From: Bacteroidota bacterium | Lineage (GTDB): Bacteria; Bacteroidota; Ignavibacteria; Kryptoniales; JAKASW01 | NCBI GenBank assembly: GCA_021825585.1 | Contig: JAKAGT010000029.1 | Coordinates: forward strand, 1-62,641 | Direction of reading: 5' to 3' | Length of the DNA: 62,641 bases | Shown: positions 1 to 62,641 of the stretch, in pieces | Position numbering within the stretch: the stretch's first letter is position 1 | How the letters are laid out: each line of letters begins with the position of its first letter | The notes under the pieces: model-generated | What the model was told of the DNA's origin: nothing | The model's database searches: none | The model's input: the letters and a program-made list of their open reading frames with translations, nothing else | Translations under genes and position numbers: made by a program

Positions 1-1
1 T

Positions 2-58
2 GGAGGAATCATCTCTTCGGATCTTAGCGAGACAAAAAATGCCCCAACTCTAAACTAA
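2..58 (+). CDS. 3' tail of an upstream ORF (possible DNA methyltransferase)
   Basis: A reading frame open from the window edge ends with TAA at 56-58, ten bases before the restriction-endonuclease start. Only 18 residues are visible and they match nothing I can name. A second frame is also open from position 3 to a TAA at 51-53, so the frame is not certain. The inference that this is the methyltransferase partner of the next gene rests only on the usual gene order of restriction-modification systems. Confidence 0.3.
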   Translation, partial: GGIISSDLSETKNAPTLN

Positions 59-67
59 CAAAATATC

Positions 68-787
68 ATGATTACGGCTCAACAAACTTTGTACACAAAA
101 ATGTTTGTTCCCCGACAGACTCCTAGGGTCCAGACAGTCAAGCTGAAGGACGTCCTGAAGAAGAAGAATCCATATCTCTTCAGAGCTAAAAACGTTCTAA
201 CCGCTCAGGACCTAATCGAATCATTGCTTCAAGCTTATCTGTCCTCCTCTGAAGAAACGCTTTTCGGGAAATTCTTGGAGGAGCTCGCCATCTTTATCGC
301 GCACAAAACACTCAACGGTCGCAAGTCGCCGGGCACAGGCATCGATTTGGAGTTCACAAAGAATGAAGTCGTGTATCTGGTTTCTATCAAGTCGGGCGGA
401 AACTGGGGAAACAAGTCGCAAAAGGACGCGTTGAGAGATAGATTCAGGAAAGCTGTTCAAGTTCTGAAACAATCAAGGTCGGTCAAAACAGTCCAACCGA
501 TGCTCGCGTTCTGCTACGGCAGAAGTAAGACGAAAGACAATGGCGAGTACCTTCGCATTTGCGGACAAGAATTCTGGTACTTCATCAGCGGCAACACGCA
601 CCTTTACACGGACATCATAGAGCCATTGGGCCATCAGGCGAAGCAACACAACCAGCACTACGAGGAAGAACTGGCCGCGGTCATCAATAAGTTCACGGCA
701 AATTTCTCCAAGGAGTTCTGCGAGGACGGGAGAATAGATTGGAATAAGCTGGTACACTTCAATAGCGGAAACTTGAAGTCAACTTAA
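68..787 (+). CDS. PmeII-family type II restriction endonuclease
   Basis: This 239-residue protein resembles the PmeII-type type II restriction endonuclease family. Visible hallmarks are KNPYLFRAKN near residues 33-42, SSSEETLFGKFLE near 59-71, GIDLEF at 91-96 and the block SIKSGGNWGNKSQ from about 106. The last two form a plausible PD-(D/E)XK core, with D93 and K108 as likely metal/catalytic residues. It would cleave DNA at a short recognition site; the specificity cannot be read from the sequence. A cognate methyltransferase is expected, and the only place for it is upstream, outside the window. The ATG at 68 has no clear ribosome-binding site; another ATG lies at 101, ahead of the conserved region. 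Family assignment is from memory of motifs, not a search. Confidence 0.7.
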   Translation: MITAQQTLYTKMFVPRQTPRVQTVKLKDVLKKKNPYLFRAKNVLTAQDLIESLLQAYLSSSEETLFGKFLEELAIFIAHKTLNGRKSPGTGIDLEFTKNEVVYLVSIKSGGNWGNKSQKDALRDRFRKAVQVLKQSRSVKTVQPMLAFCYGRSKTKDNGEYLRICGQEFWYFISGNTHLYTDIIEPLGHQAKQHNQHYEEELAAVINKFTANFSKEFCEDGRIDWNKLVHFNSGNLKST

Positions 788-847
788 GGGCTTTTGGGGT
801 GAGGGACCTCCGTGCCGCCACCTCACTTAACGCGCAAAAAAGACGCT

Positions 848-870
848 TCCCGACCAAGAGCGTGTCGGGA
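848..870. repeat. short perfect inverted repeat between the endonuclease and ROK genes
   Basis: TCCCGAC at 848-854 pairs with GTCGGGA at 864-870 around a 9-base loop. It lies in the 195-bp gap before the ROK gene. A second weak pairing, GTGAGG near 800 with CCTCAC near 823, sits just upstream. No T-run follows on either strand, so this is not a convincing terminator. It may be a dispersed palindromic repeat. Confidence 0.35.
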
Positions 871-985
871 CAGGCTCAAAAGGAAACTCGCTTCATGCCG
901 CTTCGCCGCTGTCATCGAGCGTCGCACATTTATGGTGTCGAAGCGGGACGAACTTTTTTGTGCAGGACGATAGAGGAAACCTGTG

Positions 986-1831
986 ATGGGACTTTTAGGC
1001 GTAGACCTGGGTGGAACCAACGTCCGGGTTGGATTGGTCGAGAACGATTCTCTTTTGAAGGTCGAGTCAACTCCAATAAGCAGGACCGATGATCCTATGG
1101 ACGTGGTCAACGACATATCACGTCTGATAGAGAAGTTCAGCGGGGACGGCATTACCGGAATCGGCGTCGGAGTTCCCAGCGTGGTCGACGTGGAAAAAGG
1201 GATCGTCTACGACGTCCAGAATATTCCTTCGTGGAAGGAAGTGCACCTTAAAGACCTGTTGCAGGAGAAATTCAGGGTCCCCGTCTATGTTAACAATGAC
1301 GCGAACTGTTTTGCCGTCGGGGAAAAGTATTTCGGTAAAGGGAAGAATTATGAGAACATAGTGGGCCTGATAGTCGGCACGGGGTTGGGAGCCGGGCTCG
1401 TGATTAACGGCAAGCTGTACGCAGGCCGCAATTGTGGCGCCGGAGAATTTGGCACTATACCGTTCAGAGAGAGGAACTACGAATACTACTGTAGCGGACA
1501 GTTCTTTACCAGCGAGTACAAGATAACAGGTGAGGAACTTTCTGTGAAAGCGAGGCAGGGCGACAGGCGCGCCCGAGAGATATATGCTGAGTTTGGATTC
1601 AATCTCGGTGAGGCGATAAAGCTGATAATGTACTCCGTGGATCCGGAAATCATAATCCTGGGCGGGTCGGTCAGCAAATCTTTCGATTTGTACAAGAAGG
1701 AATTGTACGTTTCGCTGAGAGATTTCGCGTTCACCAAATCGGTCGCCAATCTTCTAATAGAGGTTTCGGAAGTTCAGAACGTCGCGATACTAGGCGCTGC
1801 TGCTCTTTACTACGACGCCACGGTGGAGTAG
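986..1831 (+). CDS. ROK-family sugar kinase (glucokinase-like)
   Basis: A ROK-family kinase phosphorylates a hexose or amino sugar with ATP in the cytoplasm. The phosphate-binding motif DLGGT is at residues 7-11, the catalytic region VNNDANC has D105 as likely base, and IVGTGLGAGLV and ILGGSV are further ATPase-fold motifs. The protein is 281 residues. ATG 986 is preferred over the overlapping GTG 983 because GAGGAAA at 973-979 gives proper spacing. The family's zinc-binding cluster CXCGXXGC is absent: only one cysteine remains, in YYCSG. The usual GHxxx histidine is replaced, with GEFGT at that place. The substrate could be glucose, N-acetylglucosamine or N-acetylmannosamine; I cannot decide. 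The neighbouring murein-processing genes make an amino-sugar substrate possible. Confidence 0.85.
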   Translation: MGLLGVDLGGTNVRVGLVENDSLLKVESTPISRTDDPMDVVNDISRLIEKFSGDGITGIGVGVPSVVDVEKGIVYDVQNIPSWKEVHLKDLLQEKFRVPVYVNNDANCFAVGEKYFGKGKNYENIVGLIVGTGLGAGLVINGKLYAGRNCGAGEFGTIPFRERNYEYYCSGQFFTSEYKITGEELSVKARQGDRRAREIYAEFGFNLGEAIKLIMYSVDPEIIILGGSVSKSFDLYKKELYVSLRDFAFTKSVANLLIEVSEVQNVAILGAAALYYDATVE

Positions 1832-1987
1832 CAGGTTTGACCTCTTCATTCCTGAATTCCCGTAGTGCCAATTGTCGCCGTTCACTTTGCCGGTCCATTC
1901 GTCGCTCATCGAGCGCGGCAAAATAGTCAGATTGCCAAATTGACCGGGGTTATATAACTTTTATTGTCAAATGAGGTGTTATTTATA

Positions 1988-3163
1988 ATGAAACGTTTGT
2001 TTTACTCACTTATGTTAGTCTCGTTCGTTGTTGCGGGCTGCAACACCAATACGATCAAAGTCGCTCAGATAAATGACGCGATCGATTCACTGAAGGCCAA
2101 GTTTGCCCCCGATCCGCGGGTTGCCGTTTTCGACGTAAAGGCTCTCCAGAGCGGCGACGCCATCGTAGTTCGCGGGGAGGTCGATAACCCGAAGGCCAAA
2201 GATGCGCTCGTCGCGGCCTTGAGAAGCGAGAATCTGACCGACGCAATTGATTCCGTCGTGCTCCTTCCTCAGGCGTCGCTCGGCTCGAAAACTTTTGGAA
2301 TAGTGGATGTCAGCGTCGGCAATATGTATGACGCCCCGAAGTACGCCACACAGATGGTCAGCCAGGTCCTGCTCGGACATACCGTCAAGGTCCTGAAAGA
2401 AGTGAAAGGGTGGTATTACGTGAAGTCTGAGATCAATTACCTCGGCTGGATCGAACCTGGCAACATCGTCCGCATCGACTCGGCGGAACTGGCTGCCTAC
2501 AATGCGGAGAGGAAACTGATCGTTACTTCGGTGTATGCGACCGTTTACTCTTCACCGACTGACCGTGGAGTCTCGGTGTCAGATGCAGTGATGGCGAACC
2601 TGCTGAAGCCGCTGGAAACCATCAGCTCGAATTTCAAAGTACAGATGCCCGACGGAAGGATCGGTTACATTCCGACTTCCGACGCCGAATACTACGATCA
2701 GTACCTGGCCACTCACAAACCTACGCCGGAGGGAATTGAGAAGGTCGCGATGAAGCTTATCGGCGTCCCGTATCTATGGGGCGGCACGAGCGCCAAAGGT
2801 GTAGACTGCTCGGGCTTCTGCAAGACCGTCTTCAGGATGAACGGCATCAGGCTGCCGCGCGATGCGAGCCAGCAGGTCTTCGTCGGCGAAAGCGTCGATC
2901 CGGGTCCGAACTTTGTCAATTTGAAGAAGGGCGATCTGCTGTTCTTCGGAAAGAAGGCCGAAGGCGGCAAACCCGCGAAGATAGTTCACGCCGCGATTTA
3001 CCTCGGGAACGGTTACTTCATCCAATCGAGCGGCAGGGTCAGGATAAGCAGCCTTGTGAAGGGCGATTCGGCTTTTGACCAATACGATCTCGACCGCTTC
3101 GTTACCGCAAGAAGAGTTCTTCCTCCGAGTGAAAGCATTCTGGAGAAGGGCAACAACAATTAG
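1988..3163 (+). CDS. NlpC/P60 endopeptidase lipoprotein with SH3-like domains
   Basis: This enzyme probably cleaves murein peptides (gamma-D-Glu to diamino acid bond) at the cell envelope. Starting at ATG 1988, the N-terminus is a lipoprotein signal, MKRLFYSLMLVSFVVAGC, with the lipobox cysteine at residue 18. GAGGTG about ten bases upstream supports this start over an in-frame TTG at 1964. Two SH3-like modules occupy roughly residues 80-230. The C-terminal NlpC/P60 domain starts near GVPYLWGG and carries catalytic Cys274 in VDCSGF and His334 in IVHAAIYLG. Ten bases downstream lies a dipeptide epimerase, the partner often found next to NlpC/P60 enzymes in murein-peptide recycling clusters such as the Bacillus ykf locus. 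Confidence 0.9.
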   Translation: MKRLFYSLMLVSFVVAGCNTNTIKVAQINDAIDSLKAKFAPDPRVAVFDVKALQSGDAIVVRGEVDNPKAKDALVAALRSENLTDAIDSVVLLPQASLGSKTFGIVDVSVGNMYDAPKYATQMVSQVLLGHTVKVLKEVKGWYYVKSEINYLGWIEPGNIVRIDSAELAAYNAERKLIVTSVYATVYSSPTDRGVSVSDAVMANLLKPLETISSNFKVQMPDGRIGYIPTSDAEYYDQYLATHKPTPEGIEKVAMKLIGVPYLWGGTSAKGVDCSGFCKTVFRMNGIRLPRDASQQVFVGESVDPGPNFVNLKKGDLLFFGKKAEGGKPAKIVHAAIYLGNGYFIQSSGRVRISSLVKGDSAFDQYDLDRFVTARRVLPPSESILEKGNNN

Positions 3164-3173
3164 AGAATAGGAT

Positions 3174-4358
3174 GTGAACCGCAGGAGATTTCTGGCTGTC
3201 GGCGGTGCAGGGCTGTTTCTCGCAAAGGCCGGGATTTCCGAAAGCTCCCGATGGGCAGGGGCTTTCGGATCCTGGTCGGACACGAAGAACTCAACGGCTA
3301 ACACTTCCAATCGATCCGCTACAAGTAAGGAAAATGGGAAAATGAAGTTTGATTACTGGCGTTATGATCTTAAGCTGAAACACACGTTCACCATTTCAAG
3401 AAGCTCACGCGATGTCGTACCCGTGGTACTTGTCAGGTTCGAGAAAGACGGGATAACGGCATACGGCGAAGCCTCCCCGAACGCCCGCTATAACGAGAAC
3501 CCGGATTCGGTCGAGGCATTCTTCAAGAAAGTAGATCTCGACAAGTTGTCCGATCCGTTCAAGCTGGAATACATAAACGATTATCTCGATTCGATTGCGC
3601 CGCATAATGCGAGCGCCAAGGCGGCAATCGACATCGTCATGCACGACTGGATCGGCAAGAGGCTCGGCGTCCCGCTTTACAAATTCTTCGGCGGCGAGAA
3701 AGAGAAGGCTCCCGTTTCGACGTTCACCATCGGCATCGACACGCCGGAGGTGATAGTCGAGAAGGTCAAGGAGGCGGCGAACTATCCGGTCCTCAAGATC
3801 AAAGTCGGTCTGCCAAACGACGAGGAGATAATCAAAGCCGTTCGCAGCGTTACGAACAAGCCGTTGCGCGTGGACGCGAATGAAGGATGGAAATCGAAAG
3901 AAGAGGCGCTCGAGCGCATCAACTGGCTGGCGTCACAGAACGTTGAGTTCATCGAGCAGCCGATGCCGGCCGCGCAGATCGAAGACGTGAGGTGGCTCCG
4001 GGAGAGAGTCAGGATACCGATAGTTGCCGACGAGGCCGTCGGCTCGCTTTATGACATGTCGACACTGGCAACCGCATATGACGGGATCAACATAAAACTT
4101 CAGAAGAACGGCGGACTTCTCAAGGCGAGGAAGATGATTTACGCCGCGCGCGCCAACAAGATGAAAATCATGCTCGGCTGCATGATCGAATCGTCGGTCG
4201 GGATTACGGCTGCGGCTCAGATTTCGCCGCTTGTCGATTGGAACGACCTCGACGGAAACGTGCTGATTTCCAATGATCCGTTCAAAGGGGCTGTGAACGA
4301 AGACGGTAAAATAATTCTAAATGACGAACCCGGACTCGGAGTTGCGCCGCTAGGATAG
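3174..4358 (+). CDS. Dipeptide epimerase (enolase superfamily, L-Ala-D/L-Glu type)
   Basis: This is an enolase-superfamily enzyme of the muconate lactonizing/dipeptide epimerase branch. With numbering from GTG 3174, the acid-base lysines are K208 and K210 (KIK), and the metal ligands are D234 (VDANEGW), E261 (EQP) and D286 (VADE). The family epimerises L-Ala-D-Glu to L-Ala-L-Glu during murein recycling. Two starts compete. GTG 3174 adds a 56-residue leader beginning MNRRRFLAVGGAGLFLAKAG, which resembles a Tat signal. ATG 3342, preceded by AAGGAAAATGGGAAA, gives a normal 338-residue cytoplasmic enzyme. The leader is well-formed and begins ten bases after the NlpC/P60 stop, so I list the longer form. 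The exact dipeptide specificity is inferred from context. Confidence 0.85.
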   Translation: MNRRRFLAVGGAGLFLAKAGISESSRWAGAFGSWSDTKNSTANTSNRSATSKENGKMKFDYWRYDLKLKHTFTISRSSRDVVPVVLVRFEKDGITAYGEASPNARYNENPDSVEAFFKKVDLDKLSDPFKLEYINDYLDSIAPHNASAKAAIDIVMHDWIGKRLGVPLYKFFGGEKEKAPVSTFTIGIDTPEVIVEKVKEAANYPVLKIKVGLPNDEEIIKAVRSVTNKPLRVDANEGWKSKEEALERINWLASQNVEFIEQPMPAAQIEDVRWLRERVRIPIVADEAVGSLYDMSTLATAYDGINIKLQKNGGLLKARKMIYAARANKMKIMLGCMIESSVGITAAAQISPLVDWNDLDGNVLISNDPFKGAVNEDGKIILNDEPGLGVAPLG

Positions 4359-4371
4359 GACTACACCGGAG

Positions 4372-6024
4372 CTACATCTTTTCCGGCGCGCTTATTCCCA
4401 GTATTTTGAATCCGTTCGCCAGAACCGTCTTCGCGGCGAGACACAAAGCCAGTCTCGACTCGGCGAGCTGCCGCTCCGGAATCACCACCCTGTGCGCGTG
4501 ATAAAATCTGTGGAACTCCTCCGCCACTCCCTGCAGGTAGCCGATTATCCTGTGCGGCTCGAATGTCGTCGCTGCAGCTTCCACCACTTCCGGAAAACCT
4601 CCAAGAGCCTTCGCCAAATCGATTTCTTCCTTCTCTTTCAGAAGGGTGGAGTCAAACCCTTTCTTCCCACCGGCATATAACCCGCCTGTTGAGAACCCTT
4701 CGCTCTCGGCGAAACGTATGATGCTTGCAATCCTTGCGTGGGCGTACTGGAGATAGAAAACCGGGTTCTCCTCGCTCTGTTTCTTTGCGAGATCGACATC
4801 GAAGTTCAGGTGCGTACCTATATTTCGCATCAGGAAGAAGAACCTCACGGCGTCTGCGCCCACCCAGTCGATGAGTTCATCCAGCGTTATGAAGTTCGCC
4901 TTCCTCGTCGACATCTTCACGACTTCCCCGTTCTGGAAGATCGTTACGAACTGGTGGATGAGCACCTTCACCTTCTCCGTGTCGTGGCCGAGGGATTTCA
5001 GGGCGAGCAACACGTCCGGATACGTCGCGATGTGGTCGGAACCGAAGATGTCCACGACAAGCTCGAAGCCACGCCTGAATTTCTCGATATGATAAGCTAT
5101 ATCGGGGAGGCGATATGTCGGTTCACCCGTGCTCTTGACTATCACCTTGTCCTGGTCTCCGCCGACCGCGGTCGCCTTGAACCACTTCGCGCCTTCCTTG
5201 TCGTACGTCAGCCCGGCGGCTTCCAGCGCCGTTATCACTTCCTTTATCTTGCCGGTTTCATACAGCGAGTTTTCGTTGTAGAAGATGTCGAACTTAATCG
5301 TGAGTCTTTCGAGCGTCTTCCTGATATCCTCAAAAATTTCCTGCTCCGCTCTCTCCTTGAAACCCCCTTCTGCCGGCTCGTTTTTCAGCTTGTCGCCCTG
5401 TTCGTCATAAAGATGTTGCGCGATGTCTCTAATGTAATTTCCCTGGTAATAATCTTCGGGGAACTGCAGCTCCTCGCCGAGTATTTCCTTATATCTCAGT
5501 CTTACCGAGTCACCTAGGACGCGCATCTGCCGGCCGGCGTTGTTGAAATAATACTCACGGGTGACAACATGCCCAGTCCACTGGAGGACGTTGGCGATCG
5601 TGTCACCGAACACGGCGTTCCTGCCGTGACCAACGGTGAGCGGTCCCGTGGGATTTGCGCTGACGAATTCGACCTGGGTTTTCTTTCCGGCTCCCAGGTT
5701 TGATCTCCCGAAAGAGTCGCCCTTTTCCAGTATGTCGTCTATGAATGAAAGGAAATACTTGTTCGAAAATTTGAAGTTGACGAATCCCGGCCCCGCGACA
5801 TCTACTTTTTCGACGAGTGAGGGATCGATCTCGAGGGTCTCCACGACCTTCTGTGCAACATCCCGCGGCTTCATCTTGAGCTCTTTTGCCGCGAGGAGTG
5901 CGAAGTTGGTCGAGAGATCCCCGTAGGATTCTATTTTGGGTTTCTCAAATAAAATATCGACGGGCGCACTCATGCCCGATTTTTCCAGGGCGAGTAAGAT
6001 CCTGGATTTGAGGTAGTCTTTCAT
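4372..6024 (-). CDS. argS: Arginyl-tRNA synthetase
   Basis: ArgRS charges tRNA-Arg with arginine. The 550-residue protein has the class I signature SANPTGPLTVGHGRN at about 122-136 (HIGH region, here VGHG), the KMSK-equivalent VKMSTRKANF, and a C-terminal anticodon-binding (DALR) domain ending near EFHRFYHAHRV. A longer in-frame extension is open to 6243, but the ATG at 6024 overlaps the rsfS stop as ATGA, and homology begins at MKDYLKSRIL, so 6024 is the start. It is the last gene of a LytR_C-rsfS-argS operon. It converges on the dipeptide epimerase with only 13 bases between stops. Confidence 0.97.
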   Translation of the reverse strand: MKDYLKSRILLALEKSGMSAPVDILFEKPKIESYGDLSTNFALLAAKELKMKPRDVAQKVVETLEIDPSLVEKVDVAGPGFVNFKFSNKYFLSFIDDILEKGDSFGRSNLGAGKKTQVEFVSANPTGPLTVGHGRNAVFGDTIANVLQWTGHVVTREYYFNNAGRQMRVLGDSVRLRYKEILGEELQFPEDYYQGNYIRDIAQHLYDEQGDKLKNEPAEGGFKERAEQEIFEDIRKTLERLTIKFDIFYNENSLYETGKIKEVITALEAAGLTYDKEGAKWFKATAVGGDQDKVIVKSTGEPTYRLPDIAYHIEKFRRGFELVVDIFGSDHIATYPDVLLALKSLGHDTEKVKVLIHQFVTIFQNGEVVKMSTRKANFITLDELIDWVGADAVRFFFLMRNIGTHLNFDVDLAKKQSEENPVFYLQYAHARIASIIRFAESEGFSTGGLYAGGKKGFDSTLLKEKEEIDLAKALGGFPEVVEAAATTFEPHRIIGYLQGVAEEFHRFYHAHRVVIPERQLAESRLALCLAAKTVLANGFKILGISAPEKM

Positions 6025-6443
6025 TTCTCCGTTAGTCCGACTTTCTTGGATGCCCCGGTACGGGCTTTGTTCGGCTTGCTGGCGGCCCTCGGCTTCCTGT
6101 CGACAATCTTCTGGACTTTCGCGTCGCCCCAGAGTTTTTCCAGGCCGTAGAACATTCTCGCATCCTTGTGGAATACGTGCACCACAACGTCGACGTAATC
6201 GAGCAGGACCCATTGCAGATTCTGCAATCCTTCTACATGCCATGCTTTCTCGCCCAGTTCCTGCATGCCGGTCATTACCGCGTCGGCTATTGCCTTCACC
6301 TGAGTCTCCGACTCACCGGTGCACACGACGAAGTAATCGGTCATCGAAGTTAATTCTCGCAAGTCCATAATCGCGACATCCTTCGCCTTCTTTGAAAGGG
6401 CAAGTTCCGCGATCTGACGTTGTAGGGTTTTCGTTTGTGCCAT
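6021..6443 (-). CDS. rsfS: Ribosome silencing factor RsfS
   Basis: RsfS binds ribosomal protein uL14 and blocks joining of ribosomal subunits in starved cells. The 140-residue protein has the family core KAKDVAIMDLRELTSMTDYF and the later LLDYVDVVVHVFHKDAR, then a lysine/proline-rich C-terminal tail of about 30 residues that is longer than in many homologues. Its ATG is separated by one base from the upstream LytR_C stop, and its TGA overlaps argS. The three genes are therefore very likely cotranscribed and translationally coupled. Confidence 0.95.
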   Translation of the reverse strand: MAQTKTLQRQIAELALSKKAKDVAIMDLRELTSMTDYFVVCTGESETQVKAIADAVMTGMQELGEKAWHVEGLQNLQWVLLDYVDVVVHVFHKDARMFYGLEKLWGDAKVQKIVDRKPRAASKPNKARTGASKKVGLTEK

Positions 6444-6444
6444 G

Positions 6445-6933
6445 CTATTCGATGTTCTCTTTTGGTTTCAATTTCTGGTAATCCTCTCCGATCAGGACCT
6501 CCACGTCGACATAGGCGTGGGGATCGGGTTTTGTGACTACATCCTTCCTGCTCACCCCGAGTGCCTCCGCAACCCTGATTGCGTTTTGAACGCTGCCTGC
6601 CGCGTCGACGACCGTTGTGACGGGGCGGTCCGACATCGAGCCGTTCGTTGTCTCCACGACATCGAATCCTCTTTCCCGCAGGTAGTTCGTGAAATCCATC
6701 GCGACGCCGTCGGCCCCGCATTCGTTCCGCACACTGATCTGGATCTGCTTCTCAATTCGTGTTGGAGCCTTGAGGTCCGCTCTCTCCGTTACGGCCGGAG
6801 GGCGGACAAGTAAATGATCGATCAGGGAATAAAGAAGCACAGCCGCAAAGAGAAAGACAAGAACCTGACCCGCGATGGTAAAATATTTCTTTACGCTTAC
6901 GGAAAATTTCTGTTTACCCCTATTCCTCTTCAT
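6445..6933 (-). CDS. Membrane-anchored LytR C-terminal-domain protein
   Basis: This 162-residue protein has a basic N-terminus, one transmembrane segment at about residues 18-38 (FTIAGQVLVFLFAAVLLYSL), and an extracytoplasmic LytR_C-like domain from about 65 to 155. Recognisable pieces are ISVRNECGADGVA, LRERGFDVVETTN and DVEVLIGEDYQKL. The domain also occurs at the end of LytR-CpsA-Psr proteins, but the catalytic LCP domain is absent here. Its molecular role is unknown. It is the first gene of the rsfS-argS operon, an arrangement I associate with FCB-group bacteria, although that recall is not checked. Confidence 0.82.
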   Translation of the reverse strand: MKRNRGKQKFSVSVKKYFTIAGQVLVFLFAAVLLYSLIDHLLVRPPAVTERADLKAPTRIEKQIQISVRNECGADGVAMDFTNYLRERGFDVVETTNGSMSDRPVTTVVDAAGSVQNAIRVAEALGVSRKDVVTKPDPHAYVDVEVLIGEDYQKLKPKENIE

Positions 6934-7043
6934 TAACCAGCGTGAAAGTACAGATTAAATCGGATGTGGAGGAAAAAACGATAGGGCGGAACTTTGCCTT
7001 CAGTCCCTTTTTCGGGACCCGCAGGGTGTTTATCCGGTTCAAT

Positions 7044-7520
7044 TTACCTCGGGAGACCGTACCATCCCCAGGGGCTATTATAGTAATAGGCGTTCATCGG
7101 ATTCTGGCTGAACTGAACGTCTATCTGAAAGTTGTTCGAGGGGCGGTAGTTAAGCTCTGCGCGCGTGAGGTAAATGCCGTTTATGCTTTTAGCAAAGCTG
7201 TTTCCGAGGGAATTGTAAGGTGAATTCATAATGCTGACGTCCGCGCTCAGCGTCAACGGATTGCTTATTCTGTAGCTCATGCTGTTCGTATACATTCCGA
7301 TTGCGATGGACTGATTTCCCATCGTCATATAATTCATCGATACGGATTGCCGCATGGAAAAGTTAGCCGGGTTGAAGAGTCCGAACAGCAAACCTCCGCC
7401 GTAATCGGATCTTATCAACGAATTCTCCACGTTCGGCTGCCCAAGCTGATCCTTGAACTGTGCATAGCTGACAGAACTCAAAACAAGAACCAACATCAGT
7501 AAACCTGCGATTTTCTTCAT
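7044..7520 (-). CDS. Small secreted or outer-membrane-associated protein of unknown function
   Basis: The 158-residue product starts with a clear Sec signal peptide, MKKIAGLLMLVLVLSSVSYAQ, with cleavage likely after SYA. The mature part is rich in Asn, Ser, Tyr and Met. Alternating stretches such as SVSMNYMTMG, LTLSADVSIM and RAELNYRPSNNFQIDVQFSQ suggest beta-strands, as in a small barrel or surface protein. It ends with an aromatic/glycine-rich tail (YYYNSPWGWYG). GGAGGAACCG sits just before the ATG, and a near-consensus promoter lies upstream, so it is likely a strongly expressed single gene. I do not recognise a named family. Confidence 0.8.
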   Translation of the reverse strand: MKKIAGLLMLVLVLSSVSYAQFKDQLGQPNVENSLIRSDYGGGLLFGLFNPANFSMRQSVSMNYMTMGNQSIAIGMYTNSMSYRISNPLTLSADVSIMNSPYNSLGNSFAKSINGIYLTRAELNYRPSNNFQIDVQFSQNPMNAYYYNSPWGWYGLPR

Positions 7521-7543
7521 CGGTTCCTCCGCATTCTCCTGAA

Positions 7544-7572
7544 ATTTTACACAAAACCAAAGTAAATGTCAA
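7544..7572 (-). promoter_or_regulatory. Sigma-70-type promoter for the small secreted protein
   Basis: Read on the minus strand, TTGACA (7567-7572) is followed after exactly 17 bases by TAAAAT (7544-7549). This is a perfect -35 box and a five-of-six -10 box. The -10 ends about 23 bases before the ATG at 7520, which leaves a short 5' leader containing a strong ribosome-binding site. Confidence 0.6.
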
Positions 7573-7730
7573 ATCATTAACTTAGACGCTTCACCAGTCC
7601 AACGGTTCAACGGCGGCATCCCGTTCGCCCCGGGTAAGAAATATACGCCCAGAATCCATATATCGTTGCGTGGATTAGGACTTTTAAAAAAAAAGATTAA
7701 CTTGAAACGACATAAGAACGGAGGTGTGTG

Positions 7731-8417
7731 ATGAAGGACAACAGTGGTTTCATTGGAGTTTTTCGTCGAGCTTTTCCGGTTCAACTGCCAGAAGGACCGA
7801 TAAGGTTCATGAAGGCGGAAGTCAAGAATGTCATAAACATAGATGATCTTAAATACCAGAAATGGCTTTCAAAATCGGAGAGTTCGGTCTTCACTCTCGG
7901 TGAACAGGCATTCGGGTACGGAACCGGGATGGAGAAGTTCGCCGACGACGGCTTTTCAGAAACACGGGTTGTATTGAAGGATTCGCCGCGCCTTGCAGAA
8001 GGATTGATGATCGAGGCGCTGGTTGACGACGCAAGAACTAAGGGCCGGCACTACTTCGGGATTTATCGAAACTGCTGCAAGATGATTCGGGACGATGATT
8101 ACATCGTCAGGGGAAAATTCCTCGTCCGGATAGGCTACAACCTCACCGCGCTCCATTGGGATTTTTCCGGAGATGTGCGCTTTGGACTTATCGTGGAACC
8201 GGCATGGATAATTCAACGCACAGCGGCGGCATCTGATTCGGCGGGAATTTCTGCGAGCAGCATCGAGCTCGACTTGTTGAGAATCCATGGCGTAGAATCC
8301 GCCGACAAATACATCATGTCTTTCGTGGAGTCGCATCGGTCGTTTCTGCTCCCGTGCGGCGGAACAGCCAAGCTGGCGGACCGGCCCGTGACGATATTTA
8401 CGGAAACGGCGGAATAA
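7731..8417 (+). CDS. Protein of unknown function, 228 residues
   Basis: I do not recognise this protein. It starts at ATG 7731, preceded by GGAGGTG at 7720-7726; an adjacent GTG at 7728 is also in frame. There is no signal peptide or membrane segment. The middle contains a distinctive stretch, GKFLVRIGYNLTALHWDFSG, followed by FGLIVEPAWIIQ. A Cys pair occurs at RNCCKMI. It is probably soluble and cytoplasmic. It stands alone, divergent from the secreted-protein gene and convergent with larB, so context gives little help. Confidence 0.72.
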   Translation: MKDNSGFIGVFRRAFPVQLPEGPIRFMKAEVKNVINIDDLKYQKWLSKSESSVFTLGEQAFGYGTGMEKFADDGFSETRVVLKDSPRLAEGLMIEALVDDARTKGRHYFGIYRNCCKMIRDDDYIVRGKFLVRIGYNLTALHWDFSGDVRFGLIVEPAWIIQRTAAASDSAGISASSIELDLLRIHGVESADKYIMSFVESHRSFLLPCGGTAKLADRPVTIFTETAE

Positions 8418-8521
8418 GAACTGCGCTGGGTGAAGAGCGAGCATATATCCGACCGGTGATAACGGATCTTTGGTGCAGGTCCATGTTTGGCAGCCCGGGA
8501 TTTTGCGCTGCGGGGATGGGT

Positions 8522-9163
8522 CTACTTTAACTCGAGGTCTTTTATCGTGTTTACCACCCTGCACGCCGCGTAAGCAGCCGAGAATCCGCTGTTGATATTC
8601 GTTACGGCGATTCCCGGAGCGCACGATGATAGCATGCTCAACAGTGCGGTTATGCCTTTGAAGTTAGCGCCATAGCCGACATCGGTCGGAACTGCGAATA
8701 TGGGTTTCGACACGAGTCCGCCGATGACACTTGGGAGCGCACCTTCCATTCCTGCGATCACCACGAGCGCCGACGCATTTTCCATGACGTCAAGATTCTT
8801 CATGACCCGATGGATCCCCGCGACACCGATGTCGTTCAACTTGACGAACGCGATCCCCATCGCCGCGCACACGTCAGCCGCTTCCTCTGCAACCGGTATG
8901 TCGCTCGTGCCGGCAGTTATGATGCAGACGTAAGGCTCCCCTTTGACATTCTCCTTCAGCTTCGCCGGGTTCACGGTGAACGTGTGCGAGAGGAGATTCT
9001 TCCTTCCCTTTGGAAACCTCTTCGCCAGGGCCTTCATCTTCTCATCGGACAGGCGTGTTATGAGTATCGGCTCTTTGGACTTTGCAAGTTTCTCGGCGAT
9101 GCCGACGATTTGCTTCGTCGCCTTGCTTTCCCCGTAAATGACCTCGCCGAGGCCAAGTCTCAC
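8522..9163 (-). CDS. larB: LarB, AIR-carboxylase-like NaAD carboxylase, 5'-truncated
   Basis: LarB carboxylates and hydrolyses nicotinate adenine dinucleotide in the first step of nickel-pincer nucleotide synthesis (lactate racemase cofactor). Visible family features are GLGEVIYGESK near the N-terminus, CIITAGTSDIPVAEEA, DIGVAGIHRV, VVIAGMEGALPSVIGGL and the AIR-carboxylase-like end NINSGFSAAYAA. Only 213 residues are available from the GTG at 9163. Homologous in-frame sequence (FELEEIGYATLDHGRRV) continues upstream to about 9211, but no ATG, GTG or TTG precedes it in that frame before a stop near 9352. About 40 residues normally found at the N-terminus are therefore missing, and the region is joined to the end of a vapC remnant. 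The shortened enzyme may or may not work. Confidence 0.72.
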   Translation of the reverse strand: MRLGLGEVIYGESKATKQIVGIAEKLAKSKEPILITRLSDEKMKALAKRFPKGRKNLLSHTFTVNPAKLKENVKGEPYVCIITAGTSDIPVAEEAADVCAAMGIAFVKLNDIGVAGIHRVMKNLDVMENASALVVIAGMEGALPSVIGGLVSKPIFAVPTDVGYGANFKGITALLSMLSSCAPGIAVTNINSGFSAAYAACRVVNTIKDLELK

Positions 9164-9252
9164 GCGGCGGCCGTGGTCGAGTGTGGCATACCCGATCTCC
9201 TCGAGTTCAAACGAACCAGGGGTACGGAGGTAGGAATGTCTGATACGGTTTG

Positions 9253-9398
9253 CTATGGCTTGAATCCCTCTATCTCGATATCCTTTATGACTCTGTAGTG
9301 TTTGACGTTCCCGGTGAGCAGTTTTAGGCCGGAAGAAACGGCAGTCGCGGCGATTAAAGCATCAGCGAGCATCAATGAACCGCTGTGTCCACGAGCAT
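9253..9398 (-). pseudogene. Remnant of a VapC-type PIN toxin gene with internal deletion
   Basis: An ATG overlaps the antitoxin stop (TAATG) and encodes MLVDTAV, a typical PIN-toxin beginning, but a TGA follows after eight codons. In another frame the sequence then encodes LMLADALIAATAVSSGLKLL and continues TGNVKHYRVIKDIEIEGFKP to a TAG at 9253-9255. This matches the C-terminal end of VapC proteins. The central part carrying the metal-binding acidic residues, roughly 70-80 codons, is gone, so the toxin is dead. Confidence 0.75.
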
Positions 9399-9637
9399 TA
9401 TTGAAATCTTCCCTTTCTCAACCCGCGCAGATACAGGTTGATGTCCGCCATATCCGATCGGTCGCTCCAAATGCCGAAGAGTTCGCTTTCCCGGCCAATC
9501 TTCTTCCTTTTCTTCTTCAAGGGGACCAGCTTTGCGCAGGGTTTCCCGCGATATGTTATGACGACCTCCTCACCGCGCGACACCGATTCCAACAAATCCT
9601 TGGTGTGGAACCTCAGTTTCTTTGCCGTGGAATGCAT
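9398..9637 (-). CDS. Phd/YefM-type antitoxin, probably orphaned
   Basis: This is a 79-residue antitoxin of the Phd/YefM fold. The N-terminal part, LRFHTKDLLESVSRGEEVVI followed by TYRGKPCAKLVPL, is the DNA-binding and dimerisation domain. The C-terminal part, FGIWSDRSDMADINLYLRGLR, is the toxin-neutralising segment typical of PIN-toxin partners. ATG 9637 is chosen because AAAGGAGACACG precedes it; an in-frame ATG at 9655 lacks such a site. The toxin immediately downstream is broken, so the antitoxin has no active partner here. Orphan antitoxins of this type can still repress their own promoter. Confidence 0.8.
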   Translation of the reverse strand: MHSTAKKLRFHTKDLLESVSRGEEVVITYRGKPCAKLVPLKKKRKKIGRESELFGIWSDRSDMADINLYLRGLRKGRFQ

Positions 9638-9722
9638 CGTGTCTCCTTTCCCCATAGTTTACACTTTGAAATATAAACTCAGCCTGATTCAGGAGCAATG
9701 AGGGGCGTGCAATATGTTGGAT

Positions 9723-10544
9723 CTAAACCGTTCCGCCGCCGGTTTTGTATCCCTCCAGATCGAGAGTGACCCAGAGGTAACCGCGTCTCTTCGCCTCAGC
9801 TACGAGCGTGTCCTTTAGTTTAAGGGCGAGCATCATTTCACCGGGCTCCGTTTCCAGTCGGAGAAAGTGCTTGCCACTCATTTCGTGCACGCGAAGCCTG
9901 AAGATCCTCATGCCGCCGTCACGCAGTATAGACTCCAGCTCGTCGACGTCTCTCAGTTCCTCTTTCGTGATTTGCACTCCTCTCATGATTCGCGAGCTGA
10001 GGCACGGGCTCGACGGCTTGTCGGAAAGCTCGAATCCTTCCAGCCGCATCAGCTCCCTGATTTCCGATTTAGTGAAGTCGTGCTCGGCAAGCGGAAAAAG
10101 GATGTCGTTTTCCAGTGCTGCCCTGTGACCCGGTCGAACGTCCGTTCTGTCCGACGCGCTGTAACCGTAAGCGATTCTCCTGCAATCGTTCTCAGCGGCG
10201 ACTTGCCTCGCTATGCTGAACAATTCTGTCTTGCAGTAGTAACACCTGAGGGGATCGTTCCTGGCATATTCCGGATCATTCACTTCGTGGCTGTCTTTCC
10301 AAACGTGTCTCACGCCGATTCGTCCGACGAATTTCTCCACATCGTCCTTATCGTGCCTCGGCATGCTTTCGCTGTCTGTCGTTAGCGCGATCAGCCGGCC
10401 GCCGTATTCCTTCCTCGCCTCTTCGGCTGCCCAGACGAGGAAACCGCTGTCAACTCCGCCGGAGAACGCAACGACCAAACCTTCCGCGGCATACCCGGCG
10501 AGGGACTCTTTTAACAATCTATATTTTTGAGCTAAGCTGTCCAT
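9723..10544 (-). CDS. larE: LarE, ATP-dependent sacrificial sulfur transferase
   Basis: LarE adenylates pyridinium-3,5-biscarboxylic acid mononucleotide and donates sulfur during nickel-pincer cofactor synthesis. Counting from ATG 10544, the PP-loop SGGVDS is at 28-33, a CYYCK pair at C101/C104, and SPCLSSRI carries C181, which aligns in context with the sulfur-donating cysteine of Lactiplantibacillus LarE. The extra CxxC pair resembles LarE variants that hold a [4Fe-4S] cluster; this is an inference. A longer start at 10589 is possible, but homology begins near the chosen ATG (273 residues). larC is not in the window. larE and larB are separated by the toxin-antitoxin remnant. Confidence 0.9.
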   Translation of the reverse strand: MDSLAQKYRLLKESLAGYAAEGLVVAFSGGVDSGFLVWAAEEARKEYGGRLIALTTDSESMPRHDKDDVEKFVGRIGVRHVWKDSHEVNDPEYARNDPLRCYYCKTELFSIARQVAAENDCRRIAYGYSASDRTDVRPGHRAALENDILFPLAEHDFTKSEIRELMRLEGFELSDKPSSPCLSSRIMRGVQITKEELRDVDELESILRDGGMRIFRLRVHEMSGKHFLRLETEPGEMMLALKLKDTLVAEAKRRGYLWVTLDLEGYKTGGGTV

Positions 10545-10682
10545 GCAAATGTCTGTCTCAATCGTCCTGTTAGTAGTGAACCTCTCCATCTCAATTTAAC
10601 ATTTCCGCGGCCATTATTGAATGGGGAAGAATCCACGGGCAAATTGAAAGAACCGTGCCGCGAGTTTATATTGTGACACCAC

Positions 10683-12149
10683 ATGATCTTTTTTCTTAAC
10701 GCCATAAACCTCGTAACGGTTCTGGTCGGATTCATCGTCCAGGTACTGATCGTCCGGTTCTTCGGCGCATCAAACGCGACCGACATTTATTACCTGATTC
10801 TCGCCATAACAACTTTCGTTACCGGGCTGTCCACCGGATTCCTGACCGACCTCTTCATACCCATCTATCACGATGCAAAGAACCGCGGACGGGAATATGC
10901 GACCAGACTGACCGGGGGAGTGCTTACGCTCGCGCTTATCTCCGGAGTGTTGCTTACGGGGATCGTTTATCTCTTCGCGCCTGTCCTGGTTTCGCTCTTC
11001 GCGAGCGGATTTCACGCCGGGAAGTTCGATGAGGCCGTGCGGATGCTGCACATCGTCTCATTCTCGATCGTGTTTACTTCCCTCACGATGATCCTGAACT
11101 CAACACTGAACGCAAATTCGTTTCTCCTGGCAACCTACCTGACCAACTTGATTCCCCCGGTCTTCAACGTCCTGGCACTCTTCATTTACGGTGAGCGTTA
11201 CGGCGTCGCGTCGCTTATGTACGCGACTGTATTTGCGTCGGTCGCGATCTTCCTCATCATCTTTATTTACTGCAAATTCAAAATCGGCGCCAGGTTTGCT
11301 AATCCGATTGGTCAGAAGGACCTCAGTTATTTGCTTGTCAAGAACATCCCGGTTCGCGCCGCGAACATGGTACACATGCTCCGCGGACCCCTGACCACAA
11401 CGGTCCTATCATATTTCCCGGCAGGTTTTCTGACGCTGTACAGCTATGCCGATAAGATTATAACCGTCCTGTTGGGAACGACGAACTCCCCGCTGGCTCA
11501 AATATTCTACATTAAGTCGTCGGAACTTTCCTCGAAGAAACTCTTCGGCGATATCAAAGGTCTTCTCCTCGAAACCACCAGAAGCAGCATCATTCTTTTT
11601 GCGGGCATGTTCTTCGCGACCGCCCTCGTATTCCAGAAAGTCTTCGGGATACTCTTTGCCGGAAAGGTGCCTCCGGGTGGAGTTGATACGATGTTTCTAC
11701 TGTTTCTCAGCTTGTTCCCGTTCTACTACGCTTCGCTGGTCGGGACCGAGTTCGGCATGACCGCCCTTTCCATGAAGAAGGGCCGGCTGCCGTTTTACGG
11801 TTCGATCACCTTCATAGCGATATTCGGAATCTCACTCTACCCGCTCGTCCATCTCGTGTCGTATTACGCACTTCCCCTCGGGCTCGCCGTCGGCCAGACG
11901 ACCGCGCTGGTTGTTTACGTGGTGCTGCTGAACAGGCTTCACGCGCTGATCGATTTCGATCTTCTCCGCGTCCAGATGAACACCATCGGCATCGCCGCCA
12001 TTATGATAATTGGCGACTTTCTTCTCGCCGGCAAGACTGAGCTTCAGATCGGAATGAGCGCCGGCTTGTTTCTCGCGTGGATGCTCGTGAACGGGAAGAG
12101 TGCAATCACCGCGATGAGATTCATAACGGCAAAGGGTGAGATTAAGTGA
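10683..12149 (+). CDS. MurJ/MVF-family lipid-linked oligosaccharide flippase
   Basis: This 488-residue integral membrane protein has about twelve to fourteen hydrophobic helices and the MVF/MurJ pattern. Its first helix leads into VRFFGASNATDIYYLILAI, and later features include GLSTGFLTDLFIPIYHDAK, FASGFHAGKFDEAVRMLHIVS and MILNSTLNANS. The family moves lipid-linked glycans (lipid II or polysaccharide units) across the inner membrane. At the head of a cluster of glycosyltransferases it is more likely an exopolysaccharide/O-unit exporter than the housekeeping MurJ. There is no good ribosome-binding site before ATG 10683; the gene diverges from larE. Confidence 0.8.
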   Translation: MIFFLNAINLVTVLVGFIVQVLIVRFFGASNATDIYYLILAITTFVTGLSTGFLTDLFIPIYHDAKNRGREYATRLTGGVLTLALISGVLLTGIVYLFAPVLVSLFASGFHAGKFDEAVRMLHIVSFSIVFTSLTMILNSTLNANSFLLATYLTNLIPPVFNVLALFIYGERYGVASLMYATVFASVAIFLIIFIYCKFKIGARFANPIGQKDLSYLLVKNIPVRAANMVHMLRGPLTTTVLSYFPAGFLTLYSYADKIITVLLGTTNSPLAQIFYIKSSELSSKKLFGDIKGLLLETTRSSIILFAGMFFATALVFQKVFGILFAGKVPPGGVDTMFLLFLSLFPFYYASLVGTEFGMTALSMKKGRLPFYGSITFIAIFGISLYPLVHLVSYYALPLGLAVGQTTALVVYVVLLNRLHALIDFDLLRVQMNTIGIAAIMIIGDFLLAGKTELQIGMSAGLFLAWMLVNGKSAITAMRFITAKGEIK

Positions 12150-12150
12150 C

Positions 12151-12190
12151 GGGGAGACTGTGGGATTGGGGGACAATGGGACCTGGAGAC
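12151..12190. repeat. Degenerate octanucleotide G-rich tandem repeat
   Basis: Directly after the flippase stop come five 8-base units: GGGGAGAC, TGTGGGAT, TGGGGGAC, AATGGGAC and CTGGAGAC. The consensus is roughly NNGGGGAC. The last unit is the left target duplication of the MITE-like element that follows, so that element seems to have inserted into the array. Confidence 0.5.
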
Positions 12191-12311
12191 GTAACCCCTC
12201 ACTTATGGTTTCTCGCCAAGCCGCAAAGCTCGCAAAGCGAACCGCTCGTCAACATTTCTTTGCGTTCTTGGCGCCTTTGCGAGAGAAATAACCCTTTCAG
12301 TGAGGTATTAC
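12191..12311. mobile_element. MITE-like palindromic element with 8-bp target duplication
   Basis: A 121-bp non-coding element has imperfect 13-bp terminal inverted repeats: GTAACCCCTCACT at 12191-12203 and AGTGAGGTATTAC at 12299-12311, matching at 11 of 13 positions. The direct repeat CTGGAGAC flanks it at 12183-12190 and 12312-12319, extendable to 11 bp if the outermost TIR bases are counted. The inside is itself palindromic, with CGCAAAG motifs on the left and CTTTGCG motifs on the right. No transposase is encoded, so it would have to be moved in trans. Confidence 0.5.
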
Positions 12312-12367
12312 CTGGAGACGATGAGAGCGCGATGCATTTTTCAAGAAAAGTGATATATTCAATATAA

Positions 12368-12627
12368 ATGCCCACAATTTCAAAATTTTACGGAATACTG
12401 ATTCAGATGTACTATGACGAGCACGGCATACCTACTTCCACGCAATCTACAACGAGTATGCTGCTGTCATTGGCATCAGGAATTTCAGTTTGCTGGAGGG
12501 GGATCTGCCTCCGAAGGTGCTGGGAATGGTTACCGAGTGGACAAAGCTCCATCAGGAAGAACTGCTGACTGAGTGGGACTTGGCCCGGAGCAAAAAGCCT
12601 TTATTTGATATAGAGCCACTCAGATAG
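12368..12627 (+). pseudogene. DUF4160 gene broken by a one-base deletion
   Basis: The first 22 codons read MPTISKFYGILIQMYYDEHG then IP. One base is missing near 12433-12434, and the next frame continues FHAIYNEY..AVIGIRNFS, LLEGDLPPKVLGMV and EWTKLHQEELLTEWDLARS to a TAG at 12625-12627. Restoring the base would give PHFHA, the family's usual motif, and an 86-residue protein. DUF4160 proteins are commonly encoded next to DUF2442 proteins, as here, and the pair has been suggested to be toxin-antitoxin-like. A sequencing error in raw or assembled data cannot be excluded. Confidence 0.75.
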
Positions 12628-12636
12628 GAGGAGGAT

Positions 12637-12912
12637 ATGTACTTTAACGTGATTTCAGCTGAATATGAAAATGGTTACACAATAAGGCTTGCTTTCGAAG
12701 ACGGATCAGAAGGAAGTGTGGACCTCTCTGACTACCCGGATCCCGACACAGTCTTTAAATCTTTTGCAGACTTGGATTACTTCAAGAAGTTCCGGGTCGA
12801 ACATGGCACAATTGTGTGGGGAAATGGCGAGCTGGATATTGCTCCCGAAACACTTTACAGAAAAGCAACGGGGAAGGAAGTCATCTACAGTTCCCAAAGG
12901 GCGACCGTGTGA
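12637..12912 (+). CDS. DUF2442 protein
   Basis: This 91-residue protein carries the DUF2442 signature: a short beta-rich N-terminal half with YTIRLAFEDGSEGSVDLSDY, then FADLDYFKKFRVEHGTIVWG and NGELDIAPETLYRKA. It starts ten bases after the DUF4160 stop, behind a very strong AGGAGGAGG site. Members are often partners of DUF4160 and are thought to have a DNA-binding or antitoxin role; that is literature-level suggestion, not shown here. Its partner is frameshifted, so it may be an orphan. It lies between the MITE-like element and the glycosyltransferase. Confidence 0.85.
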   Translation: MYFNVISAEYENGYTIRLAFEDGSEGSVDLSDYPDPDTVFKSFADLDYFKKFRVEHGTIVWGNGELDIAPETLYRKATGKEVIYSSQRATV

Positions 12913-12941
12913 CGGTGGGGGAATCTCAAAGCGGAGGCATG

Positions 12942-13088
12942 ATGAAACGACTCGAAGACGGCAGTTTATGTAAACGATCAGCTGATGCGATGTCAAGAGT
13001 TCCTTTCGAAACTGCGTCAGCTAGTCTCTTCACTTTCAGGGGAATGATTGAGATGTTGCATGAATGGATCTTAGCCGACGGGCGCTGA
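12942..13088 (+). CDS. Possible 48-residue ORF coupled to the glycosyltransferase
   Basis: ATGATG at 12939-12944 is preceded by GCGGAGGC, and the frame stays open to a TGA at 13086-13088 that overlaps the next ATG (TGATG). The translation (MKRLEDGSLCKRSADAMSRV, continuing) matches nothing I know and looks weakly coding. The only support is the ribosome-binding site and the overlap. Confidence 0.2.
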   Translation: MKRLEDGSLCKRSADAMSRVPFETASASLFTFRGMIEMLHEWILADGR

Positions 13089-14317
13089 TGAGAATCCTTT
13101 TTATCTGCGATCTTAACAGCATCCACTCGCAGAAATGGATCAGATACTTCATCGATCGAAAAGCCGACGTTTACATTTATTCCACGACCGCATTTGCCGG
13201 CGATTTTCTGGGCGCAAGAGTCTTCTCGAAAGGTTCGGTTGTTCCGCCAACGAGCGTGGCGAATAACAAATGGGCATCTTCCTTCTTCAAATTGCCGATT
13301 TCGGGAATCGCCATGGGCGTTGCTGAGAAGATGTTCCTGCGCCGCAAGGTATCGGCTTTGGTTTCGAGCACTGATTCTCTCAGGGATGCGATTGAAGAGA
13401 TTCTTCCGTCAATCAGGCCGGACATGATTCATTGTCTGAGGATTCCGAACGAAGGCTTCATAGGGGCAAAGCTGTCATCGACATCCCCGCTTGCAGTGTC
13501 GACTTGGGGAAACGATCTGACTTATTGGGCTCAGATGCCTGCTTTCAGAAAAATGACCGAGGACACACTCAAGCGAGCGGACTTCTTGTTCACAGACTGC
13601 GAGAGGGACGTAAGACTGGCACACAAACACGGATTCTCGGACCGGAAGCCCTTTGCTGTCTTACCCGGCGCAGGCGGCATGATGCCGGAGGATCTTGAAG
13701 CCGGCAAGGGAACCCTCACTTCAAGGACGGATTTCTTCAGGGAGAATTTTGGCATAGAGGGACGTCCGATCTTGCTGAGTCTGAGAGGCTTTGGGAGCCA
13801 GGACATCGACAATACGCCGCTGCTCAAGGCATGTACGCTGCTTGCGGGGAGAGGAGTAGATCTCAGGCTGGTGATTGCCGGGAAGAAGAACAGTTTCCGC
13901 TACTTCAAACTTCAGAGGTTCATCAAGACACACCGACTCGAAGGAAGAGTGTTTCTCGTCGATGAGATGCCGCATGGAAAAGCGCTGGAGGCGCTGCGGG
14001 CAGCGGATTTTTCGGTCTCGATTTCGCGCAACGACGGTACGCCGAACTCGATGCTCGAGGCTATGACATTTGGAGCAATTCCTCTCATGAGCGATATTGA
14101 GTCGATCAGGGAATGGATTAAAGACGGAGTCAACGGTTATCTGTTCGATCCGCGGAGCCCTGACTCAATAGCAAGCGTCATACAACGAGCATTTTCTGAA
14201 ACGAACAAATATTTGACGGTAAGAGAACGCAATCACGAAATCATTTCTAAGAGAGCGGTCTATCTTACAAACATGAAGGAAGCCGAGCGGGCACTTGAGG
14301 GATTAACCCGGAGTTAA
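13088..14317 (+). CDS. Glycosyltransferase family 4
   Basis: A GT-B-fold retaining glycosyltransferase of 409 residues. It begins MRILFICDLNSIHSQKWIRY, the usual N-terminal Rossmann start, which is why I prefer ATG 13088 over an in-frame ATG at 13064. Features include STWGNDLTYWAQ, FTDCERDVRLA in the linker, LSLRGFGSQDIDNTPLLKA, VIAGKKNSF and the EX7E-like donor-binding stretch NDGTPNSMLEAMTFGAIPL. It probably adds a sugar to a lipid-linked oligosaccharide at the inner membrane. Donor and acceptor cannot be deduced. It opens the run of plus-strand polysaccharide genes to 19.4 kb. Confidence 0.88.
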   Translation: MRILFICDLNSIHSQKWIRYFIDRKADVYIYSTTAFAGDFLGARVFSKGSVVPPTSVANNKWASSFFKLPISGIAMGVAEKMFLRRKVSALVSSTDSLRDAIEEILPSIRPDMIHCLRIPNEGFIGAKLSSTSPLAVSTWGNDLTYWAQMPAFRKMTEDTLKRADFLFTDCERDVRLAHKHGFSDRKPFAVLPGAGGMMPEDLEAGKGTLTSRTDFFRENFGIEGRPILLSLRGFGSQDIDNTPLLKACTLLAGRGVDLRLVIAGKKNSFRYFKLQRFIKTHRLEGRVFLVDEMPHGKALEALRAADFSVSISRNDGTPNSMLEAMTFGAIPLMSDIESIREWIKDGVNGYLFDPRSPDSIASVIQRAFSETNKYLTVRERNHEIISKRAVYLTNMKEAERALEGLTRS

Positions 14318-14484
14318 CGGGCTATTGAGAAACCAGGACAACACTTTGTCATCCGGGGCTTTTTCCCCTTGTATGCTTCTCTTGTACGATCTGAGGGCTG
14401 CCGGTTCCCATGTATGGTTGGAGAGATACCATGATGATCTTACTGGCTCTATTGCACGGCTTGACAAAACAAAATTGACGGAGA

Positions 14485-15300
14485 ATGGGAAAGAACCTGT
14501 TTAAGGGCCTGAGACGCCGAATCGGAAATTATCTGACGAACGAAAATGAAAGGGAGTATGTCCGGCTCTTCATGAAATGGGGCGGGCACAGTCGTTATTC
14601 AACCGTGGAAAACGTGCGATTCCTCGACTACAGCTTCACGGTTCCTGATCTTCAGACTTTCTTGGGACAGTTTCAGGAAATATTCGTCGGGGACTGCTAT
14701 AAGTTTGTTCCGCGAAATAATCAACCAACCATAATCGACTGCGGAGCAAATATTGGGCTCAGCTGTTTGTACTACAGCAGAAGTTACCCGAAGTCGAAAG
14801 TAGTGGCATTTGAGGCCGATCCGAAGATCCTTCCGGTGCTGAAGCGCAACCTGGAGAGCAACGGGGTGGATAATGTCGAACTCGTCGACAGAGCGGTGTG
14901 GATTAACGACGGGGAGGTGGACTTTGCTGCAGAAGGCTCAGATGGCGGGTCGATATATGGGAGCGATAACGTAATCAGGGTCAAGTGCGTGAGGCTGAGG
15001 GACATTCTAGTGAAATATCCGCGTGTAGACTTTCTCAAGATAGACATCGAGGGAGCAGAATACGAAGTAGTCGTGGACTGCAAGAACAGCCTGGACAATG
15101 TTGATAACATATTCATCGAATTCCATTCGTGGAGCGGAAGGGATCAGAAGCTCGGGGAAATACTGACCGTATTGGAATCCAACAGATTCAGATACTTCAT
15201 CGAGGTTCCGACGAAACGCAAGTCACCCATGACAGATCGTGGCCGCGATCGGGTCATCGACATGCATATGAATATTTATGGCTGGAAGAATCACGGTTAG
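14485..15300 (+). CDS. FkbM-family methyltransferase
   Basis: An S-adenosylmethionine-dependent methyltransferase of 271 residues. The SAM-binding motif is IIDCGANIGLSCLYYS near residue 80, followed by VVAFEADPKILPVLKRNL and the FkbM signature VDFLKIDIEGAEYEVV. FkbM-type enzymes make O-methyl ethers on sugars or other hydroxyl groups. Within a polysaccharide locus, methylation of a sugar residue is the likely job. A gap of about 170 bp separates it from the glycosyltransferase before it; I see no convincing gene in that gap. Confidence 0.87.
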   Translation: MGKNLFKGLRRRIGNYLTNENEREYVRLFMKWGGHSRYSTVENVRFLDYSFTVPDLQTFLGQFQEIFVGDCYKFVPRNNQPTIIDCGANIGLSCLYYSRSYPKSKVVAFEADPKILPVLKRNLESNGVDNVELVDRAVWINDGEVDFAAEGSDGGSIYGSDNVIRVKCVRLRDILVKYPRVDFLKIDIEGAEYEVVVDCKNSLDNVDNIFIEFHSWSGRDQKLGEILTVLESNRFRYFIEVPTKRKSPMTDRGRDRVIDMHMNIYGWKNHG

Positions 15301-15355
15301 AATATACATTTCGGGACGGAGGCTTCCGGGAATAATTCAATGATGCGCCCTATTT

Positions 15356-16435
15356 ATGTCTAGAATCTTGATATCTGGCCAGTGGCTCTGGCCGCAATAC
15401 CAGGAGGCGTGCGCGAACGCGCTCGAGAGCCTTGGTCACAAGGTGGCCAGGTTCGGCTGGTACAGGTCTTTCTACAAGATGGGTTCAAACGGGCAGCCTG
15501 AATTCAATTCTGTTCTTGCCAGGATGCAGAACAGGTACGTAACCGGGCCGCTGATTCTTAGAATAAACGGAGATCTCTTCAAGATGGTCCGCGAGACTAA
15601 CCCGGAGATCGTCTGGCTTTACAACGATACGCATATCTGGCCCGAAACACTCTTGAAAATCAGGCGCATTGTTCCGCAGGCTCAGTTGGTTCAATACACA
15701 AACGACAATCCGTGGGGCACTGCCGAACCCAGGTATCGGTGGCGTCATTTCAAGAACTCTATTCCAAATTTTGACGTAAACTTCGGTTACCGGATATCTA
15801 ACCTGCGTGACTTTGAACTGGCGGGATCTAAGAAGGCAGCTCTCCTGCGCTCTTACTTTATACCTGAAGAGACGTATCCGATTGAAAAAGAAAGTGTGGA
15901 AGAGGAAGTCAGGAGCGACGTAGTCTTCGTCGGGCACTTCGAAAACGACGGCAGATTGACCTTGCTATCCGAAATTGCACAATCAGGCGTGAATCTGAAG
16001 CTGTTCGGAACGGGCTGGCAGGATCCGATTTCACGATTGCCTGCCAGCAACCCGCTTAAGAGACTCTTACCTGTACGGCCAGTGCGAGGGGAGCAATACA
16101 TCAAAGCGATCTGCGGGTCGAAGATAGCGCTTTCCTTTCTTTCGAAGCTGAACATGGACACTTATACCAGGCGAAGCTTCGAGCTACCGGCCATGAAGGG
16201 ATTCATGTTGAGTGAGTACACAGACGACCTGAATTCTCTTTTCCTGGAAGGAAAAGAGGCCGAATACTTCAGGACGAAGGACGAGCTGATGGAGAAGATA
16301 AAGTACTATCTTGGTCGTCAGGAGCTGATCGACGAGATCGCCCGGAAGGGGCACGAGCGTGTGATTAGGGACGGCCACGACGTGACGAGCAGGATGAAGC
16401 AATTCATGGAAGTCGTAAATTCTCTTAGAGATTAA
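15356..16435 (+). CDS. CgeB-like glycosyltransferase
   Basis: This 359-residue protein has a GT-B-like layout resembling the CgeB/DUF3880 glycosyltransferase group. The N-terminal half contains VWLYNDTHIWPETLLKIRR and QLVQYTNDNPWG. The C-terminal half has DVVFVGHFENDGRLTLL, LKLFGTGWQD, YTRRSFELPAMKGFMLSEYT and a final helix SRMKQFMEVVN. The pattern 'stack of recent victims plus disgraceful tip' does not apply; the standard cue is the RSFELPA motif that replaces the EX7E of GT4. It likely transfers a sugar in polysaccharide assembly. It is followed by asnB after two bases, so they are coexpressed. Confidence 0.78.
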   Translation: MSRILISGQWLWPQYQEACANALESLGHKVARFGWYRSFYKMGSNGQPEFNSVLARMQNRYVTGPLILRINGDLFKMVRETNPEIVWLYNDTHIWPETLLKIRRIVPQAQLVQYTNDNPWGTAEPRYRWRHFKNSIPNFDVNFGYRISNLRDFELAGSKKAALLRSYFIPEETYPIEKESVEEEVRSDVVFVGHFENDGRLTLLSEIAQSGVNLKLFGTGWQDPISRLPASNPLKRLLPVRPVRGEQYIKAICGSKIALSFLSKLNMDTYTRRSFELPAMKGFMLSEYTDDLNSLFLEGKEAEYFRTKDELMEKIKYYLGRQELIDEIARKGHERVIRDGHDVTSRMKQFMEVVNSLRD

Positions 16436-16437
16436 CT

Positions 16438-18315
16438 ATGTGCGGAATCGTAGGTAAAGCCGGAAAGAAGGTGGTCAGGGATATCGAGCTCCTCAGGCGC
16501 ATGCGTGATACCATGGCACATCGCGGGCCCGACGATGCCGGCGACTGGTGGTCCGAAGACGGGCATGTCGGCCTGGCAATGAGACGCCTCTCGATCATCG
16601 ACCTTTCTCCTTCGGGACATCAGCCGATGTTCGACAGAGACAGGGAAATCGTAATCGTCTTCAACGGCGAGATATACAATTATAGGGATTTGAAAAAGGA
16701 CCTTGAGGCGAAAGGGCATTCATTCTCGACATCCTCAGACACTGAAGTCATAATAGAGGCATACAGGGAATGGAACACAGACTGCGTCAGCCATCTCAAC
16801 GGAATGTTCGCGATAGCTGTTTACGACATCAAAAGGGACATCATATTCATAGCCCGTGATCGCGCGGGAGAGAAACCGCTATTCTACCGGCATGAACAGA
16901 ACAAATTCTGGTTCGGCTCGGAACTCAAGTCTATCATTGCAGACAATTCGGTAGAAAGATCTCTGGATTATTCCTCCCTTGAGCACTACCTGACTTTCGG
17001 TTACGTGTCGGGCGAGAAGTGTATCCTGCAGGGCTTCAACAAGCTTCCGCCTGCACATGCGATGACGTACGAACTGGAGAGCGACAGGCTGACAATATGG
17101 CAATACTGGGAGCTGCCGGAACAGGCTCAGTTTGAAGGGATTAGAGAAGAGGATCTTCTGGAAGAGTTGGAGCAGCTTCTGGAGGATTCCGTGAGACGGC
17201 AGCTCGTGGCCGACGTGCCTGTGGGCATCATGCTGAGCGGTGGCATAGATTCAAGCCTCGTTACGGCAATGGCGTCCAGAGTCTCAAGCGGAAAGGTCAA
17301 GACGTTTACGGTAACATTTCCGGGCTTCGGTACATTTAACGAGGCGCCGTTCGCGAAGATTGTCGCGGATCACTTCGGAACCGAGCACACTGAACTCGGG
17401 GCAGGATCTATTCAGCCACAGATCATGATCGATATGGCGAGGCAATATGACGAACCAATAGCCGATTCTTCGATGATTCCGACATATATGGTTTCGAGTC
17501 TCATTCGCCGCCACGCTACCGTGGCGCTCGGTGGCGACGGTGGCGACGAGCTCTTCGGCGGCTACCTGCATTACTCAATGATCCTCAAGGCGCTGCGTCG
17601 CCAGCGATTTCTTCCCCCTATTTTAAGATCTGTCCTCAAATTTCCCTTCGAGTCGTTTCTCCCGCCGGGATTTCCGTACAAGGACAAGGCAGAATTGTTT
17701 CTTTCCAACGCTCCACATGACTTGGTGCGAAACGGCTCTTACTTCGACGGCCGCGACATCAAACGCCTTATCTCCAAATGCGGAAGCTTGTCAACCTCCG
17801 AACAGGACAGATTCTCATTCAATACGTCCGACAAGAAAGTGGAGAAATATTCTGCTTTTCGGCGGGCGGCCATTTCCGATTTCTTGAATTATCTTCCGAG
17901 CGACGTGCTCGTCAAAGTAGACCGCGCAAGCATGCTTGCGTCGCTCGAGGTGCGAGCGCCCTTCCTGGACTACAGTGTCGTGGATTTTGCGTTCGGGAAG
18001 GTGCCGGATTACCTTAAGGCAACGGAGACCGACCGGAAGATCCTTCTGAAGCGGCTCGCCAGTAGGTTACTCCCTGCAGATCTCAATCTGAATCGCAAGC
18101 AGGGTTTCTCAATTCCTCTCGGTCACTGGTTTAAAGAAGGATGGGGCAATTTCATGATCGAGGTACTGCTCGACCCAGCTCAGACGCTTTTCGACCATAA
18201 AACGATTTCCAGGTTAGCCTCCCTCCAGTATCGCGGCATCTTCAACTACCAGAGGTTATATGCTCTGACGATGCTCGAACTCTGGAGAAGAGAATACAAA
18301 ATCTCAATCAGTTAG
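16438..18315 (+). CDS. asnB: Asparagine synthetase (glutamine-hydrolysing), exopolysaccharide type
   Basis: A 625-residue class II amidotransferase. Cys2 of MCGIVGK is the N-terminal nucleophile; RRLSIIDLSPSGHQPM and FNGEIYNYRDL complete the glutaminase domain to about 210. The synthetase domain has the PP-loop LSGGIDSSLVTAMAS and GGDGGDELFGGYLHY. It converts aspartate to asparagine with glutamine and ATP. Copies inside surface-glycan loci are thought to amidate sugar carboxyl groups instead; the neighbours fit that, but substrate is not shown. No ribosome-binding site is visible, in line with coupling to the preceding gene. Confidence 0.94.
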   Translation: MCGIVGKAGKKVVRDIELLRRMRDTMAHRGPDDAGDWWSEDGHVGLAMRRLSIIDLSPSGHQPMFDRDREIVIVFNGEIYNYRDLKKDLEAKGHSFSTSSDTEVIIEAYREWNTDCVSHLNGMFAIAVYDIKRDIIFIARDRAGEKPLFYRHEQNKFWFGSELKSIIADNSVERSLDYSSLEHYLTFGYVSGEKCILQGFNKLPPAHAMTYELESDRLTIWQYWELPEQAQFEGIREEDLLEELEQLLEDSVRRQLVADVPVGIMLSGGIDSSLVTAMASRVSSGKVKTFTVTFPGFGTFNEAPFAKIVADHFGTEHTELGAGSIQPQIMIDMARQYDEPIADSSMIPTYMVSSLIRRHATVALGGDGGDELFGGYLHYSMILKALRRQRFLPPILRSVLKFPFESFLPPGFPYKDKAELFLSNAPHDLVRNGSYFDGRDIKRLISKCGSLSTSEQDRFSFNTSDKKVEKYSAFRRAAISDFLNYLPSDVLVKVDRASMLASLEVRAPFLDYSVVDFAFGKVPDYLKATETDRKILLKRLASRLLPADLNLNRKQGFSIPLGHWFKEGWGNFMIEVLLDPAQTLFDHKTISRLASLQYRGIFNYQRLYALTMLELWRREYKISIS

Positions 18316-18333
18316 GAGACGGAATTTCATAAG

Positions 18334-19359
18334 ATGAACCGTGAACTACTCAATTACATCTGCGAACCGGTTACCAAGGCGGAGCTCAAGCTGGTTGAGG
18401 AAAAATGCGATCCGGAAGGGCGGATTGTGGAAGGCTTCCTCGTAAATCCGTTGGGCAAAAGATATCCCATAATCCGGGGGATACCACGATTTGTACCCGA
18501 AGGAGATCTCATCAAGTCAGTTGAATCATTCGGAGATGAATGGAACTATTTCAACTTCATTGACTTCAAGGCCAACTGGCTGAATCACACGGTCAAGCAC
18601 ACTTTCGGATCGACGGAAATCTTTAAGGACAAGGTAATAATCGATGCAGGCGGCGGAAGTGGTTCACAGACTTTCTGGATGCTTGAAAGCGGAGCGAAGT
18701 ATGTGATAATGCTCGAGCTCTCCCACTCGGTTGACGATGTCATCCAGAGAAATCTGGGCCCGACTAAATACCATAATTATGATGTGGTGCAGTGTTCGAT
18801 CGACCAGCCCCCCATCAAGGATGATTGTATCCGCGGGATCGTGATGTGCCACAACGTAATCCAGCACACGCCGTCAGTTGAGAAAACGGCGGAAGAACTT
18901 TACAGACTCGTGGCTCCGGGAGGGGAATTTGTCTTCAACTGCTACTCCCGAAACGACAAGGGGCTCAAGAACTGGATTAGATTTCATGTTTTCAATGTAG
19001 GCATCAGGAAGGTCGTGAGCAGATTCCCGTTCTGGCTGCGGGTTTTTTACTCGAAAGCGATGGGGGTCCTCGGGTTCGTGCCGGTACTGGGCTACTTCCT
19101 CGAGAAGCTACATTTTTGCGTGAGAGGGGTCGTTTTGCCTGCAGGAAGTTTCTGGAAAGATGTTTACCGCAAATACAGGTCGACTGTCGTAAACACATTC
19201 GACGCTATGGGATCCCACAAATATCAGCACCACAAGAGTGATGAGGATATCCACGCGCTTGTTCAGTCACTACAGCCCGATCCGGATAAAGTCCTGAATA
19301 CCAAGGAATATTATTCGAACTATAGGCCGATACAGTGCGCGCTTAGAGTGTTTAAATAA
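18334..19359 (+). CDS. Methyltransferase with N-terminal Trm112-like domain
   Basis: A 341-residue class I methyltransferase. Residues 1-55 form a Trm112/YbaR-like module (LLNYICEPVTKAELKLVEE, then NPLGKRYPIIRGIPRFVP), though the usual zinc cysteines are mostly lost, with C10 and C26 remaining. The SAM-binding glycine loop is VIIDAGGGSGSQTFWML near residue 92, followed by IVMCHNVIQHTPSVEKTAEE. It ends with a long C-terminal part containing two hydrophobic helices. In context it probably modifies a sugar, lipid or glycan precursor. It is the last plus-strand gene before an opposing lipoprotein. Confidence 0.83.
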   Translation: MNRELLNYICEPVTKAELKLVEEKCDPEGRIVEGFLVNPLGKRYPIIRGIPRFVPEGDLIKSVESFGDEWNYFNFIDFKANWLNHTVKHTFGSTEIFKDKVIIDAGGGSGSQTFWMLESGAKYVIMLELSHSVDDVIQRNLGPTKYHNYDVVQCSIDQPPIKDDCIRGIVMCHNVIQHTPSVEKTAEELYRLVAPGGEFVFNCYSRNDKGLKNWIRFHVFNVGIRKVVSRFPFWLRVFYSKAMGVLGFVPVLGYFLEKLHFCVRGVVLPAGSFWKDVYRKYRSTVVNTFDAMGSHKYQHHKSDEDIHALVQSLQPDPDKVLNTKEYYSNYRPIQCALRVFK

Positions 19360-19422
19360 GCCCCTTGGCGGCTTCACGGCCTTTCGACTTCCGCCGCAAT
19401 TTATTGCAACCCACCCAGCACA

Positions 19423-20670
19423 TCATTGCTGGACCGGCAAAGAGCTGACCGGCACAAACTTTACGCCTCCGATTAGCTGCCCGTTGTCTCCGTTGCCTGT
19501 GCGGTCATACGCGACAACATCCGAAGCATTCTGGTTGAAATCCCAATCGCCGATGAGTCCCGGCGTGTTTCCCGAAACCGGTTCGTTCATTGTGGAATCG
19601 ATTTCGGATTGCGTCATGGCGTAGTTCCAGATTCGGAGGTCGTCTATCGCACCCTTGAAATAGAACACTCCCGGGAAAATATCCGAATGATACATCTTTC
19701 CGATTGAGAACCCGTGCTGTCCATACCAGATCGGTGCCGACCAGGCCGCCGTAGCCATCAGTTGACCGTCTATGTACAGTGATAGAAAGTGCCCATCGTA
19801 AGTGCCGGTCAGGTAGACCCACTTGTGATACGGGACGTTGAATGCATGTACGACCGGTTCGCCTAAATTCGGCTGAATGGCGACCGCAAAACCCATGCTC
19901 CCATTTTCCTCGTACAATTCGTAACCCTCTGCGGTCGTGTAGAGGTCCGCGCTTGTGGGCCCCAGCAGGGCAAAAGGACCGGGCCCGGTGGTGTCGAACC
20001 ATACCTTGAATTGGACGGTACAATTTTGGGGATGCAGAACGGCGGCCGATGGGAACACAACGTAACCTGTACTGCCGTCGAATTCCAGCGCCATGTCCGT
20101 ACTGCTTGTGTCTGGAGTCCCCCAGGTGACCGTTACGCTGATCGAGCCGGTTGCGGGATTCAATGTCAGCTCAACCGGAGTAACTCGTCCCGGATTCACC
20201 TGCACATCCGTAGATCCCGTGTACAACAGCGTGTCCGAGGCACCGTACGCGTTGACGCTGAGATGCCAGGTTCCGATCGCAACGTTAGTGAACTTGCATG
20301 TCGCCGAATCTCCAGATTGCACGAATGCTTGTGTGAGCGTGTCGTAACCGTTGCGCGAAAGAACGCCCATTATTGTCATCACGCTCGACGGCGCATCTTT
20401 CATGGAAAGCGCGACGGCAATCTCCGATTTGGTCAGCGATCCCCCCGTTATGGATTGTCCGATATTTGACTGGCTGCACGACACAAGTACGAAGCTCATA
20501 ATAATCAGCAGCAGTGTTACCCTCGATCCCGTTTTGCACTCCCTTTTGGAAATTATAAGAACGTCCAGAAGAAGAGTCAAGACGGCTACATCATTCGGGC
20601 CGGCAAATGTCCTCCGCGTCCAGGCAACCTGACTATAGAAATCCCACCCTGCTCCCGGAAACAGTGTCAA
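19423..20670 (-). CDS. LamG/concanavalin A-like lipoprotein
   Basis: The visible core is a lipoprotein signal (TLLLIIMSFVLVSC) followed by about 115 residues with a carboxypeptidase-like beta fold, then a LamG/concanavalin A-like domain (ALEFDGSTGYVVFPSAAVLH through YFKGAIDDLRIWNYAMTQSE). Such domains bind carbohydrate or act as structural lectins at the cell surface. The start is uncertain. The listed ATG leaves about 50 residues before the signal; an in-frame TTG at 20580 is closer. The gene lies opposite to the surrounding polysaccharide genes and has its own leader, so it is transcribed separately. Confidence 0.7.
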   Translation of the reverse strand: MTLFPGAGWDFYSQVAWTRRTFAGPNDVAVLTLLLDVLIISKRECKTGSRVTLLLIIMSFVLVSCSQSNIGQSITGGSLTKSEIAVALSMKDAPSSVMTIMGVLSRNGYDTLTQAFVQSGDSATCKFTNVAIGTWHLSVNAYGASDTLLYTGSTDVQVNPGRVTPVELTLNPATGSISVTVTWGTPDTSSTDMALEFDGSTGYVVFPSAAVLHPQNCTVQFKVWFDTTGPGPFALLGPTSADLYTTAEGYELYEENGSMGFAVAIQPNLGEPVVHAFNVPYHKWVYLTGTYDGHFLSLYIDGQLMATAAWSAPIWYGQHGFSIGKMYHSDIFPGVFYFKGAIDDLRIWNYAMTQSEIDSTMNEPVSGNTPGLIGDWDFNQNASDVVAYDRTGNGDNGQLIGGVKFVPVSSLPVQQ

Positions 20671-20843
20671 ACGCTTTTCTCGCAGCTCACGGCGTGGCCC
20701 GATCTTCCCGGGGGTTACCGTTATTTCAGATGAATGATTACTTCAAAAGTCGTAACTTATAGTCCAGTAATTTTTACTTCAGTACGGAGCTATTGACAAC
20801 TCTCACATTTTAATTCTGAACTCGAGAACTGGAGGAATACTCT

Positions 20844-21815
20844 GTGAAAGCGTTTGTAACGGGTTGCGCCGGTTTTATCGGCTCTCACCTTTGCGAAAGA
20901 CTTCTGGCCGATGAAATCGAGGTCGTCGGCATCGACTCACTGACCGATTATTACAGTGCGGAAATCAAAAGAGACAACTTGAAGAACCTGGAAGGCAACT
21001 CGAGCTTCCATTTTGTCCAGCAAGATCTCATGATAGCCGACCTCCCTGCGATCATGGATGGAGTCGATTTCGTTTTTCACCTCGCCGCTCAACCCGGAGT
21101 CCGCGGAAGCTGGGGCAATCAATTCGACGTTTACGTGAAGAACAATATTCTCGTCACACAGAGATTGCTGGAAGCGTCGAACACTCTAAAGCGGCTGCAT
21201 AAGTTTGTATATGCATCTTCATCTTCAATTTATGGACAGATCAAGGAAGAGAAGGTGGATGAGGAACATCGAACGTCGCCTCACTCTCCGTATGGTGCTA
21301 CTAAGCTCGCCGGTGAGAACTTGTGCTTTCTTTATAATGCGAATTATGGAACGCCCGTAGTTTCACTGAGATTATTTACGGTTTACGGACCTCGCCAGAG
21401 GCCTGACATGGCATTTACTCGCCTCATATACGCGGCGATTTCAGGCGGGACATTTCCGCTGTACGGTGATGGGAAACAGGAGCGCGACTTCACTTACGTA
21501 CTTGATGTCGCCGAGGGAATGAAGCTGGCTGCAAAGAGTCCTGAAGCGAGAGGCGTATTCAACATCGGAGGCGGGCACGTCGTCTCCATGAGAGAGGTGA
21601 TAGCGTTGGTCGAGAATATTACCGGCTCGAAGGTGAACATAGACTTGAGGCAGCAGGAAAGGGGCGATGTCCGAAGAACGAGCGCGGACATTTCCAAAAG
21701 CAGGACAGTTCTGGCATTCAGTCCGAAATTTGACATAGAAGCCGGCCTGCTCAGGCAAGCGGAGTTCGTCGAACAGCACGTCGAATTGTACCGGAACGCG
21801 GTCTCAGCCTATTGA
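20844..21815 (+). CDS. NAD-dependent nucleotide-sugar epimerase (UDP-glucuronate 4-epimerase type)
   Basis: An extended short-chain dehydrogenase of 323 residues. The NAD-binding GCAGFIGSHL is at about residues 7-16, FHLAAQPGVRGS follows near 80, and the catalytic set is YASSSSIYG plus SPYGATKLAGE (YxxxK). The sequence AAQPGVRGSWGNQFDVYVKNN resembles UDP-glucuronate/galacturonate 4-epimerases, so a nucleotide-activated uronic acid is the likely substrate. GTG 20844 is chosen because GGAGG at 20831-20835 gives eight-base spacing. It probably supplies a donor to the glycosyltransferases around it. Confidence 0.9.
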   Translation: MKAFVTGCAGFIGSHLCERLLADEIEVVGIDSLTDYYSAEIKRDNLKNLEGNSSFHFVQQDLMIADLPAIMDGVDFVFHLAAQPGVRGSWGNQFDVYVKNNILVTQRLLEASNTLKRLHKFVYASSSSIYGQIKEEKVDEEHRTSPHSPYGATKLAGENLCFLYNANYGTPVVSLRLFTVYGPRQRPDMAFTRLIYAAISGGTFPLYGDGKQERDFTYVLDVAEGMKLAAKSPEARGVFNIGGGHVVSMREVIALVENITGSKVNIDLRQQERGDVRRTSADISKSRTVLAFSPKFDIEAGLLRQAEFVEQHVELYRNAVSAY

Positions 21816-21968
21816 GATCCAGACATGAGCTGCGGTCAGGCCATAACGCGGATCTCGCGACGGATGCCTCGCAGTCGGGACACGGTCTTCCTTATTGAAT
21901 GCCGGCGCCCGCTTGAGTCTGAAATCCGGGGTCAGCGTTGCGTCATCTGCTCGAACGCAGATCAGGTG

Positions 21969-23219
21969 CTAAACTCTTCCTACCACCCAGGGATACCTCG
22001 GGATCTGGTCGCTCTCAATCACTTCCCCTTTGATTACCCGCAACAAATACTCCGCGGCATTATCGGGGTCGAGACCGGCCCCTGTCTCTTTTGCCGCCGC
22101 GGCCATGGCTTCCCGGGAGCGTGAAGAGTCATGGCTTTCGTCTTCGCGCCTGCCGCACTTCAGAAACTCTTCCAGTTTAGTTCTCAGGCTTTCCGCACAT
22201 CCTGAGCGGAAAACGTATCCATTTGTGCCGTCTCGTACAACGTCCGCGGCTCCGCACATATCTGAAACTATGACAGGCACGCCCGCCATCAAGGCTTCGT
22301 TTACCACGAGCCCCCATCCGTCCCACCGCGACGGTAGCGCGAGAATATCTGCTTTCGATATCCTCTCGGTTATCTGCCGGGGATTCAGGGTGCCTTCGAA
22401 CCTGATCCTGCCGGTGAGATTTCTGACGCCGGCCCACTCTTCCAACTCGCTCCTCATCTCTCCTGTCCCGATGAGCTGAAGGTTCAGCTGGCGATGGATT
22501 GCAAAGAGCGGTTCCATTGCCTTGAGCAGGATGTCGAGTCCCTTGCGATGAACCAGCTGCCCTACATAGACGATATCGACCGTTGTCTTATTCCGGGCAG
22601 CGTTGGACACGGAGGTGAATGCGGAGGATTTTCGGAAATACGCGAATGGATGAAGCTTCGATCCGTCGGCGCCGTATGATCTGAAGTAATCATAGGCGAA
22701 ATGGGAGATCGGAAGTAAGCCGACGGAATGCCTCACAATCGGCTTCCCGAACGCGCGCGTCAGCTTCAATTTCAACGGGGGCACGGTATCTCTCGCATCA
22801 GGGGCTTCGGAATAAATGAAGTATTTTGAGTGTGATAGGAGCAGAGACATGAGGACAGTCTCGGTCACCTTTCCTGCCCAGAGACCGCTTACGATGTTGA
22901 TGTCATGGCGGTGACTTAATGCCTTTGAGATAGAGTCCCGGAGCGGATGCCTTTCGTCCAGAAACTCGTGCTCGTAGTTTGCAAGGTCATCCTGCCATCC
23001 GAGCCTCACCCTGTCTTCAGGAATTCTGTTCGTGAATATAGCCTTCAAATTGACTTTGCCGGTCCGCAAAAGCGCTCTGAAGAAATCGGCCTGGTAGAAC
23101 GACGGCATGTTCATCCAAAAGACAAGATCAAACAATTGTTGAAATCCCTCCGCTTTTCCATATTGAACTAAGAGCCCACTCAAGGCTGGATATATACGTA
23201 TATGGATTGTATCGACCAA
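21969..23219 (-). CDS. Glycosyltransferase family 4
   Basis: A 416-residue GT-B glycosyltransferase on the minus strand. Near the N-terminus DLVFWMNMPSFYQADFFRAL resembles the opening of GT4 enzymes, although it begins only around residue 30. The donor-binding half has IVYVGQLVHRKGLDILLKAM, LQLIGTGEMRSELEEWA and the EX7E-like ALPSRWDGWGLVVNEALMAG followed by VPVIVSDMCGAADVV. The first 30 residues are atypical, and an internal start is possible, but no better ATG precedes DLVFW. It belongs with the polysaccharide locus, facing the epimerase. Confidence 0.85.
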   Translation of the reverse strand: MVDTIHIRIYPALSGLLVQYGKAEGFQQLFDLVFWMNMPSFYQADFFRALLRTGKVNLKAIFTNRIPEDRVRLGWQDDLANYEHEFLDERHPLRDSISKALSHRHDINIVSGLWAGKVTETVLMSLLLSHSKYFIYSEAPDARDTVPPLKLKLTRAFGKPIVRHSVGLLPISHFAYDYFRSYGADGSKLHPFAYFRKSSAFTSVSNAARNKTTVDIVYVGQLVHRKGLDILLKAMEPLFAIHRQLNLQLIGTGEMRSELEEWAGVRNLTGRIRFEGTLNPRQITERISKADILALPSRWDGWGLVVNEALMAGVPVIVSDMCGAADVVRDGTNGYVFRSGCAESLRTKLEEFLKCGRREDESHDSSRSREAMAAAAKETGAGLDPDNAAEYLLRVIKGEVIESDQIPRYPWVVGRV

Positions 23220-23373
23220 TAATTTAATGAAATTGTGCTTCGCAAGCCTTAAAATATCGTTTCTCGGAAATCATGGCGTTGGACTCCTGAATACAACTTG
23301 ATGAATGATCGCACCACTGGCTTCTTTAGAAATTTCCGAATATTGGTTACTTTAATCATCATGGGTCACGCAA

Positions 23374-25491
23374 ATGCTTGAACAATCTCCGCGCGAACTT
23401 GCCCGGGTCGTCTTTGCGAGAATAATCGACAGACGCATTTACGGCTTCAGGACAAAGACCCTTCGCCGCGCGGTTACTCCGGATAGGCTGTTAAGAAGTT
23501 CCGGATATGACGGCCGCAGCCGGCATGAATTCATCACATCCTTCAAGCGTTCATTACGCCAGCGATTCTTCCTCAGCGATCTCAACCGGAAGGAATTCTA
23601 TATCCACCTCATGACCTCGTTGGGCGGCTTCGATTCCATCATGGACGACGCCGATCTGGTGCATGAGAACAAATACCGGACTCTCGGCTCGGAGCTTTAC
23701 TCGTTCGGTGAGAAGATGGACTGGCATCTCGACTTCAAGTCCGGAAAGAGGTGGCCGCTGGCGTTTTACTCCGACGTTGATGTCATAGGTAAAGGAGGCA
23801 GGAGACAGGAGGCAAGAGACAGGACACAAGAGTCGGGAGGCGGCAGACGGGAACAGGGTGAACGGAACACGGAACACGGAACGCCGAACATCGAACACGC
23901 CGACGTTAAAGTGCCCTGGGAGGTCAGCAGGTTCCACCAGGCGATCTGGCTCGGAAAGGCATACTGGATTAGCCACAGCGAGGCACACACGGAGAAATAC
24001 GTAAGCCTCGTGAATGACTGGATTGAAAACAATCCCGCGGGGTACGGCGTCAACTGGGTTACGCCCATGGAGGCCGCCATCCGGGCGATGAATCTGATAG
24101 TAGGCTTCCTCTATTTCCTCGGCTCGAATAGACTTTCGGAGGAGTTTGTCATGCAGTTCCTCTGTTCGATGTACGAGCATGGAGTTTACATCCGGCACAA
24201 CCTCGAACGGAGTCTGCGGAACGGGAATCATTACGTCTCGGACCTGGTCGGGTTGGTTTACATTGGCTTTTTGCTCTATGATACGAAAGCGGGAAAGCGA
24301 TGGGTTAATTTCGCGCACCGGGAGCTGGAAAAGGAGATAATGAACCAGGTCTGCGAAGACGGCACCGATTATGAAAAATCTGCCAGCTATCAGCGGCTCG
24401 TCGCCGAACTGCTTACTTCCGCTTACGTTCTCCTGAAGCTCAATAATTTCAATGTATCGGGCGACTTTCACGACCGCCTGGAGAAGATGGTTACATTTCT
24501 CGCCTCCGCTACAATGCATGACGGGAGAACGCCCAACATCGGCGACGCCGACGACGGGCGGGTCTTCAGGATGAAATCCGAAATCGGCTTCAATGACCAC
24601 CGCGACATCATCTCGCTTGGCGCCGCGCTTTTCGGAAGAAGCGACCTGAAGACGGTTGCTCCCAACTTCAGCGAGCTCGCACTCTTGCTGCTGGGAGGCG
24701 GGGGATTCGAGAGGTTTTCTTCAATCCAGGTCGATGAAGAAAAGCGATCGATGATTTTCAGGGAGGGTGGATTCGCATTCCTGAAGACCAGGAAGGACTT
24801 TTGCTCGTTCGATTTCGGAGACATAGGCCAAAAGGGGCGCGGTGGACATGGACACAACGACGTGCTAAGCCTCACGATTTCAGGCAGGAATCAGTTTCTC
24901 GTCGACAGGGGAACATACTGTTATACATGCGATACGAAACTCAGGAACAAGCTCCGCTCTACATATTCTCACAACACGGCAGTCGTCGACGGGGTCGAGC
25001 AGGCCGATTTCGCGGGACTATGGTCTGTGAAGGAAGACAGAACCTTTCCTGAGCTCCTCCGCTGGAACTCGAATGACGAGCAGGATATCGTGGAGGCTCA
25101 ACACTACGCCTACGAGAGGCTCGTACGTCCGGTCACGCACGGGAGGAAGCTGACCTTTAACAAGCACCAACGCACTTACCTGATCGAGGACAATTTTACG
25201 GGCGATGGGGAGCATACGATCGAGTTGATGTTCCATTTTGCGCCGGGGCTTAAGGTGACCGGTCTCGGGAAAAAATTCATCGCCCTCGAAGGCGAGGAAT
25301 ATGCCCTGTTGAAATTCCAGCACGATTTCACTCTGGAAAAGTGGGAACATTCGCCGAGCTACGGACTGCTGCAGGAAGCTCAGACGGCGCACATCAAACT
25401 GCGTGTCAATCTTCCGGTCAGAGTCGAGACCTTTGTCTTTGTGATCAGCAGCATGGAAGACATGAACCACATTCTTAACAGGATCCAATGA
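23374..25491 (+). CDS. Heparinase II/III-family protein with a repeat insertion
   Basis: A 705-residue protein with an N-terminal alpha/alpha toroid (VPWEVSRFHQAIWLGKAYW, then ERSLRNGNHYVSDLVGL) and the C-terminal heparinase II/III beta-sandwich (GRGGHGHNDVLSLTISGR, FLVDRGTYCY, RSTYSHNTAVVDG). Such proteins occur in surface-glycan loci and are related to polysaccharide lyases, but many are not proven lyases. No signal peptide is seen, so it may be cytoplasmic. Residues 134-176 are an in-frame 43-residue insertion of Gly/Arg/Glu-rich, low-complexity sequence absent from the family. Removing it gives FYSDVKVPWEVSRF, a continuous family sequence. It shares an ATGA overlap with the next gene. Confidence 0.87.
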   Translation: MLEQSPRELARVVFARIIDRRIYGFRTKTLRRAVTPDRLLRSSGYDGRSRHEFITSFKRSLRQRFFLSDLNRKEFYIHLMTSLGGFDSIMDDADLVHENKYRTLGSELYSFGEKMDWHLDFKSGKRWPLAFYSDVDVIGKGGRRQEARDRTQESGGGRREQGERNTEHGTPNIEHADVKVPWEVSRFHQAIWLGKAYWISHSEAHTEKYVSLVNDWIENNPAGYGVNWVTPMEAAIRAMNLIVGFLYFLGSNRLSEEFVMQFLCSMYEHGVYIRHNLERSLRNGNHYVSDLVGLVYIGFLLYDTKAGKRWVNFAHRELEKEIMNQVCEDGTDYEKSASYQRLVAELLTSAYVLLKLNNFNVSGDFHDRLEKMVTFLASATMHDGRTPNIGDADDGRVFRMKSEIGFNDHRDIISLGAALFGRSDLKTVAPNFSELALLLLGGGGFERFSSIQVDEEKRSMIFREGGFAFLKTRKDFCSFDFGDIGQKGRGGHGHNDVLSLTISGRNQFLVDRGTYCYTCDTKLRNKLRSTYSHNTAVVDGVEQADFAGLWSVKEDRTFPELLRWNSNDEQDIVEAQHYAYERLVRPVTHGRKLTFNKHQRTYLIEDNFTGDGEHTIELMFHFAPGLKVTGLGKKFIALEGEEYALLKFQHDFTLEKWEHSPSYGLLQEAQTAHIKLRVNLPVRVETFVFVISSMEDMNHILNRIQ
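23794..23898. repeat. Heptanucleotide tandem array inside the heparinase gene
   Basis: Fifteen consecutive degenerate 7-base units fill 23794-23898 exactly: GGAGGCA, GGAGACA, GGAGGCA, AGAGACA, GGACACA, AGAGTCG, GGAGGCG, GCAGACG, GGAACAG, GGTGAAC, GGAACAC (twice), GGAACGC, CGAACAT and CGAACAC. The direct repeat CCGACGTT flanks the insertion at 23771-23778 and 23900-23907. The distance between these copies, 129 bp, is 43 codons, so the host frame is kept. Confidence 0.85.
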
Positions 25492-26462
25492 GGCTGCTCG
25501 TGGCACAGAGGGTCGACGAAGATGCGTCCGATCTGATTATGAGGAAGGCCGGTGCGGCCTTCGACATCGATTTCCTGGCAAGTGCGGATAAGGAAAGCCG
25601 GAAGCACCTCCTCGAAAACGCGGACGTCATACTTGCCATGAATTTCCGCAGGGACATCTTCGAAGAGGAAGTGCCGTTAATCAAGAAGGCGAAGCTTATT
25701 CAAATTACACTCGCCGGCGCCGACATGGTCCCGTATGCGAAACTCAGCCCCGGAATCGTAATTTGCAGCAACGGCGGGGCGTACAGCGAACCTATTGCAG
25801 AGCATGCAATCGGGATGATGCTCGCCCTCGCGAGGAGCTTCCTCCCGCTCCACGACGGCCTCAGCCGCGGTGAATTCGATCAGTCGACCAAACACAAAAT
25901 GTTGAACGGCTCAACTCTCGGGATTATCGGGTTCGGCGGGATCGGAAGGCGGGTTGCCGGGATTGCACGTGCATTCGGCATGACGATACTCGCGATAAAC
26001 TCGACCGGCAGGACGGAGCGGGAGGTCGATTTCTCGGGGACGCTGAAAGATCTCGACCATGTACTGCAAGAATCCGACTTCGTGCTCCTCACGATCGCGT
26101 TGAACAAATACACGAGGGATCTTATCGGGGCAAAAGAACTGAATCTTATGAAGGAAGATGCAGTGCTGGTCAACGTCGCACGGGGAGACCTGATCGATGA
26201 GAAGGACCTGTACGAGCATTTGAAATCGCATCCTCACTTCAGGGCTGGCATCGATGCGTGGTGGGTCGAGCCTTTCAACCAACCGAAGTTCGAAATTCAC
26301 TCCCCCTTTTTCGAGCTGGATAATTTTCTCGGCTCGCCCCACAACTCCTACCTTATCAAAGGGATTCGGCGCAAGGCTCTGGAGGCTGCGGTCGACAACA
26401 TCCTGCGGTTTGCTGACGGACGGGAGCTGAAGAATGTTCAGAAGAGAGAGAACTACCTATAA
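25488..26462 (+). CDS. D-isomer-specific 2-hydroxyacid dehydrogenase
   Basis: A 324-residue NAD(P)-dependent enzyme that interconverts 2-oxoacids and D-2-hydroxyacids. The Rossmann motif is GIIGFGGIGRRVAGIARAFG near residues 144-163. The catalytic set is present: Arg in VNVARGDLIDEKDL, Glu in DAWWVEPF and His in SPHNSYLIKG. Its ATG overlaps the heparinase-like stop (ATGA), so translation is coupled. The substrate is unknown. A role in making or recycling a surface-glycan substituent would fit the position but is not supported by the sequence alone. Confidence 0.9.
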   Translation: MRLLVAQRVDEDASDLIMRKAGAAFDIDFLASADKESRKHLLENADVILAMNFRRDIFEEEVPLIKKAKLIQITLAGADMVPYAKLSPGIVICSNGGAYSEPIAEHAIGMMLALARSFLPLHDGLSRGEFDQSTKHKMLNGSTLGIIGFGGIGRRVAGIARAFGMTILAINSTGRTEREVDFSGTLKDLDHVLQESDFVLLTIALNKYTRDLIGAKELNLMKEDAVLVNVARGDLIDEKDLYEHLKSHPHFRAGIDAWWVEPFNQPKFEIHSPFFELDNFLGSPHNSYLIKGIRRKALEAAVDNILRFADGRELKNVQKRENYL

Positions 26463-26464
26463 CT

Positions 26465-26896
26465 TCAATCGATAATACGAGCGCTTCTCATCTTCTTCTT
26501 TTCGCCCGTGATCTTCTTCTTTTTCAACCTTTTCTCTCTTGAGGTCTTCGTCGGGCGTGTCGGTACTCTTTTCTTGACGGGCTTCAGCGCAGCCCGAAGG
26601 ATCCGGATAAATTCCGAGACGACGATTTCCCTGTTCTCAAGTTGGCTCCTTGAAATCCGGGAGGAGATGTGCAGGATTCCGTCGGAATCGATCTTGTTTC
26701 CGAGCCGATTGAAAATAATGTGGCGCTCCTTATCCGGAAGCGATACGGAATTCCGCACGTCAAAAAGGAGCTCGACTTTAGACTCCACCTTGTTGACATT
26801 TTGTCCCCCCGGTCCGCCGCTGCGCGAAGTGCGGAAGCTCAATTCCGATGGAGAGATATCGATGGAGTCGTTAATGCGAATGTCGTTTTCGTGCAT
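26465..26896 (-). CDS. arfB: Peptidyl-tRNA hydrolase ArfB (ribosome rescue)
   Basis: ArfB rescues ribosomes stalled on non-stop mRNA by hydrolysing peptidyl-tRNA. The 143-residue protein has the catalytic release-factor motif SGGPGGQNVNK (GGQ at 30-32) and a lysine/arginine-rich tail (KPVKKRVPTRPTKTSREKRL followed by KKKK) that inserts into the empty mRNA channel in homologues. Its stop lies two bases from that of the hydroxyacid dehydrogenase, so the genes converge. The length fits the family (about 140). Confidence 0.92.
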   Translation of the reverse strand: MHENDIRINDSIDISPSELSFRTSRSGGPGGQNVNKVESKVELLFDVRNSVSLPDKERHIIFNRLGNKIDSDGILHISSRISRSQLENREIVVSEFIRILRAALKPVKKRVPTRPTKTSREKRLKKKKITGEKKKMRSARIID

Positions 26897-27105
26897 AGCC
26901 GCGCCGGTTAATCTGGAAGCGAATCATAATCATGTGTGAGTAGAGTTTCGCCGAAACGGAGGAATTTTCCAAATCGACCCAGGGGTCTGAACGGCATGTA
27001 ATAACATCGCGGGATTGAAAGGGAGATAAGAAATGGGCGCCACATCTTACCGCCAAGTGCGGGTTGAGAGGTTTCCAGAGTCGATGTCTCAGTAAATGTA
27101 CGGGA

Positions 27106-27282
27106 TTATTCGTCGTCCTCGTCTTTGGCGAATCCGTACTGAATCACGGACACATATCCGGTACCATGACACTTCTCACACTCGAGGAAATCAAATCCGT
27201 CTGCGTTCTGCGCGATCCCTATGAAGCGGGTTCCCTTGCACACGTCGCACACGACCTCCCATTGAGATTCCTTCTGCAGCAT
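27106..27282 (-). CDS. Small zinc-ribbon-like protein
   Basis: A 58-residue protein with two CxxC pairs. CDVCKGTRFIG and CEKCHGTGYVS resemble one unit of the DnaJ cysteine-rich zinc centre. A single zinc ion would be bound by the four cysteines. The acidic tail is AKDEDDE. ATG 27282 is preferred because AAAGGAAG precedes it; an in-frame GTG at 27306 is the alternative. The gene stands alone between arfB and the ammonium transporter. Its role is unknown; it could be an RNA- or protein-binding zinc finger. Confidence 0.7.
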   Translation of the reverse strand: MLQKESQWEVVCDVCKGTRFIGIAQNADGFDFLECEKCHGTGYVSVIQYGFAKDEDDE

Positions 27283-27443
27283 TTGGTTCTTCCTTTCTCT
27301 GTTCACGTCTTCAATATATCGACGTGTGCAGGGTCTGTCAATATGACTTCAAAAACTTCGGGCTTTTTCTTAATTAATTAAGGTCCTCCTGATGGGGGGG
27401 CCGGTTATAATCAGGTGATGTTCCTGCAGATTATTCCGGAATT

Positions 27444-28811
27444 TCAGAGTTCCTCAAAGACGTAGCCGCTTTCACCGTGCTGGGCGAGATCCAGGCCGTC
27501 GAATTCGTCCTCCTCAGAAACACGAAGCCCGACGGTCTTGTCGAGCAGCTTCAGAATCAGCCATGTGACTCCAAACGAGTAGGCCATTGCTACCGCCAGC
27601 GCAAGGAGCTGCGCTCCGAGCAGTCCGATGTTTCCGTAAAAGAGTCCGTTGCCTCCCGATGCGTTTATGAGCTTCGTCGCGAAGAGTCCGGTGGCAATTG
27701 CACCCCATGCACCTCCGGCACCGTGTACTCCTACAGTGTCGAGAGAATCATCGTATCCGAATCTCTCTTTCAGGCGGATAGCGACGAAGCAGACGATGCC
27801 TCCTACCAGCCCGATAAGGAGCGCAGCCATCGGACCGACGAAGCCCGACGCGGGGGTGATCGCGACAAGTCCAGCGACTGCTCCGGATGCTGCACCGAGG
27901 ACGGTCGGCTTTCCCCTCGTGTACCACTCTGCGAACATCCATGAGAGCGCGGCCGCGGAGGCCGACACCTGTGTGGCGACGAATGCAGAAACCGCGAGCG
28001 CCCCGGAAGCAAGTGCGCTTCCCGCATTGAATCCGAACCAGCCGAACCAGAGAAGCGTCGCGCCAATCAGCGTCATCGTCAGATTGTGCGGCGGCATCGG
28101 CTCCTGTCCGTAACCTCTTCTTCTTCCGATGAGGATCGCCGCTGCGAGTGCCGAGACTCCCGAGCTGACATGTACCACGAGCCCTCCTGCGAAGTCCAAT
28201 GCGCCGAGTCCTCTTAACCAACCTCCCGTTCCCCAGACCCAGTGTGCAAGAGGATCATAAACAAGAGTCGCCCAGAGAACCAGGAAGATCAAATAGGTCT
28301 TGAACTTGAATCTCTCCGCGATCGCACCCGTTATAAGCGCCGGGGTTATCACGGCAAACATCATCTGGAACAGCATGAATGATTCGTGCGGAATCGTCGG
28401 GGCGTAGCTCGGGTTCGGTGCCAGCCCGACCCCGCTCAGCCCGATCCATTTCAGGCTTCCGATGAGATGCAAGACGTCAGGACCAAAAGCGAGGGAGTAT
28501 CCGAAGAGCACCCACTGCACCGTGATAACGCCGATCGCAATGAAGCTCTGCATTATTGTACCAAGAACATTCTTGCGCCTGACCATTCCTCCATAAAACA
28601 AAGCGAGCCCGGGCGTCATCAGCATGACAAGTGCGGTCGATACCAACATCCATGTCGTATCGCCCGTGTTGACTCCGTCCGTGGAATTTATTTGCTGTGC
28701 CGTCTGTTGAACATTTTGTGAGTTGATCTCTTTGTTGACAGATTGAGCTTTGGCCGACTGAAATTGCAGCATTACAAATGCTGCGGCAGCTAACACGAAA
28801 TATCTCTTCAT
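27444..28811 (-). CDS. amtB: Ammonium transporter (Amt family)
   Basis: A 455-residue inner-membrane transporter with an N-terminal signal (MKRYFVLAAAAFVMLQFQSA). Eleven membrane helices follow. Family features are LFYGGMVRRKNVLGTIMQSF, WAHWVWGTGGWL-like LAHWVWGTGGWLRGLGALDF, and the twin channel histidines in LVVHVSSGVSAL and GVHGAGGAWGAIATG. It conducts ammonium/ammonia for nitrogen assimilation. A GTGGAG site precedes the ATG. The cytoplasmic PII regulator (glnK), usually next to amt, is not adjacent. In the 230-bp gap upstream I found no convincing sigma-54 promoter. Confidence 0.95.
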   Translation of the reverse strand: MKRYFVLAAAAFVMLQFQSAKAQSVNKEINSQNVQQTAQQINSTDGVNTGDTTWMLVSTALVMLMTPGLALFYGGMVRRKNVLGTIMQSFIAIGVITVQWVLFGYSLAFGPDVLHLIGSLKWIGLSGVGLAPNPSYAPTIPHESFMLFQMMFAVITPALITGAIAERFKFKTYLIFLVLWATLVYDPLAHWVWGTGGWLRGLGALDFAGGLVVHVSSGVSALAAAILIGRRRGYGQEPMPPHNLTMTLIGATLLWFGWFGFNAGSALASGALAVSAFVATQVSASAAALSWMFAEWYTRGKPTVLGAASGAVAGLVAITPASGFVGPMAALLIGLVGGIVCFVAIRLKERFGYDDSLDTVGVHGAGGAWGAIATGLFATKLINASGGNGLFYGNIGLLGAQLLALAVAMAYSFGVTWLILKLLDKTVGLRVSEEDEFDGLDLAQHGESGYVFEEL

Positions 28812-29058
28812 CTACTCCACCGTTAAAGCTTGATTTGATGCGCAACACTCTTCTCCCGCACAATCACGAGCCGCGAGGTCAAATTGGAAAAGCAGCGCAG
28901 AATATTCAAAATGTCCTTCAATAATAAGGATGTTGATAGTCCTGCCAAAAACTATTTTTGCCCAATTTATGATTGGCTTAAGAAAGTAAGGCTTCGCGAC
29001 CCGAATAGAGAGGCTTCAGCGATGAAATGTTTCAGGAACAAAGTTGAACCTGTCTCAT

Positions 29059-30123
29059 ATGTCTAAGGTAATTTCAGTCTCGACGGAGGATGCTCCGTCA
29101 AAATTCGCTCAATCCGACGTGCGCGAATTTGCGCACGAACTCTTCTCGAGCAGCCGGAGCGACGTCGACAGGCTAATAAATGTGTTTGACCACGCTTCGA
29201 TCAGTTCGCGCCATTTTACCGAGGAGAGGTCGTGGTACGGCAAAGAACACGGCTTTGAGGAGAGGAACGGGCTTTTCGTGAAGAACGCGATGAAGATGTC
29301 CGCCGAATGTACACGAAAGTGTCTCGAAAACGCGGGGCTACGGCCTCAGGACATACACCACATCATCTTTGTCTCGAGTACCGGTCTTTCTACTCCGAGC
29401 ATAGATGCCAGGCTCTTCAACGTCCTGAAATTCGATCGCCATATAAGAAGAACACCAATCTGGGGACTCGGTTGTGCTGGGGGCGCCGCCGGACTCAGTC
29501 GGGCCCTCGAATACACGACTGCCATCCCGGAACATGCGGTTCTGGTGATAGCTATCGAGCTCTGCGGTTTGACCTTTCGTAAAGACGATTACTCAAAGAG
29601 CAACCTGATCGGCACCTCGCTTTTCTCTGACGGAGCGGCCGCCGTGCTTGTAGTGGGCGAGAATCATCCGCTGAATCGGAAGAACGGTATCACGCTCCTC
29701 AACTCGCTCTCCACGATCTACGACGATTCTCTCGATGTCATGGGGTGGGAGGTCAAGAACGACGGGTTGAAGGTAATCTTCAGCAAGGATATACCGGCCA
29801 TCGTCCGCAATTCCGTCAGGCCGAACATCGAGGAACTTGCCGCCATGAACGGAATTCAGATCTCGGACATCAAGCACTACATCGTTCATCCGGGCGGGTT
29901 AAAAGTAATCGATGCCTATGAAGAAGCGCTCGGATTGTCCGGGGATAAGTTCCGCTTCTCGCGAAAAGTCCTGAACGAACACGGGAACATGTCGTCGCCG
30001 ACTGTGCTTTATGTGCTGAACGAGTTTCTGAAGAGCGACGGATACAAGCCTCACGAATACGGTCTTATCTCCGCGCTCGGACCGGGGTTCAGTTCTGAAT
30101 TAATCCTCTTCGAGACGGATTGA
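29059..30123 (+). CDS. Type III polyketide synthase (chalcone/stilbene synthase-like)
   Basis: A 354-residue thiolase-fold enzyme that extends an acyl-CoA starter with malonyl-CoA. The catalytic triad is complete: C139 in WGLGCAGGAAG, H277 in IVHPGG and N310 in EHGNMSSPTVL. Bacterial members of this type make alkylpyrones or alkylresorcinols from fatty acyl-CoAs. ATG 29059 is listed; a TTG at 29044, better placed behind CAGGAACAAAG, would add five residues. A methyltransferase gene overlaps its stop codon. The same pairing occurs as bpsA-bpsB in Bacillus and srsA-srsB in Streptomyces, which suggests a methylated phenolic lipid or pyrone as product. Confidence 0.9.
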   Translation: MSKVISVSTEDAPSKFAQSDVREFAHELFSSSRSDVDRLINVFDHASISSRHFTEERSWYGKEHGFEERNGLFVKNAMKMSAECTRKCLENAGLRPQDIHHIIFVSSTGLSTPSIDARLFNVLKFDRHIRRTPIWGLGCAGGAAGLSRALEYTTAIPEHAVLVIAIELCGLTFRKDDYSKSNLIGTSLFSDGAAAVLVVGENHPLNRKNGITLLNSLSTIYDDSLDVMGWEVKNDGLKVIFSKDIPAIVRNSVRPNIEELAAMNGIQISDIKHYIVHPGGLKVIDAYEEALGLSGDKFRFSRKVLNEHGNMSSPTVLYVLNEFLKSDGYKPHEYGLISALGPGFSSELILFETD

Positions 30124-30629
30124 TATACTTCTTCGGATTCATCTTTCTTCTTCTCGCGCAGCGTGCGTTCGAGCTGAAGGTTGCAAGGCGACATGAGAAG
30201 GAGCTGAAAAATCGCGGCGGGCGGGAAGTTGACACAAATGGTTACAGGGTAATTGTGGGGATGCATTCTGCGTTCTTCGTTTCTCTCACACTGGAAAAAG
30301 TCGCGTTCGACCGCCCCTTGAATCCTGAATGGTCGATACTCATGGCCATATTTTTCGCAGCCCAACTTCTTCGATATTGGGCGATACACTCCCTTGGAAT
30401 ATTCTGGAACACGAAGATTATGATTGTCCCCGGCCACCCCATCGTCAGGAAGGGTCCGTACAGGTATTTCCGGCATCCTAATTACGCGGCGGTCATTACA
30501 GAATTCGCAGTTGTTCCCCTGATCTTTTCCTGCTATGTGACGGCTGTAGGCTTCACCATAGCCAACGCGTTGCTTCTCGGAAGGCGGATTAGGATCGAGA
30601 CAAGCGCATTAGCTTCCGCGAGGCCTTGA
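30120..30629 (+). CDS. Isoprenylcysteine carboxyl methyltransferase-family protein (BpsB-like)
   Basis: A 169-residue membrane protein with three or four hydrophobic segments. The SAM-binding signature is GPYRYFRHPNYAAVITEFAV. The ICMT/BpsB-like family, when paired with a type III polyketide synthase, methylates the alkylpyrone or alkylresorcinol product rather than a protein. The gene starts at TTG 30120, which overlaps the PKS stop TGA by two bases, so the two proteins are translated together. No further tailoring gene, such as a hydroxylase, follows. Confidence 0.83.
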   Translation: MIYFFGFIFLLLAQRAFELKVARRHEKELKNRGGREVDTNGYRVIVGMHSAFFVSLTLEKVAFDRPLNPEWSILMAIFFAAQLLRYWAIHSLGIFWNTKIMIVPGHPIVRKGPYRYFRHPNYAAVITEFAVVPLIFSCYVTAVGFTIANALLLGRRIRIETSALASARP

Positions 30630-30639
30630 GACAAAAAAA

Positions 30640-30697
30640 GCCGAACGGAATTATCATCGAATACGAAACCTAACACACCTACAATCGTCCGTTCGGC
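30640..30697 (+). terminator. Long-loop inverted repeat after the PKS operon, possible terminator
   Basis: GCCGAACGGA at 30640-30649 is perfectly complementary to TCCGTTCGGC at 30688-30697, with a 38-base loop. A run of seven A precedes the left arm, and GTTTATATAG follows the right arm, so it could end transcription in either direction. It lies in the 385-bp non-coding gap 30630-31014 before typA. A second weak hairpin, around 30787-30805, is the only other structure seen there. A small RNA or leader is also possible. Confidence 0.4.
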
Positions 30698-31014
30698 GTT
30701 TATATAGTCAACAGCATCTTACCGTAATTAGTTCAATTCAGGGAATATCAAAGAAGAGTCCCCTTCACGGCGGGAATCAAGCCGACTTCTCCTTGATAAG
30801 GGGGAGGGCCGAATCGGAGCATAGATTTGAATGCTTTCTGCTGCGACGGGAAGCGAACTGTCGGCAAGGCGGCTCATTTTTCTATGTCCCCCATTTATGT
30901 TATCTTATATCAGGATTGGAAATCCAGAGCACCATCTCACCAGCGCACAACGCGCCGCAAGCGTGGTGAATCAACCCGATTGTCAAGAAGATTCGATGGA
31001 GAATAACTTTCGAA

Positions 31015-32835
31015 ATGAGAGACTATAAACTGAGAAACATAGCTATAATTGCACACGTTGACCATGGGAAGACAACGTTGGTCGATTACATGCTGAAGCA
31101 GACAGGCACTTTCCGGGAAAACCAGAACATGGGAACGAGAATCCTCGATTCCAACGACCTGGAGCGTGAAAAGGGAATCACTATACTTGCCAAGAACGTA
31201 TCCGTCAGATACAAGGATGTGAAGATAAATATTGTCGACACGCCCGGCCACTCCGATTTCGGCGGCGAAGTCGAACGGACTCTCATGATGGTAGACGGCG
31301 TTCTTCTCCTTGTCGACGCAGCCGAGGGACCGCTGCCTCAGACTAAGTTTGTCCTCCGCAAGGCACTCGAGCTCAACCTGAAGCCGATTGTTGTCATCAA
31401 CAAGATAGACCGGAAAGACGCGCGTCCGTCAGAAGTCCTGAACGAAATCTACGACCTGTTCATATCGCTCGGCGCTAACGATGAGCAGATAGATTTTCCC
31501 GTCATCTACACGATTGCCAAGCAGGGTATCGCAAAACACTCGCCGGAGCAGGAGAGCAGCGATCTTTCTCCGCTGTTTGAAGCCATACTGAAGCAAATCC
31601 CCGAGCCGCCTGCCGACGCGGAGCCGCCGTTTCAGATGCTTGTCATGAATATCGAGTACAATGACTATATCGGCCGGCTCGGGATCGGGAGAATATTCCG
31701 GGGAACTATCAAGGACGGCGCCCCGATGCGCGTCGTTCACAAGGACGGAAAGGTCGAGGATGCACGCATTACGAAGATTTACACGTTCGAAGGCCTGAAG
31801 AGGAACGAGACCGTCGAGGCGAGCGCCGGAGAGATTATCGCCATCGCCGGGATGGAAGACGTCGATATCGGCGAGACGATATGCGATCCCGCCGACGTGA
31901 CTCCGCTGCCGTTCGTGAACATCGAGGAGCCGACGCTTTCGATGAATTTCGTCGTAAACAACTCTCCGTTCGCGGGCAAGGAGGGGAAATACGTCACCAC
32001 GAGAAATCTTGCCGAGCGGCTAACGCGTGAGCTGCGAGCCAACGTCAGCCTGCGTGTCGAACCGGGTGATACTCCCGACATTTTCACGGTCAGCGGGAGA
32101 GGCGAGCTGCATCTGGCGATACTTATCGAGACAATGCGGAGGGAAGGATACGAGTTCCAGGTCGGGAAACCGAAGGTTATCTACAAGACAATCGACGGAG
32201 AACTTAGAGAGCCGGTAGAACATGTGGTCATAGATGTGCCGGATGACTACGTCGGGACGGTCATAGACAATCTCAGCCGCAGAAAAGGGGAAATGAAGAA
32301 TCTCATGCCGAGTCATGGCAATACCAGGATCGAGTTCATCGTGCCTGCCCGGGGACTAATCGGATTTAGAACGGAGTTCATGACGCAGACAAAGGGAACC
32401 GGAATCCTGCACCATAACTATCACGGTTACGAGCCGTTCAAGGGTGAGATCGAAGGACGCAGCAAGGGTGCGGTTGTCGTGTTGGAAACGGGGACCGCGG
32501 TTGCGTACGCGATGTGGAAGCTCGGGGAGAGAATGACGTTCTTCATCGAGCCGGGTACGCAGGTGTACGCCGGAATGATCGTCGGGGAAAACGCCCGAGA
32601 AGATACGATAGTCGCGAACGTGTGCAAGACAAAGCACCTGACGAACATGCGTGCATCTGGCGCCGACGAAGCCATACGTCTCGAACCGCCCGTGCTGATG
32701 AATGTCGAGAAGGCGATAGAGTGGATAAACGACGACGAGTATGTCGAGTTCACTCCGAAGTCGATCCGGCTTCGCGAGAGAATCCTCGACCACGACGAGC
32801 GGTACAAGGCGAGGAAGAGGACGGCGGTAGGATAA
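31015..32835 (+). CDS. typA: Translational GTPase TypA/BipA
   Basis: A 606-residue ribosome-binding GTPase of the EF-G superfamily, involved in 50S assembly and stress adaptation. The G1 motif is [10 protein letters not shown] near residues 12-21; G3 is [16 protein letters not shown] and G4 NKIDR. Domain II follows, and the C-terminal TypA-specific part contains [19 protein letters not shown] and [18 protein letters not shown]. The length matches the family (about 605). It is alone on the plus strand, converging on the PIN/DUF2281 pair. The only ribosome-binding candidate (GGAG) is 13 bases upstream. Confidence 0.97.
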
Positions 32836-32887
32836 ATCCAAAAGGGGGAAAAGGCTTCCGATGAGTCTTCGTTCCTGAAGTTAAACA

Positions 32888-33286
32888 TCACTTGTTAACG
32901 TCACGGGGTGTCTTTCGCCTGCAATCAGTGCGGTCAAAGTCTGTGTCGAATGAGATAAGGGTTAGTCCATATTTCGTCACAACCGAATACTGATATGCAT
33001 CATCGAAATCTAGGCCGTACTTCTTCGCACTGTCAGAGATAACGGAGAATTCACTTGCGGACAGGGCCAAAATTCCCACGGCGGCCCTTTGCACCATTTC
33101 CGTAACGAATTCCCTGAAGATGTCAAATTGTTTGGTCCGAAATGGTAGAATCCCTATCGAGTGAAGGGAAAAGTCGGAAATGAATAACTCACATTCTGTG
33201 TTAGAGAGGAGCTTCTTCACATCTTCGGATCTTTCCTGTTTGAGCAAGACCTCAAGAAAGACATTCGTGTCCAGAAGAGCTCTCAC
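32888..33286 (-). CDS. PIN-domain toxin (VapC-like)
   Basis: A 132-residue PIN-domain ribonuclease toxin with its acidic residues intact: D6 in LLDTNVFLE, the later DFDDAYQYSVV, and SFDTDFDRTD near the end. PIN toxins cleave tRNA, rRNA or mRNA. It follows the antitoxin gene with an ATGA overlap, typical of such operons. The second PIN gene in the window (9253-9398) is a remnant, so this is the only active toxin-antitoxin pair visible. Confidence 0.85.
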   Translation of the reverse strand: MRALLDTNVFLEVLLKQERSEDVKKLLSNTECELFISDFSLHSIGILPFRTKQFDIFREFVTEMVQRAAVGILALSASEFSVISDSAKKYGLDFDDAYQYSVVTKYGLTLISFDTDFDRTDCRRKTPRDVNK

Positions 33287-33492
33287 GAGTCACCAATTCG
33301 CCACTCGGATACTTTATGCTGTAATTGCACAGAGGTATAACTATCCCTCAGATTCTCTATTGCCCCCTCCCATTCGAGCTTGAGTGGGGCGCGCCCTCTC
33401 TTAGCTCCTCTTTCAAGCAAGAATTGCACGAAATCCCTTACCTCCTGCTGTAAATCTTCAGGAAGCATTTTAACCATCTCTTCGACGCTCAT
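33283..33492 (-). CDS. DUF2281 antitoxin
   Basis: A 69-residue DUF2281 protein, the usual partner of PIN toxins. The N-terminal motif is VEEMVKMLPEDLQQEVRDFV, followed by a basic RGAKRGR turn and a tryptophan-containing tail (KLEWEGAIENL) that would wrap the toxin. It is the first gene of the pair, behind a strong GGAGGAG site. It probably neutralises the downstream PIN toxin by direct binding. Confidence 0.85.
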   Translation of the reverse strand: MSVEEMVKMLPEDLQQEVRDFVQFLLERGAKRGRAPLKLEWEGAIENLRDSYTSVQLQHKVSEWRIGDS

Positions 33493-33588
33493 AGGATTTC
33501 TCCTCCGTATATTACCTCGATTAATCCAAAGTGTCGTCTCATATTATCCAACTTGCTGCCTGAGGGTCACAACGTCAGATCTTTTAGG

Positions 33589-34278
33589 TTATCTTCCCTT
33601 GTACAGGCGCTCCGCGAGGAAGGACGGGAGCCCCGCTGCAATTATTTTGCTCGCTGCGGCTTTGTAGTCGTACTCTATCCGGATATTCTCGTAGGTGTAA
33701 TTGCCCGTGTCTATGATTCCGAAGCTCGCGCGGTTATCGCCGTCCCGCGGCTGACCGACGCTTCCGACGTTGATCAGCTCTCTTACCTCCGTTTCCGAGA
33801 TTTTCTTCCTGAAGATTACCGGGACGTGTGTATGCCCTATCAGGCAGATCTTCTCGTCGAATGAAGACAACTCCATCTGAGCGTCTGCCTCGCTGAACAC
33901 ATATTTCCACTCGCGCGGTTCGGACGGGGAAGCGTGGGCGAGAAGAAGGTCGGCGAATCGTTCCGTCATCGGTATCTTACCGAGCCAATCATAATTATCC
34001 GCGGACAAAGATGCTCTCGTGTAGTCGATCGCGGCTCTCGCATAAGGATTAATCATGGAGAAAGAAATCTCGTCGAAAAGCGCATCGTCGTGATTTCCCC
34101 GGACTACATATCGTGCTTCACGCCTAACGAGATCAGCCACCTCGTCCGGATTCGCCCCGTAGCCGACGATATCGCCGAGGCAGATGATTTCGTTCACGTT
34201 CCTCGCTTTTATCTCCGCGAGCACTTTTGTCAGGGCCTCAAGGTTGGAATGCATATCGGAAATGACGGCGTATTTCAT
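33589..34278 (-). CDS. Metallophosphoesterase (YfcE/calcineurin-like)
   Basis: A 229-residue calcineurin-like phosphoesterase. Metal-ligand motifs are SDMHSNLEAL (DxH), CLGDIVGYG (GD), VRGNHDDALF (GNHD), LLAHASPSEP and IGHTHVPVIF (GHxH). This complete set indicates a binuclear metal site acting on a phosphodiester or nucleotide. ATG 34278 overlaps the methyltransferase stop (ATGA), so this start is preferred over one at 34302. It is the last gene of a minus-strand operon. The substrate cannot be inferred. Confidence 0.88.
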   Translation of the reverse strand: MKYAVISDMHSNLEALTKVLAEIKARNVNEIICLGDIVGYGANPDEVADLVRREARYVVRGNHDDALFDEISFSMINPYARAAIDYTRASLSADNYDWLGKIPMTERFADLLLAHASPSEPREWKYVFSEADAQMELSSFDEKICLIGHTHVPVIFRKKISETEVRELINVGSVGQPRDGDNRASFGIIDTGNYTYENIRIEYDYKAAASKIIAAGLPSFLAERLYKGR

Positions 34279-34889
34279 TTGGTGTATCCAGGTAAGCTGC
34301 ACGGTGCGCCTTTTGAGGCGCGGCCTGCGACAAAGAACGAGTCGAGCCTGACTATTTCGGACACGGTCAGGCCGGCAGATATGAAGAACGAAATAATATC
34401 TCTATCGAGATGGCATCCGCCCGCAATTCGTTTCCATACCGGCGACATGATCTTTTCGGCCCGTGATAGAAAAGTCTTTTCGGCAATCGGATGCTCGGCG
34501 AAAAAGAAACAGCCGTCTGGCTTGAGCACCCGTTTGATTTCGCCGGCTGCGCCGAGCGGGTCGCCTATCGTGCAGAAGGTGAGCGTCGAAACAACGGTAT
34601 CGAAGGTATCGTCGGGAAACGGGAGGCGCTCAGCTTCGGCTCGTGCAAGGACGACTCCATTTTCCATTCTGCCGGCTGCGCGCCTCAACATGTTAGGGTC
34701 CGGTTCTATCGCGTAGACCTGCCGCGCGTTTTCGAAATGCCTGAAGTTCAGGCCGGTACCTGCCCCAATTTCCAGCGTGCGGCCGGAGGCACCCTTCACG
34801 ACCATCCTTCTCACCTGTTCGAAGCCCAGCTTGTCTGCCGGGACCATCAAAGCGTCGTAAATCGCGGCAACAAACAGGTGCGTATTCAT
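34275..34889 (-). CDS. Class I SAM-dependent methyltransferase
   Basis: A 204-residue methyltransferase of the UbiE/phospholipid N-methyltransferase type. The SAM loop is RTLEIGAGTGLNFRHF near residue 39, then VYAIEPDPNMLRRAA, LPFPDDTFDTVVSTLTFCTI and KRVLKPDGCFFFAEH. The starting ATG directly abuts the dctM stop, and its own stop overlaps the next gene, so it is within one operon. Closest guess from pattern is a phosphatidylethanolamine- or small-molecule methyltransferase. No link to the TRAP transporter is obvious. Confidence 0.84.
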   Translation of the reverse strand: MNTHLFVAAIYDALMVPADKLGFEQVRRMVVKGASGRTLEIGAGTGLNFRHFENARQVYAIEPDPNMLRRAAGRMENGVVLARAEAERLPFPDDTFDTVVSTLTFCTIGDPLGAAGEIKRVLKPDGCFFFAEHPIAEKTFLSRAEKIMSPVWKRIAGGCHLDRDIISFFISAGLTVSEIVRLDSFFVAGRASKGAPCSLPGYTK

Positions 34890-36167
34890 TTATTGAACTT
34901 TCAATATTCTCGTAAGATACAGGCTTAATTCCGGAAAATAGGTGACGATCAACAGGGCGAAAAGGGCAATTGCCAGGAATGGCAGGACGGCCCGGTAGAT
35001 CTTCACGATGTCCTTTTCAAAACGCAAACTCGATATGAATAAGTTCAATCCGAGGGGCGGCAGCATGTACCCGATTTCAAGGTTCAGGAGAAAAATCACC
35101 CCGAGATGAACGGGATCGATGCCGTACTGAGCTGCGATGGGAACGATGATGGGAACCACGATAATTATCGCCGAGAATATCTCCACCATGTTTATTACGA
35201 GGAGGAAGAGATTCAGCAGCACGAGGAATGTCAGCTTACTCGCGACAAAATGATGGATGAGCTGGAAGAGCTGCATCGGGATTTGTTCGTCGATGAGATA
35301 ATTCGTAAGCCCGAGTGCCGTGCCGAGAACCACGAAGATCGCTCCGACAAGCATCATACTCTTCTTCGTGATCCGGGGCAGATCCTTGAAAAACTTCACG
35401 TCGCGAAGTATGAAAACCTCGACGACGAGGACGTAGAACGCCATTATGGCGCTTGCCTCTGTTGCGGTGAAGAAACCCGCATATATTCCGCCGATGATGA
35501 TAATCGGCAGCGGAATCTCCCATGCGGCCCCCTTTAAGGCGCTCAATGCCTCACGTCCGGAAAAAGGCTGCCGCTTGACTCCCGAACGAATGCCGGTATA
35601 TATGCTGAAGAGCGACAGCATTACTATCAGAAGTACCCCCGGGACGACACCAGCGGCGAACAGCTTATCGACGCTTATCCCGGCGACGATGCCATAAAGA
35701 ATGATCGGCAGGCTTGGCGGAAAAAGAAGTCCGAGGCTCCCCGACGTGGTCATAAGGCCGAGGGAAAATCTCTCTGGATAAGATTCCTTCACGAGAATGG
35801 GATAGAGAAGACCGCCGAGGGCGACTATCGTTACGCCGGATGCGCCAGTAAAGGCGGTGAATACCGCAGTCGACACGATCGAAACGATTGCCAAGCCGCC
35901 CGGCATCCAGCCGAATAATGCCTGGGCCAAACGCACGAGTCTCAAAGGGGCGTTGCTTTCCGCCAGCAGGTAACCCGCGAACGTGAAGAGAGGAATCGCT
36001 ATAAGTGCGGGAAGGCTTGCAAGCCGGTACAGCTCCACGATGACGGCGGAGGTATTGACTCCGATAGAATTAAAGAGAAGAAGTCCACCCGCGCCGATAA
36101 TGACAAAGACAGGCTCGCCCAGAAGTACGAGGAGCAGGATAGCTGCGCCGATTATGATATACAACAT
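34890..36167 (-). CDS. dctM: TRAP transporter large permease (DctM)
   Basis: A 425-residue inner-membrane protein with about twelve helices. It starts MLYIIIGAAILLLVLLGEPV, and the family pattern includes IAIPLFTFAGYLLAES, FTAFTGASGVTIVALGGLLY, GLLFPPSLPIILYGI and the last helices LNLEIGYMLPPLGLNLFISS. It is the ion-coupled (usually Na+) transport subunit of a tripartite ATP-independent periplasmic importer. It follows the small permease and solute-binding gene in the order tatT-dctP-dctQ-dctM, with 81 bp between dctQ and dctM. Confidence 0.95.
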   Translation of the reverse strand: MLYIIIGAAILLLVLLGEPVFVIIGAGGLLLFNSIGVNTSAVIVELYRLASLPALIAIPLFTFAGYLLAESNAPLRLVRLAQALFGWMPGGLAIVSIVSTAVFTAFTGASGVTIVALGGLLYPILVKESYPERFSLGLMTTSGSLGLLFPPSLPIILYGIVAGISVDKLFAAGVVPGVLLIVMLSLFSIYTGIRSGVKRQPFSGREALSALKGAAWEIPLPIIIIGGIYAGFFTATEASAIMAFYVLVVEVFILRDVKFFKDLPRITKKSMMLVGAIFVVLGTALGLTNYLIDEQIPMQLFQLIHHFVASKLTFLVLLNLFLLVINMVEIFSAIIIVVPIIVPIAAQYGIDPVHLGVIFLLNLEIGYMLPPLGLNLFISSLRFEKDIVKIYRAVLPFLAIALFALLIVTYFPELSLYLTRILKVQ

Positions 36168-36248
36168 TTGTCAGAAACCCTCCGAGAATTTTGTGCGAAA
36201 CGCTGCTGCGGAGGTGTCAATATCGGAATGCCGGAGACTCAACTATGC

Positions 36249-36764
36249 TCAGCCAACTTCCGTGGACTGCTGCGGACCGGCAATTGCAACCTCTATCGCC
36301 CTGAACAGGAAATGAAGACCGATCAGTCCGAAGCCGATCGGTATTATGATCTCCAGGTAATAGGACATCACATTCTTCCCCATAAACGTAAACAGCGGCT
36401 GGGTGTTGTACCGGATTTCATCTGAGACGAACGACACTCCAGCTTGAACCAAAAAATAGCAGACCACCGCGGCTGTCAGGTCAAGGAATGTCTGTATCAT
36501 TCTCTGTATGATCGACGGGAGGCGCTTCGTAATTATGTTTATGGAAAAGTGGCGGGACTCTTTCGCGGCAAGCGCCGCTCCGAAGAAGCCTATCCATAAG
36601 ACGAGATGTCTCAGAAAGACGTCTCCCCAGATTATACCGGTCGACCAAAACTCCCGAAGTATAACCTGGAGGAATGCCATCACAACCGTTACGGTAAGGA
36701 AGATTACGAGAAGTGCGTTCTCGGTAATCCCCAGTGCGTTTTCTATCGATCGCAGGATCTTCAT
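36249..36764 (-). CDS. dctQ: TRAP transporter small permease (DctQ)
   Basis: A 171-residue four-helix membrane protein. The start MKILRSIENALGITENALLV and the middle LVLWIGFFGAALAAKESRHF (followed by SINIITKRLP) are typical of the DctQ component, which pairs with DctM. The ATG overlaps the stop of the solute-binding gene (ATGA), so the proteins are translated together. It contributes to membrane assembly of the importer. Confidence 0.92.
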   Translation of the reverse strand: MKILRSIENALGITENALLVIFLTVTVVMAFLQVILREFWSTGIIWGDVFLRHLVLWIGFFGAALAAKESRHFSINIITKRLPSIIQRMIQTFLDLTAAVVCYFLVQAGVSFVSDEIRYNTQPLFTFMGKNVMSYYLEIIIPIGFGLIGLHFLFRAIEVAIAGPQQSTEVG

Positions 36765-37780
36765 TTTCCGGGATGCTCTTTTCGGAATTGTGCAAGCGCC
36801 GACTCAATCTGATTCAACAGGTCGGCAGAGTAAAGCTTTCCGACAAGCATCTGGCGTGCTTCCTGGCCTGTCTGGTAATAGTAGGCGGTTTGGCTCTTCG
36901 AGCGCGGGTGAGTCAGTATTATTCCTTTGGACTGAAGCGTCTTGATTGCCGCCAGATTATCCTTGCGGCTCTGTTCGGTGAGCTGCGAAAGATAAATCTG
37001 TCCGTTCTTCACGAGAATCTGCTGCAAATCGGGCGGCAGAGTGTCAAAATAACTTTTTGAAATCAGGACCGATCCCGACGAATTCGCAAGAGGCAGATCG
37101 AGCATGTATTTCACATTCGTGAACCACTGCAGTGCAATCATGGCGAGCGGCGGGGAGTAAACGCAGTTGATCATCCCGGTCTGAAGTGCGGAGTTCACGT
37201 CCGTTATCGAAAGCGGAATGGGTGAGAGATGAAGAACCTTGAACGACACCTGTGCTATCGGGTCTCCTTCCCACATCCACGCCTTCACTCCCTGCATGTC
37301 TTTCGCGGAATAAATGGGCGTCTGCGTGAAGACATAAACAAAACCTACTTCAGCCCAGCCGAGGAATACGAAACCACCCTTTTCAAACGCCTGGCTGAAC
37401 TCGGGTGTGAATTTCTTGTAAATGTAGTCGATTTCAGCGGTGTTGCGGAAAAGGAACGGAGTATCGAGTATCCTCTCTTCGGGGGCAATTTCGCCCATTC
37501 CGACACCTGTGAAGCCGCCGGCCTGGTATTGTCCGATCCTGATCTTTCTCAGGACGTCCTTCTCGTCGCCCGCAATTCCGCCTGGATAGAATTTGAACCC
37601 GAGCCTGCCGCCGCTTTCCTTTCGTACGGCTGCGTCATATTCCTTCATCACATTCATCCAGGTGCTGCCTTCCGGCGCTACCGTGGCGAACTTGATTGTG
37701 TATTGCTGGGCAAGGACCGGGACGGTCGATAGGCACAGGAACGAGAAAAGTGCCAGCGTCCCTCTAAAAAATTTTGACAT
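36761..37780 (-). CDS. dctP: TRAP transporter substrate-binding protein (DctP family)
   Basis: A 339-residue periplasmic solute receptor. From ATG 37780 (behind AGAGG) it has a signal peptide, MSKFFRGTLALFSFLCLSTV, ending near VLAQQ. The family core is IKFATVAPEGSTWMNVMKEY, FKFYPGGIAGDEKDVLRKIR, and AWMWEGDPIAQVSFKVLH in the region of the usual ligand arginine; here a tryptophan/glutamate-rich loop occupies that place. The next gene upstream is tatT, which is characteristic of TatPT (Treponema-type TPAT) systems that bind hydrophobic or unusual ligands. Substrate is unknown. Confidence 0.91.
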   Translation of the reverse strand: MSKFFRGTLALFSFLCLSTVPVLAQQYTIKFATVAPEGSTWMNVMKEYDAAVRKESGGRLGFKFYPGGIAGDEKDVLRKIRIGQYQAGGFTGVGMGEIAPEERILDTPFLFRNTAEIDYIYKKFTPEFSQAFEKGGFVFLGWAEVGFVYVFTQTPIYSAKDMQGVKAWMWEGDPIAQVSFKVLHLSPIPLSITDVNSALQTGMINCVYSPPLAMIALQWFTNVKYMLDLPLANSSGSVLISKSYFDTLPPDLQQILVKNGQIYLSQLTEQSRKDNLAAIKTLQSKGIILTHPRSKSQTAYYYQTGQEARQMLVGKLYSADLLNQIESALAQFRKEHPGK

Positions 37781-37790
37781 CATAAACCTC

Positions 37791-38675
37791 TCAGAAATAA
37801 TCGCTTTCATGTTTCAATAATTCTACCGCCTTCGCCTTGGCAATTTGATTTGCAAGATTCTGGTCAGGCAGCAACTTGACAGGTGCATCGATAACTTTGT
37901 GTAAAAGAGACTCGAACAGTTCCTTGTTCTGTGTCATGACGGCGTACGACTTTGCATAGTAATAATAGATCATCAGGAACTTCCCATCCGAGACTTGTAT
38001 CGCCTTCTCGAAATGAATTCTTGCCGCTGTCGTATCGCCGCCGAACATTGCAGGAAGGCTTCCGAGAATCGTCCCGAAGAACAGGTGTGCGCCGCCGTAG
38101 AAGTACGAGCCGTCGTATTTGAGAACGAACTTCATCATGGCCTCCACCTTCGGAAGGTCAGAAAGAGCCTCGACGTTGTCCCGGTTCAGGTTGACATAAT
38201 TACCCCAGGCGTTCGCCGTCCAGAAAACCGCCGGCACGTCGCTCCTGCCGAATTCGTTCAGGGCCTTCTGAAAATCTGCCAGGTCGCCCTTAAAACTTCT
38301 CTCGAAATCCTTATTCTTGAAGAGGATTCTCAGTCCGTAGTTCCTCGCCCGGAGATAGAACAGGCTCGCGCGTGGAGCGGAGGAGTCTTCGACGAACCCG
38401 AGCGCATAGCTTGTATAGCCCTGTGCGCCGAGGAGGAGCAGGCTCTCGTCGTTCGGCGATTCCAGTATCAGGCCGTCGAGCAGTTTCAGATCCGCAGGTA
38501 TTGCCTGCGACGCGATCTGCAGGTCTGTTTCCCTGTTCATTGCCTTGAAGCTTCCCTGGATGATTCCGCTCGTGGCGCCTATCGTAATCTGTGTGATCAC
38601 GCTGCATCCCTGGAGCGTGAAGAAGAGGACAGCGGCAACCGCGGCTGTCAGGGTTGAAACATCCCGCTTTATCAC
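37791..38675 (-). CDS. tatT: TatT lipoprotein, TPR component of a TRAP transporter
   Basis: A 294-residue lipoprotein of the TRAP-associated TatT family (Treponema pallidum Tp0956-like). GTG 38675 gives a compact signal ending FFTLQGC, with the lipid-modified cysteine at residue 24; an ATG at 38720 would add 15 residues. The rest is helical with repeat-like (TPR) segments: LLLLGAQGYTSYALGFVE, FWTANAWGNYVNLNRDNVEA, YYGAHLFFGTILGSLPAMF-like YGGAHLFFGTILGSLPAMF, and KFLMIYYYYAKSYAVMTQN. TatT forms a complex with the solute-binding protein and is thought to hand over hydrophobic ligand. It ends eight or more bases before dctP, in the same operon. Confidence 0.86.
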   Translation of the reverse strand: MIKRDVSTLTAAVAAVLFFTLQGCSVITQITIGATSGIIQGSFKAMNRETDLQIASQAIPADLKLLDGLILESPNDESLLLLGAQGYTSYALGFVEDSSAPRASLFYLRARNYGLRILFKNKDFERSFKGDLADFQKALNEFGRSDVPAVFWTANAWGNYVNLNRDNVEALSDLPKVEAMMKFVLKYDGSYFYGGAHLFFGTILGSLPAMFGGDTTAARIHFEKAIQVSDGKFLMIYYYYAKSYAVMTQNKELFESLLHKVIDAPVKLLPDQNLANQIAKAKAVELLKHESDYF

Positions 38676-38744
38676 TGATTGCTCTCGGCCATTAAGAATT
38701 GACTTTCGGATTGTTGGCAAAATGCCCGCAGACGTCTGCCTTGT

Positions 38745-39716
38745 TCAGATTGAAAGGACCTGGGCCAACTCCACCAGACTATTGTCGACCTGCTTCTTCT
38801 TTTCCCAGGTGTCTCTCATGGGGGTGAGAACGACTTTGCTGTTCACCTCGCCGGCCATGACGTTCCCTTTGCCGCTCAGGAGGGCCTCAACTGCGGCCGA
38901 CCCCAGCTTCGCTGCCAGAACCCTGTCTCTTGCGCTCGGACTCCCGCCTCTCTGGATGTGGCCGAGGACGGTGACACGGTAATGCAAGTGGACGAATTCG
39001 CTCATTCGCCTGGCAAGATCCACGGCTCCGCCATTAAAACATCCTTCAGCTATGACAACGATGCTGCTTCTCTGACGGCCGCCAGTGGTCAGCTTCTGCC
39101 GGATAGCCTCGAAATTCTCTTCGATTTCCGGAATTGCGATGTATTCCGCTCCGGAGCTGATGCCCACATCAAGAGCGATGAAACCCGAATCGCGGCCCAT
39201 CACTTCGACGTAGAACACCCGGTCGTGAGCGTCGGCAGTGTCGCGAATCTTGTCGATAGCCTCGACTGCTGTATTTGTGGCGGTATCATAACCGACGGTG
39301 AAGTCGGTCCCATAAAGGTCATTGTCGATAGTGCCCGGCACCCCGACGGTCGGGATCATGTGCTCATCATAAAGAAGCGTCGCGCCCTGAAAAGTGCCGT
39401 TCCCGCCTATTGCCACAAGACCATCTATCCCCTGTGCACTGAGATTGGCGGCGGCTATTGCTCTCCCTTCACGCGTCATGAACTCCGCGGAACGAGCGGT
39501 CTTGAGAATCGTCCCCCCGCGCTGAATTATGTTGGATACCGATCTGGGACCCATAGGAATGAAATCCCCCTTTATCATCCCGTTGTAGCCGTGCTGAATC
39601 CCCACTACTTCAATGTTGTCGTATACCGCAGTTCTGACGATCGCCCTTAATGCGGCATTCATTCCCGGGGCGTCCCCGCCGCTGGTGTATATCCCAATTT
39701 TCTTGATCTTGCTCAT
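38745..39716 (-). CDS. pfkA: 6-phosphofructokinase
   Basis: PfkA phosphorylates fructose 6-phosphate in glycolysis. The 323-residue protein starts at ATG 39716 behind AAGGAG; an ATG at 39749 is further upstream. Motifs: TSGGDAPGMNAALRAIVR at 11-28, catalytic D131 in PGTIDNDLYGTD, VEVMGRDSG, and GHIQRGGSPSARDR near the C-terminus. The phosphate-donor loop reads GGNGTFQG at 104-111, where ATP-dependent enzymes normally have GGDGS and pyrophosphate-dependent ones GGDDT. The Asp-to-Asn change at N106 affects a Mg-binding position. It is upstream of tatT on the same strand, 70 bp away. Confidence 0.92.
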   Translation of the reverse strand: MSKIKKIGIYTSGGDAPGMNAALRAIVRTAVYDNIEVVGIQHGYNGMIKGDFIPMGPRSVSNIIQRGGTILKTARSAEFMTREGRAIAAANLSAQGIDGLVAIGGNGTFQGATLLYDEHMIPTVGVPGTIDNDLYGTDFTVGYDTATNTAVEAIDKIRDTADAHDRVFYVEVMGRDSGFIALDVGISSGAEYIAIPEIEENFEAIRQKLTTGGRQRSSIVVIAEGCFNGGAVDLARRMSEFVHLHYRVTVLGHIQRGGSPSARDRVLAAKLGSAAVEALLSGKGNVMAGEVNSKVVLTPMRDTWEKKKQVDNSLVELAQVLSI

Positions 39717-39846
39717 AAGCTCCTTCGAAAAACGCAATAAATTTACCATTAAAGCCTAAAAAATGCAAAGAAGGGGCGGGGCCGCGGGGCCACTACCAGA
39801 AAGCTTGAATTTTTGACGGGATTTACTTAATCATTAATCAGCACAC

Positions 39847-40716
39847 ATGGAAAATCTATCTCCGCATTTCAAGAGAAAGCTCAGGCAGGTAAAACTCGTC
39901 GCTACGGATCTTGACGGCACACTCCTTAACGATCACGGGCAAATCTCCGGTGTAACTCGGGAATCGGTTCAGAGACTCAAGGGACTTGGAATGCAGCTTG
40001 CCATAATGACCGGGCGGGCGCATTCGTCAGCCGAGCGAATCGCGGACGACCTCGGTATGGAAACGCCGATTATTTCTATGGACGGGGGACTGGTCCGCCG
40101 CCCGCATGGGACCGAAAACATCTTTTGCAGTTGTATTAGCCCCCGGATTGTGCTGAAAATCCTGGACGAGGCGGATGCCAAATTCCTGTCTGTTGCCCTC
40201 TTTACGGACGACAGGATGGTGAGGCGCGAATCTGAAGTCATTCTCCCCGGCTACATCGAGAGCCTGGAGCTTGATACGGTTGAAACGGACGACCTGCGGC
40301 TGTTCGCAGAAAGGACAATCCGGATCATAGTCGGCACAAGCTCGCGTAATGACGCAAAGGCATTGGCTCGCCGTGTTGGCGGAATCTTCTCCACGGTCGG
40401 AACCAGTATCTACAGAAGCTCACGGGAAATCGGCACGTGGTACCTTGAGGTCAAGAACAAGAACCAATCCAAGGCCACAGGTCTCTCACATCTGGAGAAG
40501 TATCTGAGAATAGGCAAGAATGAGGTGGCGGTGGTCGGAGACTTCCAGAACGACATCATGGCATTCGATCGTGCCGGAGTTGGAATTGCCATGAAGAACG
40601 CCGTCGCGGAGCTGAAAGAGAAGGCAGACTGGGTGACCAGCAGGACTAATGATGACGACGGTGCCGCGGAATTCTTTGAGCTCGTTTACAAAATGCGAAC
40701 TAATCATGTTCAATAG
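39847..40716 (+). CDS. HAD-superfamily (Cof-type) hydrolase
   Basis: A 289-residue Cof-type HAD phosphatase. The nucleophile motif is VATDLDGTLLN near residues 18-28, followed by IMTGRAHSSAERIA and, after a cap domain, the lysine of KNKNQSKATGLSHLEK and the acidic motif VVGDFQNDIMAFDRAG. Such enzymes dephosphorylate sugar phosphates, FMN or similar. A non-cytosolic feature is absent. Its stop is four bases before the PgpH-like gene, so they form an operon. Confidence 0.88.
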   Translation: MENLSPHFKRKLRQVKLVATDLDGTLLNDHGQISGVTRESVQRLKGLGMQLAIMTGRAHSSAERIADDLGMETPIISMDGGLVRRPHGTENIFCSCISPRIVLKILDEADAKFLSVALFTDDRMVRRESEVILPGYIESLELDTVETDDLRLFAERTIRIIVGTSSRNDAKALARRVGGIFSTVGTSIYRSSREIGTWYLEVKNKNQSKATGLSHLEKYLRIGKNEVAVVGDFQNDIMAFDRAGVGIAMKNAVAELKEKADWVTSRTNDDDGAAEFFELVYKMRTNHVQ

Positions 40717-40719
40717 ACG

Positions 40720-43185
40720 ATGACCGACCTGAGATCAAGGCTGAAAAACCTGCTTCGCAGACTGAGGGAGACGGATTTTGAGAAGAGCATCATTGCTAAA
40801 GTCGCGCTGTTCTTCGGCCTTGTGCTGGTTATCACTCTGCTCGCGCCGTCGCAAAATCAACTCACGGTACATTATGAGGTGGGTACAATCTGGACCCACG
40901 AGGATGTGATTGCACCCTTTTCATTCCCCATTTACAAGGACGAGGCCGAGTATCAGAGGGAGGTGAAGCAGGCGGTTTCGAACGTGAAGCCCGTCTTCGA
41001 CAAAATCGAGATACCGAGATCCAGGCTGGATTCAGTGGCGTCTTTCATCGGCCAGGTAAGGGACGCGCTCGAATTGCAGATAAGAACTGAACGGAGCAGG
41101 AACAGGAAAACCTTTGCGAAGGATTCGGCTGCACTTCAACAAACGCTGGAGAACCTTCCGTATAGATTCTCCAACTCCGAGTGGCACGAGCTTCTGGTCA
41201 GCCTGTACAAATCCCCGATGATGCTCAGAAGACTCGGAGGGTTGATGCCTGTCGTGACGTCCATCATCGTTACCGATTACCAGACCGGAATAATAGACAG
41301 GCCGCGCGACCAGGTGGGTTCGTCGGTCATCGTGATACGGCACAGGAATGCCGAGACGCCCGTTCCGATGGATCAGGTACTGACTCTTCAGGACGTGTCG
41401 AATGAGCTGCAGCAGGCAACTGCGAGCATGCTTTCGGGAGACACTACTGTGGCAGAGATACTTTCAAGTGCAATTGCCGCCCAGATTCTGCCAAGTCTCA
41501 TGTACAACCGCGGACAAACGCAGCGCGAGATAAACGCTGCGATCGACCTCGTTCCAAGGACTGTGGGTTTCGTGAAGGAAAACGAACGGATCATCGGAAA
41601 GCACGACCGGATAACCAAGGAGACAAAACTCAAGCTCGACTCAATGGAGAGAGCGCTGCGCGAGAGGACGGGGAAAACCGATATCATCCTGCAGTTCCTT
41701 GGCAAGTTCCTGATGGTGTTCGTTATCATCGGCCTGTTGAGCATCTATCTGTTTCTTTTCAGGAGGAAGCTGTTCTACAACAACAAGATGCTTTCGTTGG
41801 TCGCGGTGCTCTTCGTATTCGAGGCGTTGATGATGTACTTTGCCTTCACGGCACAGTCGAAACTGCCGCTCCAGTACCTCATCCTCGTCCCGGTCGCATC
41901 GATGATCATGGCGATAGTATTTGATTCAAGGGTGGCCTTCCAGACGACCGTGGCAATCGCGCTCCTCGTCGGTGCGATGAAGGGGAACGACTTCAGCGCC
42001 GCATTCGCGTCGTTGAGCGCCGGTGCCCTGGCGGTTTATACCGTGAGGGACATCAAGAACAGGACCCAGATCTTCAGGAGTCTCGTCTTTATTTTCATCG
42101 GTTACGGAATTGCCGCTTTCGCAATTTCACTGCAGAAGGGTGAAGACGCGCCGGCCATCATGACCGAATTTTCGTTCATAGCGGTGAACGCGATCCTCTC
42201 GCCTATCATCACATTCGGCCTCCTGATTTTCTTCGAGAGGGTTTTTGGCATCGCGACGGACCTGACGCTCCTCGAGTTGTCCGATTTCAACCAGCCGCTT
42301 CTACGCGAGCTTTCGCAGAAAGCGCCGGGCACCTTTCATCATTCGATAATTGTCGGCACCCTTGCCGAAAAAGCCGCGGAGGCCGTCAATGCAAATCCTA
42401 TCCTTGCCCGCGTCGGAGCGTACTATCACGATATCGGGAAGACACTCAAGGCGGAGTATTTCATCGAGAACACAATGGACTCACACAAGTCGAAACACGA
42501 ATGGCTTCCCCCTGATATCAGCGTTCAGATGGTCGTGTCCCACGTCACTGAAGGCATCGAGCTGGCGAAGAAACACCATCTTCCCCAGAGGATAATAGAC
42601 TTCATTCCGATGCATCACGGCACGACGCTCGTCGCGTATTTCTACGGAAAGGCTCTGAGGAGACCGTTCGCGACGGGAGATGTGATTGAGGATGACTACA
42701 GGTATGACGGTCCCAGGCCACGTTCGAAGGAGACGGCGATCGTCATGCTGGCCGATTCCGTCGAAGCCGCGACCCGGTCGATTCAAGAAAAGTCTATCGA
42801 GAACGTCAACGCGATGATCGATGAAATCGTGAAAAGCAGATACGAGGAAGGCCAACTCGACGAGACGAACCTGACCTTTAACGACCTGACAAAGATCAAG
42901 GAGAGTTTCCTCGCTGTCCTCTCGGGAATTTACCACAAGAGGATAGAGTACCCCGGGCAGACGGTGGGCAAATCTGCAGTCAAGCCAGCCGCACAGTCGG
43001 ACGAAGCCGAGAAGCCTCAATCGGCCGTTCCAGTGGAGGAAACGCCCGTTTCGGGTGAGGCCGAAGAGCGGACCGACGGGCCGGTTCACAAGGAGGCGGG
43101 CGAGATTCACTTTTCGGCGAAGAAGGGGAAGAAAGCTAAGGCCGCTTCAACCTCGAAACGGACAAGGCGTCCCCGCGGAAAATAG
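40720..43185 (+). CDS. 7TM-HD-family phosphohydrolase (PgpH-like)
   Basis: An 821-residue membrane HD-domain protein of the PgpH type, which in Listeria degrades cyclic di-AMP. There is one helix near residues 28-45, an extracytoplasmic 7TMR-HDED domain (about 50-320), seven membrane helices from about 330 to 515, and a cytoplasmic HD domain with TFHHSIIVGTLAEKAAEAV, YYHDIGKTLKAEYF (HD), IPMHHGTTLV and MLADSVEAATR. The C-terminal 100 residues are low-complexity, Ala/Glu/Lys-rich (GKKAKAASTSKRTRRPRGK). The final part overlaps an in-frame extension of the next gene but not its real start. Confidence 0.92.
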   Translation: MTDLRSRLKNLLRRLRETDFEKSIIAKVALFFGLVLVITLLAPSQNQLTVHYEVGTIWTHEDVIAPFSFPIYKDEAEYQREVKQAVSNVKPVFDKIEIPRSRLDSVASFIGQVRDALELQIRTERSRNRKTFAKDSAALQQTLENLPYRFSNSEWHELLVSLYKSPMMLRRLGGLMPVVTSIIVTDYQTGIIDRPRDQVGSSVIVIRHRNAETPVPMDQVLTLQDVSNELQQATASMLSGDTTVAEILSSAIAAQILPSLMYNRGQTQREINAAIDLVPRTVGFVKENERIIGKHDRITKETKLKLDSMERALRERTGKTDIILQFLGKFLMVFVIIGLLSIYLFLFRRKLFYNNKMLSLVAVLFVFEALMMYFAFTAQSKLPLQYLILVPVASMIMAIVFDSRVAFQTTVAIALLVGAMKGNDFSAAFASLSAGALAVYTVRDIKNRTQIFRSLVFIFIGYGIAAFAISLQKGEDAPAIMTEFSFIAVNAILSPIITFGLLIFFERVFGIATDLTLLELSDFNQPLLRELSQKAPGTFHHSIIVGTLAEKAAEAVNANPILARVGAYYHDIGKTLKAEYFIENTMDSHKSKHEWLPPDISVQMVVSHVTEGIELAKKHHLPQRIIDFIPMHHGTTLVAYFYGKALRRPFATGDVIEDDYRYDGPRPRSKETAIVMLADSVEAATRSIQEKSIENVNAMIDEIVKSRYEEGQLDETNLTFNDLTKIKESFLAVLSGIYHKRIEYPGQTVGKSAVKPAAQSDEAEKPQSAVPVEETPVSGEAEERTDGPVHKEAGEIHFSAKKGKKAKAASTSKRTRRPRGK

Positions 43186-43207
43186 CCGCCATACAGAAAA
43201 GCTGGCC

Positions 43208-44155
43208 ATGCCTGTGCCCCAATTAAGTCTCAAGATTTCCAATCAGCTCGATCTCTTCTTCGAATGGATGAAGTTCGAGAAGGGATTGTCGGACAACAGT
43301 CTCGCGTCGTATCGTAACGATCTGAACAGATATGCGCAGTTCATGGAATCGCACGGGGCGACCGGACTGAACGAAGTCTCGAGGGCTGAAGTCAGGACAT
43401 ACTTCAGATGGCTGTTCGACACGGGGTTGAAGCAGAGCAGCATAGCCCGGAATTTCTCGGCAGTTAGAAACCTGCACCGCTTCCTCGTCCTAAGAAAAAT
43501 GTCGGAGGCAGATCCCACGGCAAACCTCGAGCGTCCCAGACCTTCGAGGAAACTTCCCGTGGTGTTGAACCTCCAGGAAATCGAGTGCCTCATCAACGCT
43601 CCTGATGTTGATTCAGAACTCGGCGTTCGCGACAGGGCGATCATAGAAACTTTGTACGCGACGGGAGTCAGAGTCAGCGAGCTTGTTAATCTCAAAAAAA
43701 GAGATTTAATTAAGAGTGAGAACATAATTAGAGTATTTGGAAAAGGATCGAAAGAACGAATTGTGCCCATAGGCGATATTGCGCTGGAATGGATAGAACG
43801 TTATGATGTATCGGTTAGATCAAGGCTGCAACAGAAGCAGGCCGCTGCTAACAAGTCCGGAGCCGGCGATTTCCTTTTCGTGAACGCCCGCGGCGGCAGA
43901 CTGTCCAGGATCTCCGTCTGGAGAATGCTCCAAAAATATGCCCGGAATGCCAATATCAGGAAGCGGATTCACCCGCACACTCTAAGACACACGTTTGCCA
44001 CGCACCTGCTGGAAGGCGGTGCGGACATCCGGGCAGTTCAGGAAATGCTCGGGCACAGCGACATCGGTACAACCCAAATTTATCTTCATCTGGACAGAAA
44101 TTATCTAAAAGAAGTGCTGGACAAGTTCCACCCACGAGGAAAACATGTTAAGTGA
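43208..44155 (+). CDS. xerD: Tyrosine recombinase XerC/XerD family
   Basis: A 315-residue site-specific recombinase that resolves chromosome dimers at dif. The N-terminal SAM-like domain has FFEWMKFEKGLSDNSLASYR. The catalytic set is complete: R155 (ATGVRVSEL), H257 and R260 (HPHTLRHTFATH), H283 (MLGHSDIGTT) and Y292 (QIYLH). The ATG at 43208 gives the normal length; the frame is open further upstream but overlaps the PgpH-like gene. XerD is the best fit by length and by the single copy seen, but XerC cannot be ruled out. The stop overlaps the M50 protease start by 11 bases. Confidence 0.9.
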   Translation: MPVPQLSLKISNQLDLFFEWMKFEKGLSDNSLASYRNDLNRYAQFMESHGATGLNEVSRAEVRTYFRWLFDTGLKQSSIARNFSAVRNLHRFLVLRKMSEADPTANLERPRPSRKLPVVLNLQEIECLINAPDVDSELGVRDRAIIETLYATGVRVSELVNLKKRDLIKSENIIRVFGKGSKERIVPIGDIALEWIERYDVSVRSRLQQKQAAANKSGAGDFLFVNARGGRLSRISVWRMLQKYARNANIRKRIHPHTLRHTFATHLLEGGADIRAVQEMLGHSDIGTTQIYLHLDRNYLKEVLDKFHPRGKHVK

Positions 44156-44807
44156 ACTTTATATACTTCCCATACTTTTATTTTCCGTCATCATACACGA
44201 GATTTCCCACGGCTACGCCGCGCTGAAGCTTGGTGATCCGACCGCGCGGGATTCCGGAAGGCTCACACTCAATCCTATCCCGCACATCGATCTTTTCGGC
44301 TCGATACTTGTACCGCTGTTCTCGCTTCTCACGGTCGGGCAGGTGCTGATAGCGTGGGCTAAGCCGGTGCCGATCAACCCGATGTATTTTTCCGACTACA
44401 GGCGCGATGAAGTAATAGTATCGCTTGTCGGCCCCCTTTCGAACCTGGCGATGGCTATCATATGCGCATTCATAACGATCGCGCTTCTGCATATCCAACC
44501 CCTTATCGGGTATGCGGCTTCGTCATCCATGTTTTATACGTTTCTTCTGAAGATGTTTTCCGGCGGAATATACCTGAATATTATCCTGGGTGTGTTCAAC
44601 CTTGTTCCCATACCTCCTCTCGACGGCTCGCACGTCCTCGCGATGTTCCTGCCGGAATCTGCCGCGGTGACCTACAGCAAGATCGGATTCATCGGAATCT
44701 TCCTGATAATCCTCCTTATGCAGGTGCCTGCATTCCTGGCGGTCTTCAACGCCGCCGTCAATTTCTTCTATGCACCGTTGTACCAGCTTGTCGTCACATT
44801 TGCATGA
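44145..44807 (+). CDS. Site-2-protease-like M50 metallopeptidase
   Basis: A 220-residue membrane protein of the S2P-M50 family. The zinc motif HEISH is at about residues 18-22 in SVIIHEISHGYAALKLGD; the third ligand motif is LVPIPPLDGSHVLA. It has about six membrane helices and no PDZ or CBS domain, which places it among the small M50 proteins common in bacteria. Members cut membrane-bound regulatory substrates or are of unknown function. Its first codons overlap the recombinase gene, so the two are cotranslated. Confidence 0.9.
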   Translation: MLSELYILPILLFSVIIHEISHGYAALKLGDPTARDSGRLTLNPIPHIDLFGSILVPLFSLLTVGQVLIAWAKPVPINPMYFSDYRRDEVIVSLVGPLSNLAMAIICAFITIALLHIQPLIGYAASSSMFYTFLLKMFSGGIYLNIILGVFNLVPIPPLDGSHVLAMFLPESAAVTYSKIGFIGIFLIILLMQVPAFLAVFNAAVNFFYAPLYQLVVTFA

Positions 44808-44898
44808 AAGCGAATACCGACAGAATCCGTTAGTGCTGGCAGATGTTTACCCATCGAATAAATCAGAACCCTGACAAACTGAAGAACGAAAAACTAAT

Positions 44899-46290
44899 AT
44901 GATCGTAATGAAATTTGGGGGAACCTCGGTCGAGGACTCCGATGCAATCCACAGGCTCATAGACATCGTAAAATCGGAGATACCGAGAAAGCCCATTGTT
45001 TTTGTCTCCGCATGCGCGGGGGTAACCAACCAACTTCTGAAAATCGCCGGCCTCTCCGCGGAGGGGAATAAGGGCGAGGCCAACGATCTTATCAGCGTCA
45101 TTCGGGCGAGACATGAAAAACTGGTCGACGAGCTCATCGAGTCGGAGCTTCCCAAGAATTACCTGAAGGGGAAGATCTCGGTGTACGCACACGAACTCAG
45201 AAATTTTTCGCAGGCCATATCCGTGCTCGGGGAGGTGACCGGCAGGTCGCGCGACGCTGTCGCCTCGTACGGGGAACGCCTCTCGTCGATGATAATAGCC
45301 CAGGCGATGGAAGAAGACTCGATGAAGGCGGCATTCGTGGACGCGCGGGAATTCATGATCACGAACGATGTATACACGAATGCGGTGCCGCTGTTCGACA
45401 AAGTGGAGGCAAAGGCCAGGGAAATGCTCCTCCCCATGGTTCGTGACGCCTATGTCCCTGTGACGCAGGGGTTTATCGGATCGAACGAGGCGGGAATCAC
45501 GACGACGATAGGCAGAGGCGGCTCGGATTATTCGGCCGCGATAATCGGTGCGCTCCTCGATGCGGAAGAAATTCAAATCTGGACCGACGTGGACGGCGTG
45601 CTGACCGCCGACCCTTCGATCATGCCGGATGCCCGGAGGATAAAGAAAATGTCCTTCAACGAGGCGTCCGAGCTGGCCTACTTCGGGGCGAGAGTGCTGC
45701 ATCCGATGACGATACTGCCGGCTGTCGACAAGAATATTCCGGTCTACGTCCGCAATTCCCGGAACCCCTCGTATCATGGAACGCTGATAAAGAAGGCGGA
45801 GGAGAACGAGGAATGCATTGCAAAGTCCGTTGCGTACAAGGAGCGCATAACGCTGCTGAATCTGGTATCGAGCCGGATGTTTCTCGCGACCGGCTTCCTT
45901 GAAGCGGTCTTTGCCGTGTTCAACCGATACAGCACGATTGCCCACGCGGTCGCCACGAGTGAAGTCAGCATTTCGGTTGCCATCGACGATACCACCAAGC
46001 TGGAAGCGATGAAGAAGGAGTTCGAGGAATTTGCCGAAGTATCGGCCTCGAGCGGCAAGGCGATCATCTGCGTGGTGGGTGAGAACATCCGCCATAGTCC
46101 GGGCATTGTCGGCAGAATATTCTCTTCCCTGGACGGAATAAGGATCAACATGATTTCACAGGGCGCATCGGAAATCAACATCGGTTTCGTGGTCGACGAG
46201 AAAGACATCGAACCTGCCGTCCGGGCGCTGCATAAGGAACTTTTTGATAATCCGTCGTCGCGGAGTCCATCTGCCGACATTTTCGATTGA
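44899..46290 (+). CDS. lysC: Aspartate kinase
   Basis: LysC phosphorylates aspartate, the first step toward lysine, threonine and methionine. The 463-residue protein has MKFGGTSVEDSDAI at the start, VTQGFIGSNEAGITTTIGRG and SDYSAAIIGALLDAEEIQIW, then TDVDGVLTADPSIM. Two ACT-like regulatory regions follow (KERITLLNLVSSRMF and KAIICVVGENIRHSPGIVGR), suggesting end-product feedback. It heads a lysC-lysA-asd cluster. There is no homoserine dehydrogenase fusion. Confidence 0.95.
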   Translation: MIVMKFGGTSVEDSDAIHRLIDIVKSEIPRKPIVFVSACAGVTNQLLKIAGLSAEGNKGEANDLISVIRARHEKLVDELIESELPKNYLKGKISVYAHELRNFSQAISVLGEVTGRSRDAVASYGERLSSMIIAQAMEEDSMKAAFVDAREFMITNDVYTNAVPLFDKVEAKAREMLLPMVRDAYVPVTQGFIGSNEAGITTTIGRGGSDYSAAIIGALLDAEEIQIWTDVDGVLTADPSIMPDARRIKKMSFNEASELAYFGARVLHPMTILPAVDKNIPVYVRNSRNPSYHGTLIKKAEENEECIAKSVAYKERITLLNLVSSRMFLATGFLEAVFAVFNRYSTIAHAVATSEVSISVAIDDTTKLEAMKKEFEEFAEVSASSGKAIICVVGENIRHSPGIVGRIFSSLDGIRINMISQGASEINIGFVVDEKDIEPAVRALHKELFDNPSSRSPSADIFD

Positions 46291-46330
46291 GCATCGGCAG
46301 CATCACCGTCAAAAAAATCATAAGGCAACA

Positions 46331-47602
46331 ATGACAGATCAGATCAAGTTTGATGGGAATCAACTCTATATCGAGAATCTCAAGGCGGCCGATCTTGCCG
46401 AGAAGTACGGCACGCCGCTTTACGTTTACAGTTCGAATCAGATTACCAGGAAGCACAGGGCTCTGCGGAACGCTTTTGCCGTAATGCCGGGCATGAGGAT
46501 TCTTTACGCGCTGAAGGCGAACTCAAACGGGGAGATTCTCAAACACATCCGGTCGCTCGGGACGGGTGCCGATACAGTCTCAGGCGGCGAGATATTCCTC
46601 GCTCTGAGGAGCGGCTTCAGCCCGGGTTCGATTTCGCTCGCGGGAGTGGGAAAGAGCGACCGGGATATAGATTTCGCCATCTCGCAGGAGATCGGCGTGA
46701 TCATTGTCGAATCGGAAGGGGAGCTTGAAGTCGTGTCCCGGCGCGCGAAGGCGCTCGGGAAAGTTGCGCGTGTTTCGCTCAGGGTCAATCCCGACGTTGA
46801 TGCACATACTCATCCGCATATCTCCACCGGATTGAAGGAGAACAAGTTTGGCGTCAACCTGGATTGTGCCGGGGGGACTGTGAAGCTTGCGGCGGGGATG
46901 AAGAATGTCGAGTTCGTCGGAATACACTCGCATATCGGTTCACAGATAACGGATATCGAACCTTTCGCAGAGGCAGCGGAGTCGATCCGTGAATTCGCGC
47001 TGAAGCTGGGACGGGACGGAATACCCGTCAGGCAGATCGACTTCGGCGGCGGCATCGGAGTGAGGTACAGGAACGCGATAAAGCATGAGCTTCTTCCGCA
47101 TGAGAAGCAGGAGGAAAACTCAATCGATCTCTCCGCTCTCGCGAAGCTTCTGAAAGACAGACTGTCTCTCCCCGACTGCGAGCTGACGATTGAGCCGGGG
47201 CGATTCATCGTTGCAGAAGCGGGAGTGTTACTGACCCGGGTCCTTTACAGGAAGGAGTCTTCAGGGAGGACGTTTGTCGTCGTTGACGCGGGGATGAACG
47301 ATATGATGCGGCATGCGCTCTATTCGGCATATCACCAGATAGTCCCGGTAGAGCTGAGCGGCAGCGGGTTTGAAACTGTGGATGTGGTAGGACCGGTATG
47401 CGAAACCACCGACTCGTTTGCCGTACAGCGCCAGTTCCCCCCGGTGAAGAGAGGAGACCTGGTTGCGATTCTTACCGTCGGCGCTTATGGATACTCGTTG
47501 TCGTCCAGCTACAATTCCCGACCGAAGCCGGCGGAAATACTTGTCGATAGAGATTACGCCCGGGTAATAAGAGACCGCGAGACATATGAGGATTTGGTTT
47601 AG
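46331..47602 (+). CDS. lysA: Diaminopimelate decarboxylase
   Basis: LysA decarboxylates meso-diaminopimelate to lysine, using PLP. The 423-residue protein has the PLP lysine K62 in ILYALKANSNG, the glycine loop HSHIGSQITDIE, the phosphate-binding FGGGIGVRY, EPGRFIVAEAG and the substrate/dimer motif VVGPVCETTDSFA. ATG 46331 is chosen; a further upstream frame overlaps lysC. It lies 40 bases after lysC and about 50 before asd, in the same direction. Confidence 0.95.
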   Translation: MTDQIKFDGNQLYIENLKAADLAEKYGTPLYVYSSNQITRKHRALRNAFAVMPGMRILYALKANSNGEILKHIRSLGTGADTVSGGEIFLALRSGFSPGSISLAGVGKSDRDIDFAISQEIGVIIVESEGELEVVSRRAKALGKVARVSLRVNPDVDAHTHPHISTGLKENKFGVNLDCAGGTVKLAAGMKNVEFVGIHSHIGSQITDIEPFAEAAESIREFALKLGRDGIPVRQIDFGGGIGVRYRNAIKHELLPHEKQEENSIDLSALAKLLKDRLSLPDCELTIEPGRFIVAEAGVLLTRVLYRKESSGRTFVVVDAGMNDMMRHALYSAYHQIVPVELSGSGFETVDVVGPVCETTDSFAVQRQFPPVKRGDLVAILTVGAYGYSLSSSYNSRPKPAEILVDRDYARVIRDRETYEDLV

Positions 47603-47656
47603 TACGGAAAAATTCGTTATTTGATTGAGAGAAAATTCAGAAGGAAATTTGTGAAG

Positions 47657-48655
47657 ATGAAGCAATACAATGTAGCGGTGGTCGGTGCGACCGGTCTGGT
47701 CGGTCGCAAGATGACCCAGGTTCTTGAAGAACGTAATTTCCCGGTAAAGAAACTTATCCCACTTGCCTCGGAACGGTCGGCTGGCAAGGAGATATCTTTC
47801 AGGGGGGAAAAGATAAAGGTTCAGAAGCTCGCGCCTGAGAGCTTTGCCGGAATAGAGATCGCACTCTTTTCCGCCGGAGCGAGCGTTAGCAGGGAGTTTG
47901 CTCCTATCGCGGCTGAAGCGGGCGCGGTCGCAATCGACAACAGCAGCGCGTGGAGAATGGATCCGGAGATTCCTCTCGTCGTACCGGAAGTCAATCGTGC
48001 CGACATTTTCAAACATCACGGCATCATAGCAAACCCGAACTGCTCCACGATACAAATGGTTGTGGCGCTGAAGCCTCTTCACGACAGGTACAGGATCAGA
48101 CGCGTTGTTGTCTCGACCTACCAGTCGGTGACGGGCGCGGGACAGAAGGGGGTGGACCAGCTGGACGAGGAGCTCGGCAAGAAGCAGGGAGCGACGAAGA
48201 AGTTTCCGCATAAGATCGCGTTCAACTGCCTCCCGCATATCGACGTGTTCTTCGACGACGGGTATACGAAAGAAGAGCACAAGATGACATTCGAGACGGC
48301 GAAAATCATGGGCGACGACTCGATAAAAGTCACGGCCACCTGCGTTCGCGTGCCGGTTTTCGGAGGGCACAGCGAAAGCGTCAACATAGAATTCGAAAAG
48401 CCTTACGAGCTGAAGGACGTGTTCGCGGTCCTTAGGAAGTCGCCGGGACTCATAGTAGTGGACGATCCATCGAACAACGTTTACCCGATGCCGCTGGACG
48501 CGTACGAGAAGGACGAAGTTTTCGTGGGAAGGATCAGGCGCGACGATACAGCTCCGAACTCGCTGAACATGTGGGTCGTATCGGACAACATCCGAAAGGG
48601 TGCTGCGACGAATGCCGTCCAAATCGCGGAAGAGCTGATTAAGGGGAGAGACTGA
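47657..48655 (+). CDS. asd: Aspartate-semialdehyde dehydrogenase
   Basis: Asd reduces aspartyl phosphate to the semialdehyde, joining lysC to lysine and diaminopimelate synthesis. The 332-residue protein has NADP-binding VVGATGLVGRKMTQVL near the start, the nucleophile C129 in NPNCSTIQMVVALKPL, and catalytic ATCVRVPVFGGHSESVNIEF. AAGGAAATTTGTGAAG upstream of ATG 47657 supports this start. With lysC and lysA it forms a compact lysine/diaminopimelate operon. Confidence 0.95.
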   Translation: MKQYNVAVVGATGLVGRKMTQVLEERNFPVKKLIPLASERSAGKEISFRGEKIKVQKLAPESFAGIEIALFSAGASVSREFAPIAAEAGAVAIDNSSAWRMDPEIPLVVPEVNRADIFKHHGIIANPNCSTIQMVVALKPLHDRYRIRRVVVSTYQSVTGAGQKGVDQLDEELGKKQGATKKFPHKIAFNCLPHIDVFFDDGYTKEEHKMTFETAKIMGDDSIKVTATCVRVPVFGGHSESVNIEFEKPYELKDVFAVLRKSPGLIVVDDPSNNVYPMPLDAYEKDEVFVGRIRRDDTAPNSLNMWVVSDNIRKGAATNAVQIAEELIKGRD

Positions 48656-48978
48656 CGCTGCAACATCGCAGCCGAGATCAAATCTATTACTCCCGAATCG
48701 GATAATTCGGTGCGCCGTTCGAAGGCGTCTTTGAGAGGACCGGGAAAGGTGGAGAGCGCCACAGTGTGAGAGAGTAAACCCGGCAGAGTTGACGCAGGAT
48801 ATTTCCCGCCGACTCTGAAGCCGCCGGCGCCGCCTCCCATTCCACGATTTCAATCAAAGGGTACCGCGGCAACCCCGGCATACACATCAGACACGGGCCG
48901 CTTCGCTCAACTTCTTCCGCAGCCTGATGAAGATACCTCCACCTTTCTTTCGTAAATTGTTCCAAACAGGAGTCTTCA
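48656..48978. other. Non-coding gap between asd and polA
   Basis: Both strands were read across these 323 bases. A minus-strand frame is open through it (about 140 codons) but it runs into polA antisense and has no coding character or ribosome-binding site. No hairpin with a T-run or promoter pair stands out. Confidence 0.5.
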
Positions 48979-51765
48979 ATGCCTACGAAAAGATTCTTCA
49001 TTCTCGACGGGACTGCGCTCGCATATCGCGCATATTTTGCGATGATAAGCCATCCGCTGATCAATTCCAGGGGCGAAAACACGAGCGCGATTTTCGGATT
49101 CGCCAACTATCTCATGAAGATCATCGGCGACGAGAAGCCCGATTATCTCGTGGCAGTTTTCGATACGCCCGAACCGACGTTCCGCCACAAGGAGTATCCC
49201 GAATACAAGGCCACGCGCGAGAAGATGCCTGAGGAGATGATCCAGCAGCTGGGGAAAATAAAGAAGATGCTGAACTCGTTCGGCGTGCCGACGATTGAGC
49301 GGTCCGGTTACGAAGCCGACGATGTCATAGGGACACTCTCTTTGCTCGCCGCCAGGGAAAACACAGACGTCTACATGGTGACTGGCGACAAGGATTTCAT
49401 GCAGCTCATTACTCCGAAAATAAAGATGTACAAACCGGGGAGGAGCGGAACCGACGTCGAGATCGTGGACGAGAAGGGGGTGGAAAAGAAATTCGGCGTC
49501 AAGCCGTCGCAGGTAATAGATGTCCTCGCACTCACGGGGGATGCGGTGGACAACGTTCCGGGGATAAAAGGAGTGGGCGAGAAGACTGCGATCCCGTTAA
49601 TTCAGGAATACGGAAGTGTCGAAAAGGTTCTGTCGAACGCCGACAAGATAGACAAGCCGGCGCTTCGCGAGAAACTCAAGACCGGCAGGGATATGGCGCT
49701 TCTTTCGAAGAGGCTTGTCACGATAAAGACCGATGTGCCTCTCGGGGTCGACTTTCACACGCTGAAGGAGAGGAAGCCAGACTCTGCGGAAATTACACGG
49801 CTGTTCAATGAGCTGGAATTCCGGACGCTTCTAAAACGGGCTCAGCAGGTAATTCCCGGAGCTCCCGAGGCCGAACCGCCCGCCGAGATGCCGGAGGCAG
49901 TCGAGGAGGAAAAGGTGGGCGATTTGAAAGACATAAAATCTATCAGGCACAAATACGAGCTGATAACCGATGCATCCGCACTTCAGAAGCTGGCCGATAA
50001 ATTAAAGAAAGCGAACGTCGTCTCTATGGATACCGAGACGACAAGTATTGACCCCTTGAAGGCCGATCTCGTAGGGATTTCCTTTTCAGTAAAACCTCAC
50101 GAGGCCTTTTACATCAACGTGGCATCCGAAGGCGGAGACCTTTTCTCCGGCGGCGAAGCCAGTCCCGGCGTCAGCGTGAAGGACGTTGTAAAGATTTTGA
50201 AGCCGATATTCGAGTCGCCGAAAATCGGGAAGATCGGTCAGAATCTCAAGTATGACATTCTTGTCCTCTCTAATTACGACATATGGACGCGCGGCACCTC
50301 GTTCGATTCGATGGTTGCCGCGTATATCATAGACCCTGACGGGCAGCACAACCTCGATTCACTGGCGAAGAAATATCTCGGATATGTCCCCGTTGCGATC
50401 GAAGAGTTAATAGGCAAAGGTAAGAATCAGAAGAGCATACGGGATGTATCGCCGGAGATCGTTACCGAATATTCCGGTGAAGACGCGGATGTCGCTCTGC
50501 AGCTCATGGAAGTCCTGCAGAAGAGGCTGGAGAAGTCGAATCTATCGGGCCTGTGCGAGAAGATGGAATTTCCGTTGATTGAGGTCCTTGCGGCGATCGA
50601 AAGAACGGGTGTAAGGATAGACACCGAGATACTTGCACAGATTTCCAAAGAGCTCGAGCGGATGATCCAGAATATGGAAGATGAGGTGTACAAGCACGCG
50701 GGAGATAAATTCAATATCAATTCGCCCAAGCAGCTGGCCGAGATACTTTTCAACAAAATGGGGCTCGTCCCGACGAAAAAGACGAAGACTGGATTCTCGA
50801 CGGATGTTTTCGTGCTGGAAGAACTGAGCGGGCAGCATCCGATAGCGGAGAATATCCTGAATTACAGAAAACTGACCAAGCTGAAAGGGACATACGTCGA
50901 TGCACTTCCGGCACTTATTAACCCTCGAACCGGCAGAGTTCACACGTCCTTCAACCAGACTGTCGCGTCGACCGGGAGGCTCAGCTCCTCAGATCCAAAC
51001 CTGCAAAACATCCCGATTCGCGGCGAGATGGGAAAGGAAATCCGAAAGGCGTTCGTTCCAGGAGAAAAGGGATGGGTTATGCTGTCGGCGGATTATTCTC
51101 AGATCGAGCTTCGCGTCATGGCACACATATGCAAGGATGAGGGTCTGATAGATGCGTTTCAGAAGCACGAGGATATTCACCGCACGACCGCCTCGAAGGT
51201 CTTCGGCGTTTCTCCTGAAAAAGTGACGGCAGACATGAGGCGGAAGGCGAAGGAGGTAAACTTCGGTCTCCTCTACGGAATAGGTCCGTACGGGTTGAAA
51301 ATCCGGCTCGGCATATCGCAGGGGGAGGCGAAAGAGGTGATCGATACATATTTCCGGAGATTCCCGCGCGTCAGGGAATACATAAGCGGGACCGTAGAGT
51401 TCGCCAGAAAGCATGGATACGTTGAGACACTGCTCGGGAGAAGGCGCTACCTTGCCAACATCAACAGTAAGAACTCGGCTGTGCGCATGGCTGAGGAGAG
51501 GCAGGCGATCAACATGCCGATACAAGGAACCGCGGCCGATATGATCAAGCTTGCCATGATCGACATCTATCGCGAGATGGAAAAACGCAAGATGAAATCA
51601 AAGATGATATTGCAGGTGCATGACGAGCTCGTCTTCGAGGGCCCGAAGGGCGAGTTGAAGGAACTTCAGGAGCTGGTGGAAAAGAAGATGAAGAATGCGC
51701 TGAAGCTCAGCGTGCCGATCGAGGTCGAACTTGGTTCGGGTCCGAATTGGCTCGACGCCCACTGA
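48979..51765 (+). CDS. polA: DNA polymerase I
   Basis: Pol I of 928 residues. It has the 5'-3' flap nuclease domain (residues 1-300, with LVAVFDTPEPTFRH and RSGYEADDVIGTL), a proofreading domain (about 320-520) with catalytic D351 and E353 in SMDTET, IGQNLKYDI and GEDADVALQL, and the polymerase domain (about 540-928) with motif A DYSQIELR (D705), the O-helix DMRRKAKEVNFGLLYGI and motif C VHDE (D882). The proofreading triad is intact, unlike in many Gram-positive Pol I proteins. It acts in Okazaki-fragment maturation and repair. A short spacer separates it from the sensor kinase. Confidence 0.97.
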   Translation: MPTKRFFILDGTALAYRAYFAMISHPLINSRGENTSAIFGFANYLMKIIGDEKPDYLVAVFDTPEPTFRHKEYPEYKATREKMPEEMIQQLGKIKKMLNSFGVPTIERSGYEADDVIGTLSLLAARENTDVYMVTGDKDFMQLITPKIKMYKPGRSGTDVEIVDEKGVEKKFGVKPSQVIDVLALTGDAVDNVPGIKGVGEKTAIPLIQEYGSVEKVLSNADKIDKPALREKLKTGRDMALLSKRLVTIKTDVPLGVDFHTLKERKPDSAEITRLFNELEFRTLLKRAQQVIPGAPEAEPPAEMPEAVEEEKVGDLKDIKSIRHKYELITDASALQKLADKLKKANVVSMDTETTSIDPLKADLVGISFSVKPHEAFYINVASEGGDLFSGGEASPGVSVKDVVKILKPIFESPKIGKIGQNLKYDILVLSNYDIWTRGTSFDSMVAAYIIDPDGQHNLDSLAKKYLGYVPVAIEELIGKGKNQKSIRDVSPEIVTEYSGEDADVALQLMEVLQKRLEKSNLSGLCEKMEFPLIEVLAAIERTGVRIDTEILAQISKELERMIQNMEDEVYKHAGDKFNINSPKQLAEILFNKMGLVPTKKTKTGFSTDVFVLEELSGQHPIAENILNYRKLTKLKGTYVDALPALINPRTGRVHTSFNQTVASTGRLSSSDPNLQNIPIRGEMGKEIRKAFVPGEKGWVMLSADYSQIELRVMAHICKDEGLIDAFQKHEDIHRTTASKVFGVSPEKVTADMRRKAKEVNFGLLYGIGPYGLKIRLGISQGEAKEVIDTYFRRFPRVREYISGTVEFARKHGYVETLLGRRRYLANINSKNSAVRMAEERQAINMPIQGTAADMIKLAMIDIYREMEKRKMKSKMILQVHDELVFEGPKGELKELQELVEKKMKNALKLSVPIEVELGSGPNWLDAH

Positions 51766-51940
51766 GGGCCGAAGGCAGGAGATTTTCCCGGCTGCGGATA
51801 AACTCTCTCCACCTTTCCTGGAATGCGGCATGATGACGAGACTCGCATGCTGCCTGAGGAAATTTCGCTCGCGTTAAAGTTACTTTAGTTTATCCCGATA
51901 TTTACCTTTAGGAGAGGATTAAGAGTGATAGTTCAAGCGC

Positions 51941-54424
51941 ATGATGAAGTGGTCCCTTCCGTTTAAACCCAAAATCGGAAGGAACCCGGAGGAGACAGAC
52001 CTCGCTATAGCCTTCCACGCTTTCGTGTGGGTGGTGTTATCGATATTTACCGTTTTCCTGGTCGCTGGGTCTATCATACTTCCGGCACATTCCGCTCATT
52101 GGTTGAATATTTTCGCGGCAGAGGTTACCGGCGGCATCATTGTTCTCTGGCTGAACAGTCGTGGTAAGACGCGTCTCGCGGTGACCTTCGCGCTTGCAGC
52201 GCAATGGGCGATACTTACGATTTTCAGCACGGCCTATGCGTCCGCTATCCCGCCTAACAACAGCAGGTATATACTACTTGTGGTCGCTGCCGGATTGATA
52301 CTCGGGATGAGGGCCGGAATTATCGCCGCGATTATCTGCGGGATGACGGAGATAGTCCTTGCATACATGATGAGGACCGGTATGCTCCCGAATGCTCCCG
52401 GGTACCTTTCGTCATTCGGACTCCTCCTGCACCTGTTGTTCCTCACCGCCGCCGCCGCGCTTCCCTACTACGCGACTATGAGCATTAAGAACGCATTGGC
52501 GAGAGCGCGAAAGGAATTGGAAGAACGGCGTCGCGCGCAGGAAACTCTTCGGCGAAGCGAGGAGCGGTACCGAAATCTAATCCACCTATCGCCGGACCCG
52601 ATCGCCGTCCATGCGGATGGGAAGTTCGTTTATCTCAATCAGGCTGCCTCAGATTTCCTTTGCGCGGATTCGCCCGAACAGCTTGTCGGAAGTTCGGTCC
52701 TGGAAATCGTTCATCCCGATTCTCAAGCCGGCGTCGCCTTCCTCCTGGATAAACTGCGAAAACCTCAGGCTTCTGCACAGCTTCTGGAAGAGAAGTTGGT
52801 TCGACTGGACGGCTCCGTCAAGGATGTTGTGGCGGTAAGTGCCCCGACGATGTTCCACGGCAAGCCGACAATCCAGACAATCATCCGCGATGTGACCGAA
52901 CAGAATCTGATCAAGGAACGGATGCACCTTTTGAGTACGGCCCTCGAATCTGCGGCCAACGGCATCGTCATTACCGAACGGGACGGGACGATTGCATGGA
53001 CGAATCCCGCTTTTGAGCTCCTCACAGGCTATAGCCACTCAGAGGCCGTCGGGAAGAATCTGCGCGATCTTGTCAAGTCGGGAAAGGAAAAGCCGGGGCT
53101 GTACAAAGAGATGTGGGACTCCATCCTGTCGGGGAGAGAGTGGCACGGTGAGATTGTCAACCGTCGGAAGGACGGCTCCTTTTATACCGAATACATGACG
53201 ATAACGCCAGTGCGGGATATTCAGGGCGAGATTGCTCACTTCGTCGCAGTTAAGCAGGATATAAGCTCCCAGAAGCTGCTTGAAGAACAGCTCCTCCAGT
53301 CACAGAAACTGGAGGGCATAGGACAGCTTGCAGGAGGTATCGCGCATGATTATAACAACATACTCAATGTAGTGATAGGGTACAGCGAGCTCTTGAAAAG
53401 GAAGGCGAAACAGAACGAACCTTCGCTGCAATCTATTGAGGCAATCCTTGCCGCCGCGAAGAGGGGTGCCGGACTGACACGGCAGCTTCTTGCGTTTGCG
53501 CGAAAGGAAATAACGTCTCCGAGGGTAATCAACATAAATTCTTCGATCGACTCAATTCGTGAAATGCTCCAGAGAATAGTCGGCGAGAACCTGAGACTCG
53601 TGTTCATGCCGGGCAAGGACCTGTGGAACGTCAAAATGGATCCGACACAGTTCGACCAGATTCTCGTGAATCTTGCGACAAATGCCCGCGACGCGATAAG
53701 AGACATCGGGAGCATAACTATCGCCACGAGCAATGTCAGGGCGAGTGAAGCGCTGCTTCTTAATCATCCCGATCTCGAGGGCCGCGAATATGTGAGGATG
53801 ATCTTCCAGGACGACGGCGAAGGGATGGCGAACGAGGTGATGAAGAGGATGTTCGAACCGTTTTTCACGACGAAACCGAAGGGGGCAGGTACCGGGCTCG
53901 GGCTGTCGACGGTCTACGGTATAGTGAAACAGAACGGCGGTGCCATATTGGTTTCGAGTGTCCCCGATGAAGGAACCGTTTTCGAAATCTACCTGAGGCG
54001 GTTCGATGGCGATGCGGACGGGGTCGCGGCGGAATTGCCCGATGAATCACTCAAAGGCATCGAAACGATCCTCGTCGTTGAGGATCAGGCAGATCTTCTC
54101 AAGATGGTGAAGATGTCTCTCGAGGACTACGGCTACAATGTGATGACGTCCCTGGACCCCGGCGAGGCGCTTCTGTTATCCGAGGCTTACCCGGGAAAAA
54201 TTCACATGCTCCTTACGGACTTGATCATGCCGAAGATGAACGGCATCGAACTGAGCGTAAGGATATCGAGACTGAGATTGGGGATAAAGACGATCTTCAT
54301 GTCGGGATACGGGTTGAATACGATTGCGCCCGGTGCGATTCTAAACGAAGGGATAGAGTATATACAGAAACCGTTCACCCCACATGAACTGGCGAGTAGA
54401 GTCCGTGAGATTCTCAGCTCGTAA
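51941..54424 (+). CDS. Orphan hybrid sensor histidine kinase/response regulator
   Basis: An 827-residue membrane sensor kinase. The N-terminal 190 residues contain about six hydrophobic helices (MASE-like). PAS domains follow: one near 205-320 (RYRNLIHLSPDPIAVHADGK) and one near 330-450 (LESAANGIVITERDGTIAWT). HisKA has the phosphoacceptor H469 in GGIAHDYNNIL. HATPase_c contains LVNLATNARDAI and GTGLGLSTVYGIVKQ. The C-terminal receiver has D760 in LLTDLIMPKMNG. No output gene sits next to it, so its partner is elsewhere. The signal is unknown. Confidence 0.93.
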   Translation: MMKWSLPFKPKIGRNPEETDLAIAFHAFVWVVLSIFTVFLVAGSIILPAHSAHWLNIFAAEVTGGIIVLWLNSRGKTRLAVTFALAAQWAILTIFSTAYASAIPPNNSRYILLVVAAGLILGMRAGIIAAIICGMTEIVLAYMMRTGMLPNAPGYLSSFGLLLHLLFLTAAAALPYYATMSIKNALARARKELEERRRAQETLRRSEERYRNLIHLSPDPIAVHADGKFVYLNQAASDFLCADSPEQLVGSSVLEIVHPDSQAGVAFLLDKLRKPQASAQLLEEKLVRLDGSVKDVVAVSAPTMFHGKPTIQTIIRDVTEQNLIKERMHLLSTALESAANGIVITERDGTIAWTNPAFELLTGYSHSEAVGKNLRDLVKSGKEKPGLYKEMWDSILSGREWHGEIVNRRKDGSFYTEYMTITPVRDIQGEIAHFVAVKQDISSQKLLEEQLLQSQKLEGIGQLAGGIAHDYNNILNVVIGYSELLKRKAKQNEPSLQSIEAILAAAKRGAGLTRQLLAFARKEITSPRVININSSIDSIREMLQRIVGENLRLVFMPGKDLWNVKMDPTQFDQILVNLATNARDAIRDIGSITIATSNVRASEALLLNHPDLEGREYVRMIFQDDGEGMANEVMKRMFEPFFTTKPKGAGTGLGLSTVYGIVKQNGGAILVSSVPDEGTVFEIYLRRFDGDADGVAAELPDESLKGIETILVVEDQADLLKMVKMSLEDYGYNVMTSLDPGEALLLSEAYPGKIHMLLTDLIMPKMNGIELSVRISRLRLGIKTIFMSGYGLNTIAPGAILNEGIEYIQKPFTPHELASRVREILSS

Positions 54425-54491
54425 AAGGTAGATCCCGTCTTCGCGCGGGTCGGGGTTTAAGGTCCGGGTCGCTAACAGGTCGACGGGCAGG

Positions 54492-55439
54492 TTAGATGTT
54501 CACGCCGAACACCGATCTCACAAGGAGTCCAACCGCGTAGGTAACGCTCACTGCAATCGCGAGGATGATCAGGTTGGTTAGAATGCGCCTTGACATTCGC
54601 ATGCCTGAGAGGAACGCGATGACGGTTGAGATGAAGATCATAATGACGGCTGCGATTACGAACGGCCAAAATATGCTCTTGGCGCCTGCGAGCACGGGAA
54701 TTACCGGCACGAGTGCACCGAGTATGTACGAGATGCCCACGACAATCGCAGATTGGATTGCGCTCGCCGATCCGCCTTCCGTTTCGTTTGCATTTCCCTG
54801 CAGGAATGCCTTCTTGGCCGATTCTATTCTCTCCACTTCACCTTGAGAGTTGACGGCGGCATACGCGCCGGCCGCCATCGAGAATGCGCCTGCGACCGCC
54901 ACCGCGAAGCTTGCCGAAATAACGGCGGGAATGCTCGACAGCGCCGCGAAGAATCCTGACACAGCCCCGAGTATCTCCACCAGTCCGTCATTCAGGCCCA
55001 GAAAGATGTCGCGGACACGCTCCGGATGTATGCGCCGTTCGATCGACGAAGAGACGATGTCATCTTCGTGTTTGAACTCGTCCTCCAGAATCTTCTGCAC
55101 TGCGGTACCCGTCGGTGTTCCCTTGTACTTCTCCCAGACTGTGACATATTTCCTGACACCGTACACTTCGATTGCCTCAAGCACAAGGTGCGTTCCGAGG
55201 TTGCCGAAAATCCTGGCGACGAAAGTCAGCACAGACAGTTTCAGCCGCCGCCTGAAATCCAGCTGTTCCACTTTTACCGAGAAGAAATCCTGCCAGAAAG
55301 CAAAGTGCTTCGTTTCCGTCGGGATGAGCTCCGCAAACATCGGTTTCAGATCTTCCGCGGCGAATTTGCTCAATTTCTTATAAAGGGTGAGGTCGAATAA
55401 TTCGTCGAGGACTAGTTGTTTTCCCAAGTTCTGTTCCAT
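54492..55439 (-). CDS. VIT1/CCC1-family transporter with N-terminal ferritin-like domain
   Basis: A 315-residue protein joining an N-terminal four-helix ferritin/rubrerythrin-like domain (residues 1-140; TETKHFAFW and KILEDEFKHEDD hold the E..H metal motifs) to a VIT1/CCC1 membrane domain (five helices; IFLGLNDGLVEILGAVSGFF). Such proteins move Fe2+ or Mn2+ out of the cytoplasm and may sense iron through the ferritin-like part. ATG 55439 is preferred over a TTG at 55448. The ferritin-like portion contains only two clear E/H motifs, so full diiron site formation is not certain. Confidence 0.85.
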   Translation of the reverse strand: MEQNLGKQLVLDELFDLTLYKKLSKFAAEDLKPMFAELIPTETKHFAFWQDFFSVKVEQLDFRRRLKLSVLTFVARIFGNLGTHLVLEAIEVYGVRKYVTVWEKYKGTPTGTAVQKILEDEFKHEDDIVSSSIERRIHPERVRDIFLGLNDGLVEILGAVSGFFAALSSIPAVISASFAVAVAGAFSMAAGAYAAVNSQGEVERIESAKKAFLQGNANETEGGSASAIQSAIVVGISYILGALVPVIPVLAGAKSIFWPFVIAAVIMIFISTVIAFLSGMRMSRRILTNLIILAIAVSVTYAVGLLVRSVFGVNI

Positions 55440-55517
55440 GACACACAAAACTTAGAACCTGGCGGCCAAACATGCCAGAGGAAGTTTTCGGGAAATTTGC
55501 GAGCGAAGAGCGGGGGC

Positions 55518-56510
55518 TTATTTCAGAATAAAAAGAGAAACAATCTTATACGCGGTTGCCCCTATGACGGCAGCCATCGGAATTGTGAGTAACCAGGAAA
55601 TTACGATATTTCCGGCGACGCCCCATCTCACCGCCGATACCCTTTTTGTGGCCCCGACGCCCATTATCCCGCCGTTTATGGTGTGCGTCGTGCTCACGGG
55701 TATTCCGGCGAATGTGGCGATCAGAAGAGTTATTCCTCCCGCTGTCTCGGCACAGAAGCCGTCCACCGGTCGAAGCCTTGTTATCTTTTGTCCCATCGTC
55801 TTCACTATTCTCCAGCCGCCGAACAGCGTTCCCAACGCGATACTGAAGTTGCACACGATGATGACCCAGAAAGGAACATTGAAGGTGTGAAGAAAGCCTG
55901 AAGTAACCAGAAGACCTGTGATCACGCCCATGGTCTTCTGAGCGTCATTGGTTCCGTGACCAAGACTGAGGAAAGCCGCCGAAACCAGCTGAAGTCTCCG
56001 AAACGCTTTGTTTACTCCAGTAGAAGATTTTTTGTGGAACAGCCAGGTCACGGCGGTCATCAATATAAATGCGACTACAAGTCCCATGAGCGGTGCAACG
56101 ACAATGAACAATACCGTCCCTGTCCAGCCTTTGTATAGAATCGCGGAAAACCCCGCCTTTGCTATTGCCGCCCCGCCGTACCCTCCCATCAATGCGTGCG
56201 AAGAACTGGTCGGAAGCCCGTAGTACCAGGTAACGAGATCCCACGCTATTGCCCCGAACAAGCCGCTTAATATGACATAGACGTTTATGGCACCGAGCTC
56301 CACGAGGCCCTTTCCCAGAGTGTCAGCCACTTTGAGTCCGAAGAAGAATGCCGCGATGAAATTGAAGAAAGCAGCCCACGCAACGGCCTTTCGCGGCGAC
56401 AAGACACGGGTGGATACCACCGTGGCGATCGAATTAGCGGAATCATGAAACCCGTTTAGAAAATCAAACACGAGCGCGACCGCGATGATGAAGACTACGA
56501 GTGCTGTCAC
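55518..56510 (-). CDS. pit: Inorganic phosphate transporter, Pit family
   Basis: A 330-residue membrane permease for phosphate (metal-phosphate:H+ symport). The Pit signature is seen twice: FDFLNGFHDSANSIATVV near the N-terminus and SLGHGTNDAQKTMGVIT in the C-terminal half. It ends with GIPVSTTHTINGGIMGVGAT. About ten helices are predicted. It follows the DUF47 gene by 15 bases, the standard pairing. Confidence 0.94.
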   Translation of the reverse strand: MTALVVFIIAVALVFDFLNGFHDSANSIATVVSTRVLSPRKAVAWAAFFNFIAAFFFGLKVADTLGKGLVELGAINVYVILSGLFGAIAWDLVTWYYGLPTSSSHALMGGYGGAAIAKAGFSAILYKGWTGTVLFIVVAPLMGLVVAFILMTAVTWLFHKKSSTGVNKAFRRLQLVSAAFLSLGHGTNDAQKTMGVITGLLVTSGFLHTFNVPFWVIIVCNFSIALGTLFGGWRIVKTMGQKITRLRPVDGFCAETAGGITLLIATFAGIPVSTTHTINGGIMGVGATKRVSAVRWGVAGNIVISWLLTIPMAAVIGATAYKIVSLFILK

Positions 56511-56525
56511 TATGAGTAGATGGAA

Positions 56526-57170
56526 TCACGCATGTTTTATCAGAATGGATTCGAGAACGTTAACCACGTCTTCACAGCGATCAGTAGCCGTTTCAAGTCC
56601 GACGTATATTTCCTTCAGCTTTATGAGTTCTATTACGTTTTTTTCGTTTTCGAATAGGTCTGCCACCGCAAGGGCAAAGACCGTATCGGCATCGTTTTCA
56701 TATTCGTTTACTTCTCTCAGGATTTCCTGAAGCGCTGAGGGGTTTCTAAAGTCTCTCAGATACGTGACCCCCTTCCCGACTGCTTCGACTTGTTGCTGGA
56801 TTATTTCCGTGAGGCGGCGCATATACGGCGTATCGGCCTGAATATTATACAGCACGAATCGTGAAGCGCTTCCGTTTATGTAATCCATAATGTCGTCCAG
56901 AGAGGAGGCGAGTTGATGTATATCCTCCCGGTCGAAAGGTGTAACGAAAGTCGAATTGAGTTCGGCAAAAATCCTGTGGGTGACTTCATCTGCCTGGTGT
57001 TCCAGATCTTCGATTTCCAGAACGAGAGTCCGGGTCTGTGCAGGGTCGGCCCCCAAAATCTTCCTCAGAGTAATGGATGCTTTCTGCAGAAGCTTTGTGG
57101 ATTCCTCAAATAACGTGTAAAACTTCTCATCATGAGGCAGAAGAATTTGAATCAGTCTGTCAATTTTCAC
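56526..57170 (-). CDS. DUF47-family protein (PhoU-like, Pit accessory)
   Basis: A 214-residue helical protein of the DUF47/PhoU-like family. It begins MKIDRLIQILLPHDEKFYTL and contains LEIEDLEHQADEVTHRIFAE and TPFDREDIHQLASSLDDIMD, the two conserved acidic helices that bind metal clusters in homologues. The start is GTG 57170. It is cotranscribed with pit and is thought to control that transporter. Nothing indicates its signal. Confidence 0.92.
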   Translation of the reverse strand: MKIDRLIQILLPHDEKFYTLFEESTKLLQKASITLRKILGADPAQTRTLVLEIEDLEHQADEVTHRIFAELNSTFVTPFDREDIHQLASSLDDIMDYINGSASRFVLYNIQADTPYMRRLTEIIQQQVEAVGKGVTYLRDFRNPSALQEILREVNEYENDADTVFALAVADLFENEKNVIELIKLKEIYVGLETATDRCEDVVNVLESILIKHA

Positions 57171-57370
57171 GCGGCTACCACAATCGATTGAATGAATTCG
57201 AAGCTTGAAAAAGTTAAGCGTTGCATCCGGTTTTTCAAAGCAGGCTTGGCGGTTTTTTTTCCGCTAATTTGAATTATGCGGGTTTTCCGCGCTTACCGCG
57301 TCCCTGACTTGATTTTATCCCCACTATTCCGAAATTAAGTGTGAGGGCAAGCATCCTCCTCATTCACCGA

Positions 57371-57399
57371 TTGATAATCGGCGTCGGCTATCTTAAATT
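57371..57399 (+). promoter_or_regulatory. Possible sigma-70 promoter of clpC
   Basis: TTGATA at 57371-57376 and TAAATT at 57394-57399 are separated by 17 bases, about 100 bases before the clpC ATG. The -35 matches five of six and the -10 four of six positions. It lies in the 331-bp gap between DUF47 and clpC, which has no other clear signal besides an AT-rich run near 57250. No CtsR-type heptad repeat was recognised. Confidence 0.38.
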
Positions 57400-57501
57400 G
57401 AATTGAGAGCACGCGGTGCGGAGGTTTGGGTTTACATGCTGAAACTCGTTAACCTACGTTGGTGTTGGAAATAGCGATTGAACTAAAATACTAGGTCGGA
57501 A

Positions 57502-60018
57502 ATGGAAGGCAATTTCTCAAATCGAGTGCAGGACGTTATCAGGCTCAGCCGTGAAGAGGCTCTGAGGCTTGGACACGATTTTATCGGAACGGAACATCTT
57601 CTCTTGGGAATTATAAGGGAAGGTGAAGGGATTGCGGTCAAGATCCTTAGAAACCTCGGCGTTGATCTGTATAAGCTGAAGAAAGCGGTCGAAGACACGG
57701 TCCGTACCTCGGGGGGGACGCTGACGATCGGCAACATACCCCTGACGAAACAGGCCGAAAAGGTCCTGAAAATTACGTATTTGGAGGCGAAACTCTATAA
57801 ATCGGACGTTATCGGGACAGAGCACCTCCTCCTTTCGCTGTTACGCGATGACGATAATGTGGCCTCGCAGATTCTGCACCAGTTCAACGTGAGCTATGAC
57901 AGCGTCCGGCAGGAACTCGACAATATCATAAACGGCAGGCCTTCCCAACCGGCTGCCCAGCAGGCCCAGCACGCTGCTGGACCGGGCAGTGAAACCAGAA
58001 AGGGCGAGAAGTCGAAGACCCCTGTCCTCGACAATTTTGGCAGGGATTTGACGAAGCTGGCAATAGAAGATAAGCTCGATCCGATCATCGGCCGCGAAAA
58101 GGAAATCGAGCGTGTTGCACAGGTATTGGCCAGAAGAAAAAAGAATAATCCGGTCCTGATCGGAGAACCGGGTGTCGGCAAGACGGCGATCGCAGAGGGC
58201 CTCGCATTGAGAATAGTTCAGAAGAAGGTTTCGCGGGTACTTCACAACAAGCGGGTCGTGACTCTCGATCTGGCGGCCCTCGTTGCCGGCACTAAATATC
58301 GCGGCCAGTTTGAAGAGCGCATGAAGGCCGTCCTGAACGAGCTCGAAAAGGCAAAGGATGTAATTCTGTTCATAGACGAGCTCCACACGATCGTCGGAGC
58401 CGGCGGCGCTTCCGGTTCACTCGATGCCTCGAACATGTTCAAACCCGCTCTTGCAAGAGGCGAGATACAGTGCATAGGAGCGACGACCTTAGACGATTAC
58501 AGACAGTACATTGAGAAAGACGGCGCGCTCGACCGGAGATTCCAGAAAATAATGGTTGAGCCGACCTCTGTCGACGAGACGATACAGATCCTACAGAATA
58601 TCAAGCAGAAGTATGAGGAGCATCACAACGTGCGGTTCACGGACAGGGCAATAGACTCCGCCGTGAAGCTAAGCGACCGCTATATGACCGACAGGTTTTT
58701 GCCGGACAAGGCAATCGACGTTATGGACGAGGCGGGTTCCCGCATTCACCTTGCGAACATAATTGCCCCTAAAGAGATAGTTGAGCTTGAAGAAGAAATC
58801 GAAAAAATAAAACAGCAGAAGAACAAAGTCGTCAAGACACAGGATTTTGAAGAAGCGGCGCGGCTCCGCGATCTCGAAAAGAAGCTCCTATCCGACCTCG
58901 AGATTGCGAAACGAGAGTGGGAGCTGAAAGCCGAGACCACCGTACATGAAGTCACCGAGGATCATGTCGCGGACGTCGTCGCGATGATGACCGGTATCCC
59001 GGTGAACAAAATAGCCGAGAGCGAGTCGGCAAAGCTCCTGAAGATGTCTGAAGAACTCAGGAAAGTTATTGTCGGACAGGATGAAGCGATAGGGAAACTA
59101 AGCAAGGCGATTCGCCGGGCGCGCGCCGGACTGAAAGACCCCAAGAGACCGATCGGATCCTTCATTTTTGCCGGGCCGACGGGCGTCGGCAAGACGGAGC
59201 TCGCCAAAGCCCTGGCGAAATATCTGTTCGACTCCGACGATGCACTCGTCAGGATCGACATGTCAGAGTACATGGAGAAGTTTAACGTGAGCAGGCTCGT
59301 CGGTGCTCCTCCCGGATACGTCGGGTACGAGGAGGGCGGCCAGCTGACGGAAAAGGTCAGGCGCAAACCTTACAGTGTTGTCCTGCTTGACGAAATCGAG
59401 AAAGCTCACCCGGATGTGTTCAACATTCTCCTCCAGGTTCTGGACGACGGAATCCTGACCGACAGCCTGGGAAGGCGGGTCGATTTCAAGAACGTGATAC
59501 TGATAATGACGACGAATATCGGCACGCGCGAGATAAAGGTCACGGGATCGTTCGGATTCGGTCAGTCGACGACCGAAGACAAATACAGCTCAATGAAGAA
59601 TGTCATAGAAGAAGCCATGAAACGGCTGTTCAATCCGGAGTTCATGAACAGGATCGACGATGTTATCATTTTCCATTCGCTTGAGACGAACGACATAAAA
59701 AAGATCATCGACATACACACCGAGAGCCTTCGCAACAGGTTGAGTACGCTGGGCGTTAGGCTCGAGCTGACCAAGCACGCGAAGGATTTCCTTGCGGAAA
59801 AAGGTTTTGATCCTGCTTTCGGAGCCCGTCCGCTTCGGAGGGCGATCCAGAGGTACCTTGAGGACCCACTCGCTGAAGAGATGCTGAAGGGCACGTTCAC
59901 CGAGGGCATGGTGGTCAAGGTGAAAGTGGACAAGCGTTCCGGCGATCTGAAGTTTTCGGAAGTCAAGGCGAAGACGGAAACCAAGGATCCCAATCTGTCG
60001 GACGTCAGCACGAGTTGA
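57502..60018 (+). CDS. clpC: ATP-dependent Clp protease ATP-binding subunit ClpC
   Basis: An 838-residue AAA+ unfoldase that feeds ClpP. It has an N-terminal double Clp-N domain (1-150; [20 protein letters not shown]), AAA-1 with Walker A GEPGVGKT at 221-228, a coiled-coil/UVR segment ([16 protein letters not shown] at about 447-462), AAA-2 with GPTGVGKT at 558-565, and a C-terminal D2-small domain ([20 protein letters not shown]). The UVR motif distinguishes ClpC from ClpA and ClpB. It stands alone with its own promoter candidate and a strong terminator, so is probably monocistronic. No adaptor gene (mcsA/mcsB) accompanies it. Confidence 0.97.
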
Positions 60019-60039
60019 TTTACGGATCACTTTTGTGCA

Positions 60040-60083
60040 GGCGCTGGGCGGTGCATCGACCGTCCAGCGCCTCTTTTGTTTTT
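60040..60083 (+). terminator. Rho-independent terminator of clpC
   Basis: GGCGCTGG at 60040-60047 pairs with CCAGCGCC at 60064-60071, and inner bases extend the stem (GCGGT with ACCGT). The stem is followed by TCTTTTGTTTTT. It begins about 20 bases after the clpC stop. Confidence 0.82.
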
Positions 60084-60156
60084 GGCTGCTACTAAATTAT
60101 ATTTTCCTCTGAGATTCATCGAAATCGACACTTATACTATCAATAAGGAAACGTAA

Positions 60157-60276
60157 ATGAACAAAAAGACAAAAAACGTCCAGAAGAAGCATCACAAGAG
60201 GGTTCAGAAGATCAAGGCCAAAATAAAGGCGCGCAAGACGCAGGCCAGCAAGGAAAAAGCGGCCGGGGCACAATAA
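60157..60276 (+). CDS. 39-residue highly basic protein
   Basis: A short gene too small for typical gene callers: ATG at 60157 with AAGGAA six bases upstream, and TAA at 60274-60276. The product begins MNKKTKNVQKKHHKRVQKIK and continues KAKIKARKTQASKEKAAGAQ. It is 39 residues long with about 16 Lys/Arg and two His, and no hydrophobic segment. Such composition suggests a ribosome- or nucleic-acid-binding peptide. I do not recognise a family. It lies between the clpC terminator and the next gene. Confidence 0.68.
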   Translation: MNKKTKNVQKKHHKRVQKIKAKIKARKTQASKEKAAGAQ

Positions 60277-60332
60277 TCCAAGCGGGAATCGAAGAATAAT
60301 TTCCCATCTGTGACTCATGTGTCAGGGATAAA

Positions 60333-61121
60333 TTGAAATCATATGCGAATGAGCTGGAATATGCGCTGAGGGTTGTCAAGGCTTCTCAGCGGATTACACT
60401 TAAATACTTCGGATCCAGGTTCCGCGTGAACTACAAAACGGATAAGAGCCCGGTTACAATCGCGGATAAGTCCTGTGAGAAATTTCTTGTCAGCGAGCTC
60501 TCGAAGAAATTTCCCCATCACGGATTTTACGGCGAAGAGTTCGGCGATAAATCGGCGGGGAGCGAGTATCGATGGATCATTGATCCGATCGACGGCACGC
60601 GCAACTTCATGCGCGGCATCCCTTACTGGGGGACACTCTGCGCCCTTGAGCGTGTCGAAGATCCCGCGTCGAGGAAAGGCGAGATAGTCGCAGGAATCAT
60701 CTCACTTCCCGCCCTCAAGAAGGTTTACTACGCCGCGAAGAAACAGGGCGCTTTCTGTAACGGCAAAAGGGTCAGGGTGAGTAAGCTGAGCGAGCTGGAG
60801 AAGTCGACGGTCGTTTTCGGCGGCTTGAGTTACTTCATAGGGACGAAGTACGAAAAGGCCTTTCTGAGCGTCGTAAAATCGTCGTTCCACGACAGAGGCT
60901 TCGGAGATTGCTTCGGATACACATTTGTCGCGGACGGTGAGGCAGAGGCGATGATCGACCCGATTGTTAGCCCGTGGGATGTGGCGGCGATCAAGCCGAT
61001 AATTGAGGAAGCAGGCGGCGTCTTCACCGACTTTGAGGGGAATCCGACGATCTACGGCAAGACTGGGCTGGCGGGGAATCCGTACCTGCACGAGATTATT
61101 TTGCAGAAACTTTCGCAATAG
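60333..61121 (+). CDS. Inositol monophosphatase-family phosphatase
   Basis: A 262-residue Mg2+-dependent phosphatase of the IMPase family. The metal motif WIIDPIDGTRNFMRGIPYWG is near residues 85-104, the N-terminal EEF (GFYGEEFGDKS) near 66-76, and the second metal motif SPWDVAAIKPIIEEAGGVF near 216. The start TTG 60333 sits behind CAGGGATAAA. Substrate choices include histidinol phosphate (HisN), inositol phosphate and 3'-phosphoadenosine 5'-phosphate; GTRNFMRGIPYW is closest to the HisN-like group, but this is not decided. Confidence 0.88.
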   Translation: MKSYANELEYALRVVKASQRITLKYFGSRFRVNYKTDKSPVTIADKSCEKFLVSELSKKFPHHGFYGEEFGDKSAGSEYRWIIDPIDGTRNFMRGIPYWGTLCALERVEDPASRKGEIVAGIISLPALKKVYYAAKKQGAFCNGKRVRVSKLSELEKSTVVFGGLSYFIGTKYEKAFLSVVKSSFHDRGFGDCFGYTFVADGEAEAMIDPIVSPWDVAAIKPIIEEAGGVFTDFEGNPTIYGKTGLAGNPYLHEIILQKLSQ

Positions 61122-61148
61122 AAAGGGGGCGCTTCGTCGGGCAGGGCC

Positions 61149-62641
61149 TTACTCCGCCTTCATCTTGATCGCCACCATCGTCATATCGTCGTGCTGCGGA
61201 GCCGCTCCGACGAACTTCCTTACGCCAGCGTCAATCTTCTCCAGCATTTCTTTTACCGGAAGGTTACGCGTCGATTCAATAAGTTCGACAAGTCTTTCCT
61301 CGCCGAATTCGTTCGCCTGTGAATCCATCGCCTCGGTGAATCCATCAGTGTAAAACACCAGTGCATCTCCGGGTTTGAGAGTTATCTCCATCTCTTCAAG
61401 AGTGGCGTCGAATTTCTCGCCGTTGTCCAGTCCGAGCGCGAGTCCGTTCGGGGTGAAAAGCTTCGCTGAAGTTGAATCGGATGAAAAGAGCGCGAGCGGG
61501 TTGTGTCCCGCCCGTGCGAATGTCACTTTGCGGGTTTTCGTGTCGATTACCGCATATATCATGCTGATGAACGTTCCACGAGATATGGATTTGTAGACGA
61601 TCGAATTTATCTTGCTGAGTACCTTGCGGGGGGATGGCTGATCTTCGGCGGATGCTTGCAGAGCCCCCTTTGTAAGAGTCATGTAGATTGCAGCGGGTAA
61701 TCCCTTTCCTGAAACGTCAGCAATGGCTGTTCCGAGCAGTCCACCTTTCATTTGCACGAAATCATAGTAGTCGCCGCCGACCTCGAGTGCCGGAATGCAT
61801 ATCCCGCCGAATTCCAGCAGCGGAACAGTGGGAGTAGAACGGGGAAGAAGATTGTTCTGGACGTTCTTTGCAATCTCCAATTCCTTTGCCATGCGCTCGC
61901 GTTCGCTTATGCGGCGGATATGCGCGGGCATGAGATCCACTGTCAGCTCGAACGGCTGCTTGCGCCAGAGCGCGACCAGCGACATAAGGACCGGCAGTGC
62001 GAAAAGAACGACGGCAAGAACGGAGTTCGTCTGGAAGTAGGCGTTCGACGATGAGAACATAGGTATGAGCCCTTGTGCCGAGCAGAAGATCGAGCCTGTA
62101 ACCAGGACCGTGATGAAATCATATTTCAGGAAAAGGTAAATGAAAGCGGCAGAAAGCGCGAGGCAGAACAGAATTTCAGTCGCCACCCCGTATGTGCCGA
62201 AGGGCATCGGGTAATAAAGCAACGGGAAAAAGAGGAGCATTGACACCGCGATTCCCTTATTGATTTTCTTCCTGCCAAAGAACGAGAGTATGCCGAGCCT
62301 CGAAAATGTCTCGCTGAACAGAGCCATCGAGAAAGCGTCCGCGAGGACCTTGAGTGACGGGATGTATGAATCGAGCGCCGTGGTGGTGCCGACGAATTCA
62401 TTTGGATATTCGTGGAGACGAAGGATCTGGTGGAGAAGAGCGTACACGCCGAGTATGATTCCGCCGTAGGCGTAGCCCCGCAGCACCGATCCGCCGAGTT
62501 TATCGTTGAATATCTTAAAGTGGGACGCGGCGTCGAAGGAGTGAAGCTTCTCGGGCCATATCGCGCGCGCCGACGATTCGCCGACACCCCACGCGGAAAA
62601 TGTCAGTATCGAAACGAGGGGGAGCCACAGAAGAAAAATTA
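61149..62641 (-). CDS. Membrane SpoIIE-type PP2C phosphatase, 5' end beyond the window
   Basis: A serine/threonine phosphatase of the SpoIIE/RsbU type. The frame is open without stop from the edge of the window. The ATG-like start near 62486 is internal, since in-frame sequence (FKIFNDKLGGSVLRGY) continues upstream to 62640. The visible protein has at least six membrane helices followed by an unstructured linker, then the SpoIIE domain with ELEIAKNVQNNLLPRSTP, EVGGDYYDFVQMKGGLLGTA, IADVSGKGLPAAIYMTLTKG, YTDGFTEAMDSQANEFGEER and the C-terminal PQHDDMTMVAIKMK. It probably dephosphorylates an anti-sigma antagonist in a partner-switching pathway; no partner is visible in the window. Confidence 0.9.
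   Translation of the reverse strand, partial: IFLLWLPLVSILTFSAWGVGESSARAIWPEKLHSFDAASHFKIFNDKLGGSVLRGYAYGGIILGVYALLHQILRLHEYPNEFVGTTTALDSYIPSLKVLADAFSMALFSETFSRLGILSFFGRKKINKGIAVSMLLFFPLLYYPMPFGTYGVATEILFCLALSAAFIYLFLKYDFITVLVTGSIFCSAQGLIPMFSSSNAYFQTNSVLAVVLFALPVLMSLVALWRKQPFELTVDLMPAHIRRISERERMAKELEIAKNVQNNLLPRSTPTVPLLEFGGICIPALEVGGDYYDFVQMKGGLLGTAIADVSGKGLPAAIYMTLTKGALQASAEDQPSPRKVLSKINSIVYKSISRGTFISMIYAVIDTKTRKVTFARAGHNPLALFSSDSTSAKLFTPNGLALGLDNGEKFDATLEEMEITLKPGDALVFYTDGFTEAMDSQANEFGEERLVELIESTRNLPVKEMLEKIDAGVRKFVGAAPQHDDMTMVAIKMKAE

Follow-up and report, generated by a model that had tools for sequence, protein, structure and literature searches.

In Bacillus, two adjacent genes, bpsA and bpsB, encode a type III polyketide synthase (PKS) and a methyltransferase. 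The cited passages of PMC4901931 describe BpsA as converting long-chain acyl-CoA and malonyl-CoA into triketide pyrones, and BpsB as yielding methyl ethers. Small amounts of alkylresorcinol are also ascribed to bpsAB, and the pyrones are described as affecting biofilm shape and sporulation (PMC5686519, passages cited). In other bacteria, larger gene sets combine a type III PKS with a methyltransferase. SrsB is annotated as an ICMT in the portion of PMC6669644 that deals with an srs-like operon, and the hidABC genes of cyanobacteria and a planctomycetal operon of methyltransferase, oxidoreductase and PKS genes are linked to alkylresorcinols in the relevant part of PMC10896814.

Here, a gene pair of this kind was analysed in a stretch of 62,641 nucleotides, the whole of which is called the window. 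By orthology with BpsA and BpsB, the same chemistry as in Bacillus is most likely. We hold, with a probability of roughly 80%, that the pair is a two-gene lipid operon of the bpsA-bpsB type making mainly O-methylated long-chain alkylpyrones.

The two genes and their surroundings

The initial annotation described a type III PKS with an intact Cys-His-Asn triad whose stop overlaps the start of a membrane methyltransferase, and both open reading frames were confirmed on the + strand, at 29044-30123 and 30120-30629. The PKS scored 76.9 and 77.1 bits against PF00195 and PF02797 (Pfam gathering score 27), and the triad, aligned with 97 BpsA-like sequences and 12 references (109 type III PKSs in all), is intact as claimed (Table 1). 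The start codon was revised. TTG 29044 was dropped for ATG 29059, which is probably the true start because all 34 aligned sequences, the window among them, have methionine in its column, a count that leans somewhat on start codons picked near the start of the match in relatives. Some relatives to which longer N-termini were assigned keep a methionine in this column. The predicted structure of the PKS (pLDDT 91.9) had its best PDB match in PKS11 of M. tuberculosis (4jao; TM 0.95, 32% identity), and the genome of the window holds one PKS of this kind.

Table 1. Positions of the features in the window, and relatives with a nitroreductase-family gene at the locus
Feature	Position or locus	Strand	Basis or remark
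Ammonium transporter gene (amt), divergent flank, outside the operon	27444..28811	-	TIGR00836 above cut-off
Type III polyketide synthase (PKS) gene, BpsA-type	29059..30123	+	354 aa from the probable start ATG 29059; PF00195/PF02797
Catalytic Cys139 codon	29473..29475	+	C in 109/109 aligned type III PKSs
Trp230 codon, aligned with the PKS11 Trp, hence with ArsB Trp281 (cyclisation residue)	29746..29748	+	Alignment
Catalytic His277 codon	29887..29889	+	H in 109/109 aligned type III PKSs
Catalytic Asn310 codon	29986..29988	+	N in 109/109 aligned type III PKSs
TTGA overlap of PKS stop and methyltransferase start	30120..30123	+	Sequence
ICMT-family membrane methyltransferase gene, BpsB-type	30120..30629	+	169 aa, TTG start; PF04140
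Perfect 10-bp inverted repeat, 38-nt loop, flanked by an A run and GTTTATATA; possible terminator	30640..30697	+	Fold z-score -3.05
typA/bipA gene, downstream flank, outside the operon	31015..32835	+	TIGR01394 above cut-off
Nitroreductase loci, class relatives	L042, L196, L201, L203-L206, L208, L209, L211-L217, L037, L038		
Nitroreductase loci, Rubrobacter	L069, L107, L117, L121		

The methyltransferase belongs to the ICMT family (PF04140, 95.9-96.8 bits; gathering score 24). Of the five ICMT-family loci above the cut-off in the genome of the window, that of the operon scores highest, the next reaching 54.4 bits. Over whole alignments the PKS and the methyltransferase are 46% and 43% identical to the B. 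inaquosorum pair, which was taken as bpsAB from kinship and gene order. In pairwise BLAST the methyltransferase matched the BpsB-like protein of that pair with E 1e-44 (44% over 161 aa), and the best of the four other ICMT-family loci in the genome of the window with E 4e-7 over 41 aa. Residues H119-P120-N121-Y122, E128, R156 and E160 are invariant in all 39 aligned sequences. The predicted structure (pLDDT 96.8) modestly resembles an archaeal ICMT, the top PDB match in Foldseek being Ma-ICMT (4a2n; TM 0.65, E 2.6e-3), and no PDB match fell under E 0.001.

The overlap of the two genes comprises four bases, formed by the PKS stop TGA at 30121-30123 and the methyltransferase start TTG at 30120-30122, and suggests that their translation may be coupled. 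In relatives of the same genus the site reads ATGA or TTGA, with ATGA in L028, L030 and L031. Among 90 pairs, the genes abut or overlap in 52, are separated by 1-30 nt in 32 and lie further apart in 6, counts biased towards small gaps because, among the possible start codons, the one closest to the PKS stop was taken. The linkage is not due to chance, given this close spacing in most of the 90 pairs together with the overlaps within the genus.

The operon is bounded by amt and typA, and a third operon gene was sought and rejected. The amt neighbour recurs at seven loci of the same genus. The inverted repeat directly 3' of the methyltransferase gene has terminator-like flanks and is a possible terminator. 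One of 200 shuffles folds as well, and a second full copy is absent from the genome of the window. The consensus terminator scan left it uncalled because its 38-nt loop exceeds the length that the scan allows. In a promoter scan upstream of the PKS, promoter-like and terminator-like sites were about as frequent as in shuffles. An anti-phage role was considered and discarded, PADLOC having given no match. Further upstream, window positions 21969-26462 hold a GT4-like glycosyltransferase gene on the - strand and a 2-hydroxyacid dehydrogenase gene, and several neighbours in this region recur in genomes of the same genus.

Occurrence, ancestry and variants among relatives

Within the genus of the window, a whole PKS is present in 9 of 13 genomes, a C-terminal fragment in G006, and no PKS in 3 (G001, G003 and G010). 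The G006 fragment (L045) consists of the last 28 PKS residues, 100% identical to the window, at the start of contig G006:C48, and is followed by the methyltransferase. G009 carries, at the end of contig G009:C118 (L029), PKS residues 1-60 with 98% identity to the window, besides a full gene of its own at about 70%, and the bin may therefore mix two species.

In G001, G003 and G010, amt and typA are still neighbours, about 520, 1,260 and 1,240 bases apart, and the site between them holds no credible remnant of the pair. The weak matches obtained there were rejected, as they lie in flanking genes or, at E 6.5, in the L152 gap. The PKS is absent from these three genomes as a whole, and the absence of the methyltransferase refers to the amt-typA site. 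Since both genes are gone from this site in three genomes, they seem to come and go together, and joint gain and joint loss in the genus both seem compatible with the empty sites. An open reading frame of about 190 residues, which we take to be DUF488-like, sits where the pair is missing in the amt-typA gap of G003 and G010 (L153 and L154).

In the wider Ignavibacteria-like class of the window, the pair proved to be common and no exception. Type III PKSs at E <= 1e-40 occur in 104 of 294 sampled genomes, and close matches (E <= 1e-65) number 70 in 69 of the 294, L197 and L198 being two contigs of one genome; the sample is not random, because all 13 genomes available for the genus of the window were included. 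After removal of L026 and L185, which end at a contig edge, the methyltransferase adjoins the PKS in 57 of the 68 testable class loci. It is missing from the other 11 (L037, L038, L190, L193, L200, L202, L204, L205, L207, L208 and L210), among which L207 has an early stop in the PKS frame. The presence of a PKS without methyltransferase at these loci indicates that the family does not require methylation. In family f5, which has no methyltransferase there, a hydrophobic frame, considered as a candidate substitute for it, occupies the same place after the PKS (L037, 8685-8987; L038, from 9111).

Outside the methyltransferase count lie 37 more distant class matches, of which L020, L043 and L044 were inspected. 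In these three, a more distant type III PKS is followed by a protein of 220-232 aa (a class I methyltransferase in L043), and in L043 and L044 the third gene encodes a protein of 373-394 aa (an FAD oxidoreductase in L043). A Deinococcus plasmid (L134) carries a three-gene set comparable to that of L043.

Of the named relatives, the best 80 of 510 confirmed were analysed; they span 58-39% PKS identity, and very near genomes may be missing from them. In 75 of these 80 the PKS has a BpsB-like gene beside it, and the five without one are L084, L092, L102, L112 and L124. The closest of these best 80 of 510 are MAGs of Chlorobiota (58%), Dadabacteria (56%) and Ignavibacteria (55%), and from 52% down they are mostly Bacillota, with Rubrobacter, Chloroflexota and others. 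The class set and the named set overlap (L047=L220, L049=L167, L112=L205 and L119=L219). Plasmids contributed 176 records with a type III PKS match. Eight plasmid regions were inspected. Those of Lysinibacillus (L128) and Azospirillum (L130) have an ICMT gene after the PKS, and the six others (L127, L129 and L131-L134) do not.

The pair shares its ancestry with the Bacillus-type pairs. A quick tree was computed for 71 PKSs, with chosen references as the root. In it the window PKS falls in a clade with its own genus, family f14, and MAGs of Chlorobiota, Ignavibacteria, Bacteroidetes and Dadabacteria. This clade is nested in a 61-row group (98% SH-aLRT) together with homologues from Bacillales, Sporomusaceae, Rubrobacter and alphaproteobacteria, and THNS, DpgA, PhlD, a Deinococcus PKS, the three-gene L043 type, PKS11 and CylI fall outside. 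The branches between the clade of the window and that of the Bacillales have a support of only 84-89, and the placement of several long reference branches is unsure. Families of the class are scattered over the tree, f15 beside Sporomusaceae, f5 beside Bacillales and f11 nearer the window, and these separate positions suggest several transfers.

The methyltransferase tree recovers the clade of the window (99%), and also the f15-Sporomusaceae group and Rubrobacter. It disagrees with the PKS tree in placing f11 next to f15-Sporomusaceae/Rubrobacter, the Bacteroidetes MAG L119 at the base and the Planococcus group off the other Bacillales, shifts that are for the most part weakly supported. The two trees appear to agree largely. 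Pairwise identities of the two proteins are correlated (r 0.74 in 89 pairs, a value reached in 0 of 1000 permutations), and shared ancestry by itself contributes to this correlation.

Some relatives have further genes at the locus. A nitroreductase-family gene lies near a BpsA-like PKS at 23 loci, 22 of them distinct, upstream of the PKS in f15, f24 and Rubrobacter and downstream in f5, and an AMP-binding (acyl-CoA-ligase-like) gene lies upstream of it at 10 f15 loci; these assignments were made with Pfam for PF00881 in L042 and L038 and for PF00501 in L042, and by BLAST clustering elsewhere. The nitroreductase-bearing loci possibly form a distinct pathway subtype, and a literature search on this partner gave no mention of it among the matches listed. 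In f11 (L039, L040 and L041), the pair is embedded in an exopolysaccharide-type operon with polysaccharide export, chain-length and glycosyltransferase genes, assigned by Pfam in L040 and by clustering in L039 and L041. The window has none of these nitroreductase, acyl-CoA-ligase-like or exopolysaccharide partners, and a search around the PKS loci of its genus revealed no nitroreductase-family or acyl-CoA-ligase-like partner.

Predicted product and alternative readings

In the pathway that we propose, the PKS would accept a long-chain fatty acyl thioester at Cys139 and extend it with two, sometimes three, malonyl-CoA units. Ring closure would yield chiefly a 4-hydroxy-6-alkyl-2-pyrone and possibly some alkylresorcinol. 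With S-adenosylmethionine as methyl donor, the ICMT-like enzyme, embedded in the membrane, would then methylate a ring hydroxyl, and the resulting methyl ether of a pyrone or resorcinol would stay in the membrane. Such a molecule might act as an envelope lipid or as a developmental or stress signal. The initial annotation proposed methylated alkylpyrones or alkylresorcinols, and this fits the Bacillus chemistry in the cited passages of PMC5686519 and PMC4901931. Its description of the product as phenolic names only a possible outcome, because the main products reported there for the Bacillus kin are pyrones; on the present analysis a pyrone appears more likely than a phenolic product.

A tentative alternative, and a distinctly less probable one, is that the pair makes mainly an alkylresorcinol, which would be converted to a methoxy-resorcinol as in the SrsA-SrsB steps of Streptomyces griseus. 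Trp230 of the window PKS aligns with Trp230 of PKS11, and PMC5916927 equates this position with the ArsB Trp and counts PKS11 among resorcinol formers. The ArsB residue is described as important for the formation of resorcinol rather than pyrone in the cited part of PMC6274091. CylI, the second-closest solved structure to the PKS model in the fold search, was solved with a resorcinol product, and BpsA itself yields some resorcinol (PMC5686519, passages cited). However, the tryptophan is present in all 97 BpsA-like sequences, those of Bacillus included, for which triketide pyrones are the main products in the passages cited, and in 8 of the 12 references of the same alignment. It was therefore discarded as a discriminator between pyrone and resorcinol. 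The resorcinol-forming CylI has a leucine at this position, so the tryptophan and resorcinol formation are not strictly coupled, and Trp230 would allow a resorcinol without predicting it. The structure of PKS11, moreover, is titled for methyl-branched alkylpyrones.

It is unlikely that the pair belongs to a polyketide-quinone pathway, an alternative respiratory electron carrier whose oxidising enzyme would be encoded elsewhere in the genome. PkQ and srs operons do contain both a methyltransferase gene and one for a type III PKS (PMC9927152 and PMC6669644, passages cited), and some class relatives have a nitroreductase-family gene close to the PKS, but the operon of the window, bounded by amt and typA, is without a flavoprotein hydroxylase gene. 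We also give little credence to the idea that the methyltransferase acts on another substrate, such as a protein or a phospholipid, and is merely co-transcribed with the PKS. The enzyme barely passes the cut-off of the phospholipid methyltransferase family PEMT (PF04191, 26.6 bits; gathering score 25), and the PKS stands alone in the 11 class loci given above. Against this idea speak its BpsB-type sequence, its co-inheritance with the PKS, the joint absence of both genes from one site in three genomes, and its score for the isoprenylcysteine O-methyltransferase equivalog NF040696, which stays under the cut-off (46.9 against 160 bits). BpsB, furthermore, is reported to methylate a pyrone (PMC4901931, passages cited). 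Finally, a divergent FabH or DarB-type ketoacyl synthase, suggested by the general thiolase fold and an ACP_syn_III_C domain above its cut-off, is very improbable in view of the 64.9 bits against the FabH model (cut-off 292.1), both chalcone-synthase domains above gathering, and the matches listed, in which the 60 solved sequences (out of 129) and the 50 fold matches are type III PKSs by name. The PKS likewise stays below the cut-off of the DpgA model (184.7 against 425 bits), and a position among unrelated ketoacyl synthases, named at the outset as the result that would tell against the proposal, did not occur in the PKS tree.

Beyond the preferred reading of an alkylpyrone operon, one may speculate that bpsAB in this class is a widespread and repeatedly exchanged module that makes a pyrone or quinone-like membrane lipid for respiration or envelope remodelling in bacteria without known spore formation, the end products being diversified by branch-specific partners (the nitroreductase-family flavoprotein, the acyl-CoA ligase and the exopolysaccharide operon). 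We regard this broader idea as doubtful. If the preferred reading is true, alkylpyrone-type membrane lipids reach beyond spore formers, actinobacteria and a few Gram-negatives, in view of the 70 close PKS matches in 69 of the 294 class genomes sampled, their role becomes testable in bacteria that are not known to form spores, and the Ignavibacteria-like class gains small lipid markers.

Comparison with described systems

Literature searches on Ignavibacteria-type bacteria found no description of a bpsAB-type system and no product chemistry for a homologue from this group, and papers mentioning both 'Ignavibacteria' and 'T3PKS' do not connect the two in the portions retrieved. The hidABC genes and the planctomycetal operon differ from the window in having another gene order and an oxidoreductase; neither trait is seen in the window, where an oxidoreductase gene beside the PKS and the methyltransferase is absent. 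Gene sets comparable to these, in which a class I methyltransferase and an FAD enzyme come after the PKS, are present in L043 and on the Deinococcus plasmid (L134). PKS11 is the closest solved structure and has the same tryptophan, but it forms a long branch outside the 61-row group. Like the window, srsABC of Streptomyces griseus and pkqABC of mycobacteria and Streptomyces combine a type III PKS with a methyltransferase gene, but they include a third gene for a hydroxylase or monooxygenase, whereas the next gene downstream in the window is typA. Equating the pair with those of both Bacillus and Streptomyces, as the initial annotation did, is thus upheld for the bpsA-bpsB type by the trees and by the adjacency in the best 80 of 510 named relatives, and not for Streptomyces, whose third gene, the hydroxylase, is lacking here.

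Bacillus bpsA-bpsB differs from the window in bacterial group and in gene neighbours, those of the window being amt and typA, and its role in sporulation does not simply carry over. The two systems share the order of their two genes, whose ends abut or overlap, and the ICMT type of the partner. The pair extends a known operon type to another group of bacteria, and its novelty lies in the host group and in the breadth of its occurrence.
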